A stretch of 64,000 bases of DNA, taken from assembly GCF_000176035.2 (NCBI RefSeq), contig NC_015675.1:186001-250000 (forward strand). The letters run 5' to 3'. This document shows, in pieces, positions 1-64,000 of this stretch. The notes beneath the pieces are model-generated. The model saw only the letters and a program-made list of their open reading frames with translations, ran no database searches and was not told the origin of the DNA. A program made the position numbers and the translations under genes. How positions within the stretch are numbered: the first letter of the stretch is position 1; each line of letters opens with the position of its first letter. The stretch comes from Mesorhizobium opportunistum WSM2075 (GTDB lineage Bacteria; Pseudomonadota; Alphaproteobacteria; Rhizobiales; Rhizobiaceae).

Positions 1-96
1 CTGCGCCAGATGGGCGTCGAGTGCCTCGACGGCGGAGATTTTGCGCGCGGCGATTGCCATGGCGAGATCGACGGTTGAGGAGAAGGCAATGTCCAT
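1..96 (-). CDS. Amidase-signature family protein, N-terminal fragment
   Basis: The minus strand has an ATG at 96 and reads 32 codons without a stop to the window edge, so only the amino end is present. The fragment begins MDIAFSST and runs through an Ala-rich helix ending in ISAVEALDAHLAQ. That pattern is typical of the first helix of amidase-signature hydrolases (Glu-tRNA amidotransferase A-like), which cleave amide bonds with a Ser-cisSer-Lys triad that lies much further downstream. The catalytic region is outside the window, so the assignment rests on the N-terminal helix alone and is tentative. Confidence 0.42.
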   Translation of the reverse strand, partial: MDIAFSSTVDLAMAIAARKISAVEALDAHLAQ

Positions 97-456
97 GAGG
101 AATGCTCCGGCTTAGCCGCACTCGCCTTTAAGATGGCGGATCGAGGCACGGCTTCAAGCGGAGTTGAGCATTCGAGGATCGGCTGTGCTTGATTGGAATT
201 GCGCCGGTCAAGGCCAATCGGATTTAGTCGACGATCTCGCTTCATTTCGGCTGCGAAATGTTCCTGCCGGTCATCGACGGGGCCGTGACCTTCGCTATGG
301 TTCCACCTCGCCAGCCAATCACGATTGGGCATCCGGCCGGCAGCACTCGGGGGGAGCCGCGATCCTCGAGCTCTCCCTAAATAGCTCGAAGCGATATCCC
401 GTTGCGGATCATCGATCCCCTGCGTCGACAAGCACCCGCGTCGACAAGCAATTGGC
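97..456. other. Intergenic region without a supported gene
   Basis: About 360 bases separate the amidase start from the end of the small secreted protein gene. Open frames exist on both strands here, but none has a ribosome-binding site, protein-like composition or a recognisable motif. The stretch probably carries the promoter of the leftward amidase gene. No terminator or repeat is visible. Confidence 0.4.
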
Positions 457-681
457 TTACTGGAAATTGAAATACAACGCCGGCGGGTATTGCTGCCCTT
501 CGGTGGCCGTCGCGGTTGCACCCGCGGCCGACCTGATCCCGCCTGTCGACGTGTCGTCCAGGGGCGGCCGGGTCACCTGGGCCGTGGCGGCATTGTCTTG
601 CGTCACCGCAACTTTCTTCTTGGCCTCCGCCGCTTGCGACAAGACAAGCAGCACGAGCAGTGCGGACAGAACGAGTTTCAT
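457..681 (-). CDS. Small exported protein, 74 aa
   Basis: The protein starts with a classic signal peptide: MKLVLS, a leucine/valine-rich core of about 10 residues and an AEA cleavage site near residue 20. A short, basic then Ala/Thr-rich mature part of about 54 residues follows and ends in YPPALYFNFQ. An AGAGAGGA ribosome-binding site lies 8-9 bases before the ATG at 681, which supports this frame over the longer overlapping one. No family is recognised. The mature peptide would be periplasmic or secreted. It is transcribed leftward, followed by a gap before the amidase start. Confidence 0.5.
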   Translation of the reverse strand: MKLVLSALLVLLVLSQAAEAKKKVAVTQDNAATAQVTRPPLDDTSTGGIRSAAGATATATEGQQYPPALYFNFQ

Positions 682-802
682 GACAGTTTTCCTCTCTGGC
701 TACAAAGCGCGCGCATTTCCTGGATAGGCTCATGCGTCGCGCCCAAGTTCCTCTTTATGGAGTCATCAACTCCACCTCGCCGCTGTGCGCGGCTTGGCTG
801 CC

Positions 803-1045
803 TCACTGCCTGAATCCGGACTCGTCGAGCAGGGCGACCTGCTTGCCGTCGATATAGAAGCGAATGGCGTGCGCCTCGTTATCGACGTCGATGCGGGTCG
901 GCTTGGCGGCCACCACAGCCGTTGCGCCCTTGAGATATCTCGAGTGAGAGTCGCCGGCCGGCGCGTATCGAAACAGCAGCACCAGTGCGATGCAGCCTGC
1001 GGTAAATACGATGAATGTCAGTCTGGAAGAGGCGTTTGCGGTCAT
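803..1045 (-). CDS. Small single-pass membrane protein, 80 aa
   Basis: The protein has one predicted membrane helix near residues 8-25 ([17 protein letters not shown]). A ~50-residue soluble tail follows, ending in [20 protein letters not shown], which reads like a beta-rich periplasmic segment. An AAGGA motif about 10 bases before the ATG supports the start. It lies 121 bases upstream of the small exported protein gene on the same strand and could share a transcript with it. No known family is recognised and the function is unknown. Confidence 0.48.
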
Positions 1046-1369
1046 CCGGTCATTCCTTCAATTCGAGGTGGCATTACGGTTCGGTTGCTACCGGGCTTCT
1101 CAGCCTGGTTTCGCCGTTGCTCGATGGGAGCGTGTCACAGCTTTTCGAAAGAAAGGGGAATGACCTCCCCGGCGCACGTTCAGAACGTTCGCTGACAGTA
1201 TGCCCCTTGCCCTCCGCGAGCTTAGCGCCGGCCCACAAGCCGGGAAGGCTGCACGCGCGGAATGCCGTGGAATTCTCTGGAATTCCTCTTATATTAGCAA
1301 ATCGAAAAGTAAGGATGGGAGGTTTGCCGCAGCGTGTTATGGCGGAAACCAAACCGCAAAGGCAGCCGC

Positions 1370-2314
1370 GTGGCACAGCACATTGCTCAGAAATTACGGC
1401 TGACTTCGGCGTTGTTGGGGACGGTAACCCGCAAGGATCTGGCGGCGGCTTTCCGGTCCGTCAATCCGAAGACCTCATTCGATCTCGGCCGTGCCGACAA
1501 ATGGCTGCAGGGCCGCGCCCAGCCGCGCGAGCATAGTGTGTATGACGACTGGGCGAAGCTGCTGGGCTTGGAACAGTCAGGCGCATGGATCGCCGACTGC
1601 GACCTGCCAAACTTCACGGCCGCTATCGCGACCCGCCACAACATCGACAGCGCAGATCTCGAACGCCGCGCCGGGTCTCAGTTCGAGACCTCGTCCAACC
1701 ATGAAGAGCGCAGCCTCGCCTTGGCGCTTGCCGGTACGTATGCATGCTATTCGCGTGCCTGGTCGCCTTACTATCGCGGCCAATTCATCAGGGGCATCCT
1801 GTCGATGGAGCCGGGGCCTGGCTCACATGGCCTGACCGCCAGCTATCGCGAAATCTTGCCGACAGGCCAATTGGTGATTGGCGGCCCGGTCACGCCAGCC
1901 AAGCGTGCCCTTTACATGCATCTGAAGGAAGTCGGCGGGGATGCGCAGTTCTTCGTCAGCCTGTTCCCGCGGTCGCAGCCGGGGAGTGTTCTTGGCGGCT
2001 ATATGTGTGGAACGGCTATTATCGGTCCGGAGGCGCAGCCGTCGCTGACAAGGATCCTCATGGTGCGTCTGCGCGATCAGGCGCGGGGCGCCACCCCGTG
2101 GGGCGGATACCTGCTGCCCGATGAGTCGATTTCGGCAGATCTGGCATCGGTCGGCATGTCCATCGAGCATCCCGAGCAGGTCGACCGGCAGCTCACGCGG
2201 TTCCTCGTTGGAGGTAGCGATGGCGGCGTCCACCAGATCCCGCCAGCCGAGTTCCGCGCCATCCTCGATGTCTTCGACCGCCACTGGCTGAAGCACGCGC
2301 GGCAAAGCCCCTGA
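1370..2314 (+). CDS. Conserved hypothetical protein with an XRE-like N-terminus
   Basis: The reading frame opens upstream at a GTG at 1334. A second GTG at 1370 (VAQHIAQKLRL) is preferred because homology-like character starts there. The first ~75 residues (LTRKDLAAAFRSVNP, then FDLGRADKWLQGRAQPRE and a WAKLLGL segment) resemble a helix-turn-helix of the XRE type. The remaining ~235 residues are mixed alpha/beta with no recognised motif and may be a sensing domain. Total length is about 314 aa. It stands alone, with the next gene on the opposite strand. The regulatory role is inferred only from the N-terminal pattern. Confidence 0.6.
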   Translation: MAQHIAQKLRLTSALLGTVTRKDLAAAFRSVNPKTSFDLGRADKWLQGRAQPREHSVYDDWAKLLGLEQSGAWIADCDLPNFTAAIATRHNIDSADLERRAGSQFETSSNHEERSLALALAGTYACYSRAWSPYYRGQFIRGILSMEPGPGSHGLTASYREILPTGQLVIGGPVTPAKRALYMHLKEVGGDAQFFVSLFPRSQPGSVLGGYMCGTAIIGPEAQPSLTRILMVRLRDQARGATPWGGYLLPDESISADLASVGMSIEHPEQVDRQLTRFLVGGSDGGVHQIPPAEFRAILDVFDRHWLKHARQSP

Positions 2315-2344
2315 AGTGCCAACGCCGGGTGTCGCGGCGCCGAC

Positions 2345-3145
2345 CTAGAGGGCCAAGGCCAGCCTGGCGGATGCGGGCGCAAACGGTCGAATGGCGATGC
2401 CATCGCGGGTCATGGTGACGAAGCTCGACGGCGGGATGGCCTGCCAATCGCCGCCCTCGCGATCGAAGGGTTCGGACACGATGCAGCGGCCGCCGCCTTT
2501 TCGCAGGGCGGAGGTGTAGAGCGTCGGCGCGTGAGCGTCGGTGGCATAGCGCACCGCATGCAGCGCCTGCCCGTCCGAGAAGGCGGCGGTGAGTTTCAGC
2601 ACCGGTTCAAGGCCGGCGCGGCGCGAAGCGTCGAGTACGCGGCTGGCGGCGCGCGACACTGCGCCTTGCGGGTCGTCGGCCAGTCCCTCATCGATCATCA
2701 GCAGGAAGAACAATTCGGAATCGGTGGTGCCTTCGCGCTGGTCGAAGACTGCGTCGCAGAGCGTGTTCTCAAGCGCGCGGCGGATCTTTTCGAAGCCGCC
2801 TATCTGGCCATTGTGCATGAACGACCAACGGCCCGAGATGAACGGATGGCAGTTCATGCGGCTGGTGGCACCGCCGGTCGAGGCCCGCACATGGGCAAGG
2901 AACAAGCCGGATTTGATCTGCCGGCACAGGCTCTTCAGATTGGGATCGGACCAGGCCGGCAGGATGTCGCGGTAGAGACCGGGCTCGGGCCGGTCGCCAT
3001 ACCAGGCAAGGCCGAAACCATCGCCATTGGTCGGCGACTTCGCTTCCTGGGCGCAGTGGCTCTGGGCAATCAGCGAGTGGCAGGGCGCGGTAAGAATGTC
3101 TTCGAGAAAGACCGCTTCACCGAGATAGGCCGCCCACCGGCACAT
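2345..3145 (-). CDS. Class II glutamine amidotransferase (YafJ/EgtC type)
   Basis: The protein begins MCRWAAYLG, so removal of Met exposes Cys2, the N-terminal nucleophile that class II (Ntn) amidotransferases use to release ammonia from glutamine. Downstream are the family hallmarks NGDGFGLAWYG (about 41-51), an AHVRAST segment and HPF...FMHNGQI (about 100-115), which shape the glutamine pocket. At 266 aa it matches the stand-alone YafJ/EgtC-type domain with no synthase partner fused. EgtC acts in ergothioneine synthesis, but no other egt gene is near, so the substrate is unknown. It is transcribed leftward with the DUF6356 gene directly upstream, separated by 12 bases, so the two probably form a unit. 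Confidence 0.85.
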   Translation of the reverse strand: MCRWAAYLGEAVFLEDILTAPCHSLIAQSHCAQEAKSPTNGDGFGLAWYGDRPEPGLYRDILPAWSDPNLKSLCRQIKSGLFLAHVRASTGGATSRMNCHPFISGRWSFMHNGQIGGFEKIRRALENTLCDAVFDQREGTTDSELFFLLMIDEGLADDPQGAVSRAASRVLDASRRAGLEPVLKLTAAFSDGQALHAVRYATDAHAPTLYTSALRKGGGRCIVSEPFDREGGDWQAIPPSSFVTMTRDGIAIRPFAPASARLALAL

Positions 3146-3157
3146 CGCTATCGTCCT

Positions 3158-3406
3158 TTAGGCGCGATCCAGAAGGCCCGTGGGCTCATTGGTCGCGTGT
3201 GTGCCTCTGTTATGCGTCCGCTCGTAAAGCTCGCGGACGATTCGGCTGGCGGTAGTCTCAAACAGAAATGGCAAGAAAGCGTGAACGAGCGCGGCACTGG
3301 CCGCCATCAGCAGGCGCGAGGAGAACCAGCCGGCAAAGGCCATGTGGCTGAAATAGGTTTCGCCGACCTTGGCCGGATGAGAGGTGAAAATCCTTGCGAC
3401 CGACAT
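3158..3406 (-). CDS. DUF6356 family small membrane protein
   Basis: The annotated start is the ATG at 3406, which has a GGGAG site 6-8 bases upstream. The frame is open further 5' but without support. The 82-residue product (MSVARIFTSHPAKVGETYFSHM...) has one or two hydrophobic stretches around residues 20-52 and a conserved-looking HPAKVGETYFSH motif. This is the pattern of the short DUF6356 proteins seen in alphaproteobacteria. The function is unknown. It ends 12 bases before the amidotransferase gene and is divergent from the Lrp regulator, so the 113-base gap must carry promoters for both. Confidence 0.65.
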   Translation of the reverse strand: MSVARIFTSHPAKVGETYFSHMAFAGWFSSRLLMAASAALVHAFLPFLFETTASRIVRELYERTHNRGTHATNEPTGLLDRA

Positions 3407-3519
3407 GCTGGCTCCCTTCAGCGCTTCAGGTTCCGATATGAGTATCCTGACACGCTTTGCAGGTTCATTGGTCTCAAAATGTCCTTGTGTTTTGCCATTT
3501 TGTGGGACACACATCCCAC

Positions 3520-3990
3520 ATGGCGCTGAATATCGATGAAATCGACCGGAAATTGCTGACCGAATTGCAACGCGACGGCACGCTGTCGGTCGACCAGCTG
3601 TCGGAACGTGTGGCCTTGTCGCGCAATGCCTGCTGGCGGCGCGTCAAGCGGCTCGAGGAGGATGGCGTCATCACCGGCCGGGTGGCGCTGGTCGATGCCG
3701 AGAAGCTCGGACTTGGCCTTTCGGTGTTCATTCTGGTCCGCACGTCCAATCACGATCCCGACTGGCTGCAGAAGTTCCGCGCGGCGGTGACCGGTCTTTC
3801 CGAGATCACCGGCGTCTACCGCATGTCCGGCGATCTCGACTATGTCCTGCGCGCCCGCGTCGCCGACGTGAAAGCCTACGACCGACTCTACCAGCGGCTG
3901 ATCGCCAAGGTGGCGCTGTCGGATGTCTCTGCCTCCTTCGTGATGGAGGAGATCAAGGAGACGACGGTGGTTCCTATGGAAGTGCGCTAA
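3520..3990 (+). CDS. Lrp/AsnC family transcriptional regulator
   Basis: The protein (156 aa, start MALNIDEIDRKLL) has the Lrp/AsnC winged helix in its first 60 residues. It includes LLTELQRDGTLSVDQLSERVALS and the recognition helix RNACWRRVKRLEEDGVI. A RAM (ligand-sensing) domain follows from about residue 65 (LSVFILVRT ... ITGVYRMSGDLDYVLRARV). Such proteins bind amino acids or related metabolites, form octamers and control nearby and distant genes. The ATG at 3520 is chosen because the conserved start of the family lies there. It is divergent from the DUF6356/amidotransferase pair, which is therefore a likely target. This last point is inference. Confidence 0.88.
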   Translation: MALNIDEIDRKLLTELQRDGTLSVDQLSERVALSRNACWRRVKRLEEDGVITGRVALVDAEKLGLGLSVFILVRTSNHDPDWLQKFRAAVTGLSEITGVYRMSGDLDYVLRARVADVKAYDRLYQRLIAKVALSDVSASFVMEEIKETTVVPMEVR

Positions 3991-3995
3991 GGTAT

Positions 3996-4125
3996 GTTGA
4001 TATTCAGGTGATGCCGGCCTGCAAACGACGGGTTTCTCCGCTTCCGGTGCTCACGGACCGAATGTCCGCTCCGCTCCGGTTCTCGAAATCCGCCGTTTTC
4101 GACTCGGCCTGACCTGAATCTCAAC
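3996..4125. repeat. 130-bp element with terminal inverted repeats
   Basis: The left end (GTTGATATTCAGGTGATGCC, 3996-4015) and the right end (GGCCTGACCTGAATCTCAAC, 4106-4125) are inverted, imperfect copies of one another. No open frame of note lies between them. The structure is that of a short non-autonomous inverted-repeat element, placed in the gap between the Lrp gene and dut. It begins 6 bases after the Lrp stop codon, so a transcript of that gene would form a large hairpin here. Confidence 0.6.
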
Positions 4126-4219
4126 ACACCTCAGGCCATACTGATGCCTGAAAGAAAGCCGTTGATAGGCTTGCGGGCGAATTGACCGAATCGGCAATCG
4201 CGCCGATAGGATCGATTTT

Positions 4220-4705
4220 ATGCGCGCAGCCCTCCAAAACTCCTCCGTCATCGGTCCAACTGTCGGCGTCGTCAGGTTGCCGCACGCTGAAGGACTACCG
4301 CTTCCCGCCTACGAAAGCGCCGGCGCCGCCGGCATGGACCTGCGCGCGGCGGTGCCTGACGACCGGCCGCTGCTGATCCTGCCGGGAAAGCGCGCTCTTG
4401 TGCCGACCGGGCTGATCCTTGAAATACCCGAAGGCATGGAAGGCCAGGTGCGGCCGCGCTCCGGCCTGGCTTTCAAACATGGTCTTACCGTCCTCAATTC
4501 ACCGGGCACGGTCGACAGCGACTATCGCGGCGAGGTGAAGGTGCTGCTGATCAATCTCGGCGACGAGGATTTCGCCGTGACGCGCGGCATGCGCATTGCC
4601 CAGCTGGTTTTCGCCGCGGTGACGCAGGTGGGCGTCGAAGAGCGCTCGCTGGCCGGCGGCACGGCGCGTGGCTCGGGCGGGTTCGGATCGACCGGCACCG
4701 CCTGA
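4220..4705 (+). CDS. dut: Deoxyuridine 5'-triphosphate nucleotidohydrolase
   Basis: This trimeric dUTPase hydrolyses dUTP to dUMP and pyrophosphate, keeps uracil out of DNA and feeds dTMP synthesis. All five family motifs are present: AGMDLRAA (37-44), PRSGLA (79-84, with the phosphate-binding Ser), [10 protein letters not shown] (96-105, catalytic Asp), GMRIAQLV (123-130) and the flexible C-terminal arm [10 protein letters not shown] (150-159). At 161 aa the length is normal. The stop codon overlaps the start of the HAD phosphatase gene by one base (TGATG), so the two are translationally coupled. Confidence 0.95.
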
Positions 4706-5364
4706 TGCAAATTCCAAAGCTGGTCATCTTCGACTGCGACGGGATCCTGGTCGACACGGAGAATCTCGCCAACCGACGCCTCGCCGAATGGCTCACCGCG
4801 GCCGGCTATCCAACGACGTTCGAATATTGCCGCAAGAACTTCTCCGGCCGCAGCATGGTGTCGGTGCAGAAGGAGATCGAGGCGCAGACCGAAGTCCGGC
4901 TCGGCGCCGACTTCGTCGATCGCTGGAACGCCGGCCTGCCGGACCTGTTCGCCCACGGCGTCGAGGCGATCCCCTATGTCCGCGAATTCATCGAGGCGGT
5001 TCGCGCGGCCGGCATCGCCTATTGCGTCGCCACGTCGGCCCGGATCTCGAAGATGCACATCACGCTTGGCCAGACCGGGCTGTTGCCGCTGTTCGAACAT
5101 GCGATGTTCAGCGCCACCATGGTCTCGCGCGGCAAACCGTTCCCCGACCTGTTCCTGCATGCGGCCAAGACGATGGGCTTTCCGCCTGCCGACTGCATCG
5201 TCATCGAGGACAGCGTCGCCGGCACGCAGGCCGGCATTGCCGCCGGCATGCGGGTGTTTTCCTATCATGGCGACCCCTATTCCGACCGCGATGGCCTGAT
5301 CCACGCCGGCGGCATCCTGTTCGACGACATGCGCGAACTGGCGGGACTGGTGCCGATCCACTGA
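4705..5364 (+). CDS. HAD-superfamily phosphatase
   Basis: The 219-residue protein carries HAD motif I as FDCDGILVDTE (nucleophile Asp10, acid/base Asp12), motif II as the Thr/Ser in CVATSARISK, and motifs III/IV around KPFPDLFLHAAK and VIEDSVAGTQAG. The alpha-helical cap sits between motifs I and II (class I cap), as in the beta-phosphoglucomutase/YieH group acting on sugar phosphates. It overlaps the dut stop by one base. A role in nucleotide or sugar phosphate housekeeping is possible, but the substrate cannot be read from sequence. Confidence 0.82.
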   Translation: MQIPKLVIFDCDGILVDTENLANRRLAEWLTAAGYPTTFEYCRKNFSGRSMVSVQKEIEAQTEVRLGADFVDRWNAGLPDLFAHGVEAIPYVREFIEAVRAAGIAYCVATSARISKMHITLGQTGLLPLFEHAMFSATMVSRGKPFPDLFLHAAKTMGFPPADCIVIEDSVAGTQAGIAAGMRVFSYHGDPYSDRDGLIHAGGILFDDMRELAGLVPIH

Positions 5365-5442
5365 TCCGCCGGGCTTGATGGACGGGCTGGACGCCGTAGG
5401 GCGCTGTGCTACGGTCCGTGCGCCCGACAGCCCGAGGCGTCC

Positions 5443-6291
5443 ATGCCAACGAATCTCTTTCGCTTCATCATCGCCTTGGTGCTGCTGCCGTTCTCGTGGG
5501 CTGTAGCCGGAGCGCAAGCCGTCAGCTTTCCGGATCTCGGCAGCGCGCTGCCCGGCCGCGCCGATGTGACCTATCTCGATCTTGCCAGGATGGTCATCCC
5601 TGATCTCGCCGCGGACAAGGACGGCTTCTACAAGGGCGGGTCGCCCATCGACATGCGCCACATCGAGGGACCGGACGATGGCGGTTCGCCACCCGAGACC
5701 TCGGGCTTTTTCAATGCCGCGGTGCTGGCCATCAAGGCCGGCGGCAAGGACCGGCTGGCGATGCTGTTCGACCTTGGCGATTCTCCCGACAGCGCCGAGG
5801 GCTACGCGGTGCTGGCGCTGTACGACATCACGGCCAAGCCGAAATTGCTCGACGCGGCCAATGTCGCGGTCGACCGCAGCACCTATTTCCGCGAGCCGAA
5901 CAAGCTTTCGATCGGCGAGGGCGACGATGCGCTGATAACCATGAGCGCGCATTTCAATTCGAACCAGAACTATGTGGCCACGCCACTGATCATGGTTGCC
6001 AAGGACAGGTTCGAACTGGTCGACATGATCTATACGTTCGATGAGAAGCTGTGCGCCTACAGCCGCAAGCAGGACATCGGGTTCCAGACCATCGCGGACG
6101 GACAGCCTTATGCCGCCATCAAGGCGACAGTCACCGACGCCACCGAGCCAAGCGGTGAAAGCTGTGACGAGGCCGCGCCCAAGGCTGCGTCGCACGAGAT
6201 TTCCGTCACCTATCATTGGGACAAGACGCATTACGTCAAGGATTCCGACGCGTTCGAAAAATTGGCAGCAGAGAACGAGAAACGCTTCTGA
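5443..6291 (+). CDS. Exported protein of unknown function, 282 aa
   Basis: A signal peptide is evident: LFRFIIALVLLPFSWAVAGAQA with cleavage near residue 25. The mature part is acidic and mixed alpha/beta and contains two Cys residues near the C-terminus (CAYSRK and GESCDE), which could form a disulfide in the periplasm. No enzyme motif or named domain is recognised. It follows the HAD gene by 78 bases and is on the same strand. Base composition matches its neighbours. Confidence 0.65.
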   Translation: MPTNLFRFIIALVLLPFSWAVAGAQAVSFPDLGSALPGRADVTYLDLARMVIPDLAADKDGFYKGGSPIDMRHIEGPDDGGSPPETSGFFNAAVLAIKAGGKDRLAMLFDLGDSPDSAEGYAVLALYDITAKPKLLDAANVAVDRSTYFREPNKLSIGEGDDALITMSAHFNSNQNYVATPLIMVAKDRFELVDMIYTFDEKLCAYSRKQDIGFQTIADGQPYAAIKATVTDATEPSGESCDEAAPKAASHEISVTYHWDKTHYVKDSDAFEKLAAENEKRF

Positions 6292-6371
6292 ACCCGGCGC
6301 ATTCGTTTGCCCGGGCAAGGCGGGCAAGCTAAAATCGGCGCCATCGCACTGCACATGATGGGGGAACTACC

Positions 6372-7172
6372 ATGGACAAGGGTAAGATCTTTCGCGACCT
6401 GCATGCCTCGACCTTCGTCATGCCCAATCCCTGGGATGTCGGCACGACGAAGCTGCTTGGCTCGTTCGGCTTCAAGGCGCTGGCGACGACCAGCGCCGGC
6501 TTTGCCTTTTCGCGCGGCCTGCCGGATGGCGCCGTGACCTTCGACCAGATGATCCATCATTGCCGCGACGTGACGGCGGCGACCAGCCTGCCGGTTTCGG
6601 CCGATCTCGAAAAAGGCAAGGGCGACAGCGCCGAGCAGGCCGCCGAAACGATCTTCGCGGCGGAAGCGGCGGGCCTTGCCGGCTGCTCGATCGAGGACCA
6701 CACAGGTGACCCCGACAAGCCGATCTATGATTTTGCCCACGCGGTCGAGCGCGTCGCGGCGGCGGTGGAGGCGGCGCGGGCGCTGAAGCGCGATTTCGTG
6801 TTCACGGCGCGGGCCGAGAACTTCTTGTGGGGCAAGTCCGACCTCGACGACACCATCAAGCGGCTGCAGGCCTTCGAGAAGGCAGGCGCCGACGTGCTCT
6901 ATGCGCCGGGCATCGACGACGTCGAGATGGTGCGCACCATCTGTTCGGCGGTGAGCAAGCCGGTCAATGTCATGGCGCGGCCAGGCTTCACCATCGCCGA
7001 TCTCGCCATGGCCGGCGTCAAGCGCATTTCGCTCGGGCCGTGGCTGACCAACTTCGCCTACGGCATGCTGGAGACGGCGGCGCGCGAAATCCAGCAGGAC
7101 GGCACGTTCGGCTTCACCCGCGCCGCCATGCCGTTCGGCAAGTTGCAGGCGCTGTTCCGCGAGTCCTCATGA
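6372..7172 (+). CDS. Isocitrate lyase / PEP mutase family protein
   Basis: The protein is a ~266-residue TIM barrel of the isocitrate lyase/phosphoenolpyruvate mutase superfamily. Visible family features are MPNPWDVGTTKLL near the start, LPVSADLEKGKG (metal-binding acidic loop), GCSIEDHTGD, FTARAENFL and a GADVLYAPG loop. The long active-site gating loop with the KKCGH motif of true isocitrate lyase is absent, so it is more like the short oxaloacetate decarboxylase, PEP mutase or 2-methylisocitrate-lyase-like members that make or break C-C or C-P bonds next to a carboxylate. The exact reaction is unknown. It is probably a single-gene unit, with the next gene on the opposite strand. Confidence 0.8.
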   Translation: MDKGKIFRDLHASTFVMPNPWDVGTTKLLGSFGFKALATTSAGFAFSRGLPDGAVTFDQMIHHCRDVTAATSLPVSADLEKGKGDSAEQAAETIFAAEAAGLAGCSIEDHTGDPDKPIYDFAHAVERVAAAVEAARALKRDFVFTARAENFLWGKSDLDDTIKRLQAFEKAGADVLYAPGIDDVEMVRTICSAVSKPVNVMARPGFTIADLAMAGVKRISLGPWLTNFAYGMLETAAREIQQDGTFGFTRAAMPFGKLQALFRESS

Positions 7173-7270
7173 ACAGGCCGGGCGCATGATGCTGGCCGTC
7201 GTCGACATGCAAAGCGGCGGCGCGCCGCTTAGTATCCCTACTGGTGGATTCCTGCGCCGCTGAGCCGAGT

Positions 7271-7374
7271 TAGAGCAATTCCAGGAAAAGTGTGACACGG
7301 TTTTCCGTCCGGAATTGCGTAAAAACAAAGAGATAGAGCGGTTCGCCGTTTCCGTGAAACGGTGAAATGCTCTA
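7271..7374. repeat. Dispersed 104-bp repeat, copy 1, ends TAGAGC/GCTCTA
   Basis: The element starts TAGAGCAATTCCAGG and ends GAAATGCTCTA, with short terminal inverted repeats and an internal GTTTTCCGTCCGGAATTG block. A second copy in the opposite direction lies at 25673-25774. The GAATTGC/GCAATTCC and CGCCGTTTCCGTGAAACGG arms can form hairpins. Its right end overlaps the last codon of the leftward CysZ-like gene: the terminal CTA of the repeat is that gene's TAG stop. Confidence 0.8.
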
Positions 7375-8082
7375 GTCCCGCGAGCGGCGTGCCGCTTCGC
7401 GCGCCGAAATCGCCTTGTGCAGGTGCACCATCATGGCGGCGGCGAAAAGCGGCGTCACCAGGTTGAGCAGCGGCACCGCGAGGAAGGCCGCGATGACCAG
7501 CCCGGCGAGGAACACCGTTCCGGCATGGTGCCTGCGCAAGGCCCTGGCATCCTCCTCCGGACGGAACCGCATGGCGGCGAATTCGAAGAATTCCCGCCCG
7601 AGCAGGTAACCGTTGACGATGAAGAAGGCGGCGATGTTGATGCCCGGCACCAGCAGGAGCAACAGGGCGACGATGTTGCCGAGGATGACGACGCCGAAGA
7701 ACTTTATCGCCAGCACCAGCGAGCGCAGCGCCGGCATTGCGCGGCCGGGCGGATCGGCTGGATAGTCGGTGCGCTCGACCACTTCGGCGACATCGTCGAG
7801 GAACAGGCCGGCGATCGCGGCCGTGACCGGCGCGACGAGCAATGCCATGCCGAAGGCGAGCGCAATTGCCGCAATGATGCCGCCCAGCCAGCCGGCCCAG
7901 GACGGTATGCCCGGCAACAGCGTCTGCAGCCATGGCAAGGCCAGCCATTCGACAAGGCTGGTCAGGCCGAACCACAGGGCGACCAGCGCCAGCAGGGTCA
8001 AGCCCAGCGTCTTGAGGAAGACGGCCCGAAAAGGCGGCGAGAGCAGCTCAAGGGCCGCGGTACGGGCAGCGTCGAAAATCAC
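7372..8082 (-). CDS. CysZ/EI24-type membrane protein
   Basis: The protein (236 aa) has four strongly hydrophobic regions. They lie near residues 22-45, 62-95 (GWLGGIIAAIALAFGMALLVAPVTAAIAGLF), 125-155 (IKFFGVVILGNIVALLLLLVPGIN) and 190-215, with the conserved NGYLLGREFFE segment between the third and fourth. That layout is typical of the EI24/CysZ family, whose members assist sulfate uptake or sulfite tolerance. No cys gene is nearby, so sulfate transport is inferred from the family only. The C-terminus (AARRSRD) is terminated by a stop codon contributed by the adjacent dispersed repeat. Confidence 0.75.
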   Translation of the reverse strand: MIFDAARTAALELLSPPFRAVFLKTLGLTLLALVALWFGLTSLVEWLALPWLQTLLPGIPSWAGWLGGIIAAIALAFGMALLVAPVTAAIAGLFLDDVAEVVERTDYPADPPGRAMPALRSLVLAIKFFGVVILGNIVALLLLLVPGINIAAFFIVNGYLLGREFFEFAAMRFRPEEDARALRRHHAGTVFLAGLVIAAFLAVPLLNLVTPLFAAAMMVHLHKAISAREAARRSRD

Positions 8083-8169
8083 CGTGCTTCAACCCTCGAT
8101 GAGCAGACACCGCCGAATGGACGGACGCTCCCGAGATAGGCAGCCCAAGCCATGAGCACAAGCGCGCAG

Positions 8170-9072
8170 CTATCTTGCAAGCGCCGGCTTGCGAACCGGG
8201 ATGGTCATGGCCGCGACGCCGGCAACGACACAAGCCATGCCGAGCCATACAGTCGGCCCCAGGGTTTCGCCGAGGAAGACAGCGCCGATGCCAACGCCGA
8301 TCGGCACGCGCAGATAGGCCTGCGACGTCGTGCCGACCGAGCCCAGCGTGTGGATGAGGCGGAAATAGATGACGAAGGCGAGCGCCGTCGAGAATATCGA
8401 GAGGCCGAGCAGCGCCAGGATCGACGCCAGAGATGGCGTGAGCGTCCAGGGCTGGTCCACCACCAGGCTGAGCGGCACCAGCATAACGGCGCCGCAGAGC
8501 ATGGAACCGGCGGCCGGCAGCATCGGATCGAGGCCCTTGAAGCCACGGCCGAAGATCGCGGCGCCGGCATAGCAGACCGTCGCCACGACGATGGCGACTT
8601 GTGCCCAGAGTTCATGACCGAGACCGCCCAGCGCTTCGGTACCGATGATGAGGCAGATGCCGGCAATGCCGGCGCCGACACCGACCAGTTTGCGCAGCGT
8701 GACCGGTTCATGGCGGGTGATCAGCGCGGTGAGCAGGAAGGTGAAGATCGGCGACGTCGCGTTCAGGATGGTGGCGAGGCCGGCATCCACCGAGCGCTCG
8801 GCGGCGGCGATCAGCGTGAACGGGACGACGCTGTTGAGGCATGCCTGGAAGGCGAAGCGGCGCCAGCTCGCCGCATCGCTGGGCATGGCGAGCCCACGCC
8901 AATGGATGATGGCCAGAAGAATAGCGCCGGCAATCAACGTGCGCGTGGCGATGAACGTGATCGGCGGGATCGTCTCGACGCCGATCTTTATGAAGGTGTA
9001 GGAGGCACCCCACAATACAGCCAGCACGCCGAGCAGCGCCAGGTCGGTCGTTGTATCGTTTCGTGTCGGCAT
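8170..9072 (-). CDS. EamA/DMT-family transporter
   Basis: The frame is open well upstream, but the ATG at 9072 (MPTRNDTTTDLALLG) is the sensible start and gives 300 aa. About ten membrane helices are visible as two similar halves, each an EamA repeat: WGASYTFIKIGVETIPP in the first and CYAGAAIFGRGFKGLDP in the second. Drug/metabolite transporters of this type usually export amino acids, purines or other small metabolites across the inner membrane. The substrate is unknown. It is transcribed toward the CysZ-like gene and is divergent from the PfkB kinase gene. Confidence 0.85.
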   Translation of the reverse strand: MPTRNDTTTDLALLGVLAVLWGASYTFIKIGVETIPPITFIATRTLIAGAILLAIIHWRGLAMPSDAASWRRFAFQACLNSVVPFTLIAAAERSVDAGLATILNATSPIFTFLLTALITRHEPVTLRKLVGVGAGIAGICLIIGTEALGGLGHELWAQVAIVVATVCYAGAAIFGRGFKGLDPMLPAAGSMLCGAVMLVPLSLVVDQPWTLTPSLASILALLGLSIFSTALAFVIYFRLIHTLGSVGTTSQAYLRVPIGVGIGAVFLGETLGPTVWLGMACVVAGVAAMTIPVRKPALAR

Positions 9073-9295
9073 CCGCTGGCTCGCCTTCGGGCTGTGATCG
9101 AACAGGCCAGAATGTAGGCAAGGTCGCGACAAAATGCTTCGGCCACGGTCGAATTGTCGTAGCGCCTCACGTGGATGCGCTGGGATGATCCGCCAAAGTT
9201 GAGTGCCGCGCTCTAGGCAAAGCCGTTTCGAATCGCTAGACCCGCGCCCGGCCTGCATGGCAAGAAGCTGGCTCTGGTTTTTGGCGGAGATATTG

Positions 9296-10288
9296 ATGCC
9301 GGATTATGACGTGCTTTGCATCGGCAATGCCATTGTCGACATCATCGCCCAGTGCGAGGAGGAATTCCTCGAAACCAACGGCATCATCAAGGGCGCGATG
9401 AACCTCATCGATACCCAGCGCGCCGAACTGCTCTACAGCCGCATGGGTCCGGCGATCGAAGCCTCCGGCGGCAGCGCCGGCAACACGGCGGCCGGCGTCG
9501 CCTCCTTCGGCGGCCGAGCCGCGTTCTTCGGCAAGGTTTCCAACGATGCGCTGGGCGAAATCTACGCGCACGACATCCATGCCCAAGGCGTCGCCTTCGA
9601 CACCAAACCGCTCAAGGGCGAGCCGCCGACGGCGCGCTCGATGATCTTCGTCACCCCCGATGGCGAGCGCTCGATGAACACCTATCTCGGCGCCTGCGTC
9701 GAGCTCGGGCCGGAGGACGTCGAGGCCGACAAGGCGTCTGGCGCCAAGGTCACCTATTTCGAGGGCTATCTGTGGGATCCGCCGCGCGCCAAGGAAGCGA
9801 TCCGGCAGACAGCCAGGCTGGCGCACGCGGCAGGCCGCGAAGTGTCGATGACGCTGTCGGATTCGTTCTGCGTCGACCGCTACCGCGACGAATTCCTCGA
9901 GTTGATGCGCTCGGGCACCGTCGATATCGTCTTTGCCAACAGCCACGAGATCAAGTCGCTCTACCAGACATCGTCGTTCGACGACGCGCTGGCGCAGATC
10001 CGCAAGGATTGCCGGATCGCCGCCGTGACGCGGTCCGAGAAAGGCTCCGTCATCGTGCGCGGCGACGAGACCGTGGTCATCAAGGCCACCGCCATCAAGG
10101 AGCTGGTCGACACGACCGGCGCCGGCGACCTCTACGCCGCCGGCTTCCTGCATGGCTACACGCAAGGCCGCGACCTCAAGACCTGCGGTGACCTTGGCTC
10201 ACTGGCGGCCGGATTGGTGATCCAGCAGATCGGGCCAAGGCCAAGGCAGAATTTGCGCCGCGAGGCTGAGCAGGCGGGGTTGTTGTAG
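9296..10288 (+). CDS. PfkB-family kinase, adenosine-kinase-like
   Basis: The ATG at 9296 starts the canonical PfkB N-terminus MPDYDVLCIGNAIVDI, with an AGAT/GGAG site upstream. Motif 1 is GGSAGNTAAGVASFGG (about residues 57-72). Motif 2 is DTTGAGDLYAAGFLHG near residue 270 and includes the catalytic base Asp of the DTxGAGD signature. Length (330 aa) and the motif-1 form fit the adenosine kinase / 2-keto-sugar kinase branch, which phosphorylates a hydroxymethyl group using ATP in the cytosol. The sequence does not settle whether the substrate is adenosine or a sugar. A palindromic repeat lies directly behind the gene. Confidence 0.85.
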   Translation: MPDYDVLCIGNAIVDIIAQCEEEFLETNGIIKGAMNLIDTQRAELLYSRMGPAIEASGGSAGNTAAGVASFGGRAAFFGKVSNDALGEIYAHDIHAQGVAFDTKPLKGEPPTARSMIFVTPDGERSMNTYLGACVELGPEDVEADKASGAKVTYFEGYLWDPPRAKEAIRQTARLAHAAGREVSMTLSDSFCVDRYRDEFLELMRSGTVDIVFANSHEIKSLYQTSSFDDALAQIRKDCRIAAVTRSEKGSVIVRGDETVVIKATAIKELVDTTGAGDLYAAGFLHGYTQGRDLKTCGDLGSLAAGLVIQQIGPRPRQNLRREAEQAGLL

Positions 10289-10293
10289 GGGCA

Positions 10294-10446
10294 CTTTTTT
10301 CCTTCTCCCCCTGTGGGAGAAGGTGTCGCCGAAGGCGACGGATGAGGGGTGCTCCAGCTTGACAGGACGGCGATCCGTCACGCACCCCTCATCCGTCTCG
10401 GCGCTGCGCGCCGATCCACCTTCTCCCACAAGGGGAGAAGGAAAAA
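10294..10446. repeat. Palindromic intergenic repeat (ccttctccc type)
   Basis: The left arm (ttttccttctcccc...gatgaggggtgc) and right arm (gcacccctcatcc...ggggagaaggaaaa) are inverted copies about 60 bases long around a ~35-base centre, and each arm contains its own smaller hairpins. The element fills the first half of a 390-base gap after the PfkB kinase gene. The rest, 10447-10678, holds no gene and probably the promoter of the ParS-like gene. A GGGAGGAG stretch lies just before that gene. Confidence 0.8.
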
Positions 10447-10678
10447 GCGCCCCGCTGCTCACCGTCGCGTCACTGTCACATATCGCTCCTACACGAAATC
10501 GCGAGCCTCCCGCGACTGAACATTTCGGGGCGCCCGCAATCAGATGGGATGTTCAAAAATGCAAGGCAGCAAGCTGTCGGGCGGCGCGAGACGTTGCCGC
10601 CGCGATCTTCGTTTTCAGCACTAGAAATTCAGCAACCGGCCGCGGCTAAGGGAGGAGCGCGGCCCGGAAGACAGATGC

Positions 10679-11365
10679 ATGAACAGATTTCAGACAACCG
10701 GTCTCGGGCAGGACGACTTCGCGGAGATGGTCGCGGAAGACGTCGAACGCGCGCTTGCCCACTATGACGAGGCCATAAACCAATCCACCGTGGTCTCCGT
10801 CGGCAAGATTGCCGGCAGCATAGCGTCCGCCGTCACCTCGCTGTCGCCGAGACACCAGCGCGCCATCGATACCATCCATGCCGACCTTCCCGGCCTTGCC
10901 CAGAAATTCGTGCGCGCGCTCGCGGCTGAAGCGGCGCGCCGCAGCGAAGCCGGCACCGCCGGCCTGCCGGTGCCGTTGTCGGCCGGCGAACCACCTTCCC
11001 CGCAATCCGACGACCTCGAATCGATGCTGATCGAGGACTGGGCTGGCCGCGTCGCCGGCTCGACCTATCTGGAAGAAAACCTGCGCATCGCTCGTTCGAC
11101 CCTGCACCGCTGGCAACGACGCGGCGATGTCATCGCCTTGCGCAAGGGCGGCCGCAAACACGTCTTCCCGCTGGCGCAGTTCGTCGACGGCAGGCCGGTG
11201 GCAGGCATAAGCGACGTGCTCAAGCTGATCGGCAATCCGAGGCTCGCCTGGCTGTGGCTGACACGCCCGGCGGCGCAACTCGACGGCCGCATACCGATCG
11301 ATCTGCTGCGAGCGGATCAGGTCGAGGATGTGGTCGAGGCCGCGCGGGTTTTCCCGCCGGGCTGA
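10679..11365 (+). CDS. Orphan Xre/MbcA/ParS-type antitoxin-like protein
   Basis: The 228-residue protein has a C-terminal segment of about 50 residues (LIGNPRLAWLWLTRP, then GRIPIDLLRADQVEDVVEAA). It matches the pattern of the DUF2384 toxin-binding domain: a W-L pair, a conserved G-x-x-P-x-D/E-L-L core and a terminal helix. Upstream is a helix-turn-helix-like stretch (ARSTLHRWQRRGDVIALRKGG). Such antitoxins normally sit next to a RES-domain NAD-degrading toxin, but no RES-like frame exists on either side. It may be a solitary antitoxin, a regulator built on this fold, or the remnant of a module. The first ~110 residues are of unknown fold. Confidence 0.6.
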   Translation: MNRFQTTGLGQDDFAEMVAEDVERALAHYDEAINQSTVVSVGKIAGSIASAVTSLSPRHQRAIDTIHADLPGLAQKFVRALAAEAARRSEAGTAGLPVPLSAGEPPSPQSDDLESMLIEDWAGRVAGSTYLEENLRIARSTLHRWQRRGDVIALRKGGRKHVFPLAQFVDGRPVAGISDVLKLIGNPRLAWLWLTRPAAQLDGRIPIDLLRADQVEDVVEAARVFPPG

Positions 11366-11427
11366 GCTTCGCTGGAAAAGCGTTCACAGGCTCACAATCG
11401 GCTCTTGCCTGCTGCCCGGATCGCCGC

Positions 11428-13707
<2,280 letters not shown>

Positions 13708-13918
13708 GATGTCCTGATTTCCTCGCCGGTGCAGCACCTCCTTGAAGCGGGTGCCTTGTTTCGGTCCGAATTAAGACCACGCGCCGCCGCGTGTAAACCG
13801 CCAGCGCGCGGGAATCGCAGGCCGGCGCGCAAATGCCGGCAAGCGACCAGCCAGTCGTCCCCTGCTTTTCGAGGCTCCGGCATTAAACCCGGCAATCACA
13901 TCTGCTAGCGTGCCGCGC

Positions 13919-16642
13919 ATGAACATGCACAGCCCGAACGAGCCAGACGCCCCCGAGGCGATGACGCCGCTACAGCCTGGTGCGCCCGCCGTCACGCCGA
14001 TGATGGAGCAGTTCATCGAGATCAAGGCGGCGAACCCGGATTCGCTGCTGTTCTACCGCATGGGCGATTTCTACGAGCTGTTCTTCGACGATGCCGAAAA
14101 GGCCAGCCGGGCACTGGGCATCGTCTTGACCAAGCGCGGCAAGCACCAGGGCCATGACATCCCGATGTGCGGCGTGCCGGTGCATGCCGCCGACGATTAC
14201 CTGCAGAAGCTGATCGGCCAGGGTTTTCGCGTTGCCGTCTGCGAGCAGATCGAGGATCCGGCCGAGGCCAAGAAGCGCGGCTCCAAATCGGTGGTGCGCC
14301 GCGACGTGGTGCGGCTGGTGACGCCGGGCACCATCACCGAGGACAAATTGCTGGCGCCATCGGAATCGAGCTTCCTGATGGCGCTGGGACGAGTGAAGGG
14401 CGGAGCCGATCATTCCTTCGCATTGGCCTGGATCGACATCTCGACAGGCGCCTTCCGCGTCGCCGAGACCACCGCCGACCGGCTGCTGGCCGACATTTTT
14501 CGCGTCGATCCGCGCGAGCTGATCGTCGCCGAACCGGTGTTTTACGATGCCGAGCTGAAGCCGGTGTTCGACGTGCTTGGCCGGGTCGCCAACCCGCAGC
14601 CGCCATCGCTGTTCGATTCGGCCTCGGCCACCGGGCGCATCGCCCGCTTCTTCGACGTGGCGACGCCGGACAGTTTCGGCACGTTTTCGCGCGCCGAGCT
14701 GTCGGCAATCTCGGGCGCCATTGCCTATGTCGAGAAGACGCAGAAGGCCGAGCGCCCGCCATTGTCGCGGCCCGAGCGCGAGGAACAGGGCTCGACGCTG
14801 TTCATCGATCCGGCGACACGTGGGAATCTGGAGCTGCTCCGCACATTGTCGGGCAACCGCGAAGGCTCGTTGTTCAAGGCGATCGACCGCACGGTGACCG
14901 GTGGCGGCGCCAGGCTGCTCGCCGACCGGCTGATGGCGCCGCTGACCGACCCGGCTGCGATCGGCGCACGCCTGGATTCGGTGTCGTTCTTTCGGTCCGA
15001 AACGCGGCTGTGCCAGGCGGTGCGGACAAGCTTGAAGAGCGTCGCGGACATGCCGCGCGCGCTTTCCAGGCTGGCGCTCAACCGGGGCGGCCCGCGGGAC
15101 CTCGGCGCATTGCGCGCCGGCTTCGAGGCGGCCGGCGCCATCGCCGAAATCTTTGCGGAGACCGCCCTGCCCCAGGAATTGGCTGATGCGCTCGCCGCCA
15201 TTCATGCGCTGCCCCAGGCGCTGGCCCGGCATCTGACGCAGGCGCTTGGCGAGGAACTGCCGCTGCTCAAGCGCGACGGCGGCTTCCTGCGCGGCGGCTA
15301 TCACGGCGAACTCGACGAGATGCGGGCGTTGCGCGACGAGTCGCGAAAAGTGATCGCCGGGCTGGAGCGCTCGCTGATCGAGGAGACCGGCATCCGCTCG
15401 CTGAAGATCCGGCACAACAATGTGCTCGGCTACTACATCGAAGTGACCGCCAACCATCATGCGGTGATGACCGGCAGCGATGGCGCCAAGGCGCGCTTCA
15501 TCCACCGCCAGACCATGGCCAATGCCATGCGCTTCACCACGACCGAACTCGCCGAACTCGAGACCAAGATCGCCAATGCCGCCGACCGGGCGCTCGGCAT
15601 CGAGCTCGCCGCCTTCGATGCGCTGACGGCGGAAGCGGTCGGCGAGGCGGATAAAATCCGCGCCGGCGCCGATGCGCTCGCCGTGCTCGACGTCTCGGCG
15701 GCATTGGCGCTTTTGTCGGAAAGCGAGGCCTGGTGCCGGCCGGTGGTGGATTCGAGCCTCGCCTTCGAGATTTCCGGCGGCAGGCATCCCGTGGTCGAGC
15801 AGGCCCTGCGCCGTTCCGGCGAGGGTCCGTTTGTCGCCAATGATTGCGACCTTTCGCCGGAGGGGAACGCCAAAAACGGCGCGATCTGGCTTCTGACCGG
15901 CCCCAACATGGGCGGTAAATCGACGTTCCTGCGGCAAAACGCGCTGATCGCCATTCTCGCCCAGACCGGCTCGTTCGTGCCGGCGGCATCGGCCCATATC
16001 GGTGTCGTCGACCGGCTGTTCTCGCGCGTCGGCGCTTCCGACGACCTGGCGCGCGGCCGTTCGACCTTCATGGTCGAGATGGTCGAGACGGCGGCGATCC
16101 TCAACCAGGCCGGCGAACGGGCGCTGGTGATCCTGGACGAGATCGGCCGCGGCACCGCCACTTTCGACGGCCTGTCGATCGCCTGGGCGGCGGTGGAATA
16201 TTTGCACGAGAAGAACCGCTGCCGGGCAATTTTCGCCACCCATTTCCACGAAATGACCTCGCTCGCCGGCAAGCTGGCGCGGCTCCACAACGTCACCATG
16301 CGCGTCAAGGAATGGGAAAACGACGTCGTCTTCCTGCACGAGGTCGGAAAGGGTGCGGCCGATCGCTCCTACGGCGTCCAGGTGGCGCGCCTCGCCGGTC
16401 TGCCGGAAGCGGTGGTCGACCGGGCCAAACAAGTGCTGCACCAGCTGGAGGAAGGCGAGGTTTCCGGCAAGACCAACCGGCTGGTCGACGATTTGCCGCT
16501 GTTTTCCGTGGCGGTGAAGCGCGAAGCACCGAAGCCGGTGAAGAGCGACGCGCTGGGCGCCGCGCTCGGCGAGATCAATCCCGACGAGATGACGCCGAGG
16601 GAAGCGCTGGAGGCGCTTTACCGGCTGAAGGGGCTGATGTAG
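13919..16642 (+). CDS. mutS: DNA mismatch repair protein MutS
   Basis: MutS recognises base mismatches and small loops and starts methyl-independent or MutL-dependent repair. The ATG at 13919 gives 907 aa, the usual length. The mismatch-binding domain carries the Phe-x-Glu wedge as [11 protein letters not shown] (about residues 41-51). The connector, lever and clamp follow, and the ATPase has Walker [10 protein letters not shown] at about 660-668 and Walker [12 protein letters not shown] at about 735-745. The C-terminal helix-turn-helix dimer region is intact. A palindromic repeat lies directly downstream. In related rhizobia mutS lies close to glnD, and here about 6 kb of other genes separate them. 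Confidence 0.97.
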
Positions 16643-16664
16643 CCGGTAAGGGCTGGCGGGACAG

Positions 16665-16821
16665 CACCCCCCTCTGCCCTACCGGGCATCTCCCCCGCAA
16701 GGGGGGAGATCGGCAGCTCCCGCGCTCCGCTCATCCTACACTGTTGGTGATTGGCGAAAGCCAAGGTTACGTCCAATCTCCCCCCTTGCGGGGGAGATCG
16801 CCGGCAGGCCAGAGGGGGGTG
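16665..16821. repeat. Palindromic intergenic repeat (CACCCCCCTCTG type)
   Basis: CACCCCCCTCTG at 16665-16676 is exactly inverted at 16810-16821. Just inside are CTCCCCCGCAAGGGGGGAG-like hairpins in each arm. The whole 157-bp element forms a large hairpin between the convergent ends of mutS and the aldo/keto reductase gene and could act as a bidirectional terminator. Confidence 0.8.
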
Positions 16822-16844
16822 TGAAGGAACGCGACCTGCGCTGT

Positions 16845-17690
16845 CTAGATCATCTCCAGCCCGCGCTTTCGCGTCGGCGGCGGGAAGGCACGGTCGAGAT
16901 CGGCGAGATCTTCACCGATAAGCTTGATGTCGAGCGCGGCAAAGTTCTGGCGGACGTGCTCCTGGCTGCTGGCCTTGGGAATGGCGATGACGCCCTCTTG
17001 CTGCATCACCCAGGCCAGGGCGATTTGTGCCGCGGTGGCGCCATGGCGGGCGGCGACCGCGTCGAGCCTGGCATTGCGCGCCAATGCACCCTGTTCGACC
17101 GGCGAATAGGCCATCAGCGGAATGCCGCGCTTGCGGCTCCAGGGCGCTAGATCGAACTCGAGGCCGCGCCGGACCAGATTGTAAAGCACCTGGTTGGTCT
17201 GGACATTACCGCCATCGGGCAAGCCGGCGAGGTCTTCCATCTCCTCGATGTCGAAATTGCTGACGCCCCAGTGGCGAATCTTGCCGGCTTTCTTCAACGC
17301 CTCGAAGGCTTCGACCGTCTCCGCCAAGGGCACGCTGCCAGGCCAATGCAAGAGATAGAGGTCGATGCGGTCGGTGGCGAGGCGCTTCAGGCTGTTCTCG
17401 CAGGCGCGCTGCACGCCCGCGCGCGAAGCGTTCGACGGCAGAACTTTCGAGACCAGGAAAACCTCGGCGCGGCGCCCGGCTATGGCTTCGGCCACGACCT
17501 CCTCGGCACCGCCGCTGGCATACATCTCGGCGGTGTCGATCAGCGTGACGCCGAGATCGAGGCCAAGCTTGAGAGCAGCGATCTCATCGCCACGGCGCCT
17601 GATATCCTCGCCCATCTTCCACGTGCCCTGGCCGAGCACGGCAATGGCTTCGCCGGAGGGCAGCGTGGTGGTTCTGACGGTCGATGGCAT
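16845..17690 (-). CDS. Aldo/keto reductase
   Basis: The open frame extends to 17888, but the ATG at 17690 ([13 protein letters not shown]) marks the true start and gives 281 aa. The catalytic tetrad is visible: Asp and Tyr in [12 protein letters not shown] (about 51-62), Lys in LVSKVLPS (about 82) and His in LLHWPGSVP (about 113). The NADPH-binding C-terminal part includes [14 protein letters not shown]. It reduces an aldehyde or ketone to an alcohol in the cytosol. The substrate is unknown. It is transcribed leftward, downstream of the copper genes, and converges on mutS. Confidence 0.9.
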
Positions 17691-17775
17691 GGCAGGCTCC
17701 GTTCGGGACCGGATCGCATCACAGGCCGGGCGAGAAATCCAGAGGCGTTCTCGCCCCCGGCGATCTGTCGGACCC

Positions 17776-18168
17776 CTATTTAACCGGATGGGCAGCAAGC
17801 CAGTCCTGCATCTGCTTGATCTCGGTCTCCTGCGCGGCGATGACCGCCTCGGCCAGCTTGCGGATTTCGGGATCCTTGCCATTGGCAAGCTCGACCTTGG
17901 CCATGTCGATGGCGCCCTGATGGTGCGGGATCATGCCTCGGACGAAATCGACGTCGGCATTGCCGGTATACTGCGAGGCCATCATGCCGGCGTGCATCTT
18001 GTCCATCGCCGCCTTGTAGCCCTCGGTCGACGGGCTTTCCGCGCCCATTGCCATGCCGGTCATGTCGTGTTTCATCTCTTCGCTTTGCGCGGGGACGCTT
18101 TCGAGGAAGACTGCAAGCAGCATTCCGGCCGCCATCAGCAAAAGCACGAGTTTCTTAGCCAAGGTCAT
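17776..18168 (-). CDS. DUF305 (CopM-like) exported protein
   Basis: The 130-residue protein has a signal peptide ([21 protein letters not shown]). A Met/His-rich mature part follows ([11 protein letters not shown]), then the DUF305 core with two MxxxHxxM-like helices ([11 protein letters not shown] and [17 protein letters not shown]). DUF305 proteins such as cyanobacterial CopM bind copper in the periplasm. It lies 43 bases downstream of the copper ATPase gene on the same strand, which fits a periplasmic copper-binding partner for that exporter. The membership call is from the HHQGAIDMA signature. Confidence 0.85.
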
Positions 18169-18211
18169 TCATGGTCTCCTGTTGCAGGGATTTCGTATTT
18201 GGGGGTTTGGA

Positions 18212-20710
<2,499 letters not shown>

Positions 20711-20742
20711 TGCGAAGGCCTCTTTCCAACTGCTTCCAGCCG

Positions 20743-20773
20743 GAGGTAGTGCTTCCAGTAACTGGAAGGTCAA
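20743..20773 (-). promoter_or_regulatory. CueR-type promoter/operator of the copper ATPase gene
   Basis: On the minus strand a -35 box TTGACC (20773-20768) and a -10 box TACCTC (20748-20743) are separated by 19 bases. The spacer contains the dyad CTTCCAGTTACTGGAAG. An over-long 19-bp spacer with a CCTTCC...GGAAG dyad is the signature of promoters activated by CueR/MerR regulators, which untwist the DNA. A cueR gene is present at 31601-32017, about 11 kb away. Confidence 0.85.
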
Positions 20774-20899
20774 GGGCTGTTTTGATTATTCGTATTTCGA
20801 GGCTCAACCCGGCTGTTCGCCCAGAAAAAGTCGACATTCCGTAGCGCTGCGTGTGCTAACGCTCGGCCCTCCGACAACAATTCGAATCCCGGTAAATCA

Positions 20900-21745
20900 A
20901 TGAAATGTCTGGTCATCAATCTTGATCGGTCTCCCGACCGGCTCGCCCACATCACGGCGGAGTTTGCCCGCATCGGCATCGCCTTCGCGCGAATCGTCGC
21001 GACCGATGCCCGTGACCATCCTGAGTTGGTGCTGCAGCCACAATTTTCGATCTACGCCGTCCGGCGCCTGTCCTCCAGCGAGGTCGCCTGCATGCACAGC
21101 CATCGCGCCTGCTGGTCGATCATCGCTCAAGACGATGCCCCTTATGGCGCCGTCTTCGAGGACGACGTCGTGTTCTCCGCGAAAGCCGGTGCCCTTCTGG
21201 CCGATAGTGGCTGGATTTCGGCCGATGCCGATGCCGTCAAACTCGAAACATTCTTCAGCAAGACCATGATCCAGAGGAAAAGGATCGCCGTCGGCAACGG
21301 CTTCTCCCTATTCAGGCTTCGCAGGAGCCATATGGGGACCGGCGGCTACATCGTCTCCAGGCAGATGGCGCGCGACCTCCTGGAAGCTACCGCGCAGGCC
21401 AGCGCAGCTGCCGACGATCTCCTCTTCAACCCCGTGTTCCCGACGTCGGCAAGCAAGACGATCTACCAACTCGTTCCCGCACTCTGTGCGCAGGACCAGT
21501 TCGTGGGCGACAGATTGCCAAGCCTGCTTTACGAAGAGCGCGAAGCCGAATGGGTCGCAAGCGGGCTGACCATCAAGCGCAGAAAGCCCCTCGCCGAGAA
21601 GATAAGGGTAGAAATCAGGCGGGTCGTCGAGTGGGTCGTCGATCACTGCAAGCTGCGGCATTATACGGTCATTGCGCTCGATCCCCCTGCGGCTGAAGAG
21701 CCGATGTCTTGCCTGGCCGCCGGCGGCAACGAGAACGCGCTTTAG
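20900..21745 (+). CDS. Glycosyltransferase family 25 protein, copy 1
   Basis: The 281-residue protein starts MKCLVINLDRSPDRLAHI, the standard opening of family 25 glycosyltransferases, which add galactose or glucose to lipopolysaccharide. The nucleotide-sugar/metal motif is FEDDVVFS (about residues 92-99), after the conserved VACMHSHRACW segment. It lacks a signal peptide and should act at the inner face of the inner membrane. A second gene of the same family follows 210 bases downstream and the two proteins share most of their N-terminal 100 residues, so this is a recent tandem duplication. Confidence 0.85.
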   Translation: MKCLVINLDRSPDRLAHITAEFARIGIAFARIVATDARDHPELVLQPQFSIYAVRRLSSSEVACMHSHRACWSIIAQDDAPYGAVFEDDVVFSAKAGALLADSGWISADADAVKLETFFSKTMIQRKRIAVGNGFSLFRLRRSHMGTGGYIVSRQMARDLLEATAQASAAADDLLFNPVFPTSASKTIYQLVPALCAQDQFVGDRLPSLLYEEREAEWVASGLTIKRRKPLAEKIRVEIRRVVEWVVDHCKLRHYTVIALDPPAAEEPMSCLAAGGNENAL

Positions 21746-21955
21746 ACGCCCAAAGGGCAAGACCGATCCGTATCCGAAAGCCCGGTAGTTTTGGTTCAGG
21801 CACTGCTTCGAACTTGCTGTGGCCGGCAAAGTAGAAATTGACCATTTCGGCACTATCATTTCATCACGGCGCAAAATACTCTTAAAAAGTCAACAGACAC
21901 CGGCTCCGGTGTGCTAGAGAACGCCGCCACTCCCGGAAGACAACGATTTCGTCAA

Positions 21956-22753
21956 ATGAAGCGCCTGGTCATCAATCTCGATCGATCTCCCGACCGACTT
22001 GTCCACATGACATCGGAGTTCGCCCGCATCGGCATTGGGTTCGAGCGGGTCGCGGGGATCGATGCCCAGGAACATCCCAATCTGGTGCAGCAGCCGCAGC
22101 ACGCGATACATGCCATCCGGCCCCTCGCCGGCAGCGAGATCGCCTGCCTGCATAGCCATCGTGCCTGCTGGACGATCATCGCCCAGGACGACGCCCCGTA
22201 CGGCGCCGTCTTCGAGGACGACATGGTGTTTTCCGGCAGAGCCGGTGCGTTGCTGGGCGATACGAGCTGGGTTCCGGAGGACGCGGACGTCGTGAAGCTC
22301 GAGACGTTCTTCTCCAGAACCGTGATCCAGAGGAGAAGGGCCCCTGCCGGACACGGTTTTTCCACGGTCCGGCTCCGCAAGGGCCATCCAGGGGCTGGGG
22401 GTTATCTCCTCTCGCGGCAAATGGCGCGCGAGTTTCTGGAGGCAACGGCGCAAGTCAACATAGCTGTCGACGATCTCATCTTTAACCCCGCTATGTCGGC
22501 CGGCAGGAATATCTACCAACTTGTTCCCGCCCTCTGCGCGCAAGACCAGTTCGTCGGCTACAGGCTGCCGAGCCTGCTCGACCAGGAACGAGATGCCGCG
22601 CGGACCGCGAGTGGGCTTATGACAAGGCAGAGGAAGCCGACGGCGGTGAGAATCAGCCGGGAAGCCGGGCGGACCATGAGGTGGATCGCCGACTTCTGCA
22701 GGCTGCGGCGGCAGATTGTCGTGCCCTTCGGCCCCATCGAGGCAATCGACTAA
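21956..22753 (+). CDS. Glycosyltransferase family 25 protein, copy 2
   Basis: The ATG at 21956 (MKRLVINLDRSPDRLVHM) aligns exactly with the start of the preceding copy and is preferred to the upstream in-frame ATG at 21911. Length is 265 aa. The motifs repeat those of copy 1: EIACLHSHRACW and FEDDMVFS. Divergence is concentrated in the C-terminal third. The 210-base gap before it holds nothing recognised apart from AT-rich sequence near 21870-21890 that may be a promoter. Two paralogues with different C-termini may transfer to different acceptor sugars of the LPS, but this is inference. Confidence 0.85.
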   Translation: MKRLVINLDRSPDRLVHMTSEFARIGIGFERVAGIDAQEHPNLVQQPQHAIHAIRPLAGSEIACLHSHRACWTIIAQDDAPYGAVFEDDMVFSGRAGALLGDTSWVPEDADVVKLETFFSRTVIQRRRAPAGHGFSTVRLRKGHPGAGGYLLSRQMAREFLEATAQVNIAVDDLIFNPAMSAGRNIYQLVPALCAQDQFVGYRLPSLLDQERDAARTASGLMTRQRKPTAVRISREAGRTMRWIADFCRLRRQIVVPFGPIEAID

Positions 22754-22842
22754 GCCAATTCCGGGCTGTCGGCCGGCCCCATACCCAGCGCCGCGAAAAC
22801 GCGCTATAGACGCCGCCCAAAAGGCAAGGCCAACCGATACCT

Positions 22843-25644
22843 ATGGCGAAAATCTCCCTGAAGCTCGATGAACTGATCGACGGCGAAACCTTGCGCCGCG
22901 AGATGACGGCGCTGACCGCGGCGAGCGCCGGCGATGGTTCCAGCCCTGTCATCCGCGCGGCCGTTCTCCAGCTTCTCAAGGGCCGGCTCGCCGAGGGCCG
23001 CAGAAAAGCCGAGGCCATGCTGAGGCAGGATGGCGGCGGCAATGCCTGCGCCGAGCGGCTGTCGCATGTGATGGATGAGCTGATCCGGGCGCTTTACGAT
23101 TTCGCCGCGACCCATGTCTACCGGGTGAAGAACCCGTCGTCGGCCGAGCGCATGGTCGTGGTTGCGGTCGGCGGCTATGGCCGCGGCACGCTGGCGCCGG
23201 GATCCGACATCGACCTTCTGTTCCTCTTGCCCTACAAGCAGACGCCGTGGGGCGAACAGACAGTCGAATACATGCTCTACATGCTGTGGGACCTCGGGCT
23301 GAAGGTCGGCCATGCCACCCGCAACATCGACGAGTGCCTGCGGCTGTCGCGCACCGACATCACCATTCGCACCTCGATCCTGGAGGCGCGCTTCCTGTGG
23401 GGCGAGCGCAAGCTCTATGACGAGTTGATGCTGCGCTTCGACCATGAGGTGGTGCGCACCACCGGTCCGGAATATGTCCAGGCCAAGCTCGCCGAACGCG
23501 ACGAGCGCCACGCCAAGGCCGGCGAAAGCCGCTATCTTGTCGAGCCCAATGTCAAGGACGGCAAGGGCGGCCTGCGCGACCTGCAGACGCTGTTCTGGAT
23601 CGGCAAGTATTTCTATCGGGTGCGCACTGGAGAAGAACTGGTCGAGAAGGGCGTCTTCACCGATGCCGAGTATCGCGAATTCCAGAAGGCCGAGGACTTC
23701 CTGTGGGCGGTGCGCTGCCACATGCATTTCCTCACCGGCAAGGCCGAGGAGCGGCTGCATTTCGACATCCAGCGCGAGATCGCCGAACGGCTGGGTTATA
23801 CCACCCATCCCGGCCTGTCGGCGGTCGAGCGCTTCATGAAGCACTACTTCCTCGTCGCCAAGGATGTCGGCGACCTCACGCGCATCTTCTGCGCGGCACT
23901 GGAGGAGGAGCAGGCCAAGCATGTTCCCGGCTTCAACCGCATCTTCCTCACCTTCCAGCGCCGCAAGCGCAAGCTGGCCGGCACGTCGGATTTCATTGTC
24001 GACAACCATCGCATCAACATCGCCGACGACCAGGTGTTCGAACGCGACCCGGTCAATCTGCTGAGACTATTCTGGTTCGCCGACAAGCACGGGCTGGAAT
24101 TCCATCCCGATGCGCTGAAGCTGCTCACCCGCTCGCTCGGCCTGGTCAACAAGTCGCTCAGGCGCGACGAAGAGGCCAACCGGCTGTTCCTCGACATTTT
24201 GACGTCGGACCGCAATGCCGAGCTCAACCTGCGCCGCATGAACGAGGCCGGGCTGCTGGGCCGGCTGATCCCGGATTTCGGCAAGATCGTCGCCATGATG
24301 CAGTTCTCGATGTACCACCACTACACGGTGGACGAGCACCTGATCCGCTGTATCGGCGTGCTGGCCGAGATCGAGCGCGGCGATGGCGAGAAGGTGCATC
24401 CGCTGTCGCATTCGCTGATGCCTGGCCTGAAGAAGAGCCGCGAGGCGCTCTATGTCGCGGTGCTGTTGCACGACATCGCCAAGGGCAGGCCAGAGGATCA
24501 TTCGGAGGCCGGCGCCCGGATCGCACGCCGCATCTGCCCGCATATGGGGCTGTCGCCGGCCGATACCGAAACCGTTGCCTGGCTGGTCGAGAACCATCTC
24601 GTGATGTCGATGACGGCGCAGACCCGCGACCTCAACGACCGCAAGACCATCGAGGATTTCGCCGCGATCGTGCAGTCGGTCGAGCGGCTGAAGATGCTTT
24701 TGATCCTGACCGTTTGCGACATCAGGGGCGTGGGACCAGGTGTCTGGAACGGCTGGAAGGGCCAGTTGCTGCGCACGCTCTACTATGAGACCGAACTGCT
24801 TTTGACCGGCGGCTTCTCGGAAGTGTCACGTGCGCAGCGGACGGCGGCGTCGCGCGAGCGTCTGGCCGAGGCGCTCGCCGACTGGCCAGACAAGGCCCGC
24901 AAACGCTATGTCGGCCAGCACTACGAGAATTATCTCCTGACCGTCGACCTGCCGGACCAGCTTCGCCATGCCGAATTCATCCGCGATGCGGATGCGGCGG
25001 GCAAAAAGCTTGCCACCATGGTCAAGACGCACCAGTTCGAAGCGGTGACCGAAATCACCGTTCTGGCGCAGGACCACCCGCGTCTTCTCTCCGTCATTGC
25101 CGGGGCATGCGCCGGCGCCGGCGGCAACATTGTCGACGCGCAGATCTTCACCACGTCGGACGGCCGCGCCCTCGACACGATCCTGATCTCGAGGGAGTTC
25201 GACCGTGACGAGGACGAGCGGCGGCGCGCCGAGCGTGTCGGTCGGCTGATCGAGGACGTGCTGTCCGGCAAGAGCTGGCTGCCGGAGATGATCGAGAAGC
25301 GCACCAAGCCACGGCGCGGCTCCAAGGTGTTCAAGATCCCGCCCCGCGCCGAAATCCGCAATGCGCTGTCGAACCGCTTTTCGGTCATCGAGGTCGAGGG
25401 GCTCGACCGCCCTGGCCTGCTGTCGGAGATCACCAGAACCCTGTCCGACCTGTCGCTCGACATTGCGTCGGCCCACATCACCACCTTCGGCGAAAAGGTC
25501 ATCGACACCTTCTACGTCACCGACCTCACCGGCCAGAAGATCGACAGTCCGGCCCGCATTGCCACGATCCGCAACCGGCTGATAGCGACGCTCGAAGGCG
25601 CCGCGCCGGAGCGCGGCGGCAGGGCCAAGGCGGCCGCCGAGTGA
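22843..25644 (+). CDS. glnD: [Protein-PII] uridylyltransferase / uridylyl-removing enzyme
   Basis: GlnD senses glutamine and adds UMP to or removes it from PII proteins, setting the nitrogen response. The 933-residue protein has all domains in order. The nucleotidyltransferase has [15 protein letters not shown] near 111-125, where Asp residues bind metal. The HD hydrolase domain has LLHDIAKG near 540-547. Two C-terminal ACT domains (about 735-815 and 848-925, the second beginning [17 protein letters not shown]) bind glutamine. The ATG at 22843 follows the second glycosyltransferase gene by 89 bases. murJ lies next, beyond a hairpin-rich repeat, an order conserved in rhizobia. Confidence 0.97.
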
Positions 25645-25672
25645 GAGCCATCATCACTTTGTCCCAATCTCC

Positions 25673-25774
25673 AGAGCTATTCGCCGTTTCACGGAAACGG
25701 CGAATAGCTCCAACTTTTTGTTTCAACACAATTCCGGACGGAAAACCGTTTAACGCTTTTCCTGGAATTGCTCA
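25673..25774. repeat. Dispersed 100-bp repeat, copy 2 (inverted relative to 7271-7374)
   Basis: Read on the minus strand, this shares TGAGCAATTCCAGGAAAAG, GGTTTTCCGTCCGGAATTG and the CGCCGTTTCCGTGAAACGG block with the copy at 7271-7374. Its left part holds a perfect 17-bp stem (25674-25690 with 25694-25710, loop ACG) followed by a T-rich stretch. It may therefore terminate the glnD transcript and separate it from murJ. Confidence 0.8.
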
Positions 25775-25792
25775 CAGGCAGTCTCCGAACGC

Positions 25793-27391
25793 ATGAGCCT
25801 CGTCAAGAAATTCGCAACAGTCGCTTCCGGCACGCTGATGAGCCGCGCACTGGGGTTTGGCCGCGAGATGCTGATGGCGGCGGCACTGGGCACCGGGCCG
25901 GTGGCCGACGCGTTCAACGCCGCCTTCCAGTTTCCCAACACCTTTCGCCGGCTGTTCGCCGAGGGCGCCTTCAACGCCGCCTTCGTGCCGCTGTTTGCCA
26001 AGGAGATCGAAACGCACGGCACTGATGGCGCCAAGCGCTTCTCCGAGGAAGTGTTCGGCGTGCTGTTCACCGCGCTGCTGGCGCTGACCATCGTCATGGA
26101 ACTGGCGATGCCGCTGATCGTGCGCTACCTGGTGGCGCCGGGCTTTGCCGACACGCCTGGAAAGTTCGAGACGACCGTCGCACTGGCGACGATCATGTTC
26201 CCGTACCTCATCTGCATGTCGCTTGCCGCCATGATGGCGGGCATGCTGAATTCGCTGCGCCGCTATTTCGCGGCGGCGATCGCGCCCGCGTTCCTCAACA
26301 TCATCCTGATCAGCGTGCTTGGCTACGCCTGGTATCATGGGCTGGATGCACGTGCTGTCGGCTTCAGCCTGTCCTGGGGCGTTTTGGCGGCAGGCATCGT
26401 GCAGCTCGCCATCGTCTGGGTGGCGGTGCGCAACGCCGGCATCTCTATCGGCTTCCGCCGGCCGAAGATGACGCCGAACGTGAAGCGGCTGTTGATCCTA
26501 GCGCTGCCGGCAGCGATCACCGGCGGCATCACCCAGATCAACCAGCTGATCGGCACGGCGATCGCGTCGGCGCAAGACAGCGCCGTGTCCTCGCTCGCCT
26601 ATGCCGACCGCGTCTATCAGCTGCCGCTCGGCGTCGTCGGCGTGGCAGTGGCGATCGTGCTGTTGCCCGAGCTGTCGCGGGCGTTGAAATCAGGCAATCT
26701 GATCGAGGCGGCCAATCTGCAGAACCGCTCCGTCGAGTTCACCCTGTTCATGACCTTGCCGGCGGCGGCGGCACTCTGGGTGATGTCGGAGCCGATCGTG
26801 CGGCTGGTCTATGAGCGCGGCGCGTTCGCCGCCAACCATTCGACGCCGACGGTGGCGGCGATCCTGGCGATCTTCGGCCTGGGCCTGCCGGCCTTCGTGC
26901 TGATCAAGGCCTTCACCCCCGGCTATTTCGCCCGCGAGGACACGCGCACGCCGATGATCTTCGCCGCCATCTCGGTGGCGGTGAATGTCGCCACCGCGCT
27001 GACGCTGTTTCCCAGGATGGGCGCACCCGGCATCGCAGTGGCGTCTGCCGTGGCCGGCTGGGTCAACGCGCTGATGCTGCTTGGCGTGCTTATCCGGCGC
27101 GGCCATTGGGGCCGCGACGTACCGCTCCTGAAGCGCATTCCACGCCTGGTGCTGTCGGCGGCGGTGATGGCGGTGGCGCTGTATTTTGCGGAGCATTGGC
27201 TGGCCGTCAGACTCGGCCCCGGCTCGCCGCTGGTGGTCAAAGCGACGACGCTTCTGACGCTCGTCGCCGGTGGAGCGCTGCTCTACTTCGTCACAGCGTT
27301 TGCCACGGGTGGCGCCGATTTCGGCATGATCCGGCGCAATGTCGGACGCAAGGAGACACCACAGCCTAAGGAACAGTCTTCAGATCCGTGA
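25793..27391 (+). CDS. murJ: Lipid II flippase MurJ (MviN)
   Basis: MurJ flips undecaprenyl-linked peptidoglycan precursors across the inner membrane. The 532-residue protein has about 14 hydrophobic segments of the MOP exporter fold. It begins with the family hallmark LVKKFATVASGTLMSRALGFGREML and NAAFQFPNTFRRLFAEGAFNAAFVP near residues 42-66. The gene follows glnD beyond a repeat. Its last 26 bases overlap the end of the convergent vapC gene, so its C-terminal tail (KETPQPKEQSSDP) is encoded on DNA shared with the toxin gene. This suggests that an insertion event extended or replaced the original 3' end. Confidence 0.95.
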   Translation: MSLVKKFATVASGTLMSRALGFGREMLMAAALGTGPVADAFNAAFQFPNTFRRLFAEGAFNAAFVPLFAKEIETHGTDGAKRFSEEVFGVLFTALLALTIVMELAMPLIVRYLVAPGFADTPGKFETTVALATIMFPYLICMSLAAMMAGMLNSLRRYFAAAIAPAFLNIILISVLGYAWYHGLDARAVGFSLSWGVLAAGIVQLAIVWVAVRNAGISIGFRRPKMTPNVKRLLILALPAAITGGITQINQLIGTAIASAQDSAVSSLAYADRVYQLPLGVVGVAVAIVLLPELSRALKSGNLIEAANLQNRSVEFTLFMTLPAAAALWVMSEPIVRLVYERGAFAANHSTPTVAAILAIFGLGLPAFVLIKAFTPGYFAREDTRTPMIFAAISVAVNVATALTLFPRMGAPGIAVASAVAGWVNALMLLGVLIRRGHWGRDVPLLKRIPRLVLSAAVMAVALYFAEHWLAVRLGPGSPLVVKATTLLTLVAGGALLYFVTAFATGGADFGMIRRNVGRKETPQPKEQSSDP

Positions 27392-27770
27392 GCCGGAATT
27401 CGTCGGCTGTCGAAAGCATCGGGACGGCATAGTAGCGCGCGCAAGCATAGTGAAAACAATCCGCCAAATTCAGTCGGATGGCCTTGTTGCGAAACCGCGA
27501 CGCAGCCTCAACGGACAATGACGTTGCGTCAGCGGCAGGCGGAAGCTCCCGCACGGCAATAGCCCGTTCTTCGAGAAAACGACTGACTATCTTGAGGCTC
27601 ACTTCGACCGGCACCGCTAGCTTTTCGGATCGCGAAAGGGCCATTGCCGCTTCCCACACCGCGATTGCCGACGTGAACGGAGCCGATGCTTCCAAGACGG
27701 CCCGTGCGCAGCGCTGCGCTTCGGCCTCGTGGCTGAGCATCGCGACGATAGCGGCTGCGTCGACAAACAT
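27366..27770 (-). CDS. vapC: VapC-type PIN-domain ribonuclease toxin
   Basis: The 134-residue protein is a PIN domain. Acidic metal-binding residues are visible as Asp4 (MFVDAAAI), Glu in AVWEAAMAL (about 40), Asp in LADCFHYA (about 103) and Asp near STADEF (about 122). VapC toxins cleave tRNA or rRNA and stop translation when the paired antitoxin is degraded. Its ATG overlaps the vapB stop by one base. The 3' end runs 26 bases into the convergent murJ gene. Confidence 0.9.
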   Translation of the reverse strand: MFVDAAAIVAMLSHEAEAQRCARAVLEASAPFTSAIAVWEAAMALSRSEKLAVPVEVSLKIVSRFLEERAIAVRELPPAADATSLSVEAASRFRNKAIRLNLADCFHYACARYYAVPMLSTADEFRLTDLKTVP

Positions 27771-28015
27771 CAGTCTTCGCCGGACAATTCGTCGTAGACC
27801 GAGCGCGGCAGCGGTTTGCGCGCCTGCTCGCTGAGCTCGATTCCAAATTCGGCGCGCAGCCTTGCCGCCGTCTCCAACGGCGTCTCGCGATTGCGGCGGC
27901 GCTCAAGCGCTTCGCGCATGGCAATCACGATCGCCTCGGTTATGCCAACGCCCTCAATTCTAGCGAAGGTGCGCGTTAAGTCATCCGCTTCTTTGTTGTT
28001 GATGTTGATCGTCAT
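27770..28015 (-). CDS. vapB: VapB-type antitoxin
   Basis: The ATG at 28015 (MTININNKEADDLTRTF) gives 81 aa. The N-terminal ~45 residues (ARIEGVGITEAIVIAMREALERRR) form a short DNA-binding module of the Psk/VapB type. The C-terminal part (LRAEFGIELSEQARKPLPRSVYDELSGED) would wrap around the toxin. The last base of the stop is shared with the start of vapC, which is typical of coupled toxin-antitoxin pairs. The promoter overlaps an inverted repeat, consistent with autoregulation. Confidence 0.87.
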   Translation of the reverse strand: MTININNKEADDLTRTFARIEGVGITEAIVIAMREALERRRNRETPLETAARLRAEFGIELSEQARKPLPRSVYDELSGED

Positions 28016-28045
28016 AACGTGCCTACCCAATCGAATGTAGCGGAA

Positions 28046-28075
28046 ATAATGTAGCCACCTACATCAAAATGTCAA
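28046..28075 (-). promoter_or_regulatory. vapBC promoter with overlapping operator
   Basis: On the minus strand TTGACA (28075-28070) and CATTAT (28051-28046) form a good -35/-10 pair with an 18-base spacer. The spacer and -10 contain the dyad ATGTAG-N4-CTACAT (28049-28064), and a further ATGTAG half site lies at 28035-28040. Binding of the VapB/VapC complex here would block RNA polymerase. Confidence 0.75.
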
Positions 28076-28179
28076 TATCTTGAGGAGCCTTTGGAGGGCC
28101 AACCAGCCCCTTGATCCTGCCGCCCCCTTCGTCCATAAGCGCGCCGTCGCAAGACTTTCGCCGCGCGCGGTTTCCAGCC

Positions 28180-28222
28180 GCATGATTGGCTCCAAAAAGT
28201 CTGCAACTTTTTGGAATCATGC
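28180..28222. repeat. 43-bp palindrome upstream of trpS
   Basis: A perfect 10-bp stem (28191-28200 with 28206-28215, loop CTGCA) is extended by GCATGATT and AATCATGC arms with a three-base bulge. It ends 33 bases before the trpS start codon. It may be a mobile palindromic unit or an element that caps the 5' leader of trpS. No T-run follows, so it is not a standard terminator for rightward transcripts. Confidence 0.65.
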
Positions 28223-28255
28223 TTATACGGCCCTCCACAAGCCATGAGGAAACCC

Positions 28256-29323
28256 ATGTCCGCCTTCAAGCCACTCGTCTTCTCTGGTGTCCAGCCGACC
28301 GGCAATCTGCACCTCGGCAACTATCTCGGCGCCATCAAGAAATTCGTCGCCCTGCAGGACACGTCCGACTGCATCTATTGCGTCGTCGACCTGCATTCGC
28401 TGACCGCGCAGCTCGTCTATGATGACCTTGCTGACCAGACGCGGTCGATCACCGCGGCGTTCCTCGCCTCCGGCATCGACCCGAAGAAGCATATCGTCTT
28501 CAACCAGTCGCGGGTCATGCAGCATGCCGAGCTTGCCTGGATCTTCAATTGCGTGGCGCGCATCGGCTGGATGAACAAGATGACGCAGTTCAAGGACAAG
28601 GCCGGCAAGGATCGCGAAAACGCTTCGCTGGGCCTGCTCGCCTATCCCTCGCTGATGGCCGCCGACATCCTGCTTTACCGCGCCACCCATGTGCCGGTCG
28701 GCGAAGACCAGAAGCAGCACCTGGAGCTGACCCGCGACATCGCGCAGAAATTCAACAACGACTTCTCCGATCGCATCGCCAGCCTTGGCGTCGGCGTCGA
28801 GATGCAGGTCGGCGACGAGACGGTGAACGGCTTCTTCCCGATCACCGAACCGGTCATCGGCGGCCCGGCGGCGCGCATCATGAGCCTGCGCGACGGGTCG
28901 AAGAAGATGTCGAAGTCGGACCCGTCGGACCTGTCGCGCATCAACCTGACGGATGACGCCGACACCATCTCGAAGAAGATCCGCAAGGCCAAGACCGATC
29001 CGGAAGCCTTGCCGAGCGAAGTCGACGGGCTGGAAACCCGGCCGGAAGCCGAAAACCTGGTCGGCATCTATGCCGGTCTCGCCGAGCTTTCCAAAGCCGA
29101 GGTGCTGAAGGAATTCGGCGGCCAGCAATTTTCGGTGTTCAAGCCGGCGCTGGCCGATCTGGCGGTGGAGAAGCTGGCGCCAATCGCCAGCGAGATGCGC
29201 CGCATCCAGGGCGATCGCGCCTATGTCGACGCGGTGCTCAGGGATGGCGGCGAACGCGCCGGCGTGCTGGCCGAAACGACGATGAAGACGGTGCGCGACA
29301 TCGTCGGCCTGCTACAGGGCTGA
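28256..29323 (+). CDS. trpS: Tryptophan-tRNA ligase
   Basis: This class I synthetase charges tRNA-Trp with tryptophan. The ATG at 28256 ([23 protein letters not shown]) is chosen for its GAGGA site and because the family starts there. The HIGH-type motif is TGNLHLGN, and the KMSKS loop is [11 protein letters not shown] (about residues 216-226). The tryptophan pocket region [11 protein letters not shown] is intact. At 355 aa the length is normal. Directly upstream lies a 43-bp palindrome. vapBC separates it from murJ, its usual neighbour. Confidence 0.96.
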
Positions 29324-29413
29324 CCTGTACCAAGACACCGCCGCCAGCCGGCCGCTTGCGGCCAAATGATGGCGGTGGCAGATTGCGGCCGAAAACACAT
29401 CGAGCAGATAGAC

Positions 29414-29905
29414 ATGGTCTCCAAACGCCTCATCCGTGAAGCCGGTCATCGCAGGAAATTCCTGACGATCATCGACGATACGCCGGAATGCGAGCGTGCC
29501 GTCGCCTACGCCTCGAAGCGGGCGCAGAGCACCAGCGGCACGCTGGTGCTGCTCTATGTCATCGTCCCTGATGATTTCCAGCATTGGCTGGGCGTCGAGA
29601 AGATCATGCGAGAAGAGGCCAACGCCACGGCGCGCGCGGCGCTTGATGGCTATGCCAACAAGGTGCGCCAGAAGCTCGGCATCGAGCCGGAGATGGTGGT
29701 GCGCGAAGGCAAGCCGACGGAGGAGATCCACAGGCTGATCGAGGAAGACCAGGATATCGCCATCCTGGTGCTGGCGGCCGGCGCCGGCAAGGAAGGCCCG
29801 GGGCCGCTGGTCGGCGCCGTGGCCGGCAAGGGTGCTGCCTTCCCGATCCCTGTGACTGTGGTGCCGCAGAATCTTTCCGACGAGGAGATCGACAGTCTCG
29901 CCTGA
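29414..29905 (+). CDS. Universal stress protein family (UspA)
   Basis: The 163-residue protein carries the UspA fold. It opens KFLTIIDDTPECERAVAYASKRAQ, with the ATP-site Asp early in the domain, and ends with the LVLAAGAGKEGPGPLVGAVAGKGAAFPIPVTVVP segment. That corresponds to the G-x2-G-x9-G(S/T) nucleotide loop in altered form. Such proteins help cells survive stress. The gene follows trpS by about 90 bases on the same strand, an order often found in rhizobia. The start at 29414 (MVSKRLIREAGHRRK) is the most likely of two in-frame ATGs. Confidence 0.85.
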   Translation: MVSKRLIREAGHRRKFLTIIDDTPECERAVAYASKRAQSTSGTLVLLYVIVPDDFQHWLGVEKIMREEANATARAALDGYANKVRQKLGIEPEMVVREGKPTEEIHRLIEEDQDIAILVLAAGAGKEGPGPLVGAVAGKGAAFPIPVTVVPQNLSDEEIDSLA

Positions 29906-30052
29906 AGCCTGCCAGGAATTTCGATTCCCCAGCTAGCAAAAACATTCCGCCAGCCAGCCGTTCCGGCGACGCGTTCCGCTTGAATGTTCAGCCGATAGAG
30001 CTTATTTAGAACTATTCCAAACTATCTGCCCAATACGGGCACGGAGACGTCC

Positions 30053-30622
30053 ATGTTCATCCAGACCGAATCGACGCCGAACCCGGCGACGCTGAAATTC
30101 CTGCCCGGCAAGGAAGTGCTTCTGGAAGGCACCGCCGATTTCCGCGATGCCGACAGTGCGGCCGTGGCGTCGCCGCTGGCCGGCCGGCTGTTCGAAATCC
30201 CCGGCGTCACCGGCGTGTTCTTCGGCTATGACTTCATCACCGTGACCAAGGACGGCCCCGACTGGCAGCATTTGAAGCCGGCGATCCTCGGCGCCATCAT
30301 GGAGCATTTCATGTCCGGCGCGCCTGTCATGGCCAAGGCGGGTCCCGCCGCCGAAACCAGCCAGACCGGCGAATTCTACGACAAGGCGGACGAGGAGCTC
30401 GTCATCACCATCAAGGAGCTGCTCGACACGCGGGTGCGCCCGGCGGTGGCCCAGGATGGCGGCGACATCACCTTCCGCGGTTTCGAGAATGGCACCGTGT
30501 TCCTGCACATGAAGGGCGCCTGCGCCGGTTGCCCGTCATCGACGGCGACGCTGAAGCACGGCATCCAGAACCTGCTTCGCCATTTCGTGCCGGAAGTGCA
30601 GCAGGTCGAGCAGGTCGCCTGA
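30053..30622 (+). CDS. NifU-like Fe-S cluster carrier (Nfu)
   Basis: The protein (189 aa) has an N-terminal Nfu_N domain beginning MFIQTESTPNPATLKFLPG. The C-terminal NifU domain has the cluster-binding CAGC motif (Cys157 and Cys160) after RPAVAQDGGDITFRG. Nfu proteins hold a 4Fe-4S cluster between two subunits and pass it to apo-enzymes. This is the housekeeping Nfu type, not the nitrogenase NifU. A strong terminator closes the transcript 35 bases after the stop. Confidence 0.93.
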   Translation: MFIQTESTPNPATLKFLPGKEVLLEGTADFRDADSAAVASPLAGRLFEIPGVTGVFFGYDFITVTKDGPDWQHLKPAILGAIMEHFMSGAPVMAKAGPAAETSQTGEFYDKADEELVITIKELLDTRVRPAVAQDGGDITFRGFENGTVFLHMKGACAGCPSSTATLKHGIQNLLRHFVPEVQQVEQVA

Positions 30623-30656
30623 TCGTTTCGCTCTATTTGCCAACTGTAAAAAACAA

Positions 30657-30682
30657 AAAACCGGGCCGAATTGCCCGGTTTT
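30657..30682. terminator. Bidirectional rho-independent terminator
   Basis: The stem CCGGGC / GCCCGG (30661-30666 with 30673-30678) is extended by AAAA and TTTT arms, with the loop CGAATT. Poly-A on the left and poly-T on the right make it work for both strands. It ends the nfu transcript from the left and the L,D-transpeptidase transcript from the right. Confidence 0.9.
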
Positions 30683-30756
30683 CTGTTTTGGGACGTCCAT
30701 TGTTGCCTAGACGGTCCGCGTACGAACTGCTTTGACCCTGGTCCTTGCGACCACGA

Positions 30757-31374
30757 TCAGAGGACGATGACCTTGGCGCCGACCGAGGCGCGATCATAAA
30801 GGTCGATGACGTCCTGATTCATCAGCCGGATGCAGCCCGACGACATCGCCTTGCCGATCGAGTTCCATTCCGGGCTGCCGTGCAGGCGGTAACCCATGTC
30901 ACCGCCCTTGTTGAAGAGATACATGGCGCGAGCGCCGAGCGGGTTCTTCAGGCCCGGCTCCATGCCGCTGGCGAACTTGGCGAGTTCCGGCTGGCGCTTG
31001 ATCATCTGCGAAGGCGGCGTCCAGGTCGGCCACTCACGCTTGATCGCGATATGGGCGGTGCCATGCCACTCGAAGCCCTCGCGGCCGACGCCGATGCCGT
31101 AGCGGATCGCCAGGCCGTCGCCCTCGACGAAGTAGAGGAACTTGTTCTGCGTGTCGACGATGATCGTGCCGGGTTTTTCCTTGGTGTCGTAATTCACTTC
31201 CTGGCGGTGATACTTCGACGGCACCTTCTCGATCGGGATGCGCGGCAGCTGGTAACCGGCATCGGTCACCGCGCCATAGTCGTTGGAAAATATCTGCCCG
31301 CCAATGGTGCTGCAACCGGCGAGTGCAGTGGACAGCGCCATTGCGGCAACTATTGCAAGCGACTTCATGCGCAT
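30757..31374 (-). CDS. L,D-transpeptidase lipoprotein (YkuD domain)
   Basis: From the ATG at 31374 the 205-residue protein has a lipoprotein signal peptide with lipobox LAGC (Cys21), so it should be anchored in an envelope membrane. The YkuD catalytic motif is HGSPEWNSIGKAMSSGCIRL: a His followed 15 residues later by SGC, with Cys as the nucleophile that links peptidoglycan stems by 3-3 bonds or attaches proteins to them. NPLGARAMYLF precedes it as usual. It is divergent from cueR and converges on nfu at a shared terminator. Confidence 0.92.
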   Translation of the reverse strand: MRMKSLAIVAAMALSTALAGCSTIGGQIFSNDYGAVTDAGYQLPRIPIEKVPSKYHRQEVNYDTKEKPGTIIVDTQNKFLYFVEGDGLAIRYGIGVGREGFEWHGTAHIAIKREWPTWTPPSQMIKRQPELAKFASGMEPGLKNPLGARAMYLFNKGGDMGYRLHGSPEWNSIGKAMSSGCIRLMNQDVIDLYDRASVGAKVIVL

Positions 31375-31489
31375 GAGGTGATCCGGAGCCCCGCCCAAAC
31401 TTAGAGCGGCACGAGTCGGCCGCCTTCTCGCCATCATTCATGCTGGCATTTGCTTTGCTTGCCAAGCACCCGATGCCTATATCCAGGGC

Positions 31490-31505
31490 CTTACCTGCTG
31501 GTAAG
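31490..31505. promoter_or_regulatory. Dyad CTTACC-N4-GGTAAG in the cueR upstream region
   Basis: A perfect 6-bp inverted repeat spaced by TGCT lies in the 226-base gap between the divergent L,D-transpeptidase and cueR genes, about 95 bases before the cueR start. It differs from the CCTTCC dyad of the copper ATPase promoter and is not matched to a clear -35/-10 pair. It could be an autoregulatory site or belong to the transpeptidase gene. Confidence 0.35.
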
Positions 31506-31600
31506 CGTATCACTATGGCATTTCGGCAACAGCCTTCACCAGATTGTGAAGCAAATTCAATGGGCCCGAACCGCGGGCCGGCAAAATCAGGGAAACCGCC

Positions 31601-32017
31601 ATGAATGTCGGGGACGCCGCCAACCGCTCAGGCCTGCCGGCCAAGACCATCCGTTACTATGAGGAGATCGGCCTGATCGCGCCCGCGCGCGCCGCCAACG
31701 GCTACCGCGACTATTCCGGCGACGATATCCACCGGCTGGCCTTCCTGCGCCGCGCGCGCAATCTCGGCTTTTCCATCGATGATTGCCACCAGCTGATGGC
31801 GCTCTACCAGGACCGCAGCCGCGCCAGCCACGACGTGCGCGAGATCGCCGCTGCCCATGTCAAGGCGATCGAGGAGAAGGTGCGCGAGCTGCAGTCGATG
31901 CGTTCGACCCTGCAGACGCTGATCCACGCCTGCCATGGCGACAACAGGCCGGACTGCCCGATCCTGGACGATATGGCGGGGGCGGCCGGCGACGGAGCCG
32001 TTTCGGCGAGGCGATAG
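31601..32017 (+). CDS. cueR: Cu(I)-responsive MerR-family regulator CueR
   Basis: The 138-residue protein opens with the MerR winged helix (VGDAANRSGLPAKTIRYYEEIGLI, residues 3-26), followed by the coiled-coil dimer helix. The metal loop has Cys111 and Cys119 in ACHGDNRPDCPIL, which match in place and context the two Cys of CueR that bind Cu(I). It activates promoters with a 19-bp spacer, and exactly such a promoter precedes the copper ATPase gene at 20743-20773. It stands alone here, about 11 kb from that target. An AT-richer island begins just behind the gene. Confidence 0.92.
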   Translation: MNVGDAANRSGLPAKTIRYYEEIGLIAPARAANGYRDYSGDDIHRLAFLRRARNLGFSIDDCHQLMALYQDRSRASHDVREIAAAHVKAIEEKVRELQSMRSTLQTLIHACHGDNRPDCPILDDMAGAAGDGAVSARR

Positions 32018-32135
32018 CGAAAAGAGGTTTGCCGGCCGGCGCGATGACCTCGTGTACCCATCCGTTCAATGTCTGGAACGGACCGGATAGGCGTGCTTCG
32101 GCTGACTCGCGCGCGAAAACTGATTTAGGTAAGTC

Positions 32136-32341
32136 TAATATGCTAATTGGCTAAAGTACGGAACGTCCAATGGACAAGAACGGAACCAAAGCGGTTACGT
32201 CAGACCTTTGCGCAGACAACGCAAGACTTTAGTCCTGCCGCTTATAGTTAAGAACGGAAGGTGATCGGCGCGACATGGGGCCGCGACGGATCATTACCAG
32301 ACCGCGCTCAGACAAATTATGGTGCGATCGCGGAAGGCGGG
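32136..32341 (+). repeat. ~207-bp duplicated element, copy 1
   Basis: This block aligns with 32654-32861 from TAATATGCTAATTGGCTAAAG to GGTGCGATCGCGGAAGGCGGG. Identity is highest over 32164-32208 and at the two ends, with small insertions and deletions in the middle. Each copy has a 21-codon frame, an AACC-N5-GGTT dyad and the block CAAGACTTTAGTCCTGC. The base composition is poorer in GC than the surroundings. No protein family, tRNA or known RNA is recognised. Confidence 0.8.
32170..32232 (+). CDS. Possible 20-residue peptide in repeat copy 1
   Basis: ATG at 32170 opens a 20-codon frame, MDKNGTKAVTSDLCADNARL, ending in TAG. The same frame, with the same length and the same first 13 and last 3 residues, occurs in copy 2. 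No strong ribosome-binding site is visible, so translation is uncertain. The shared length could simply reflect DNA conservation. Confidence 0.25.
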   Translation: MDKNGTKAVTSDLCADNARL

Positions 32342-32653
32342 CGGATCGGGCCGTTGCCCCGGAGCCCGGTTGGCAGCCTGTGGCCGGCGGCCCCGTCCAG
32401 TCTCCACCCGGGAAGTCGCATTCTCGCCGTGGAGCGGAGATGGCAAGGATGGATGAGGCCCGCAACCGACAGCTAGGTGTCTGGCATGGTGCTGTTGAAC
32501 ACTCTGCGGGAAGTCACCGCAAAGGAAGTCGAGGCACAGGACATGTCGGCCCATGTCGGCATACCGCAGATGTCATCGAGAGAAATCCGGACCTCCAGGA
32601 CTAAAAGAAAGCCCGGCTAGAAACCGAACGTCGAAAAAATGGGCAGATCGCGC

Positions 32654-32861
32654 TATATGCTGATTTACTAAAGTAATAGAACATCCAATGGACAAGAACG
32701 GAACCAAAGCGGTTACGTCAGACCTTCGTTGGCGAGATGCAAGACTTTAGTCCTGCAATTCTTTATAGTTAAAAATGAAAATTAATCGGCACAGCGTGAG
32801 GCCGCACCGGATCAATACCAGATTATACTCAGGAAAATATGGTGCGATCACGGAAGGCGGG
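32654..32861 (+). repeat. ~207-bp duplicated element, copy 2
   Basis: This is the downstream partner of the element at 32136-32341, in the same orientation and with starts 518 bases apart. The 3' part is more AT-rich than in copy 1 (TTTATAGTTAAAAATGAAA). Its right end (GCGATCACGGAAGGCGGG) overlaps the end of the leftward frameshifted gene at 32848-33169. The 300 bases between the two copies hold no supported gene, only a weak 44-codon frame starting near 32486. Confidence 0.8.
32688..32750 (+). CDS. Possible 20-residue peptide in repeat copy 2
   Basis: ATG at 32688 opens MDKNGTKAVTSDLRWRDARL followed by TAG. It is the counterpart of the frame at 32170-32232. Four internal codons differ, yet the length and stop position are kept. 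No clear ribosome-binding site is present. Confidence 0.25.
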   Translation: MDKNGTKAVTSDLRWRDARL

Positions 32862-33169
32862 ACTGTACCTGGTGATCTCTCTGTTTTTCGAGGAACAGCT
32901 TGGCGTGTTCGCCCCATTCAGGAACCGTGGTCTTGTGCTCCTGAACGTACTTGCCGAAGGCCTCGCGCAAAGCGGCAAGGTCAAATGCCCAAAGATGTTC
33001 GCCCTTATCGTCGTTCAACGTCACTTCACCAACCCCATCGAGTCGATGGTATTGCCTCCCAATTAGGCCTTCAAGAGCTGAGGCCTGACTTCTTTTGGGG
33101 GCTTTTGGGTTTCTCAAACCGATAGTCGCCCCACAAAAACGGGTTCAAACCGTGAACAGAATCTGGCAT
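32848..33169 (-). pseudogene. Frameshifted gene of unknown function next to mmcB
   Basis: Two minus-strand frames look like parts of one protein. The first starts at the ATG at 33169 (MPDSVHGLNPFLWGDYRFEK) and stops after 32 codons. The second is one base out of register and continues from about 33075 (GLIGRQYHRLDGVGEV) through DKGEHLWAFDLAALREAFGKY to a stop at 32848, but has no ATG of its own. A one-base shift near 33075 would join them into a protein of about 105 aa. The protein-like composition and lower GC suggest a transferred gene that has decayed, or a sequencing indel. No family is recognised. Its start overlaps the divergent mmcB start. Confidence 0.45.
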
Positions 33170-33179
33170 GGTGCCTGCC

Positions 33180-33680
33180 ATGCCAATCATCTCCCCTATT
33201 GCAATCAATCCATTGATCGACGGGCGCCAGTCGGAGCGTGCCATGCTGGTGCGGCGTGGCGTGCAGCGGCTGCTCATGGAAATGGGCGCGCATGTGTTGC
33301 CTGAGCTGTCGCTGGCGACCGGCCGCCGCGCCGATCTCGTGGCGCTGACCCGGCAAGGCGACGTCTGGATCATCGAGATCAAATCCTCGATCGAGGATTT
33401 TCGCGTCGACCGCAAATGGCCCGACTACCGGCTGCATTCCGACCGGTTCTTCTTCGCCACCCATCCCGGCGTGCCTTCGGAGATTTTTCCGGAGGAGTGC
33501 GGCTTCATCCTCTCCGACGGCTACGGCGCCGAAATCCTACGCGATGCACCCGAGCACCGCATGGCGGCGGCAACGCGAAAGGCGCTGATGCTGCGGATCG
33601 CGCGCGCCGGAGCCTCACGGCTGCTGGCGGCGGAGTTGGCAGGCGTGTCGGTTCCGGCGCTCGACGGGGAGAGCGAGTAG
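33180..33680 (+). CDS. mmcB: MmcB-family DNA repair protein (predicted nuclease)
   Basis: The 166-residue protein (MPIISPIAINPLIDGRQSERAML) has a restriction-endonuclease-like core: a conserved Glu helix early, RRADLVALTRQGDVWIIEIKSS (Asp...Glu-x-Lys, residues about 50-70) and DFRVDRKWPDYRLHSDRFFFAT. MmcB was named in Caulobacter for mitomycin C resistance under the DNA-damage response, and the fold suggests a nuclease acting on damaged DNA. An upstream in-frame ATG at 33168 is possible. The gene converges on nhaA with 14 bases between them. Confidence 0.85.
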   Translation: MPIISPIAINPLIDGRQSERAMLVRRGVQRLLMEMGAHVLPELSLATGRRADLVALTRQGDVWIIEIKSSIEDFRVDRKWPDYRLHSDRFFFATHPGVPSEIFPEECGFILSDGYGAEILRDAPEHRMAAATRKALMLRIARAGASRLLAAELAGVSVPALDGESE

Positions 33681-33694
33681 CTTCCGGACGCGCG

Positions 33695-34885
33695 CTACTC
33701 CTCGCTCTCCTCGCCAGCCGCCGGTGCCATCAACAGCACGGCGGCGCCGAGGATGGCAGCGATGAAGGAGCCGGCAAGGATACCGACCTTGACGGCGTCC
33801 TGCAGCGCGACATCGCTGGCGAAGGCGAGCAGGCCGATGAACAGGCTCATGGTGAAGCCGATGCCGCAGAGCAGCGAAATGCCGATCATATGCCGCCAGC
33901 CGGCATGGGCCGGCAAATCAGCCAGCCCAAGCCCTATGGCGAGCGCGGAGGAGCCGAAGACGCCGACCAGCTTGCCGAGCACGAGGCCGGCGGCGACACC
34001 CAGCGTCAACGGCTCGATCAGCGCGCCAAGGCTCAGGCCGGCGAACGAAACGCCGGCATTGGCAAAGCCGAAGATCGGAATGACGATGAACGGCACGATC
34101 TTGTGCAGGCCATGTTCGAGCCGGTGCAGCGGCGAACGGTCGAGGTCATGGCCGATCCCGGCGGAGCGTTCGAGCGGAATGGTCAAAGCCAGCGCCACGC
34201 CGGCAAGCGTGGCATGGACGCCCGATTTCAGCACCAGCACCCACAATATGGCGCCGAGTACCAGGTAAGGCACCAGCGTCATCACCCGCATGCGGTTGAG
34301 CACGACGAGCGCGGCAATGACGGCGAAGGCCGCTCCCAGATACGCCAGCGACAGGCCGCTGGTGTAGAAGATGGCGATGATAATGACGGCGCCGAGGTCG
34401 TCGATGATGGCAAGCGCGGTGAGGAAAACCTTCAGCGATGCCGGCACGCGGCTGCCGAGCAGCGACAGCACGCCGAGCGCGAAAGCGATGTCGGTGGCGG
34501 TCGGGATAGCCCAGCCGGCGAGCGCGGCCGAATTGCCGCGGTTGACGAAGACATAGACGAGCGCCGGCACCACCATGCCGCCGGCGGCCGCGACGCCGGG
34601 CAGCACGCGCCTGGGCCAGGTGGACAACTGGCCGTCCAGCATCTCGCGCTTGATCTCGAGGCCGACGAGCAGGAAGAACACCGCCATCAGCCCGTCGTTG
34701 ACCCAATGCGAGACGCTGAGCGGGCCGAGATAGGCGTGGAGAACCGAGAAATAGGTTTCGGAAAGCGGCGAGTTGGCAACGATCAGGGCAAGCGCCGCCG
34801 CCACCATGAGAATGACGCCGCCGGCCGCCTCGCTGTCGAGAAATTCGCGGAAGACGGAAACCGGCCGCTGCTTCAAGTCCTGCAT
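33695..34885 (-). CDS. nhaA: Na+/H+ antiporter NhaA
   Basis: NhaA exchanges one sodium ion for two protons across the inner membrane and controls pH and salt balance. The 396-residue protein has about 12 hydrophobic helices and the family signatures. [19 protein letters not shown] lies near residues 66-84. The ion-site pair lies in [16 protein letters not shown] and [20 protein letters not shown] (adjacent Asp residues, near 170). It stops 14 bases from the end of mmcB. Upstream of its start lies a palindromic repeat. Confidence 0.95.
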
Positions 34886-34945
34886 GTCGCCTCCGTCACC
34901 TCAGATTCGAATTTGCCCCATCAACCAATTCCGAACGCCAGCTCT

Positions 34946-35114
34946 GCCCCTCACCTGCCTGCCGGCATCCTCTCCCCGTATAGTGACGGGGAGAGGGGTC
35001 TTGTCATCGATGCTTTCGCCAATTGTCAGCGCTGCAGAAGAGATGTCGGCGCGGCGTCAGCCCCTTCTCCCCGTCACTATACGGGGAGAAGTGCCCGGCA
35101 GGGCGATGAGGGGC
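34946..35114. repeat. Palindromic intergenic repeat (gcccctca...tgaggggc)
   Basis: The left arm (gcccctcacctgcctgccgg... with hairpin CTCCCCGTATAGTGACGGGGAG) is inverted in the right arm (CTCCCCGTCACTATACGGGGAG ... tgaggggc). The element fills most of the gap between the nhaA start and the actR end. It is of the same general kind as the repeat at 10294-10446, with different core hairpins. Confidence 0.8.
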
Positions 35115-35182
35115 GGCGCCGTCTTCAACAATTGGGTGGTCTCCGCAACGATCCAAGCGATTGCCCCGCGTGTCCTGCGATC

Positions 35183-35746
35183 CTAACGCGGCGCGCGCTT
35201 GGCCAGTATGCGCTGCAGCGTGCGACGATGCATGTTGAGCCGGCGCGCGGTTTCGGAGACGTTACGCTCGCACATTTCGTAGACCCGCTGGATGTGCTCC
35301 CAGCGGACGCGGTCGGCCGACATCGGATTTTCCGGGGGCGCGGCGCGCTCGCCGGCGGTGCGGGTGAGTGCGGCGAAGATGTCGTCGGCATCGGCGGGTT
35401 TCGACAGATAATCGACGGCGCCGAGTTTTACCGCGGTCACCGCGGTGGCGATGTTGCCGTAGCCGGTCAGGATGATGGTGCGGGAGTCCTCGCGCTTCTC
35501 GCGGATGGCGGCGACGACGTCGAGCCCGTTGCCGTCGCCGAGCCGCATGTCGACCACGGCGTAGGCGGGCGGATTGGCCCGCGCCTTGCCGACCGCCTCC
35601 TCGACGCTCTCGGCCGTCTCGACCACGAATCCCCTGGTTTCCATGGCCCGGGCCAGGCGTGTGAGGAACGGCTTGTCGTCATCGACGATCAGAAGGGAGG
35701 TGTCCTCGCCTTCAACCATTGCACCGATATTTTCATCGCCAGTCAT
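35183..35746 (-). CDS. actR: ActR/RegA/PrrA-family response regulator
   Basis: The 187-residue protein has a receiver domain with the acidic pocket VDDD (22-24), phosphorylation Asp66 in VVDMRLGDGNG, the Thr in IILTGYGN and Lys in SKPADAD. A linker follows, then a Fis-type helix-turn-helix (NVSETARRLNMHRRTLQRILAKRAPR) of the RegA class. ActR/RegA proteins control redox- and acid-responsive genes, including respiration, CO2 and nitrogen fixation in rhizobia and purple bacteria. The gene follows the ActS kinase gene by 63 bases on the same strand, which confirms the pairing. Confidence 0.93.
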   Translation of the reverse strand: MTGDENIGAMVEGEDTSLLIVDDDKPFLTRLARAMETRGFVVETAESVEEAVGKARANPPAYAVVDMRLGDGNGLDVVAAIREKREDSRTIILTGYGNIATAVTAVKLGAVDYLSKPADADDIFAALTRTAGERAAPPENPMSADRVRWEHIQRVYEMCERNVSETARRLNMHRRTLQRILAKRAPR

Positions 35747-35809
35747 CGTCTTAAAAATCCTGCTGCCTTAATTTTACGCAGATATAGTTTTGCGTCGCTA
35801 TTGTCCAAT

Positions 35810-37141
35810 TTACGCAGTGTCAAACATCGTCGCGGGCGCCGATTCCGGGTTCAGGAAGACGTTTCTGGGCCACGAGATCTGCACCACGGCGCCCTCGCCC
35901 AGTCCGCTCGAGTTGCGGAAGTCGAGCGTGGCGCCGGAGCGTTCGAGCAGCGTCTTGGCGATGAACAGGCCAAGCCCCAGGCCTCCGCCGGCTTCGTTGC
36001 CCTGGCGCGTCGACATATAGGGCTCGCCGATGCGGTCGATGATCTCGGGCGGGAAGCCGGGCCCGTCGTCGATGATCGAGAAGGTGACGATGGCCTCGTC
36101 CCAGCTCCAGCGCACGGTGACGCTCTTGCGGGCGAAATCGACGGCATTCTCGACCAAATTGCCGAGGCCGTAGATGACGCCCGGATTGCGGCGCCCGACC
36201 GGTTCCGGCCCGGTTCGCTCGCCGGGCCGAAGCTTGATCGAGATGCCGAAGTCGCGATGCGGCGCGGTGACCTCCTCGACGAGCGAGGTCAGCGGCAGGC
36301 GGGAAAGATGCGCTTCGCCCTCGGTCGACAGACTGGTGAGGCGCTTGAGTATTTCGCGGCAGCGTTCGCTCTGTGAGCGAAGCAGTTTTACGTCCTCGCC
36401 GTATTTTGGATCGCTGCCGAGTGCTTTTTCCATCTCCTTGACGACGAGCGTGATGGTGGCGAGCGGCGTGCCCAGTTCGTGCGCCGCCGCCGCCGCGAGG
36501 CCGTCGAGCGCCGAAAGATGCTGCTCACGCTGCAGCACCAGTTCCGTGGCGGCAAGCGCATTGGCCAGAAGCCGGGCTTCGGCCGCCACCCGGAAGGCAT
36601 ACATCGCCGTGAAGGCGATCGAGGACAGCACCGCCATCCACATGCCGGCGACATAGATGAAGGGCATCTCCAGCGGCGCGCCCTCATGCCAAGGCAGTGG
36701 CAGGTGGATGAACACAAGCAAGGTCGCCGCGATCATCACCAGCCCGCCGAGCAGCGCGGTCAGCCGCAACGGCAGCGACGTCGCCGAGATGACGACGGGT
36801 ACGGTCATCAGCAGCGAGAACGGATTGGTCAGGCCACCGGTCATGTAAAGCAGGCCGGCAAGCTGCAGGCTGTCGAAGATCAGGATGCCGAAGGCGGCGA
36901 ACGGGGTGAGCCGGTGGGCCGCCGGAAAGCGGAAGGCGAGATACAGGTTCATCCAGGCCGAGCAGGCGATCAGCGCGAAGCACAGGCTGACCGGCAGCGG
37001 GAATTTCAGGCCGTAGGCGACGACGAGCACCGTCACGCTCTGGCCGACAATGGCAAGCCAGCGCAGCCGGATCAGCGTGTTGAGGCGCAGTCTCTGGCTC
37101 TGCTGGAAATCGGGCGAACGCAAAACGTTGATCATGGCCAT
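35810..37141 (-). CDS. actS: ActS/RegB/PrrB-family redox sensor histidine kinase
   Basis: The 443-residue protein has five or six N-terminal membrane helices including the RegB-type quinone motif GGLTNPFSLLMTVP. The H-box AAAHELGTPLATI has the phosphorylated His near residue 218. The redox Cys sits in SQSERCREIL (near 261), as in RegB, where its oxidation turns the kinase off. ATP-binding N, G1 and G2 boxes follow (NLVENAVDFA, DDGPGFPPE, GGGLGLGLFIAK). It senses the respiratory state and phosphorylates ActR, encoded just downstream. Confidence 0.93.
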   Translation of the reverse strand: MAMINVLRSPDFQQSQRLRLNTLIRLRWLAIVGQSVTVLVVAYGLKFPLPVSLCFALIACSAWMNLYLAFRFPAAHRLTPFAAFGILIFDSLQLAGLLYMTGGLTNPFSLLMTVPVVISATSLPLRLTALLGGLVMIAATLLVFIHLPLPWHEGAPLEMPFIYVAGMWMAVLSSIAFTAMYAFRVAAEARLLANALAATELVLQREQHLSALDGLAAAAAHELGTPLATITLVVKEMEKALGSDPKYGEDVKLLRSQSERCREILKRLTSLSTEGEAHLSRLPLTSLVEEVTAPHRDFGISIKLRPGERTGPEPVGRRNPGVIYGLGNLVENAVDFARKSVTVRWSWDEAIVTFSIIDDGPGFPPEIIDRIGEPYMSTRQGNEAGGGLGLGLFIAKTLLERSGATLDFRNSSGLGEGAVVQISWPRNVFLNPESAPATMFDTA

Positions 37142-37215
37142 GGATTACAGCCGCAAGAGGGCAAGCGCTAGTAGCGGTGCGCAGTCGGCATTCGCGATTG
37201 GCCGAAGCCCCCCGA

Positions 37216-37402
37216 CGTCGTCATCCCTGGGCGAAGCAGGAGCGAAGCTCCGTCGCGGAGACCCTCGGATCCATGCCGCGACCCTGGACGTGGAGTGCAG
37301 CGGCGCAGAATTCTGGACCGTGGTGACGCTTCAGAGTCCCGGCATGGATCCTCGGGTCTGCGCCGCGTCGCTGCGCTCCTTGCTCCGCCCGCGGATGACG
37401 AA
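37216..37402. repeat. Inverted-repeat element (cgtcatccc...ggatgacg)
   Basis: TCGTCATCC at the left and GGATGACGA at the right are inverted. Inside, GGATCCATGCCG and CGGCATGGATCC also pair, as do CAGGAGCGAAGCTCC-type and GCGCTCCTTGCTCC-type blocks. The element fills a 333-base gap between actS and hrpB, and nothing else is recognised there. Confidence 0.75.
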
Positions 37403-37474
37403 GTGGTTGATGTTTGCGCCAAATTTTCAAGGGAATCCTTCCTGATCCAAGCGGTCCGCCCAAGCTTCCCGAGG

Positions 37475-39937
37475 TTACGTGCCTCTCGGCTTCGCTCTTG
37501 CAGTAGCCGCCGCCTGCAGCGGATTTTCCGGCCAGACGTGCTTGGGATAGCGGCCGCGCATGTCGGCCCGCACATCCGCCCAGGAGCCGCGCCAGAAGCC
37601 GGGCAGGTCGCGCGTGGTCTGGATCGGCCGGTGCGCCGGCGACAACAGTTCGAGCGTCAGCGGTACCGTGCCGTTGGCGATCGAAGGATGGCGATCGAGG
37701 CCGAACAATTCCTGCACGCGCACCGCCAGCACCGGCCATTCGCCGTCATAGCGGATCGGCAAATGGCTGCCGGACGGCGCGTCGAAATGGGTCGGCGCCA
37801 GCGTGTCGATCTTGCGCTGGAGGTCGTGCGGCACAAGCGAAGCCAGCCCGGCCGAAACAGCAGCGGAATCGATGGCGGCGAAGGATGCGGCCCCGGACAG
37901 GAACGGCAGCAGCCAGTCGTCAAGGCGCTCGATGAGGGCAGCATCCGACATGTCGGGCCATGGCGACCCAAGCCCACGATGCAGCCATGAGAGCCGTTGG
38001 CGCAGCGTTTCGGCCTCCTTGTTCCAGCTCAGCAGCGACAATCCGTGTTCGCGCAAGGCGTCGAGGATCGCCCTGTCCGCATCGGCGCCTGAAGGCGGCG
38101 GCAGCATGCGCTCGGCGAGCGTGATGGCGCCGAGGCGCACGGTTTCGCGCACCCGCACGGCGCTGCGCTCGCGATCGAAGCTCGTTTGCCTGCGCGTTTC
38201 GATCCGGTCGGCCAGCGCGGCGCGGATGTCGTCCTCGCCGATTGCCGCCGCTGCCGCGATGCGCGCATTCTGCGCCTTGCCTTGCAGGTCGGCGACGACC
38301 AGAAACGGCTCGCCGGCCAGCGGATCGGCGGCATCGAGCATGGCGCCGGAGCCATTGGCCAGCACGAAGCGCCCGCGTTCACCGCGCGCCTTGGCGACGC
38401 GGTCCGGCCAGGCGTGGATGAGCAGAGGACCGGCTGAAGCAGCTTCGCTTTGTTTTGTACCGCCCACCTGCCTTGCCAGCCTCTCAGCCAGTTGCCGCGC
38501 GGCGGTAGCGCGCGGCGATCTCTCCCCACGAAAGCGCATCAGCCGTCGCTCCAGATCAGCGCCGTCGCCGCCAAGCCCGCGTTCGGTGAGCAACACGGCC
38601 AGCATGGCCGCCTCCCCGGCATGGCCGCTCTTCGCAGCCTCGGCGACCATATGCGCCAGCCGCACCGGCAGAGCGAGCTTGCGCATCGACGCGCCCGCTT
38701 CGGTCAGACGCCCGGCCTCGTCGATGGCATGGAGCGCGCGCAGCAGCACCCTTGCCTCGTTGAGCGCCGGGGCCGGCGGCGGATCGAGGAAGGCGAGCGT
38801 CGCGGGATCGGCGACGCCAAAGGCGGCGCAGTCGAGCAGCAGGCCCGAAAGGTCCGCTTCGAGGATTTCCGGCGGCGTGAAGGCGGGCAATGCCGCCGTC
38901 TGCTCGGCGCGCCACAGCCGGATGGCGACGCCAGCTTGCGTGCGCCCGGCGCGGCCGGCGCGCTGGTCGGCCGATGCCTTGCTGACGCGCACCGTCTCCA
39001 GCCGGGTGAGACCGCTCGCTGGCTCATAGCGCGGCAGCCGTGACAGGCCGGAATCGATGACGACCCGCACGCCGTCGATGGTGATCGAGGTCTCGGCGAT
39101 CGAGGTCGCCAGCACCACCTTGCGGCGGCCTGGTTGCGCCGGCTTGATCGCCGCGTCCTGCGCCTTGCCGTCGAGCATGCCATAGAGCGGCACGATGTCG
39201 GTGTCGGCGCCGATCTTGCCGGACAGCCGCTCGGCGGTGCGCTCGATCTCGCGCTGGCCGGGCAGGAAGGCAAGCACGCTGCCGCTTTCGTCCGCGAGAG
39301 CGTTGCGGATCGCCTTGGCCATGGCGTCCTCGATAGGGATGCCGGCAGGCCGTTCGTCGTAGCGGATGTCGACGGGGAAGGCACGGCCCTCGCTTTCGAT
39401 AACCGGCGCGCCCGACAGGAGTTTTGCGACGCGCGCGCCATCGAGTGTCGCCGACATCACCAGCAGCCGCAGGTCCGGCCGCAGGGCGCCTTGCACATCG
39501 AGCGCCAGCGCCAAGCCGAAATCGCCATCGAGCGAACGCTCGTGGAATTCGTCGAAGATCACCGCCGAGACGCCGGGCAATTCGGGATCGTCGAGGATCA
39601 TGCGCGCCAGCACGCCTTCGGTGACGACCAATATCCTGGTTTTTGCCGAGGTGCGGTTTTCCATGCGCATGGCATAGCCGACGGCGGCGCCGGGTTCTTC
39701 GTCGAGCAGTTCAGCCATGCGGCGGGCGGCGGCGCGGGCGGCAAGCCGGCGCGGTTCGAGCAGCACGATCTTGCCGGCACCCAGCCACGGCGCATCGAGC
39801 AGCGCCAGCGGCACCAGCGTCGTCTTGCCGGCACCGGGCGGCGCCACCAGCACGGCGCTGTTGCCGGAGCCAAGCGCCTCGCTCAGCGCCGGCAACACGG
39901 CTGATACCGGAAGTTGCGGCAAGGGTTCTGCGATCAT
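37475..39937 (-). CDS. hrpB: ATP-dependent RNA helicase HrpB
   Basis: This DEAH/RHA helicase (820 aa) carries Walker A as VAPPGAGKTTL near residue 32, the DEAH box as DEFHERS near 125-131, SAT (VMSATLDG) and motif VI in the helicase core QRAGRAGRTQAG near 330. The HA2/ratchet domain and the HrpB-specific C-terminal domain (PSGADADRAILDALR onward) complete the family architecture. It is a bacterial RNA helicase whose cellular role is poorly known. It is transcribed leftward ahead of actS/actR but separated from them by a repeat element. Confidence 0.93.
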   Translation of the reverse strand: MIAEPLPQLPVSAVLPALSEALGSGNSAVLVAPPGAGKTTLVPLALLDAPWLGAGKIVLLEPRRLAARAAARRMAELLDEEPGAAVGYAMRMENRTSAKTRILVVTEGVLARMILDDPELPGVSAVIFDEFHERSLDGDFGLALALDVQGALRPDLRLLVMSATLDGARVAKLLSGAPVIESEGRAFPVDIRYDERPAGIPIEDAMAKAIRNALADESGSVLAFLPGQREIERTAERLSGKIGADTDIVPLYGMLDGKAQDAAIKPAQPGRRKVVLATSIAETSITIDGVRVVIDSGLSRLPRYEPASGLTRLETVRVSKASADQRAGRAGRTQAGVAIRLWRAEQTAALPAFTPPEILEADLSGLLLDCAAFGVADPATLAFLDPPPAPALNEARVLLRALHAIDEAGRLTEAGASMRKLALPVRLAHMVAEAAKSGHAGEAAMLAVLLTERGLGGDGADLERRLMRFRGERSPRATAARQLAERLARQVGGTKQSEAASAGPLLIHAWPDRVAKARGERGRFVLANGSGAMLDAADPLAGEPFLVVADLQGKAQNARIAAAAAIGEDDIRAALADRIETRRQTSFDRERSAVRVRETVRLGAITLAERMLPPPSGADADRAILDALREHGLSLLSWNKEAETLRQRLSWLHRGLGSPWPDMSDAALIERLDDWLLPFLSGAASFAAIDSAAVSAGLASLVPHDLQRKIDTLAPTHFDAPSGSHLPIRYDGEWPVLAVRVQELFGLDRHPSIANGTVPLTLELLSPAHRPIQTTRDLPGFWRGSWADVRADMRGRYPKHVWPENPLQAAATARAKPRGT

Positions 39938-39984
39938 CGCGTCCGCATATCAGCGCTCACGGTCGCCGTGCAACTGGCACCAGC

Positions 39985-40875
39985 TCAAAGCCGGGTCCGC
40001 GAAAACGGGTTCCAGCGCACCGTGCCCAGCCTTGCTTCCTCGCGCACCATGGTCAGCAGGCCGGAACCGCCGACGACCGCGAGGCCGACCAGCGACAGCC
40101 AGTCGGGATATTCCTGAAAGAACAGCGCGCCGAGGATGACCGCCCAGACGATCTGCGAATAATGTGTCGGCGCAATACGGTTGGCTGGGGCGTATTTGGC
40201 GGCGAGCAGCTGCAGCAATTGTCCGCCGGCGGTGAAGGCGCCGGCCAACGCCAGCCAAACCAACTGCATGGCATTCGGCAAGGTAAACGAGGTGGTCGCG
40301 GCGCCGAGCCCGTTGAACACCAGGCCATAGCCGACGAGTACGCCGAGCATCGACGTGCGCTTCTCCTGCTGGGCGAGCGAGCGCATCAGGATGACGCTGG
40401 TCGCAGCGAGGAAGGCAACCACGAAGGCGGCCAGATGGCCGAGGTTCAATTCACGAAAGCCCGGCCGCACCACCAGCATCACCCCGGCAAAGCCGGCGAC
40501 CACGGCCAGCCATCGCCAGGGGCCGACCTTTTCCTTCAGGATGACGGTCGACAGGATGGTGACCAGCAAGGGTGCCAGGAAGATCAAGGCGTAGACTTCG
40601 GCCAGGGGAATGTGGGTGAAAGCATAGACGCTGAGTACCCCGGACGGGATGCCGGCCCAGGCCCGGGCTTGCACGGCCCATGGCCGCTTCATGCGCCAGA
40701 AATCGCGCCAGCGTTCGCCCGCCGGGCGGGTGAAGAACAGGAAACAGCCGGCAAACAAGGTGGCGAAGAAACCGATCTCGAAGACGGTGAACTGTCCGCC
40801 CAGGCTCTTGATAACGGCATCGCTGCCCGAATAGCTTGCATAGGCGATCAGCGCGAGCAGGATTCCGTTCGTCAC
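39985..40875 (-). CDS. EamA/DMT-family transporter
   Basis: The open frame runs far upstream, but a GTG at 40875 (VTNGILLALIAYASYSGSDAVIKS) starts the first membrane helix and gives 296 aa. Ten helices and two EamA repeats are visible, for example EIGFFATLFAGCFLFF and VFNGLGAATTSFTLP. It is probably an exporter of a small metabolite. Its start lies only 27 bases from the divergent LmbE gene start. It converges on nothing and is followed by hrpB on the same strand. Confidence 0.83.
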   Translation of the reverse strand: MTNGILLALIAYASYSGSDAVIKSLGGQFTVFEIGFFATLFAGCFLFFTRPAGERWRDFWRMKRPWAVQARAWAGIPSGVLSVYAFTHIPLAEVYALIFLAPLLVTILSTVILKEKVGPWRWLAVVAGFAGVMLVVRPGFRELNLGHLAAFVVAFLAATSVILMRSLAQQEKRTSMLGVLVGYGLVFNGLGAATTSFTLPNAMQLVWLALAGAFTAGGQLLQLLAAKYAPANRIAPTHYSQIVWAVILGALFFQEYPDWLSLVGLAVVGGSGLLTMVREEARLGTVRWNPFSRTRL

Positions 40876-40902
40876 GTTGTTCCATTTCCGGGGAGAGAAG
40901 CA

Positions 40903-41592
40903 TTGAAAATACTGGCTCTCGGTGCGCATCCGGACGACATCGAGATCTTCATGTTCGGTACGATGGCCGCCTATGCGGCGCAAGGCGCAGAGCTCACTTT
41001 TGCCGTGGCCACGGATGGGGCCAGGGGCGGTAAGAGCGATCCCGTCATTCTCGCCCGTGTCCGGCGCGAGGAAGCCACGGCCGCGGCCGCGCTGCTGGGG
41101 GCGACGCCGCGCTTCCTCGACTTTCCCGACGGCGAGCTGGTGGCCGACGCCGCGCTGATCGGCGCGCTGAAAGGGCTCATTCGCGAGATCGGGCCGGACC
41201 TGGTGATCACGCACGCACCCAACGACTATCACGCTGATCACCGCGCGCTGTCCGACGGCGTACGAATCGCGGCCTCGTTCAGCGTTCCGGTGCTGCATGC
41301 CGACACGATGGGCGGCACCGGATTTTCGCCGACGCACTATATCGATATTTCCAACCACGCCGAGATCAAGGCGCAGGCCATCCGCATGCACCAATCGCAG
41401 GACCCGGACCGCTTCGCCGACGCCGCCCGGACGCAGAACCTTTTTCGCTCCGGCCAGTGCAATGGTGAGCAAGCCTCGCAGGCCGAAGCCTTCCGCTTCG
41501 AGCCGATATTTCCTTTCGGCGACATTCGCGCGCTGCTGCCGCCGGCACCACCGATCCGGACGGTCATGGTGAGCACCAAGAAGGTCGACTGA
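40903..41592 (+). CDS. LmbE/PIG-L family N-deacetylase
   Basis: The start is taken as TTG at 40903 (MKILALGAHPDDIEIFM), because the family signature AHPDD (residues 8-12, zinc-binding His and Asp) lies right there and GGGAGAG precedes it by 6 bases. A second zinc His is in THAPNDYHADHRAL (about 106-119). The 229-residue enzyme removes acetyl groups from amino sugars or related conjugates such as GlcNAc-linked metabolites. The substrate is unknown. It is divergent from the DMT transporter, so the exporter and deacetylase may belong to one small pathway. Confidence 0.85.
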   Translation: MKILALGAHPDDIEIFMFGTMAAYAAQGAELTFAVATDGARGGKSDPVILARVRREEATAAAALLGATPRFLDFPDGELVADAALIGALKGLIREIGPDLVITHAPNDYHADHRALSDGVRIAASFSVPVLHADTMGGTGFSPTHYIDISNHAEIKAQAIRMHQSQDPDRFADAARTQNLFRSGQCNGEQASQAEAFRFEPIFPFGDIRALLPPAPPIRTVMVSTKKVD

Positions 41593-41739
41593 GCCGGGAG
41601 ACGGCCTGCGAGCCTGGTCGAAATCAGCCCGCACGGCCTCCAGACTCCGCGGCCGTCGACACCACGCTCCGCGCTTTTCCCAACGTTTTCAGATGCCGGC
41701 GCCGTCATGCTGCGGCGCAGCGACGAATTCGCTTGCCTT

Positions 41740-41808
41740 GTTTAGTAAAAATTGCATCACTAAACAAATTACTAAACATTCGCGGCGCTCTGGCGCTGCC
41801 ATGTTTAG
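41740..41808 (+). promoter_or_regulatory. Cluster of GTTTAGTAA / TTACTAAAC half sites
   Basis: Four half sites are visible: GTTTAGTAA (41740-41748), ACTAAAC (41759-41765), TTACTAAAC (41769-41777, the exact inverse of the first) and GTTTAG (41803-41808). They lie 70-140 bases before the first gene of the ABC/kinase operon in otherwise GC-rich DNA. They look like paired operators for a repressor of that operon. Confidence 0.65.
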
Positions 41809-41878
41809 GCCCCTGAGGAGAGGGGTTGAGGGCTCTTGAAACCGTCATCCGGGCGCGTTTCGCAAATGGGAGGAAGGC

Positions 41879-43210
41879 ATGAAATCGAGCTTTAAACTGG
41901 CGTTGGGACTGACCTCGGCGATATCAGCGTCGACAGCCGTCTCGAACGCCGCGCACGCTGAAGACCTGACGCTGTGCTGGGCCGCCTGGGACCCGGCAAA
42001 CGCGCTTGTCGAACTGTCCAAGGATTTTACCAAGGAAACCGGCATCGGCATGAAATTCGAATTCGTGCCGTGGACCAATTACGCCGACCGTTTCCTCAAC
42101 GAGCTGAATTCGCACGGCAAGCTCTGCGACCTGATCATCGGCGACAGCCAGTGGATCGGCGGGGCCGCCGAGAACGGCCACTACGTCAAGCTGAACGACT
42201 TCTTCGACAAGGAGAAAATCAGCATGGACGACTTCGTGCCGGCAACCGTGGTCGGCTATTCGGAATGGCCGAAGAACACGCCGAACTACTGGGCGCTGCC
42301 GGCCATGGGCGACGTCGTCGGCTGGACCTATCGCAAGGACTGGTTCTCCAAGCCGGAACTGCAGAAGGAATTCAGGGAGAAGTATGGCTGGGATCTCGGC
42401 CCGCCGGCTACCTTCGACCAGTTGAAGCAGATCGCCGAATTCTTCCAGAAGCGGCAGATCGACGGCAAGACCGTCTATGGCGCCTCGATCTATACCGAGC
42501 GCGGCTCCGAAGGCATCACCATGGGCGCCATGGACGTGCTCTACAGCTACGGCTTCCAGTACGAGAACCCGAAGAAGCCCTACGAGATGGAAGGCTTCGT
42601 CAATTCCGACAAGTCGGTGAAGGGGCTGGAGTTCTACAAGGCGCTCTATGATTGCTGCACCCCGCCCGGCGCGTCGAACAGCTACATGGGCGAAGGCGTC
42701 GATGCCTTCAAATCCGGCCAGGTGGCGATGCACATGAACTTCGCCTTCACCTGGCCAGGCCTGCAGAAGGACGAGAATGTCGGCGGCGACAAGATCGGCT
42801 ATTTCGTCAATCCCAAGGGCCCCGATGGCGAACAGTTCGCCCAGCTCGGCGGCCAGGGCATTTCGGTGGTGTCCTATTCCGACAAGCAGGAATCGGCGCT
42901 GAAATACATCAAGTGGTTCGCCAACAAGGACGTGCAGGCCAAGTGGTGGTCGCTCGGCGGCTATTCCTGCCTGAACGCCGTGGTGAAGGATCCGAAATTC
43001 CCGGCCAGCCAGCCCTACGCGCAGACCTTCCTCGACTCGATGGCCATCGTGAAGGACTTCTGGGCCGAGCCGAGCTACGCCCCGCTGCTGCAGGCCTCGC
43101 AGAAGCGCTTCCACGACTATGTCGTCGCCGGCCAGGGTTCGGCCAAGGATGCGCTTGATGGCCTGGTCAAGGACTGGACCCAGGTGTTCCAGGACGATGG
43201 CAAGATGTAA
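41879..43210 (+). CDS. ABC transporter periplasmic sugar-binding protein
   Basis: The protein (443 aa) has a signal peptide ending near residue 27 (SNAAHA). Its mature fold is a family 1 extracellular solute-binding protein (LTLCWAAWDPANALVELSKDF, later the hinge region ALPAMGDVVGWTYRKDWF). It is 40-50 residues longer than simple maltose-binding types and Trp/Tyr-rich in the ligand groove, as in polyol and glycerol binders. It delivers its ligand to the two permeases encoded next. A GGGAGGAAG ribosome site precedes the ATG. It is the first gene of the operon and is followed by a strong hairpin that should stabilise its message. Confidence 0.92.
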   Translation: MKSSFKLALGLTSAISASTAVSNAAHAEDLTLCWAAWDPANALVELSKDFTKETGIGMKFEFVPWTNYADRFLNELNSHGKLCDLIIGDSQWIGGAAENGHYVKLNDFFDKEKISMDDFVPATVVGYSEWPKNTPNYWALPAMGDVVGWTYRKDWFSKPELQKEFREKYGWDLGPPATFDQLKQIAEFFQKRQIDGKTVYGASIYTERGSEGITMGAMDVLYSYGFQYENPKKPYEMEGFVNSDKSVKGLEFYKALYDCCTPPGASNSYMGEGVDAFKSGQVAMHMNFAFTWPGLQKDENVGGDKIGYFVNPKGPDGEQFAQLGGQGISVVSYSDKQESALKYIKWFANKDVQAKWWSLGGYSCLNAVVKDPKFPASQPYAQTFLDSMAIVKDFWAEPSYAPLLQASQKRFHDYVVAGQGSAKDALDGLVKDWTQVFQDDGKM

Positions 43211-43234
43211 CCGGCTCCTCCCGAGCTAAGCCGA

Positions 43235-43263
43235 GCGTCCCGTGCCACCTTGGCACGGGACGC
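43235..43263 (+). promoter_or_regulatory. 13-bp stem hairpin behind the binding-protein gene
   Basis: A perfect 13-bp stem (GCGTCCCGTGCCA with TGGCACGGGACGC) with the loop CCT lies 25 bases after the stop. No T-run follows, so it is more likely a 3' stabiliser or partial attenuator that keeps binding protein in excess over the membrane parts. Confidence 0.7.
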
Positions 43264-43319
43264 GGTTCAGATAAATTCCATGACAGAGACGTTTTAAAGT
43301 GACCGAAGCAGGACTCACC

Positions 43320-44267
43320 ATGCTCAATCGGACCGCGGAGAACGTTGCCCGGGCGACCCCGGAGCCGTTGGCCCGCAAGGTCCGGGGCATCAGCGACAAG
43401 GGCCTCGCCTGGCTGTTCATTTCGCCGACGATCCTGTTGCTGCTGGCCATCAACATCTTCCCGCTGTTCTGGGCGATCTATCTCTCCTTCACCAATTACC
43501 GGGCCAACCGGCCCAACGAAATGGTGAAGAATCTCGGCTTTGCCAACTACCAGCGCATCCTCGGCGACAAGGATATCTGGATCGCCATGCAGACGACGGC
43601 GCATTTCGTGTTCTGGACGATCCTTTTGCAGACGCTGATCGGCTTCACGCTGGCCTGGCTGATCGACAGGAAGTTCCGCGGCCACGCCTTCTGGACGACG
43701 CTGATCCTGGTGCCGATGATGCTGTCGCCGGCGGTGGTCGGCAATTTCTGGCGTTTCCTCTACGAACCGCAGATCGGTCTGTTCTCCTATGTCATCTCGT
43801 TCGTGTCAGGCATTCCACCGACGAGCATCCAGATGCTCTCCAACGTGTCGCTGGCGCCGTGGTCGATCATCATCGTAGACACCTGGATGTGGACACCCTA
43901 CGTGATGCTGATCTGCCTCGCCGGGCTGCGCTCGATCCCCGAATACATCTATGAGGCGGCCGAGGTCGACCGCGCCTCCAACTGGCGGCAATTCTGGTCG
44001 ATCACGCTGCCTATGGCGCTGCCCTTCATCATGCTGGCGGTGCTGTTTCGCGGCATCGAGAACTTCAAGATGTTCGACATGGTCAATCTGTTGACCGGCG
44101 GCGGGCCTGGATCGACCACCGAAGTCGCCTCGATCACGCTGAAGCGGCAGGCTTTCGAGAGCTGGCGCACCGGCTATTCCTCGGCCTTCGCCATCATCCT
44201 GTTCGTCGCGGTGTTCGGTCTCGCCAACATATACGTCAAGGCGCTCAACAAGGTGAAGCAGAGATGA
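43320..44267 (+). CDS. ABC sugar transporter permease (MalF-like)
   Basis: The 315-residue protein has six membrane helices. Near residue 215 it carries the permease EAA loop as EYIYEAAEVDRASNWRQFWSITLPM, which docks on the ATPase. The ATG at 43320 has an AGGA site 7 bases upstream. An upstream GTG at 43299 in the same frame is the alternative. Its stop overlaps the next permease start (ATGA), so the two are co-translated. Confidence 0.92.
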   Translation: MLNRTAENVARATPEPLARKVRGISDKGLAWLFISPTILLLLAINIFPLFWAIYLSFTNYRANRPNEMVKNLGFANYQRILGDKDIWIAMQTTAHFVFWTILLQTLIGFTLAWLIDRKFRGHAFWTTLILVPMMLSPAVVGNFWRFLYEPQIGLFSYVISFVSGIPPTSIQMLSNVSLAPWSIIIVDTWMWTPYVMLICLAGLRSIPEYIYEAAEVDRASNWRQFWSITLPMALPFIMLAVLFRGIENFKMFDMVNLLTGGGPGSTTEVASITLKRQAFESWRTGYSSAFAIILFVAVFGLANIYVKALNKVKQR

Positions 44268-45214
44268 GCCTGACCACTGCCCATTCGGTCGTCGCCCCCT
44301 CGGCCAACTCGAAGCGCATCGCCGGCGCGATCATCATCGCCTACGCGCTGATCTCGATCGTGCCGCTGTTGTGGATCTTCGCCACCAGCTTCAAGACGCC
44401 GCCGGACTCGATCGCCTATCCCCCCAAGGTCCTGTTCCAGCCTAGCATCGAGGGCTACTGCAATTTGTTCACGACGCGCACACGTCAAACGCCGGAGTAC
44501 ATCAACTCGCTGGGACCGGCGACCGGCTTCTGCGACGAGACGGTGCGCAAGCGCAACATGGTGATCGCCGGCCCGTCCAACTTCCTGCCGCGCTTCGCCA
44601 ACTCGCTGATCATCGCCTTCGGCTCGACTTTCTGCGCGGTGTTTCTCGGCACGTTGTCGGCCTATGGCTTCTCGCGCTTCAAGGTGCCGCTGGCCGACGA
44701 CCTTCTGTTCTTCATCCTGTCGACGCGCTTCATGCCGCCGATCGCCGTCGCCATCCCGATCTACCTGATGTACCGCGAGCTTGGCCTGTCGGACACCGCA
44801 CTCGGTATGATCCTGCTCTACACGGCGGTCAATGTCTCCCTGGCTGTGTGGCTCCTGAAAGGCTTCATCGACGAGATCCCGCGCGAATACGAGGAGGCGG
44901 CGATGATCGACGGCTATACGCGGCTGCAGGCCTTCTGGCGCACCGTGCTGCCGCAGGCGACGACCGGCATTGCCGCGACCGCCATCTTCTGCCTGATCTT
45001 CGCCTGGAACGAATATGCGTTCGCCGCACTCCTGACCTCCGGTACGGCACAGACCGCGCCGCCTTTCATCCCGACCATCATCGGCGAGGGCGGCCAGGAC
45101 TGGCCGGCGGTTGCTGCCGGCACGACGATTTTCCTGGTGCCGATCCTGGTTTTCACCATTCTGCTTCGCAAGCAATTGCTGCGCGGCATCACTTTTGGGG
45201 CGGTGCGCAAATGA
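44264..45214 (+). CDS. ABC sugar transporter permease (MalG-like)
   Basis: The 316-residue protein has six helices. Its EAA loop is IPREYEEAAMIDGYTRLQAFWRTVLPQ near residue 205-230. An unusual ~40-residue periplasmic insertion follows the first helix (TTRTRQTPEYINSL ... FCDETVRKRN). The start overlaps the upstream permease by 4 bases. After its stop a 143-bp inverted-repeat element interrupts the operon before the small membrane gene. Confidence 0.92.
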   Translation: MSLTTAHSVVAPSANSKRIAGAIIIAYALISIVPLLWIFATSFKTPPDSIAYPPKVLFQPSIEGYCNLFTTRTRQTPEYINSLGPATGFCDETVRKRNMVIAGPSNFLPRFANSLIIAFGSTFCAVFLGTLSAYGFSRFKVPLADDLLFFILSTRFMPPIAVAIPIYLMYRELGLSDTALGMILLYTAVNVSLAVWLLKGFIDEIPREYEEAAMIDGYTRLQAFWRTVLPQATTGIAATAIFCLIFAWNEYAFAALLTSGTAQTAPPFIPTIIGEGGQDWPAVAAGTTIFLVPILVFTILLRKQLLRGITFGAVRK

Positions 45215-45231
45215 GTGATGTGCGAGGTCGA

Positions 45232-45374
45232 CCCCCACTCCGTCGAGCTTCGCTCGACACCTCTCCCCCGATCGACGGGGTAGAGGAAGGGCGCGAACTT
45301 CATTCAGCCAGGCTCTTTTCCTCTCCCTCCGGAGGGGGGAGAGGTGGCGCTGCGAAGCAGCGACGGAGTGGGGG
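45232..45374. repeat. Inverted-repeat element inside the ABC operon
   Basis: CCCCCACTCCGTCG at 45232-45245 is perfectly inverted at 45361-45374. Inside are CTCTCCC/GGGAGAG hairpins. It lies between the second permease gene and the small membrane protein gene of one operon, where it may cut or slow the transcript. About 50 more bases of similar character follow up to the next ribosome-binding site. Confidence 0.85.
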
Positions 45375-45428
45375 AACCACCCCGCAACCATCTCTCCCCT
45401 TGAACGGCGAGAAGGAAGGGAGCTACGC

Positions 45429-45632
45429 ATGACCCGCCTCGCCATCTCCAGGAAATCATCATGGCCCCGGTGGGCCAGGCGCGGGCTGATGGAAAACATC
45501 GCCACGGCGCTGATCGCCGTCGGCTTCCTGATGCTGTTCCAGCCCTTCGCGCTGTCGCTCTACACCTATTCCTTCATCACCATGCTCGCCGGCACCGTGA
45601 TGTTCATCATCGTCTCGAAGTTCCCGGAATAA
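45429..45632 (+). CDS. Small two-helix membrane protein of the ABC operon
   Basis: The 67-residue protein has a basic N-terminus and two hydrophobic segments (ATALIAVGFLMLFQPFALSLY and FITMLAGTVMFIIVSKF). A GGGAG site lies 6 bases before the ATG, and an inner ATG at 45489 is the alternative. Small membrane proteins in this position also occur in rhizobial glycerol-type importers with two ATPases, so it is probably an accessory subunit of the transporter. It lies 2 bases before the first ATPase gene. Confidence 0.75.
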   Translation: MTRLAISRKSSWPRWARRGLMENIATALIAVGFLMLFQPFALSLYTYSFITMLAGTVMFIIVSKFPE

Positions 45633-45634
45633 TC

Positions 45635-46747
45635 ATGGCCGAGATCCGCGTCCAACATTTGAGAAAAGCCTTCGGCGATTTCGTCGCCGTGCAGGATTCC
45701 AATTTCGTTGTCGAGGATGGCGAGTTCTTCGTCATGCTCGGGCCGTCGGGCTGCGGCAAGACGACGACGCTGCGCATGATCGCCGGGCTCGAACTGCCGA
45801 CCGGTGGCGAGATCCTGCTCGGCGGCGACGACGTCACCATGCTGCGGGCCCGCGAGCGCGACATTGCCTTCGTGTTCCAGCTGTTCGCGCTCTACCCACA
45901 CATGAACGTGCGCAAGAACATCGGCTTTCCGCTCCTGGCGCAAGGCATGCCGGCCGCCGAAATCCGCACCCGGGTCGAGGAGACAGCGAGACTCCTGCGC
46001 ATCGATCATCTGCTCAACAAATCCGTTTCGGGCCTTGCCGGCGGCGACCGCCAGCGCGTGGCGCTCGGCCGCGCCATCGTGCGGCGGCCGAAATGCTTCC
46101 TGATGGATGAACCGCTCGGCACGCTCGATACCGAATTCCGCGATTTGATGGTCCATGAGCTGCGCGAGCTGCACAACCGCATCCACGCCACCACGGTCTA
46201 TGTCACGCACGACCAGATGGAAGCGATGTCGATGGCCGACAAGATCGCTGTGATGAACCACGGCGTCATCGAACAGTTCGGAACACCCCGCGAAATCTAC
46301 GATCGTCCGGCGACCATGTTCGTCGCCGACTTCATAGGTTCGCCGCCGATGAATTTCCTCGGCTTCGGTGGCGGGCTCACCAAAGGCGCGAAGGAGATTG
46401 TCGTCCAGGGCGCGAAAATCGCGGTGCCGGAGGTGCGCGAGGACATTGCGCCGGCCGAAATGGCGCTTGGCATCCGGCCTGAGCATATCCGCTTCGACGA
46501 CGCCTCGAAGCTGCGCGGCGCCATCTACGGCACCGAATATCTCGGCACGACGCAGATCGTCGCGGTGGAAACGGCGGACGGCATCATCAAGGCGCGCGTG
46601 CCGGCCGAGATCCGGCTCAGTGCCGGCGACCATGTCGGCCTGACATTGAACAGCGCGCGGCTGTCGCTGTTCGACAAGGGATCGGGCCGCGCTGTGAGAA
46701 CTGCGGTTCACGATACCGCCTCGGAGCGGAGAGTGCAGCATGGCTGA
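45635..46747 (+). CDS. ABC sugar transporter ATPase 1 (divergent signature)
   Basis: The ATG at 45635 (MAEIRVQHLRKAFGD) gives 370 aa. Walker A is GPSGCGKTT (36-44), the Q-loop is FVFQLFALYPH, and Walker B ends LMDEPLGTLD. The signature is LAGGDRQRVALGRA instead of LSGGQ. A C-terminal OB-fold regulatory domain follows. Two different ATPases in one operon imply a heterodimer in which one of the two catalytic sites is weakened. The last bases overlap the second ATPase start by 8. Confidence 0.92.
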   Translation: MAEIRVQHLRKAFGDFVAVQDSNFVVEDGEFFVMLGPSGCGKTTTLRMIAGLELPTGGEILLGGDDVTMLRARERDIAFVFQLFALYPHMNVRKNIGFPLLAQGMPAAEIRTRVEETARLLRIDHLLNKSVSGLAGGDRQRVALGRAIVRRPKCFLMDEPLGTLDTEFRDLMVHELRELHNRIHATTVYVTHDQMEAMSMADKIAVMNHGVIEQFGTPREIYDRPATMFVADFIGSPPMNFLGFGGGLTKGAKEIVVQGAKIAVPEVREDIAPAEMALGIRPEHIRFDDASKLRGAIYGTEYLGTTQIVAVETADGIIKARVPAEIRLSAGDHVGLTLNSARLSLFDKGSGRAVRTAVHDTASERRVQHG

Positions 46748-47753
46748 CGTGCACATCAAGAACGTGACCAAGAGCTTTGGCGACCATGTCGCCGTCGACG
46801 GTCTCGACCTGCACATATCGGACGGCGAGTTCGTCGTGCTGCTCGGGCCGACTGGGGCCGGCAAAACGACGACATTGCGGCTGATTGCCGGACTAGAACG
46901 GCCTGATGCGGGCACGATCGAGATCGGCGGCCACGATGCGACGACGCTGTCGCCGGCTGAGCGCGACACCGCCTTCGTGTTCCAGCAATATTCGCTCTAT
47001 CCGCATCTGTCGGTGTTCGACAATCTCGCCTTTCCGCTGCGCTCGCCGGCACGCAAGATGCCGGAAGACCAGATTCGCCGGCGGGTCGAAGAGGTGGCAA
47101 AAATGGTGCGCATCCATCACAAGCTCACCAACCGTTCGACCAAGCTGTCCGGCGGCGAAATGCAGCGCGTCGCCATCGGCCGCGCGCTGGTGCGCAAGCC
47201 CGCGATCTACCTGATGGACGAGCCGCTGTCGTCGCTCGACGCCAAGCTGCGGGCGGACCTCAGACTCGAACTGAAGCGCATCCAGTCCGAACTCGGCGCC
47301 ACCATGCTCTACGTCACGCACGACCAGATCGAGGCGATGACGATGGCCGACCGCATCGGCATCCTCGCAGACGGCGTGCTGGTACAGATCGGCTCGCCGA
47401 GAACGATCTATTCCGAGCCGGCAAACCTGCATGTCGCGGCAAGGCTCGGCCAGCCGGCCATCAACCTTTTGCCGACCGGACTGCTGCCCGATGGCGGCGC
47501 GCCGGCCGGCACCAGGACGATCGGCGCGCGCACCGAACATCTGACGATCGAAAAGGCCATGAATGGCCATGCCGACGGCGTCGTCGACTGGGTCGAGCAT
47601 CTCGGCGACCAGAACCACCTTCATGTGACGGTCGGGCCGAAGAAACTGGTGACGCTGACCGATCCAGACACGGATCTGGCGCAAGGCGACAGGGTGGTGA
47701 TCCGCTACCGCTCGCCGCTCTATTTCGGTGCCGACGGACAAAGATTGATGTGA
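46740..47753 (+). CDS. ABC sugar transporter ATPase 2
   Basis: The 337-residue protein has Walker A GPTGAGKTT (36-44), signature KLSGGEMQRVAIGRAL, Walker B IYLMDEPLSSLD and the H-loop YVTHDQIEAM, followed by an OB-fold (TOBE) domain. All catalytic residues are canonical, so this subunit should drive the pump together with the divergent partner. It overlaps that gene by 8 bases. The DHA kinase gene follows 75 bases later. Confidence 0.93.
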   Translation: MADVHIKNVTKSFGDHVAVDGLDLHISDGEFVVLLGPTGAGKTTTLRLIAGLERPDAGTIEIGGHDATTLSPAERDTAFVFQQYSLYPHLSVFDNLAFPLRSPARKMPEDQIRRRVEEVAKMVRIHHKLTNRSTKLSGGEMQRVAIGRALVRKPAIYLMDEPLSSLDAKLRADLRLELKRIQSELGATMLYVTHDQIEAMTMADRIGILADGVLVQIGSPRTIYSEPANLHVAARLGQPAINLLPTGLLPDGGAPAGTRTIGARTEHLTIEKAMNGHADGVVDWVEHLGDQNHLHVTVGPKKLVTLTDPDTDLAQGDRVVIRYRSPLYFGADGQRLM

Positions 47754-47827
47754 ACGGTTTCGGCGTTCCCGCCAAGGGTTCAAACGCCAGCTTGTGATTG
47801 ACGATTGCGAATACGGGACCGAATTCG

Positions 47828-49471
47828 ATGAAGCACTTTTTCAACCGCAGGGAAACGATCGTCACCGAGGCGCTGGATGGCCTGTTGCGGACCATCGGCT
47901 CAGGCGATCTTGCGCGCCTCGACGGCTATCCCGAGATCAAGGTCGTGCTGCGCGCCGACTGGGACAAGTCGAAGGTCAGCGTCGTTTCCGGCGGCGGCGC
48001 CGGGCACGAGCCATCGCATGCGGGCTTTGTCGGCAAGGGCATGTTGACGGCGGCGGTCTCCGGCGAGATCTTCGCCTCGCCGAGCGTCGAGGCGGTGCTG
48101 GCGGCCATCCGCGCCGTCACCGGGCCGGCCGGCTGCCTGCTGATCGTCAAGAACTACACCGGCGACCGTCTCAATTTCGGTCTGGCGGCCGAGAAGGCGC
48201 GCGCCGAAGGCTTTCGCGTCGAGATGGTGATCGTTGCCGACGACATCGCGCTGCCCGACATTGCCCAGCCGCGCGGCGTCGCCGGCACGTTGTTCGTGCA
48301 CAAGATCGCTGGACACCTGTCGGAGTCGGGCCAGGATCTCGCAACCGTTGCAGAGGCGGCGCGGGCGGCTGCGAAGGACATCGTTTCGCTCGGCATGTCG
48401 CTGTCGTCCTGCTCCATTCCCGGCCAGCCGCATGAGGACAGGTTCGGCGAAAACGATGGCGAGCTTGGCCTCGGCATTCACGGCGAGCCGGGTGTCGAGC
48501 GCATCGCGGTGCAAAGCGCCGACCGGCTGGTGGCGATCATGGCGGAGCGCCTGGCGGTGCGGCTCGACCCGAAGGAAAGCTATGCCTTGCTGATCAACAA
48601 TCTCGGCTCCGTGCCGCCACTCGAAATGTCTGTCATCGCCAATGCGGTGCTTGCCTCGCCACTCGGCAAAGCCGTCAAACTGACCGTCGGTCCCGGACCG
48701 CTGATGACGGCACTCAACATGAACGGCTTCTCGCTGTCGCTGATCCGGCTCGACGCCGCACGTGAGACAGCCCTGTTGGCCCCGGTCGGCCCGCATGCCT
48801 GGATGCCGGCCAAGCCGGCCGCAGCGCCTGCTGTCGTGCCTATGGCGAAAGCAGCCGGACAAAGCGCTGCGTACAAGGCCAGCCAGGATGCCGGCACCAG
48901 GCGCGTGATCGTCACGGTCTGCGAAAGGCTGATTTCGCTCGAAGCCACATTGAACGGGCTCGACGCCAAGGCGGGCGACGGCGACACCGGCTCGACGGTG
49001 GCGACCGGCGCGCGCAGCATCCTCGAGCGTCTCGATAGTCTGCCGCTTGCGGATCCCGCGGCAACTCTTGGGGCAATAGGTGACGTGCTGAGCGCATCGA
49101 TGGGCGGCTCCAGCGGGGTGCTGCTGTCGATCTTCTTCACCGCGGCGGCGCAGGCTCTGGATGGCGGCGCCGATGTGGCCAAGGCGCTGCTTGCCGGCCT
49201 CGAGCGGATGACCTTTTATGGCGGCGCACAGCTTGGCGACCGCACGATGGTCGATGCCCTGGAGCCAGCCCTGAAAGCGCTCGACGCCAATGGGCTGGAA
49301 GAAGCAGCGGCGGCGGCCCGGCGCGGCGCGGAGACAACGGCGGCCATGGCGAAGGCGAAGGCCGGACGGTCCGCCTATGTCGGCAGCCAGTTGCAGGGCG
49401 TGGCCGATCCCGGCGCCCATGCCGTGGCCGAGGTGTTCGCGGCCGCCGCGACGCTGCTTGTCGCGGCCTGA
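47828..49471 (+). CDS. dhaK: ATP-type dihydroxyacetone kinase (DhaK-DhaL fusion)
   Basis: The 547-residue protein joins a DhaK domain (residues 1 to about 325, VVSGGGAGHEPSHAGFVGKGML) to a DhaL domain (about 345 to the end, LDAKAGDGDTGSTVATGARS). His218 in GLGIHGEPG is the residue that binds the ketose carbonyl covalently. The DhaL part has the DGD metal-binding turn that holds ATP-Mg. Such fused kinases use ATP and act on dihydroxyacetone or, in some rhizobial relatives, on four-carbon ketoses such as erythrulose. It follows the importer genes, which suggests that it phosphorylates the imported sugar or its oxidation product. Confidence 0.93.
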   Translation: MKHFFNRRETIVTEALDGLLRTIGSGDLARLDGYPEIKVVLRADWDKSKVSVVSGGGAGHEPSHAGFVGKGMLTAAVSGEIFASPSVEAVLAAIRAVTGPAGCLLIVKNYTGDRLNFGLAAEKARAEGFRVEMVIVADDIALPDIAQPRGVAGTLFVHKIAGHLSESGQDLATVAEAARAAAKDIVSLGMSLSSCSIPGQPHEDRFGENDGELGLGIHGEPGVERIAVQSADRLVAIMAERLAVRLDPKESYALLINNLGSVPPLEMSVIANAVLASPLGKAVKLTVGPGPLMTALNMNGFSLSLIRLDAARETALLAPVGPHAWMPAKPAAAPAVVPMAKAAGQSAAYKASQDAGTRRVIVTVCERLISLEATLNGLDAKAGDGDTGSTVATGARSILERLDSLPLADPAATLGAIGDVLSASMGGSSGVLLSIFFTAAAQALDGGADVAKALLAGLERMTFYGGAQLGDRTMVDALEPALKALDANGLEEAAAAARRGAETTAAMAKAKAGRSAYVGSQLQGVADPGAHAVAEVFAAAATLLVAA

Positions 49472-49543
49472 CACATGCACCCGTTGCCGAATGACCGTTC
49501 TTTCGCTACTGCCGTCAAGGTGGAAACCGGGAGTCTGGGCGAC

Positions 49544-50146
49544 ATGGCGGCGTTGAACCTTGCCAGGCTGATCGCGGCTGCTGCCGATACGATTGCCGCT
49601 CACGCCGAGGAATTGACGGCGCTCGACCAGGCGATCGGCGACGGCGACCACGGGCTGAACATGAAGCGCGGCTTCGAGGCCGTGCGGGCCGAGGCCGATG
49701 CGTTCGCCGCCAAGCCGCTGCCCGACGCGCTCAAGGCGATCGGCACCAAGCTGGTGATGACGGTGGGCGGCGCGTCCGGCCCCCTGTTCGGAACATTGTT
49801 CATGGCGCTGGGCAAGGAGATTTCGGCGGAGCCCGATCGCGCCAATCTGACGGCTGCCTTCGGCAGAGCGATCGAAGCGGTGGCGGCGCGGGGCAAGTCG
49901 CAAGTTGGCCAAAAAACCATGCTCGATGTGCTGCAGCCGGTGCATGATGCATTGGCCGGGGGAAAGACGGCGGCCGAGATAACCGACATCGCCGACGCTG
50001 CGGCCGAGGCGACCGTGCCGATGAAGGCTCAGCGTGGCCGCGCCTCTTTCCTCGGCGACCGCTCGATCGGCCATATGGATCCCGGCGCGCGCTCGACGGC
50101 GCTGCTGGTGCGCACTGTGGGACAGGCGATCGGGGAAAGCGCATGA
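49544..50146 (+). CDS. dhaL: Dihydroxyacetone kinase subunit DhaL
   Basis: The 200-residue protein (MAALNLARLIAAAAD) has the DhaL signature LTALDQAIGDGDHGLNMKRGF (Asp residues that chelate Mg-ADP), then VGGASGPLFGTLFM and LGDRSIGHMDPGARS. In PTS-type systems DhaL keeps its ADP bound and is rephosphorylated by DhaM, then donates phosphate to ketose on DhaK. The ATG at 49544 has a GGGAG site, while an upstream ATG at 49475 is possible. The stop overlaps dhaM by 4 bases. Confidence 0.9.
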   Translation: MAALNLARLIAAAADTIAAHAEELTALDQAIGDGDHGLNMKRGFEAVRAEADAFAAKPLPDALKAIGTKLVMTVGGASGPLFGTLFMALGKEISAEPDRANLTAAFGRAIEAVAARGKSQVGQKTMLDVLQPVHDALAGGKTAAEITDIADAAAEATVPMKAQRGRASFLGDRSIGHMDPGARSTALLVRTVGQAIGESA

Positions 50147-50532
50147 GCAATGTCGGGATCGTGATCGTGTCGCATTCGCCGCTGGTCGCGGAGGGCACGG
50201 CCGACATGGTGCGCCAGATGGTGGGCGACGAAGTGCCGCTTGCATGGTGCGGCGGAAACGGCCATGGCGGGCTCGGCACCAATGTCGAGGCTATCATGGG
50301 CGCCATCGACAAAGCCTGGTCGGAAGCCGGCGTCGCCATATTGGTCGATCTCGGCGGCGCCGAGACCAACTCGGAAATGGCGGTGGAAATGATCGGCGAA
50401 CCCCGCGCGCAGAAGATCATCGTCTGCAATGCGCCGATCGTCGAAGGCGCGGTGATGGCCGCGACCGAGGCGTCCGGCGGCGCCTCGCTTCGGGAGGTGG
50501 TGGCGACGGCGCATGAATTGTCGCCGTCGTGA
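50143..50532 (+). CDS. dhaM: DhaM EIIA-type phosphocarrier
   Basis: The 129-residue protein is a single mannose-type EIIA domain. His11 in GIVIVSHSPLVAEG is the phosphorylation site, and VAILVDLGGAETNSEMA is typical of DhaM. In Escherichia coli DhaM is a fusion of EIIA, HPr and part of enzyme I. Here it is only the EIIA domain, and the HPr and enzyme I functions are separate genes directly downstream. It passes phosphate to DhaL. Confidence 0.92.
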   Translation: MSNVGIVIVSHSPLVAEGTADMVRQMVGDEVPLAWCGGNGHGGLGTNVEAIMGAIDKAWSEAGVAILVDLGGAETNSEMAVEMIGEPRAQKIIVCNAPIVEGAVMAATEASGGASLREVVATAHELSPS

Positions 50533-50554
50533 GCGAACGGGAATTTTGAAAGAC

Positions 50555-50857
50555 ATGTCCGCAGCCGCCGAAGCGACCGTCCTGATCACCCACGATGTGG
50601 GCTTGCATGCGCGTCCTTCGGTGAAATTCACCAAGCTCGCCAAGACGTTTGCTGCCGACGTGGAAATAGCGCTCGCCGCCAACGGGCCGTGGTTCGACGC
50701 CAAGAGCATCGTCAAGGTGATGGCGGCCAAGGCGCCGAAGGGCACGGTGCTGCACATCAGGGCCCGCGGTGACGGCGCCAATGATGCCGTCGACGCGCTG
50801 GTCGAGCTGGTGCGGCGCGATTTCGACGAGGGTGCCGGTCATGTCCGGTCGGCGTGA
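50555..50857 (+). CDS. HPr phosphocarrier protein of the dha system
   Basis: The ATG at 50555 (MSAAAEATVLITHDVGLHARPS) gives 100 aa. His18 in GLHARPS is the catalytic residue. The Ser of the regulatory-site region is retained as DAKSIVKVM. It carries phosphate from enzyme I to DhaM. The last 17 bases overlap the enzyme I start, so the two are coupled. It is distinct from the nitrogen-PTS HPr that rhizobia usually encode elsewhere. Confidence 0.9.
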   Translation: MSAAAEATVLITHDVGLHARPSVKFTKLAKTFAADVEIALAANGPWFDAKSIVKVMAAKAPKGTVLHIRARGDGANDAVDALVELVRRDFDEGAGHVRSA

Positions 50858-52472
50858 GGCCGGCCCACGTATGCGTCGACCCGCGGGGATGCGGGCCATG
50901 CGGATTGAGGGTGTACCGGCCTCGGCCGGCTATGCCGAGGGGCCGCTGTTCGAGCTCGACCGGCCGCCGGCTGTCTACGCCAGCAAAGCCACTCCCGAGG
51001 AAGAGAAAACGTCACTGAGGGAGGCGATCGGCAAGGCGGTGAGCCGGCTCATGGCCATGGTCGAAACCGCCGACAGCGACGCCGCCGGCGTACTCGAATT
51101 CCACATCGCCATGCTGGAAGACGATGCGCTGAGCGGACCAGCTTTCGCGTCGATCGATTCCGGACGTACCGCCGATGCGGCCTGGCGGCAGGCACTCGAC
51201 GGCGAGATCGCCGGCTATGAAGCCTCCGACCAGGATTATTTCCGCGCCCGCGCCGGAGACCTGCGAGACATCAGGGACCAGGTCCTGCATGCCCTGACCG
51301 ACGACGGTGGCAGCGCAGCCCCGGCCGGCGCCATTCTCTATGGCGAGGACATCGCGCCGACGCGTTTTCTCGAAACCGATTGGAGCAGCGGCGGCGGCAT
51401 CGCGCTGAGGGCGGGCAGCACCGCCAGCCATGTCGCCATGCTGGCACGCTCACGCGGCGTGCCGATGGTCGTGAGCCTACGCGAACCACCCGCCGGTCTC
51501 GCCGGCATGGCGCTGCTCGACGCCGAGCACGGCAATATCGTGCTGGCGCCCTCACCGGCGGAGATCGGCTCATTCCGGCAGTCGTCGTCTTCCTTCGCGG
51601 CGCGACAGGGCAAGGCGCAAACCTTTCTGGCAAGGCCGGCGCTGACCAAAGCCGGCACGGCGGTACGCGTCCAGGTCAACATCGCCGATCCGTCGGATGT
51701 CGACGCAATCGACATCGCGACCTGTGACGGCGTCGGGCTGATGCGCACGGAATTCCTGTTCGGCAAGACGTTGCCGGACGAGGAGACGCAGTACCGCGTC
51801 TATCGCAAGGTGCTGGAATGGGCCGGCGACAAGCCAGTGACGATCCGCACCGTCGATGCCGGCGGCGACAAGCCGGTGCCGGGCTTCACCGTCGAGGAAG
51901 GCAACCCATTCCTCGGCCTGCGCGGGATCAGGCTGTCGCTGGCGCGGCTCGATATCTTCCGTGTTCAGATCAGGGCATTGCTGCGCGCCGCGCCACACGG
52001 CAATCTCAGGGTCATGTTTCCGATGATCGCCACGGCCGAAGAGTATGAGCGCGCAGCCGCCTTGTTCACTGAGGAACAGGCAGCCCTCACCGCGCGCGGC
52101 ACAGCGCAGCGGATGCCGCCGCTCGGCATCATGGTCGAAGTGCCGTCGGTGGCCATCGCGCCGGAGGCCTTCGCCAACGCGGCCTTCTTCTCGATCGGCT
52201 CCAACGATTTGACGCAATATGTGATGGCGGCGGCGCGCGACAATGCCGCGGTCGCGCATCTCAATTCGGTCCGCCATCCCGCGGTGCTGCGGCTGATCGG
52301 CTCGGTCACCGCCTTCGGACGGGACAATGGTATTCCCGTCAGCCTATGCGGCGATGCCGGCGGCGATCCCACCTTGATCCCGGCGCTGCTCGAGGCCGGC
52401 CTGCGCGATCTATCCGTCGCACCGGCGCAACTCGCCATGGCCAAGGCGGCCATCGCGGACATTTCGGTGTAG
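50841..52472 (+). CDS. PTS enzyme I (PEP-protein phosphotransferase) of the dha system
   Basis: The 543-residue protein takes phosphate from phosphoenolpyruvate. The phosphorylated His is in GSTASHVAMLARSRGVPMV (near residue 197). The PEP-binding barrel has GVGLMRTEFLF, RTVDAGGDKPV, NPFLGLRGIR, MFPMIAT and the terminal SIGSNDLTQY and SLCGDAGGD. The ATG at 50841 is chosen because GAGGG lies 8 bases upstream and translation would couple with HPr. ATGs at 50871 and 50898 are alternatives. No GAF sensor domain is present, so it is not the nitrogen-type PtsP. Confidence 0.92.
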   Translation: MSGRREAGPRMRRPAGMRAMRIEGVPASAGYAEGPLFELDRPPAVYASKATPEEEKTSLREAIGKAVSRLMAMVETADSDAAGVLEFHIAMLEDDALSGPAFASIDSGRTADAAWRQALDGEIAGYEASDQDYFRARAGDLRDIRDQVLHALTDDGGSAAPAGAILYGEDIAPTRFLETDWSSGGGIALRAGSTASHVAMLARSRGVPMVVSLREPPAGLAGMALLDAEHGNIVLAPSPAEIGSFRQSSSSFAARQGKAQTFLARPALTKAGTAVRVQVNIADPSDVDAIDIATCDGVGLMRTEFLFGKTLPDEETQYRVYRKVLEWAGDKPVTIRTVDAGGDKPVPGFTVEEGNPFLGLRGIRLSLARLDIFRVQIRALLRAAPHGNLRVMFPMIATAEEYERAAALFTEEQAALTARGTAQRMPPLGIMVEVPSVAIAPEAFANAAFFSIGSNDLTQYVMAAARDNAAVAHLNSVRHPAVLRLIGSVTAFGRDNGIPVSLCGDAGGDPTLIPALLEAGLRDLSVAPAQLAMAKAAIADISV

Positions 52473-52483
52473 GCGTGGCAGGC

Positions 52484-52909
52484 ATGGTCGACAAGACGCC
52501 CGAACCCGGTTCCGAAGAAGCGATCCGAGCCTACAAGACGATCCTGTCGCATGTCATCGACCAGCGGCCGTCCGGCATGCGCCAGCGTCTCGCCGACGCG
52601 CTCGGCAAGCACCGCAGCTTCGTCACGCAAATCTCCAGCCCGACCTATTCGATCCCGATTCCGTCAAAACATTTGCCGGCAATTTTCTCCGTCTGCCATT
52701 TCAGCCCGGCCGAGCGCGATCAGTTCCTCGCCGCCTACCATCAGGCGCATCCGGGGAAAATGTCGGTCGCGGCTGGCATGCGCAAGACGCGGCATGTTTC
52801 GCTTGTCGTGCCGGATTTCGGCGACGACAAACAGAATGCCGCGCTCGACAGGGCGGTCAACGACTTCATCCAGAAGATCACCAGCATCACCGGCAAGGGT
52901 GGCGGCTGA
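52484..52909 (+). CDS. Small XRE-like protein in the dha operon
   Basis: The 141-residue protein has a central segment (MRQRLADALGKHRSFVTQISSP, then SKHLPAIFSVCHFSPAERDQFLAAY) with the rhythm of an XRE helix-turn-helix plus stabilising helices. The basic KHRSFVTQ stretch would be the recognition helix. The C-terminal ~50 residues (RKTRHVSLVVPDFGDD...) are of unknown fold. It sits 11 bases after enzyme I and 31 before dhaK, so it is co-expressed with the kinases and is the best local candidate for the regulator of the operon. This role is inferred. Confidence 0.65.
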   Translation: MVDKTPEPGSEEAIRAYKTILSHVIDQRPSGMRQRLADALGKHRSFVTQISSPTYSIPIPSKHLPAIFSVCHFSPAERDQFLAAYHQAHPGKMSVAAGMRKTRHVSLVVPDFGDDKQNAALDRAVNDFIQKITSITGKGGG

Positions 52910-52940
52910 CCATTCTTGCCGGACTGTTTGGGAGGACGCC

Positions 52941-53927
52941 ATGAAGAAATTTATGAATTCGGTGGACACGGTGCTGACCGAGAGCCTCGACGGTTTCGTC
53001 GCCGCCCATGCCGATATCCTGACGCTTGGCGAGGAGCACAAATTCATCCGTCGCAGAACCCTGCGGCCAGGCAAGGTGGCGCTGATCTCCGGCGGCGGGT
53101 CCGGCCACGAGCCGCTGCATGGCGGCTTTGTCGGCCATGGCATGCTGGACGCCGCCTGCCCCGGCCAGGTGTTCACCTCGCCGACGCCTGACCAGATGCT
53201 GGCGGCAGCGCAAGCCGTCGACACCGGCGCCGGTTGCCTGTTCATCGTCAAGAACTATGAGGGCGACGTGATGAACTTCGACATGGCGGCGGAAATGTCC
53301 GATGGCATCCTGCAGGTGGTGACCAATGACGACGTCGCCGTCGAGAATTCATCCTACACCACCGGCCGGCGCGGCGTCGCCGGCACGCTGGTGGTCGAAA
53401 AGATCGTCGGCGCGGCGGCCGAGCATGACATGGCGTTGCCGGCGTTGAAGGTGCTTGGCGAGCGCGTCAACGCCGCGACCCGCTCGATGGGCGTGGCGCT
53501 GACCAGCGGCACGGTGCCAGCGGCCGGCAAGCCGACCTTCGACATCGGCGACGGCGAGATGGAGTTTGGCGTCGGCATCCATGGCGAACCCGGCCGCCGG
53601 CGCGATACGTTGAAGAGCGCTGACGCCATCGCCGAGGAAATCTGCGCCGCGATCCTCGGGGATCTCGGCGACAAGGCAAAAGGCCCGGCGTTGCTGTTCG
53701 TCAACGGCTTCGGCGGCACGCCGCTGATGGAACTCTATCTGATGTACAACAGCGCGCGTCGTATCTTCGAGAAGCACGGCGTGACGATTACCCGCTCGCT
53801 GGTCGGCACCTATGTCACCTCGCTCGACATGGCCGGCTGCTCTGTCACGCTGACCATGCTCGATGACGAGATGACCGGCTGGTGGGACGCGCCTGTCCAT
53901 ACGGCGGCATTGCGCTGGGGCATGTAG
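52941..53927 (+). CDS. dhaK: Dihydroxyacetone kinase subunit DhaK
   Basis: The 328-residue protein (MKKFMNSVDTVLTESLDGFV) is a stand-alone DhaK with GGGSGHEPLHGGFVGHGML, NYEGDVMNFDMA and the substrate-binding His (near 214) in GVGIHGEPG. It has no fused DhaL, so it must work with the separate DhaL and the phosphorelay DhaM/HPr/enzyme I. It is the last kinase gene of the operon and has a GGAGG ribosome site. Together with the fusion kinase at 47828 the operon encodes two complete phosphorylation routes. Confidence 0.93.
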   Translation: MKKFMNSVDTVLTESLDGFVAAHADILTLGEEHKFIRRRTLRPGKVALISGGGSGHEPLHGGFVGHGMLDAACPGQVFTSPTPDQMLAAAQAVDTGAGCLFIVKNYEGDVMNFDMAAEMSDGILQVVTNDDVAVENSSYTTGRRGVAGTLVVEKIVGAAAEHDMALPALKVLGERVNAATRSMGVALTSGTVPAAGKPTFDIGDGEMEFGVGIHGEPGRRRDTLKSADAIAEEICAAILGDLGDKAKGPALLFVNGFGGTPLMELYLMYNSARRIFEKHGVTITRSLVGTYVTSLDMAGCSVTLTMLDDEMTGWWDAPVHTAALRWGM

Positions 53928-53989
53928 GGCTGGCTTCCACAGCGCTTTTCTGCAACCATCCTGGGCCATCCACTTGGCGCCCTGGGCTG

Positions 53990-55012
53990 ATGCTGCCATT
54001 CCTCAACTCCGCCGAAGAAAAACTGCTGCTGCGCTTCGCCGATCCGGAGGCCGCGGCAGTCGAGGACGATTTGTCGGCAAAGGCTTTGTCGGCACTGCTC
54101 GACAACGCGGAGTTTCATGGCGTTCTGCCGATCATGCTGCGCAAGCTCCATGAACGTGGCAACGCGCATCTGACATCGGATGCGAACGTGCAGAGCAAAC
54201 TTCACGAGTTGCGCCAGAAAGCGCCGATCGCCACCGGCCAATCGATGCTGCTGAATTACCATGGCGGCCGCATCATGAAGGTGCTCGCCGCCGAGGGCAT
54301 TCCGGCGCGGATCGTCAAGGGACCGGTCTTTGCGGGAAAGCTCTATCGCCACGTCACCGACAGGCCGTTCACCGACATCGACATCCTCGTCGAGCCCGCC
54401 AACCTTGCGCGGGCAAACCGGGTGATCGCTTCATGCGGCTTCGAGCTCGGCAGCAACGAGGCCGAATCCTACCAGCTGCAGGAATTCAAATGGCTGGAAA
54501 AGGGGAATTCGAGCCTGCTGGTCGAACTGCATGGCGACCTCGTGCACGACACCGGCATGCGGCGACGCCTGTCGTTGGGTTTCCGGGAATTGCAGGTCAT
54601 CGATGGAGAGGCGATAGACACCCCTGCCGCGCTGTTGACGATCGCCATCGTGCATGCCGCCGGCGGCCACAAATTCCACCGGTTGCAGCTCTGTGTCGAT
54701 GTGCTGCAGGGCGTGCGGGCACTGCAGTCACCCGATGCGGAAGCCCGCCTGCTCGACGCCGCCCGCATGACCGGCATCGAACTCGAACTGGCGATCGTGC
54801 TCAATGTGACCGGCGAGCTGTTCGGCGAGCGCCGTGCGCTTGAACTCGCCGGCCGCATCAAGCCCGACCTTTCGATAAGGCTGGCCAAACGGCTGATCAC
54901 CACGAACACGCTGCTCAGGGTCAATTCCAGGGAAAAGATCGGCTCACGCCTGCGCCGTGATGCCTTCCGCTGGATCCAGCGGCTGGCCAAGGCCAGGCCA
55001 TACCCAGCCTGA
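53990..55012 (+). CDS. Nucleotidyltransferase family protein (NTP_transf_5 type)
   Basis: The ATG at 53990 (MLPFLNSAEEKLLLRFAD) gives 340 aa. The catalytic region is ARIVKGPVFAGKLYRHVTDRPFTDIDILVEP (about residues 103-133), with the lone Lys-Gly, the R-P-F-T-D-I-D-I metal site and later ELHGDLVH. This family is found with PqqD-like, HPr-kinase-like and lasso-B2 proteins, for example in paeninodin-type lasso peptide clusters. Here it lies 62 bases behind dhaK, on the plus strand, and converges on the kinase gene with 9 bases between them. Confidence 0.82.
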   Translation: MLPFLNSAEEKLLLRFADPEAAAVEDDLSAKALSALLDNAEFHGVLPIMLRKLHERGNAHLTSDANVQSKLHELRQKAPIATGQSMLLNYHGGRIMKVLAAEGIPARIVKGPVFAGKLYRHVTDRPFTDIDILVEPANLARANRVIASCGFELGSNEAESYQLQEFKWLEKGNSSLLVELHGDLVHDTGMRRRLSLGFRELQVIDGEAIDTPAALLTIAIVHAAGGHKFHRLQLCVDVLQGVRALQSPDAEARLLDAARMTGIELELAIVLNVTGELFGERRALELAGRIKPDLSIRLAKRLITTNTLLRVNSREKIGSRLRRDAFRWIQRLAKARPYPA

Positions 55013-55021
55013 AGCTCCGGC

Positions 55022-56002
55022 TCAGTCCTGCCTGGCCAATATGGCATTTATCAGCGCCGCGGCGTCGGCCGGGCGAGCACCCACTTCCAGCGTGAAGGTC
55101 GGCACCGACGAGACCAGCTTGCCGATCGTCGCCAGCCGGCGTTTCTGCAGCGGCAGCAGGCCGGTCATGCCGGTGCGGACATTGTCCATCGCCAGCGCCA
55201 CCATCGCGTCGGTGCGGGCCATGGCGACGAGCCGCGTCTGCCTGTCGGCGGAGCGCGCCAGGTGCAGGAGGGCGGCCACGGGTCGGGCCACCGGGCTTTC
55301 GATCCGCACGATCTCGCTCAACCGCTCCAGCGAGACGGCCTGTTCGCCGTTGCGGTCCCAGGAGGGGCCAAGGCATGGCGCCACCTGCGGGATCATTTCG
55401 GCGGTTATCTGGTGGATCTTGACGTGCCGCGGCAGACCCCAGGCCACCGGCTTGCCTGAAGTCAGATCCAGGATCATGGCGTCGTCGGAGCAGAGGCCAA
55501 AGCCTTGCGTTGCCAGCGCCAGCGACGTGGTGGTCTTGCCGGTGCCGCTCGGCGCATGGATCAGCACGACGGCATCGCGGCCCGGCAATGTCAGGCCGGC
55601 CGTGTGCAGCATATGCTGGCCGCCGGCGTCGAGGGCGGCGTCCAGAACCAGCATCGATGGCGTCCATGCGGCTTTCGTGCCGGGCCGAATCCGGAGTTTG
55701 GCCCAAGCCTCCTCGTCATTGATGGCCACGGTCTGACGTCCGGGAAAGACGAGGTGGATCGTGGCACCATCGGCGATCATCCGGCAGTGGCCATCCTCCG
55801 GTATCTCGCCGTCGAAGACGAGCGAACCGCCGGGGGTCTCGTCCAGAACGTCCGCCTCGGTGATATCAAGACGAAAGCCCGGCTCGACGGGATCCGTGAT
55901 GCGCAGGACGCCCAGCATCCTGTCGAAATCCTCCCATAGGTCGGGGCGTTCGGCCGATATGCCGAGGATCTGGCCATTGAGGCCATAGCAGGCAGAGCGC
56001 AT
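55022..56002 (-). CDS. HPr-kinase-like protein kinase (HprK-related)
   Basis: The ATG at 56002 (MRSACYGLNGQILGIS) gives 326 aa. A P-loop lies at VLIHAPSGTGKTTTSLALA (about residues 170-188), followed by GLCSDDAMILDL (acidic catalytic pair) and VAWGLPRHVKIH. This is the C-terminal kinase fold of HPr kinase/phosphorylase without its full regulatory domain. Members of this subgroup phosphorylate lasso precursor peptides in paeninodin clusters or have unknown targets in the HPr-rel-A type. It follows the B2 gene by 2 bases and acts with it. Confidence 0.83.
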   Translation of the reverse strand: MRSACYGLNGQILGISAERPDLWEDFDRMLGVLRITDPVEPGFRLDITEADVLDETPGGSLVFDGEIPEDGHCRMIADGATIHLVFPGRQTVAINDEEAWAKLRIRPGTKAAWTPSMLVLDAALDAGGQHMLHTAGLTLPGRDAVVLIHAPSGTGKTTTSLALATQGFGLCSDDAMILDLTSGKPVAWGLPRHVKIHQITAEMIPQVAPCLGPSWDRNGEQAVSLERLSEIVRIESPVARPVAALLHLARSADRQTRLVAMARTDAMVALAMDNVRTGMTGLLPLQKRRLATIGKLVSSVPTFTLEVGARPADAAALINAILARQD

Positions 56003-56004
56003 GG

Positions 56005-56439
56005 TCAAGCGACGCGCACCTTTGTGGGGTCGGCATTGTGACGATAGATCTCCACCATGCCAGGAAGGCGATCGCTGACGACCGGCCTGCCATCAAGACA
56101 AACCCAGCAATGCGCCGACAGATGCGGCGCCTGCAGCGACTTCGGATCGACGCCGAAGCGCAGTTCTGGATCGAAGCCGGCGAGACGCAGGAAGCGATGG
56201 CCGAGCAGCCCCTCGCGCAGGCATCTGCGGTCGCGCATCAGCCAGGGATGGCGGACGGTGCGGCTGACCCTGGCGACGATGTAGGCGACCGGCAGACCGC
56301 GATAGGGTGTCGACGAGGCCAACGGCGCCCATTTCAGCACCTGCTCGAAGCTGCGGTTTGCAATGAGGATCGGCATCAGCCGCGCGCTTGCCCAGAGATG
56401 GCATCGAAACAGGGCACGCAGGAGCGGACCGGCGGCCAT
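56005..56439 (-). CDS. Lasso peptide biosynthesis B2-type transglutaminase-like protease
   Basis: The 144-residue protein is a Transglut_core3 protein. Cys in RDRRCLREGLLGHRFLRLAGF, His in LSAHCWVCLDG and the Asp two residues later form the Cys-His-Asp triad of lasso peptide leader proteases. PELRFGVDP precedes the His region. In lasso systems B2 cuts the leader after B1 delivers the precursor. The start is taken at the ATG at 56439, although the frame extends to 56463. It lies directly after the PqqD-like gene, in a triplicated 17-bp junction, and 2 bases before the kinase gene. Confidence 0.82.
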   Translation of the reverse strand: MAAGPLLRALFRCHLWASARLMPILIANRSFEQVLKWAPLASSTPYRGLPVAYIVARVSRTVRHPWLMRDRRCLREGLLGHRFLRLAGFDPELRFGVDPKSLQAPHLSAHCWVCLDGRPVVSDRLPGMVEIYRHNADPTKVRVA

Positions 56440-56483
56440 CACGCACCTAGCTCCATCACGCACCTACCTCCATCACGCAGCTG
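56436..56483 (-). repeat. Three 17-bp tandem repeats at the pqqD/B2 junction
   Basis: The unit CCATCACGCACCTAGCT is repeated at 56436, 56453 and 56470 with one or two changes. On the coding (minus) strand each unit reads as ribosome-site-like AGGT or GGAG followed by GTGATGG, so the stop of the PqqD gene and the start of B2 are embedded in tandem copies of a stop/start module. Confidence 0.8.
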
Positions 56484-56757
56484 GGGCCGCGAGGATGCCT
56501 TCCGAGACCAGTTCGGTGGCCAGCGCCGCCATGTCTTCGTCCAACGTGCCCTTGTCGACCTCGAACTCCTCGCAAAGCAGGCCGACGATCTGATCGAGAC
56601 TGCGCGCGCCGTCGACCTTGTCGAGAAAGGCTTCGGTCGTGCCGTTGCATGTATAGAGCTGGCCGCTGCGCGCCAGAAGCACGACAGCACCGTCGCCGAC
56701 ATGCTGGACCGAAGCGTCCTCGGCCAGCCGCAGAACCGTTCCAGAGGCAATTTCCAT
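56473..56757 (-). CDS. PqqD-family peptide chaperone (lasso B1 / HPr-rel-A type)
   Basis: The ATG at 56757 (MEIASGTVLRLAEDASVQH) with GGGGG six bases upstream gives 94 aa. The PqqD fold is visible as VVLLARSGQLYTCNGTTEAFLDKVDGARSLDQIVGLL, then a winged helix with VDKGTLDEDMAALATELVSEGIL. PqqD-type domains bind the leader of a precursor peptide and present it to modifying enzymes, here the B2 protease and perhaps the kinase. It is the first gene of the leftward PqqD-B2-kinase unit. Confidence 0.83.
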   Translation of the reverse strand: MEIASGTVLRLAEDASVQHVGDGAVVLLARSGQLYTCNGTTEAFLDKVDGARSLDQIVGLLCEEFEVDKGTLDEDMAALATELVSEGILAAPAA

Positions 56758-57028
56758 CACCAACCCCCACCAAGCCACAAGAACCCCGAAATGAGATAGC
56801 GCGGCGGTGGGGCGCTGTCTATCGGCCGGCGGGGGATGGGCTCATGCGCCTTGCGTCCGCGACAGATCCCCTGCCGGCTGCAAAATGCATCCACCACTGT
56901 TCCCAGCCGAAATCATCCCAGAAATAGTCGCCGGCGCGACGCCGCAGACAAGGGAGTTGGCCGGCGGGGCCGTTGCTTTTCTTCCCCTGAGTAAGGTAAG
57001 GACTCCCGGGGTTTTGGGGAGATAGCGT

Positions 57029-57145
57029 ATGCGTTACAATTGGGAGCGGGCTCCGACGACTTTCGAACGTCATCGAAGAGCCCTGGCGGCAGCCATTTTG
57101 ATCTTCGGCGGTGTAGGCTTCATGCTTGTGACATTGCCGATCTAG
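57029..57145 (+). CDS. Tiny membrane protein, 38 aa
   Basis: The frame MRYNWERAPTTFERHRRALA is followed by a single hydrophobic helix (AAAILIFGGVGFMLVTLPI) and a stop that lies inside a terminator hairpin. A GGGGAG site lies 7 bases before the ATG. The combination of ribosome site, amphipathic-basic head, one helix and its own terminator supports a real small gene too short for usual annotation. The function is unknown. It lies upstream of and divergent from the PqqD gene. Confidence 0.55.
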   Translation: MRYNWERAPTTFERHRRALAAAILIFGGVGFMLVTLPI

Positions 57146-57160
57146 AGTGATCGGCATTTT
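57136..57160 (+). terminator. Rho-independent terminator of the 38-aa gene
   Basis: A perfect 7-bp stem GCCGATC / GATCGGC (57136-57142 with 57149-57155) with a 6-base loop that contains the TAG stop is followed by ATTTTG. It ends the small gene and could also serve the leftward DUF2259 gene's far side. Confidence 0.7.
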
Positions 57161-57198
57161 GTCCGAACACCGTTTGTCAGACGGCCACCCACCGACCT

Positions 57199-58029
57199 TC
57201 AGCGGGGCTGCCCGGTCACGGCGATGAAACGGCGGTCACGCCCTTCAAAACCCTGGCTGAAGCGTTGCACGAGCACAACGATCACCGCCGGTTTGCCGAC
57301 AGGGGTGAATTCATAGGATTCCGACAGGCTGTAGGAGGTCGGGCAATTCCTCGACCCGGGCACGGCCTTGTCTTCGTGCAGGGTCTTGAACGGCTTGCCG
57401 TCTTGCCCTTGCAAGGCCAGCCGGAAACCGAGCGCCTTGCCTGTTTTGTCACCTTGAAGAGCTTGGTCGCCGTGCTGCGTGTCATTGAAACTCGCTGAGC
57501 AATCGATCGCACTGTCGGCCAGGATCTCATCGAGCCGGATGGTTGAAACTTCGGTCTCGTCATAGAGCGGCGAAAGCCATTTCTGCGACACCTGCTCAAG
57601 ACGCGAAATGTCGTTGTAGCCGACGATCTCGCCGGGAAAGGTGAACTGGTCGGACGCTGTTTGCGTGCCGCGCGATGCAATAGCGTACTTCGCCAGGATA
57701 GGTGCCGCCTTGGCAGCCGCTTGCGCCCTGGCCTGTTCCAGGGTCAGTGTCGACTCTTCGGTTTCGTCGACGACGAGAATGGGCTTGCCACCAACGAACT
57801 GATCGGTGCGGGTGTCGATGATGTCGATTTCCGAGTAGCCTGAGTCCGACGCGCCGGCGTCGAGCGTTCCATACTGCTCGAAGGCGAAATAGGCGCCATC
57901 GGCCGAGAAGCCGATGATGCGCCGTGCCGCGGCATCCCCGGCGCGGGCGACGCCGGCCGAGACCATGATCGCCGTACCGATCGCCAGCGTAATCAGCGGC
58001 CACGCCGCGATCGACCACCTATGGCGCAT
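57199..58029 (-). CDS. DUF2259 exported protein
   Basis: From the ATG at 58029 (MRHRWSIAAWPLITLAIG) with a GGAGG site, the 276-residue protein has a signal peptide ending near ARAGDA. The DUF2259 signature follows: ARRIIGFSADGAYFAFEQYGTLDAGASDSGYSEIDIIDT. Two Cys residues (IDCSAS, SRNCPTSY) probably form a disulfide. The protein is predicted to be periplasmic with a beta-propeller-like start. The role is unknown. It is divergent from the propionyl-CoA synthetase gene. Confidence 0.82.
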   Translation of the reverse strand: MRHRWSIAAWPLITLAIGTAIMVSAGVARAGDAAARRIIGFSADGAYFAFEQYGTLDAGASDSGYSEIDIIDTRTDQFVGGKPILVVDETEESTLTLEQARAQAAAKAAPILAKYAIASRGTQTASDQFTFPGEIVGYNDISRLEQVSQKWLSPLYDETEVSTIRLDEILADSAIDCSASFNDTQHGDQALQGDKTGKALGFRLALQGQDGKPFKTLHEDKAVPGSRNCPTSYSLSESYEFTPVGKPAVIVVLVQRFSQGFEGRDRRFIAVTGQPR

Positions 58030-58184
58030 TCGTTCGCATCCTCCCCGCCGATACGGCAGTTCACGACACCGTGCCTCCCCGGTCAAGCCAAGGAACGTCT
58101 CCGACGAAAATCAGGGAAGACAGCGCCGGAAAAAACAGCATAGGCTGTTTGCAAAGACGGCAAATCGTTCCTGGGGAGGTACGG

Positions 58185-60092
58185 ATGGCTTCACGCTATC
58201 ACGAGGTCTATGACGGCTGGAGACGCGACCCGGAAAAATTCTGGGCGGACGCGGCCAGCGCCATCGACTGGTATTCGCCCTGGGACAAGGTGTTCGATGC
58301 CACCGCCGGCGTCTACGGCCGCTGGTTCACCGGCGCGACCTGCAACACCTGCTACAACGCCATAGACCGGCATGTCGCCGGCGGGCGCGCCGACCAGATC
58401 GCGCTGATCCACGACAGCGCCATCACCGGAACGGTGAAAAAGTTCACCTATGCCGAACTCAAGCGCGAAGTGGTGGCGTTGACCTCGGTGCTGAAGAACC
58501 GTGGCGTCGGCAAGGGCGACCGCGTCATCATCTATATGCCGATGGTGGCGGAGGCGGCCATCGCCATGCTCGCCTGCGCCCGGATCGGTGCCGTGCATTC
58601 GGTCGTGTTCGGCGGCTTTGCCTCGCATGAATTGGCCACCCGCATCGACGACGCCAGGCCCAAGCTGATCATATCGGCCTCTTGCGGACTCGAGCCGGGC
58701 CGCATCGTTGCCTACAAGCCGCTGCTCGACAAGGCGATCGAGATGTCCCGCCACAAGCCGGAGGCCTGCCTGATCCTGAAGCGCGACCAGCTGCGCTGCG
58801 AGCTGAGGGACCATTTCGATATCGACTATGCCGATGCCGTTGCTCGCGAGCGGGCGGCCGGCGCCAATGTCGACTGCGTGCCGGTGCTCGCCACCGACCC
58901 GCTCTACATCATCTACACGTCAGGCACGACCGGCCAGCCCAAGGGCATCGTGCGCGACAATGGCGGCCACATGGTCGCGCTGAAATGGACGATGGAAAAC
59001 GAGTTCGGCGTCAAGCCGGGCGAAGTGTTCTGGGCGGCATCCGATGTCGGCTGGGTGGTCGGCCATTCCTACATCGTCTACGGACCGCTGCTGCATGGCT
59101 GCACCAGCATCCTGTTCGAAGGCAAGCCGATCGGCACGCCCGATGCCGGCACCTATTGGCGGGTGATCGCGGAACACGGCGTGGTGGCGCTGTTCACCGC
59201 GCCGACCGCTTTTCGGGCGATCAAGGGCCAGGACCCCAAGGGCGAGTTCGTTGCCAAATACGACCTCTCCAAATTCCGCACGCTGTTCCTCGCCGGCGAG
59301 CGCGCCGACCCCGAAACCATCAAATGGGCGGAGCAGAAGCTCAACGTGCCGGTGGTCGACCATTGGTGGCAGACCGAGACCGGCTCGCCGATGACGATCA
59401 ACCCGGCAGGCCTCGGCCTGCTGCCGGTGAAATACGGCTCGCCCGGCGTGCCGATGCCCGGCTATGACATACGCGTGCTCGACGATGCCGGCCACGAGGT
59501 GGCGCGCGGCACGCTGGGCAATGTGGTGGTCAAGCTGCCGCTGCCGGCGGGCTGCCTGCCAACGCTGTGGCACGCCGACCAGCGGTTCCGCCAAGCCTAT
59601 CTCGACGAGTTCCCCGGCTTCTACAAGACTGCCGATGCCGGCATGATCGACGAGGACGGTTATCTCTATGTCATGGCCCGCACCGACGACATCATCAATG
59701 TCGCCGGCCACCGGCTGTCGACCGGCGCCATGGAAGAGGTGCTGGCCGCCCATCCCGATGTCGCCGAATGCGCTGTCGTCGGCATCGCCGACGCCATGAA
59801 GGGCCAAATTCCGCTCGGCTTCGTGGTGCTCAATGCCGGCGTCGCGCGTGACGGCGGCACCATCGAGAAGGAGGTCGTCGCGCTGGTACGCGAGCGCATC
59901 GGCCCGGTCGCCGCCTTCAAGACCGTGGTGACGATCAAGCGCTTGCCCAAGACGCGGTCAGGCAAGATCCTGCGCGGCACAATGCAGAAGATCGCCGACA
60001 AGGAGGAGTGGACCATGCCGGCGACCATCGACGACCCGGTCATCCTCGACGAGATCGCCGCCGCCATGAAGGAGCGGGGGATCGGGGTCTGA
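58185..60092 (+). CDS. prpE: Propionyl-CoA synthetase (AMP-forming acyl-CoA synthetase)
   Basis: The ATG at 58185 (MASRYHEVYDGWRRDPEKFW) with GGGGAGG gives 635 aa. The adenylate-forming motifs are YIIYTSGTTGQPKGI (near 243-257), WWQTETGSP (near 397), the hinge YVMARTDDIINVAGHRLS and the catalytic Lys in LPKTRSGKILRG (near 590). The NTCYNAIDRHV start and overall length place it with PrpE rather than acetate-specific Acs. It activates propionate or another short acid using ATP and CoA. No other prp gene is near. Confidence 0.92.
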   Translation: MASRYHEVYDGWRRDPEKFWADAASAIDWYSPWDKVFDATAGVYGRWFTGATCNTCYNAIDRHVAGGRADQIALIHDSAITGTVKKFTYAELKREVVALTSVLKNRGVGKGDRVIIYMPMVAEAAIAMLACARIGAVHSVVFGGFASHELATRIDDARPKLIISASCGLEPGRIVAYKPLLDKAIEMSRHKPEACLILKRDQLRCELRDHFDIDYADAVARERAAGANVDCVPVLATDPLYIIYTSGTTGQPKGIVRDNGGHMVALKWTMENEFGVKPGEVFWAASDVGWVVGHSYIVYGPLLHGCTSILFEGKPIGTPDAGTYWRVIAEHGVVALFTAPTAFRAIKGQDPKGEFVAKYDLSKFRTLFLAGERADPETIKWAEQKLNVPVVDHWWQTETGSPMTINPAGLGLLPVKYGSPGVPMPGYDIRVLDDAGHEVARGTLGNVVVKLPLPAGCLPTLWHADQRFRQAYLDEFPGFYKTADAGMIDEDGYLYVMARTDDIINVAGHRLSTGAMEEVLAAHPDVAECAVVGIADAMKGQIPLGFVVLNAGVARDGGTIEKEVVALVRERIGPVAAFKTVVTIKRLPKTRSGKILRGTMQKIADKEEWTMPATIDDPVILDEIAAAMKERGIGV

Positions 60093-60218
60093 GGCCCGCC
60101 CGGGAGCGACAGCTATTGCCTGCCGACAGGCCTATGCCAATCGGCAAGCAATACTTTTATTGTGCAATGCAGCAACCCTCCCTACAGTGGCAGGCGGGGG
60201 GCCATCCGGCGGTTCGGT

Positions 60219-61301
60219 ATGGCTCAGCAGAAAATTACATTTGGCGGCGTCGACATCCTGCGGTTTCTCGCCGCCGTGCTGGTCATGGTCTACCATTATG
60301 GCTTCTGGGTGTGGGCCTATCCCGACGGCATCTCGGCGCAGGCCACGGGCGGCGTTCCCCAGCAGCCGGCGATAGGCGCCTGGGTCGAGTCCGGCTGGGT
60401 CGGCGTCGAGATATTCTTCGTCATCAGTGGCTTCGTCATCGCCTTCAGCGCGGAGAATTCGACGCCGCTGCGGTTCTTCGAGGCGAGGGTCAAAAGGCTG
60501 GCGCCGGCGGTCTGGATCTGCGCGCCGGTCGCCGCCGTGCTGCTGCTCGCCATCGGCCTGAGCTGGCCAACCGATGCGGTGGTCAGGCTGGTCCGCACCG
60601 GCCTGTTCGCGCCTTATGGCCCGTGGGTGGACAGCGTCTACTGGACGCTCGGCATCGAGATCGCCTTCTACGCCATCGTCTGGGTGCTGCTGCGGCTCGG
60701 CCGCTTCCACCTTATGGAGGCGGTCGCCATCGCCATCGGCCTGGTCAGCACGCTGTTCTGGTGCCTCTACTACCCGCTCGGCTGGTCCGACTTCGCCGAA
60801 ACGCGCTGGCTGCAGCTCGTCCTGGTGCATCATGGCTGCTTCTTCGCGGTGGGCGTGCTGCTCTGGCTGATGCGGTTCAAGGCACTGACGCCGTCGCGCC
60901 TTGGCTTCTGCCTGCTGTTCCTTGGCGGCGGCGTGCTGCAGATCGCCAGTTCGGTCGACGTTCACAGCATCAAGGTCGGGGCCGTGATGCCCTATGCGCC
61001 ACCGATCCTGATCTTCCTCGTCGCCATCGCCCTGATGGCGTTGTCGCTGCGGCTTCAGCTCTCCTGGACTGGCTGGCGCCGCATCGGCCTGATGACCTAC
61101 CCGCTCTATCTGATCCACGACGTCATCGGCGCGGCGATGCTTGGCTCCATGGTGCGCGCCGGATTGCCCTATCTCCTGTCGATGGTGACGGTCGCCGCGA
61201 CCATGATCGCGGCAAGCTGGCTGGTGGCGACCGAGGCGGAACCGCGTGTCCGGCAGCTGCTCGACTACACCGTTTTCCGCTACCGGTTGAAGGCCGCGTA
61301 G
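60219..61301 (+). CDS. Acyltransferase 3 family membrane protein
   Basis: The ATG at 60219 (MAQQKITFGGVDILRFLAAVLVM) gives 360 aa with about ten membrane helices. The catalytic His is in LVMVYHYGFW (about residue 26), and the conserved GVEIFFVISGFVIAFS follows near 67. Such proteins add acetyl, succinyl or pyruvyl-type groups to exopolysaccharide or lipopolysaccharide at the inner membrane. Its place next to an exopolysaccharide kinase suggests surface-polysaccharide decoration. It is preceded by 126 bases without a gene. Confidence 0.88.
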   Translation: MAQQKITFGGVDILRFLAAVLVMVYHYGFWVWAYPDGISAQATGGVPQQPAIGAWVESGWVGVEIFFVISGFVIAFSAENSTPLRFFEARVKRLAPAVWICAPVAAVLLLAIGLSWPTDAVVRLVRTGLFAPYGPWVDSVYWTLGIEIAFYAIVWVLLRLGRFHLMEAVAIAIGLVSTLFWCLYYPLGWSDFAETRWLQLVLVHHGCFFAVGVLLWLMRFKALTPSRLGFCLLFLGGGVLQIASSVDVHSIKVGAVMPYAPPILIFLVAIALMALSLRLQLSWTGWRRIGLMTYPLYLIHDVIGAAMLGSMVRAGLPYLLSMVTVAATMIAASWLVATEAEPRVRQLLDYTVFRYRLKAA

Positions 61302-61543
61302 GCGAGGACCGGTACGACGGCTAAGCATAATGCTTGGCCCTGCCGTCACTGCTCAAGAAATCAATGATGGCGTCGGGTAGCGTCACTGGCAAAGGCTTCG
61401 AATCCAAACGCAGCTTTGCGCTCACGCTCGCCAGCACCCAACCCGCTTCCATAGCCGGTCATGGAAAAAATCTCCAGACCGACGCGCCCGCCAACTGCAG
61501 AACGCTATAAGTCAATCATCAACCTAAAATGGAGATGCAATCA

Positions 61544-61702
61544 ATGACTGAGAATAAGCGCGCGGCTCTCCAGAAAGCCTTTGAAAAGGGCCAACAATCC
61601 GCCCGCGAAGGACGATACGACAACAGGTACCCGTCGATCTCGCCCTATCATGATCGATACGATCAGGGTTTTGAGGTCGAGATGGAAACGATCTTCGATT
61701 GA
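61544..61702 (+). CDS. Small Rmf/CrpP-like protein, 52 aa
   Basis: ATG at 61544 has a GGAG site 9 bases upstream (an in-frame ATG at 61529 is less likely) and opens MTENKRAALQKAFEKGQQSA, then REGRYDNRYPSISPYHDRYDQGFEVEMETIFD. The pattern of an A-x-x-K/E-G helix, an R/N-P-Y turn and a W/Y-x-x-G-F helix resembles ribosome modulation factor and CrpP small proteins, but some key residues differ. It stands alone after a 242-base gap. The function is inferred weakly from the pattern. Confidence 0.5.
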   Translation: MTENKRAALQKAFEKGQQSAREGRYDNRYPSISPYHDRYDQGFEVEMETIFD

Positions 61703-61840
61703 TGGAACGCGACGAGCTACCGTCGCGCCTCTCGCACTCTCCATCAACTTGCCGCCGACGAGTGCCTTCGCTTGTCCACCGAAGCATTCCTGGCATACTC
61801 GATGCCCGGCGAACATGCTGGCTTCAAGCAACGGCCTATC

Positions 61841-64000
61841 TCAGACCGTTGCCTTGGTGCGCACTTCGGACTTGTCGAGATAGTAGTTCGAGTACTTGTC
61901 GAAGAATTTCTCCGACGCCCCGAACGATCCGTATTTGGCCAGCCTCTTCAGGTCGACCTTGTTGAGCACCGCTCCGACGATCTTGTTGGCGACATAGGGT
62001 TCTGATTCCAGCATCGACCGCACCATGGCGCGCGGCGTGCGGCCCCATTCGGTGACCAGCACGAAGCCATCGACAAGCGGCGCGAAGGCCTTGGCGTCGA
62101 CCACCGGCCCGAGCGGGGGCAGGTCGACGACGATATATTCGAAGGTCTCCTTGGCGTTCTCGATGAAGCGCCGCATTCCGGCCGAGGAGAGCAGCTCGCT
62201 GGTGTGCGAGAAATGCCCGCGTGATACGGCCGGGATGATCGCCAGCTTGGTCTGCCGGTCGATCTTGCCGACGGACTGCCAGGTCTGGCCATTCACCACC
62301 GCTTCCATCAAACCTTGCTCGGCCTCCATGCCGAGGCTGCGGCTGAGGCCCGGATTGCGCAGGTCGCCGTCGATCAGCAATGTCTTGGCGCCATTGGCGG
62401 CAAGCAGCCCGGCGAGATTGGCCGCGACCGTCGACTTGCCTTCGCCGGGAAGCACCGAGATGACGCCGATGACGCGGCTGCCTTGCCCTTCCATCACGAC
62501 ATCGAAGGCGATCTTGGCGCTGCGCAGCGTTTCGGAGAACATCGATGCCGGAGCGTCGATGCTCACCCGCATGCGCGCGCGCCTTTCGATGGCGGCCGGC
62601 GATCTGGCGACCTTGGCATCCAATTGACCGTCGACCGCTTTGTCCTCCTTGGTGACGGCCTTGCTGCCGATGGTCGGCAGGTAGCCGAGGAACTTGAGGC
62701 CCACGCGGTCGCGCACTTCCTCGCCGGTCCGGAAGAACCGCTCGTTGAATTCGTTGAGACCGCCGAAACCGGCGCCCATCAGCATGCCGAGCACGAGCGA
62801 AAGTCCAAGCACGATGATGGTGCGCGGGCTCGAGGCGGAGAGCGGCGTCGACGCGTCCGAGATGATGCGGATCTTGCCGACCGGGAAGGATTGCTGCTGC
62901 GCGGCTTCCTCGTAGCGGCCAAGAAAGGTCTGATAGAGCGTCGAGAGCGCCGTCGCCTTCTGGTCGAGGTCGCGTAGTTTGACCTGCGACTGGTTGTCGA
63001 TGGAACTCTTGCCCTGTGCTGCCGCGACGTTGGCCCTGAGCGCGGTCTCACGCGCCTGCGCCACCTCATACTCGTTGCGATAGTTTTGGGTCAGCTGCTT
63101 CAGCTCGCCGAAAATCTGCGCCGAGATGTCGGCCTTTTCCTTGGCGAGCGCCACCGCTTGCGGGTGCTGGGCGCCGAAATTCGCCTCGACATCCTGCTGC
63201 CGCTTGGAGACCGCGAGATAGCGGGTCTTGAGTGCAGAGATGAGCGCACCGCTTGGCTGGTCGGACGATATGGCGGCATCCTTGAAGGCGTTTTCGGAGC
63301 CGCTATCGACGATCGACTTGTACTGCTGGTAGCGGGCGCTGGCGCGCGCCGTGTCGGCCTGGGCCACGATGAGCTGGGCGTTGAGGTCGGCGAGCTGCTT
63401 GTCGCTCATCAACTGGCCATCGCTGTTGGCCGACAGGCCGTGCTCGGCCCTGAATTTTTCGACCGCGAGCGATGCCTGTTGCGAACTTTCGCGCAGTTCC
63501 GTCAGCCGGCCCTGCAACCAGACCGCGGCGCGCTCGGTGGCATCGAAGCTGGCATCGAGCTGATCGGCAAGATAGGCGTCGGCATAGGCCTTGGTGATCG
63601 CGGTCGCCAGCCCCGGATCCGTCGCCTGGTAGCCAAGCGCGATGACGTAGCTTCGCCCGACACGGTCCGCCTGGATCTCATTCTGCAGCTTCAGGATCGC
63701 ATAGTCGCGACGCGACGTGGCAATCAGTGCATCGCGAGCGGCGGGGGAGAGCTGGCTGACGTCGCCGACGCCCGGCATGACCGGGCTGGGGCGGACATAC
63801 TGGATCAGCCCGCGGATGAGGCCGACGCCCTGGGCAAGCGCCGACTGGGGCGGGTTCATGAACGCATCGTTCTGGTCCAGCTTGAGCTTGTCGACGACCA
63901 CCGCGGCAAGCCGTGTCGAGGTCAGTATCTCGATCTGGCTCAGAATGGCGCTATCGGTCTGCATGGTTGTGGACGCCGCCGAAATGTCATCGACGATCTT
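61841..64000 (-). CDS. Exopolysaccharide chain-length / tyrosine autokinase (Wzc/ExoP type), 5' end missing
   Basis: The open frame runs past the window edge (12 more codons, KIVDDISAASTT, precede the ATG at 63964), so the amino part is missing. What is present (719 codons) has the Wzz periplasmic coiled coils, a second membrane helix near TIIVLGLSLVLGMLMG, a proline-poor linker and a BY-kinase domain: Walker A VLPGEGKSTVAANLAG, Walker A' LLIDGDLRNPG, Walker B YIVVDLPPLGPV. A C-terminal tyrosine cluster (KYGSF, KYSNYYLDK) carries the autophosphorylation sites. It polymerises and exports exopolysaccharide. The acyltransferase nearby fits the same pathway. Confidence 0.92.
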   Translation of the reverse strand, partial: KIVDDISAASTTMQTDSAILSQIEILTSTRLAAVVVDKLKLDQNDAFMNPPQSALAQGVGLIRGLIQYVRPSPVMPGVGDVSQLSPAARDALIATSRRDYAILKLQNEIQADRVGRSYVIALGYQATDPGLATAITKAYADAYLADQLDASFDATERAAVWLQGRLTELRESSQQASLAVEKFRAEHGLSANSDGQLMSDKQLADLNAQLIVAQADTARASARYQQYKSIVDSGSENAFKDAAISSDQPSGALISALKTRYLAVSKRQQDVEANFGAQHPQAVALAKEKADISAQIFGELKQLTQNYRNEYEVAQARETALRANVAAAQGKSSIDNQSQVKLRDLDQKATALSTLYQTFLGRYEEAAQQQSFPVGKIRIISDASTPLSASSPRTIIVLGLSLVLGMLMGAGFGGLNEFNERFFRTGEEVRDRVGLKFLGYLPTIGSKAVTKEDKAVDGQLDAKVARSPAAIERRARMRVSIDAPASMFSETLRSAKIAFDVVMEGQGSRVIGVISVLPGEGKSTVAANLAGLLAANGAKTLLIDGDLRNPGLSRSLGMEAEQGLMEAVVNGQTWQSVGKIDRQTKLAIIPAVSRGHFSHTSELLSSAGMRRFIENAKETFEYIVVDLPPLGPVVDAKAFAPLVDGFVLVTEWGRTPRAMVRSMLESEPYVANKIVGAVLNKVDLKRLAKYGSFGASEKFFDKYSNYYLDKSEVRTKATV

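Follow-up and report, generated by a model that had tools for sequence, protein, structure and literature searches.

A cyclase-less set of lasso-type genes in Mesorhizobium opportunistum WSM2075 as the probable trans-acting maturation unit of a dispersed family of short linear peptides

What do B1, B2, kinase and nucleotidyltransferase genes of the paeninodin type serve when no cyclase stands beside them? The question is raised by a four-gene set in the 64,000-nucleotide stretch of Mesorhizobium opportunistum WSM2075 DNA analysed here (the window). The four genes named in the preliminary description (PqqD/B1, B2, HprK-like kinase and nucleotidyltransferase; here B1, B2, K and N) were confirmed in their positions, with profile matches to PF05402, NF033537 and PF14907. 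N (53990..55012, plus strand, 340 aa) is an NTP_transf_5 nucleotidyltransferase (PF14907, 91.8 bits, cut-off 31.2) whose D129xD131 motif is invariant in 14 of 14 aligned sequences. K (55022..56002, minus strand, 326 aa) is an HprK-like Ser kinase with weak HprK_rel_A/B matches; its TIGR04352 (HprK_rel_A) score, 31.3 bits versus a cut-off of 200, speaks against the HPr-rel-A membership considered earlier, and a Pfam scan at E 0.001 gave no match. H133, G153, G155, K156, D173 and D174 are invariant in the K alignments, and the protein retains the His-Lys-Asp-Asp residues described for lasso kinases in the available text of PMC9266682 and PMC10368454. The predicted structure of K has a mean pLDDT of 89.5 and a pTM of 0.86.

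B2 (56005..56439, minus strand, 144 aa) is a transglutaminase-like cysteine leader peptidase (NF033537 lasso_biosyn_B2, 69.5 bits, cut-off 33; PF13471); its open reading frame spans 56005-56463 on the minus strand and the likely start is the ATG at 56439. The Cys and His are invariant in all 13 aligned B2 proteins, and the catalytic Asp is replaced in four of them. B1 (56473..56757, minus strand, 94 aa) is a discrete RRE of the PqqD fold (PF05402, 44.2 bits), for which a sequence search of solved structures ranked the lasso RREs TfuB1 (E 1e-6) and TbiB1 (E 0.001) highest; the same kind of search gave no match to the K profile and no credible match to the B2 profile. B1 heads a B1-B2-K operon and N is convergent with it, the 3' ends meeting. 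Just upstream of B1, on the minus strand, lies a conserved block, TAGACA-16-CTATCT (56794..56821), which is conserved with the same spacing in 33 of 35 aligned B1 upstream regions (33 genomes) and probably acts as the promoter. The gap between it and B1 is too small for a precursor gene. No cyclase or exporter is found within the set, and a scan of ten ORFs of the set and its surroundings gave no SpI peptidase. A B1-B2 fusion, suggested by 233-aa open frames, was ruled out, B1 being read in the wrong frame there. The ORF at 57029-57145 upstream of B1 (38 aa, one likely membrane helix) was dismissed as a substrate, since three genomes without the set (G081, G095 and G112) conserve it just as well and two that bear the set (G012 and G021) do not have it.

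Concerning the surroundings, the earlier remark on the absence of C, A and D is correct for the set and fails for the neighbourhood: about 25 kb from the set, outside the window, begins a paeninodin-like lasso cassette that is complete in itself (N, A, B1, B2, C, K and D) and contains the sole strong Asn-synthetase/lasso-cyclase match of the genome. A polysaccharide locus separates the set from the cassette here. In G021 no polysaccharide genes lie between the two, and Wzx is found beyond the cassette. The set is retained across differing Wzx types: the best Wzx match is only about 40% identical in 17 of the 80 set-bearing genomes and a further 5 of the 80 have none at that threshold, so the link between the set and the polysaccharide locus is one of position only. 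The same genome also holds a third PqqD and HprK-like locus, without B2, at about 421-426 kb, followed, as judged by eye, by glycosyltransferase-like genes and a nucleotidyltransferase-like gene.

The distribution of the set was compared across 119 Mesorhizobium genomes. Orthologues of K, B2 and N, searched separately, are present in an identical group of 80 genomes, and B1 is present in 35 of 50 loci examined, from 33 genomes. Two findings had been named beforehand as speaking jointly against a system of its own: a complete lasso cluster that includes B1 and B2 does exist, but the genes of the set are co-conserved (80/119). Set and lasso cyclase occur together in 75 genomes, the set without cyclase in five, the cyclase without set in 10 and neither in 29 (Fisher p 2.3e-14). 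They also co-occur within one Wzx type (p 2e-4), and of the 68 genomes that carry both on a single contig, 67 have them at a distance of 25-35 kb. The five set-only genomes are those with no cyclase match at E 1e-60; complete reading of the locus in three of them (G068, G116 and G118) showed the set and no part of the lasso cassette. K, N and B2 have no internal stops in the set-only genomes and are under purifying selection in comparisons between them (w 0.12-0.35). When set presence is mapped as a label onto a tree of 26 cyclase genes, five changes are required, four of them forced by well-supported branches; the label is nevertheless clustered, with 8 of 500 shuffles as low.

The candidate substrates were recognised because distant relatives of the set in other genera exposed them. 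They are ORFs of about 30 residues with a leader of the form YxxPxLxKxxxLxx(V/I)(T/V)A, followed by a short core that varies and contains a Ser. The precursor model, an HMM trained in part on set-linked precursors, matches 80 of 80 set-bearing genomes with 3-20 copies each, versus three of 39 set-lacking genomes with one copy each (Fisher p 2.4e-27, uncorrected for kinship and thus overstating independence, as the genomes share ancestry). The association follows the set within both cyclase classes: among cyclase-positive genomes, precursors are present in 75/75 with the set versus 3/10 without it, and among cyclase-negative ones in 5/5 versus 0/29. Only some lie close to the set (25 within 6 kb of K among the 150 matches listed). 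In the 129 distinct ORFs that were read, the leader carries a coding signature (third-position entropy 1.40 versus 0.83 and 0.76); A(-1) is conserved in 128 and L(-12) in 119, and most have T or V at -2. Cores are 5-15 aa long in 125 of the 129, with no fixed Gly1 and no fixed acceptor Asp/Glu. Outside the HMM training set, 99 of 100 precursors have a Ser at core positions 2-6, versus 53% expected from composition, which is suggestive of a phosphorylation site. An encoded precursor, a conserved leader and a variable core, matched to an RRE, are general features of a RiPP, and all are seen here.

A search of the window's own genome, as had been proposed, placed the sole strong cyclase match in the separate cassette and returned six precursors, none closer to the set than about 1.9 Mb. 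Both earlier suggestions, a peptide system other than a lasso one that takes over the leader-handling parts, and a cluster with its remaining parts at other sites, are supported by dispersed leader-bearing precursors that track the set. The scores of the six range from 45 down to 22 bits, whereas the best set-linked precursors reach up to 62. In one of the six no Ser precedes core position 9 (GTNGTAVTSNPQ), and another has Ser at core positions 1 and 9 (SVNGGVVVSGR). A scan of 96 kb of this genome for ORFs (25-260 aa) containing a Y/W-xxPx-hydrophobic motif gave 29 candidates, of which lasso precursor A alone stood out; the remaining conserved ones were dismissed as overlapping called genes, as far as the gene list was compared. 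The lasso-leader family NF033521 placed lasso A alone above its cut-off in this genome; one of its eight sub-threshold matches (12.8 bits) is a dispersed precursor, and this generic model is therefore too weak here.

Outside the genus, an order-wide search found 11 K-type loci, nine with a precursor of at least 14 bits; reversed-sequence controls reached a maximum of 9.7 bits, with none above 14. L245 has a weak precursor match only (7.2 bits), and in L161 and L250 the set is present with no precursor visible. Precursor ORFs adjoin set genes in four of the five distant loci L161-L165. Over all 16 distant loci (the L242 set genes being placed by tblastn), B1, B2 and K are present in 16 and N in 15, and none of the 16 has a lasso cyclase match.

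On this basis, we consider it very probable that B1-B2-K-N form a single trans-acting maturation unit for dispersed short RiPP precursors, with a linear phosphopeptide as product. The reading is founded on the gene identities, the precursor family, the coding selection on its leader, the near-perfect co-occurrence and the persistence of the set without a lasso cyclase; the enzymatic steps and their order are modelled on the studied relatives BsfK/BsfB1/BsfB2, PsmN and LppK. B1 would bind the leader through Y(-17)xxP(-14)xL(-12), K would phosphorylate the conserved Ser near the core start, mostly at position 3-5, B2 would cut off the leader after A(-1), and N may put a further group (hexose or nucleotidyl) onto the phosphate. 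As the set lacks a cyclase, the product would be a short linear phosphopeptide with no macrocycle; as to its role, a cell-surface or signalling peptide is our guess.

Alternatively, the set could be an auxiliary tailoring unit that brings a second RRE, peptidase, kinase and nucleotidyltransferase to the neighbouring lasso precursor A. The co-occurrence with the cyclase and the usual spacing of 25-35 kb agree with this, whereas the cassette is already equipped with B1, B2, K and N, the set persists in five genomes without a cyclase match and is under selection among set-only genomes, and the dispersed precursors track the set and not the cyclase; we regard such a function as unlikely. A relation to HPr-rel-A systems, which combine a PqqD-like protein, an HprK-like kinase and a nucleotidyltransferase in an exopolysaccharide neighbourhood, is quite improbable in our view. 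The set does adjoin an EPS locus, and the B2-less locus at about 421-426 kb, with glycosyltransferase-like genes after it, would fit a polysaccharide or cell-surface system whose PqqD and kinase homologues have a sugar or protein as their target instead of small peptides. However, K is far below the TIGR04352 cut-off, a leader peptidase and a leader-bearing peptide family that tracks the set are present, and the set persists across Wzx types; the peptide could still reach the cell surface.

The lack of a cyclase, an exporter and a local precursor in this genome might also mark a functionless, decaying duplicate of a lasso cluster, which we find hardly credible. K, N and B2 are intact in the set-only genomes, orthologues are kept in 80 of 119 genomes and the promoter-like block in 33 of 35 regions, and decay is already contradicted by the selection signal. 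K matches the cassette kinase in the P-loop region only (34% over about 90 residues) and is thus not a recent duplicate.

A single enzyme set acting on scattered precursors has a parallel in the prochlorosins, where one lanthipeptide synthetase serves many scattered precursors with a shared leader and hypervariable cores; both have central enzymes and precursors in trans, but the enzymes and chemistry are unrelated. The closest known system is that of the linear polyphosphorylated peptides (LPP) of Bacillota. According to the available text of Popov et al. 2026 (PMC13381572), LPP clusters likewise have a discrete RRE, an HprK-like kinase, an NTP transferase and no cyclase, their leader has YxxP, Ser at core position 3 of the studied LppA is phosphorylated, and they often lie near paeninodin-like lasso clusters and polysaccharide loci. 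The differences, as far as that text goes, are a SipW-like signal peptidase and MsbA-like exporter in LPP versus a B2-type cysteine peptidase and no exporter here, one to three in-cluster precursors of 35-200 aa versus genome-scattered ones of about 30 aa, and the leader YxxPxVLxHQxIxFETxxS versus the one given above. LPP and paeninodins are described there as restricted to Bacillota, whereas the set occurs in Hyphomicrobiales. Paeninodin/Bsf-type lasso clusters share B1, B2, kinase and nucleotidyltransferase with the set, as well as YxxPxL at -17 to -12 and T or I/V at -2 of the leader, and BsfK phosphorylates core Ser3, by the available accounts (PMC9266682, PMC10368454). The set differs from them in having no cyclase or exporter and many precursors per genome, with cores lacking the fixed Gly1 or Asp/Glu acceptor for an N-terminal macrolactam.

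Cyclase-less 'lasso accessory' sets thus need not be fragments of lasso clusters and can serve overlooked peptides of their own. Lasso-type machinery may act in trans on substrates encoded at scattered sites, and a large number of tiny ORFs, often without linkage to the set, become one testable system. The concept of linear phosphopeptides, described in Bacillota, is extended to Mesorhizobium and its relatives. As cassette and set often share one cell and have similar leaders, they offer a second, independent setting for RRE pathway separation. We lean towards a distinct Hyphomicrobiales RiPP class, in which one chromosomal unit would serve up to 20 hypervariable linear phosphopeptides in trans, with acylation possible at some loci. 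In six of the 16 distant loci the core set is accompanied by an adenylate-forming ligase, a GNAT and an ACP-like protein, and the phosphopeptides may therefore also be acylated at those six.

The window covers bases 186001-250000 of a complete chromosome of 6.88 Mb. The four accessory genes that the preliminary description placed in it are borne out by family matches. The nucleotidyltransferase N (53990-55012, + strand; NTP_transf_5 match) is convergent with an operon on the - strand that comprises B1 (RRE/PqqD; 56473-56757), the lasso-type leader peptidase B2 (56005-56439) and the HprK-like kinase K (55022-56002). A sequence search of solved structures gives the lasso RREs TfuB1 and TbiB1 as the best relatives of B1. 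The predicted model of K is confident (mean pLDDT 89.5), and its nearest named relatives, among the matches listed (best 120 of 214), are from Mesorhizobium, which suggests this as the genus of the window. Alignments show that H133, K156, D173 and D174 are kept in K, and these are residues called conserved in lasso kinases in PMC9266682 and PMC10368454; the first Gly of the P-loop is not kept (A150 in the window protein). Cys and His are kept in B2, with Asp missing in 4 of 13 aligned B2 proteins, and the DxD is kept in N. Between B1 and DUF2259 there is also a conserved 38-aa small membrane-type ORF (57029-57145, + strand), present with or without the set.

The reported absence of cyclase, precursor and exporter stands for the set itself, but not for its surroundings. 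About 25 kb downstream on the same chromosome, outside the window, lies a complete paeninodin-like lasso cassette (G000:C1:265646-273124, equal to L005 646-8124; G000 is the window's genome) with NTP_transf, precursor A, B1, B2, cyclase, kinase and ABC exporter. Its cyclase matches NF033535 with 787.6 bits against a cut-off of 525. The leader of its precursor A ends in ITQ, and the core starts with GGGGNTAID and has Ser at the C-terminus. Its counterparts in six further genomes of the genus (those with the locus in hand) share 84-98% identity with it, a conservation that looks unusual for a lasso peptide. The set and the cassette are separated by a polysaccharide locus that has Wzc-like, GalU-like, glycosyltransferase, Wzx, UDP-sugar dehydrogenase-like and GH16 genes, and sugar-transferase and Wza-like genes lie beyond the cassette; where a gene had no family scan, its name is deduced from sequence and order. 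A third locus with PqqD and an HprK-like kinase is found at G000:C1:421224-426444 (L063 5224-10444), outside the window, without B2 or cyclase; by eye, three family-2 glycosyltransferase-like proteins and a 490-aa NTP_transf_5-like protein follow.

The preliminary description also took a complete lasso cluster elsewhere, combined with a lack of co-conservation of the four genes, as counting against its reading. A lasso cyclase with its own B1 and B2 is indeed found, in a cassette separate from the set, yet K (orthologues at identity of at least 65%), B2 and N are co-conserved, all three being found in one and the same group of 80 among 119 genomes of the genus. The lasso cyclase (E <= 1e-60) is present in 85. 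Both occur in 75 genomes, the set alone in 5, the cyclase alone in 10 and neither in 29. The two are on one contig in 68 of the 75, with a spacing of 25-35 kb in 67; the exception is G021, where the distance is 11.7 kb and the polysaccharide genes do not intervene. Gene-by-gene reading covered three of the five set-only genomes (in the other two, G039 and G067, contigs or stretches are short at the cassette, and G067 is 79% complete) and four of the ten cyclase-only ones. It shows the polysaccharide locus kept and the entire cassette missing in set-only G068, G116 and G118. In cyclase-only G081, G095 and G112 the cassette is intact and no set lies between dhaK and acs; G034 also lacks the set, dhaK being outside the stretch mapped. 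The set and the lasso cassette are separate modules. Their association persists within one Wzx type (p 2e-4, ignoring kinship). A tree was built from 26 cyclase genes, 16 from genomes with the set and 10 from all those without it. Five changes of the set label are required on it, and well-supported branches force four of these; the set and most precursors were therefore lost (or gained) on more than one occasion. Even so, the label shows clustering on the tree (8 of 500 shuffles score as low). In G101, which has the set, the cyclase (G101:C1:3583062-3584737) may be broken, because it matches only as two separate pieces.

Leader-family and motif-ORF scans found no lasso-type precursor near the window set. 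Comparing the K alignment with named genome contigs gave 74 loci, of which most are titled Mesorhizobium and five are distant (33-42%): L161 (Hyphomicrobiales MAG), L162 (Oricola indica), L163 (Xanthobacteraceae MAG), L164 (Rhizobiales MAG) and L165 (Notoacmeibacter MAG). All but L161, beside whose set no such ORF was found, have between one and ten ORFs, each 29-36 aa long, adjoining B1-B2-K-N, for example leader MKKSYTRPALVKSGQLSAVTA with core GANFSGKKGKQQL in L163. With a profile of 15 of these distant ORFs, the same ORF type is detected at many set loci of Mesorhizobium, where it lies upstream of B1 and beyond N. The chromosome that holds the window has two tandem copies, at ~3.297 Mb.

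A 27-sequence precursor profile (A4; E <= 0.02) run on the same 119 genomes finds precursors in 83. These are the 80 set-bearing genomes, without exception, which have 3-20 copies each (median 8, 694 copies in total), and 3 of 39 set-lacking ones (G095, G112 and G114, one copy each; Fisher p 2.4e-27, ignoring kinship). Precursors are present with and without the set in 75/75 vs 3/10 cyclase-positive genomes, and in 5/5 vs 0/29 cyclase-negative ones. The peptides therefore track the set rather than the lasso cassette. The interpretation given in the preliminary description is partly supported. Among the 150 matches listed (547 further), 25 are within 6 kb of K, 32 farther away on its contig, 92 on a different contig and 1 in a set-lacking genome. 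The window's genome has six precursors, at 2134, 2160, 3269, 3273 and 3297 kb (two at the last), with the set at 241 kb; a scan of this genome gave no PqqD or B2 match near them. Of ten scanned genes that flank four of the six precursors, eight match metabolic enzymes or small secreted-protein families with no common theme, and two are unmatched.

Concerning the precursors themselves, the loci in hand gave 129 distinct leader-core pairs at a threshold of 22 bits, Y and P being present in all by construction. Counting back from the leader end, L(-12) is found in 119, K or R at -10 and L or I at -6 in all 129, and A(-1) in 128; at -2, T occurs in 70, V in 46 and A in 10. Codon-position entropy in the leaders is 1.40 for the third, 0.83 for the first and 0.76 for the second position, as a conserved, protein-coding leader would be expected to show. 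A Shine-Dalgarno-like word lies upstream of 89 of the 129. The cores are 5-15 aa in 125 and rich in Gly, Pro and Ser. Of the 100 precursors that had no part in building the profile (taken from a slightly different extraction of 128 pairs), 99 carry a Ser within core positions 2-6, with ~53% expected from composition. Y(-17), P(-14) and also L(-12) are spaced as in BsfA, a lasso peptide that is phosphorylated at core Ser3 by its kinase and carries Ile at -2 of its leader (PMC10368454).

RRE, leader peptidase and kinase have been studied together: the same source describes bsf B1 as aiding both phosphorylation and leader cleavage. Modelled on PsmN of pseudomycoidin, credited in PMC9266682 with installing hexose on phospho-Ser, N would add a hexose to phospho-Ser; LppN had no visible effect in the study of linear polyphosphorylated peptides (LPP; PMC13381572). 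For the set, the sequence of the steps, the position of the cut and the mature product are inferred. LPP of Bacillota is the nearest published system, sharing the cyclase-free logic and polysaccharide loci with paeninodin-like lasso clusters, but LPP uses a different peptidase and leader, includes an exporter and keeps its precursors within the cluster. Because peptidase and leader differ, LPP membership fails on two defining features; despite this, the set probably works like LPP. In a search mostly without subscription papers, we found none on Mesorhizobium RiPP precursors, HprK-related kinase with PqqD, or phosphorylated Rhizobiales leader peptides; among the lasso, RRE and kinase matches listed, only the LPP paper and lasso papers and reviews are relevant by title. 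The precursor peptides had already been noticed, since one plasmid copy carries the RefSeq label 'putative RiPP precursor' (WP_258589678.1). With these precursors as proposed substrates, the orphan accessory set becomes a testable machine.

Across 397 genomes of the order, the K profile matched 17, 11 of them from seven genera other than this one. A precursor of at least 14 bits is present at 9 of these 11 loci (reversed-sequence control: maximum 9.7 bits). L245 has a weak one (7.2 bits) and two more by eye, and the precursor profile found none at L250. The L243 precursor lies within a 131-aa ORF (L243:5857-6252), with the leader-like stretch at its start; further along, this ORF contains SDIRLKRDI, a stretch that resembles the S74 intramolecular chaperone domain found in tail fibres. 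All 16 distant loci (L161-L165, L242-L252) have B1, B2 and K, 15 have N (not L161), and none has a lasso cyclase match. Six of them (L162-L165, L242 and L252) also have genes for an adenylate-forming ligase, a GNAT and an ACP-like protein next to the set, which suggests acylation of the peptides in those genera.
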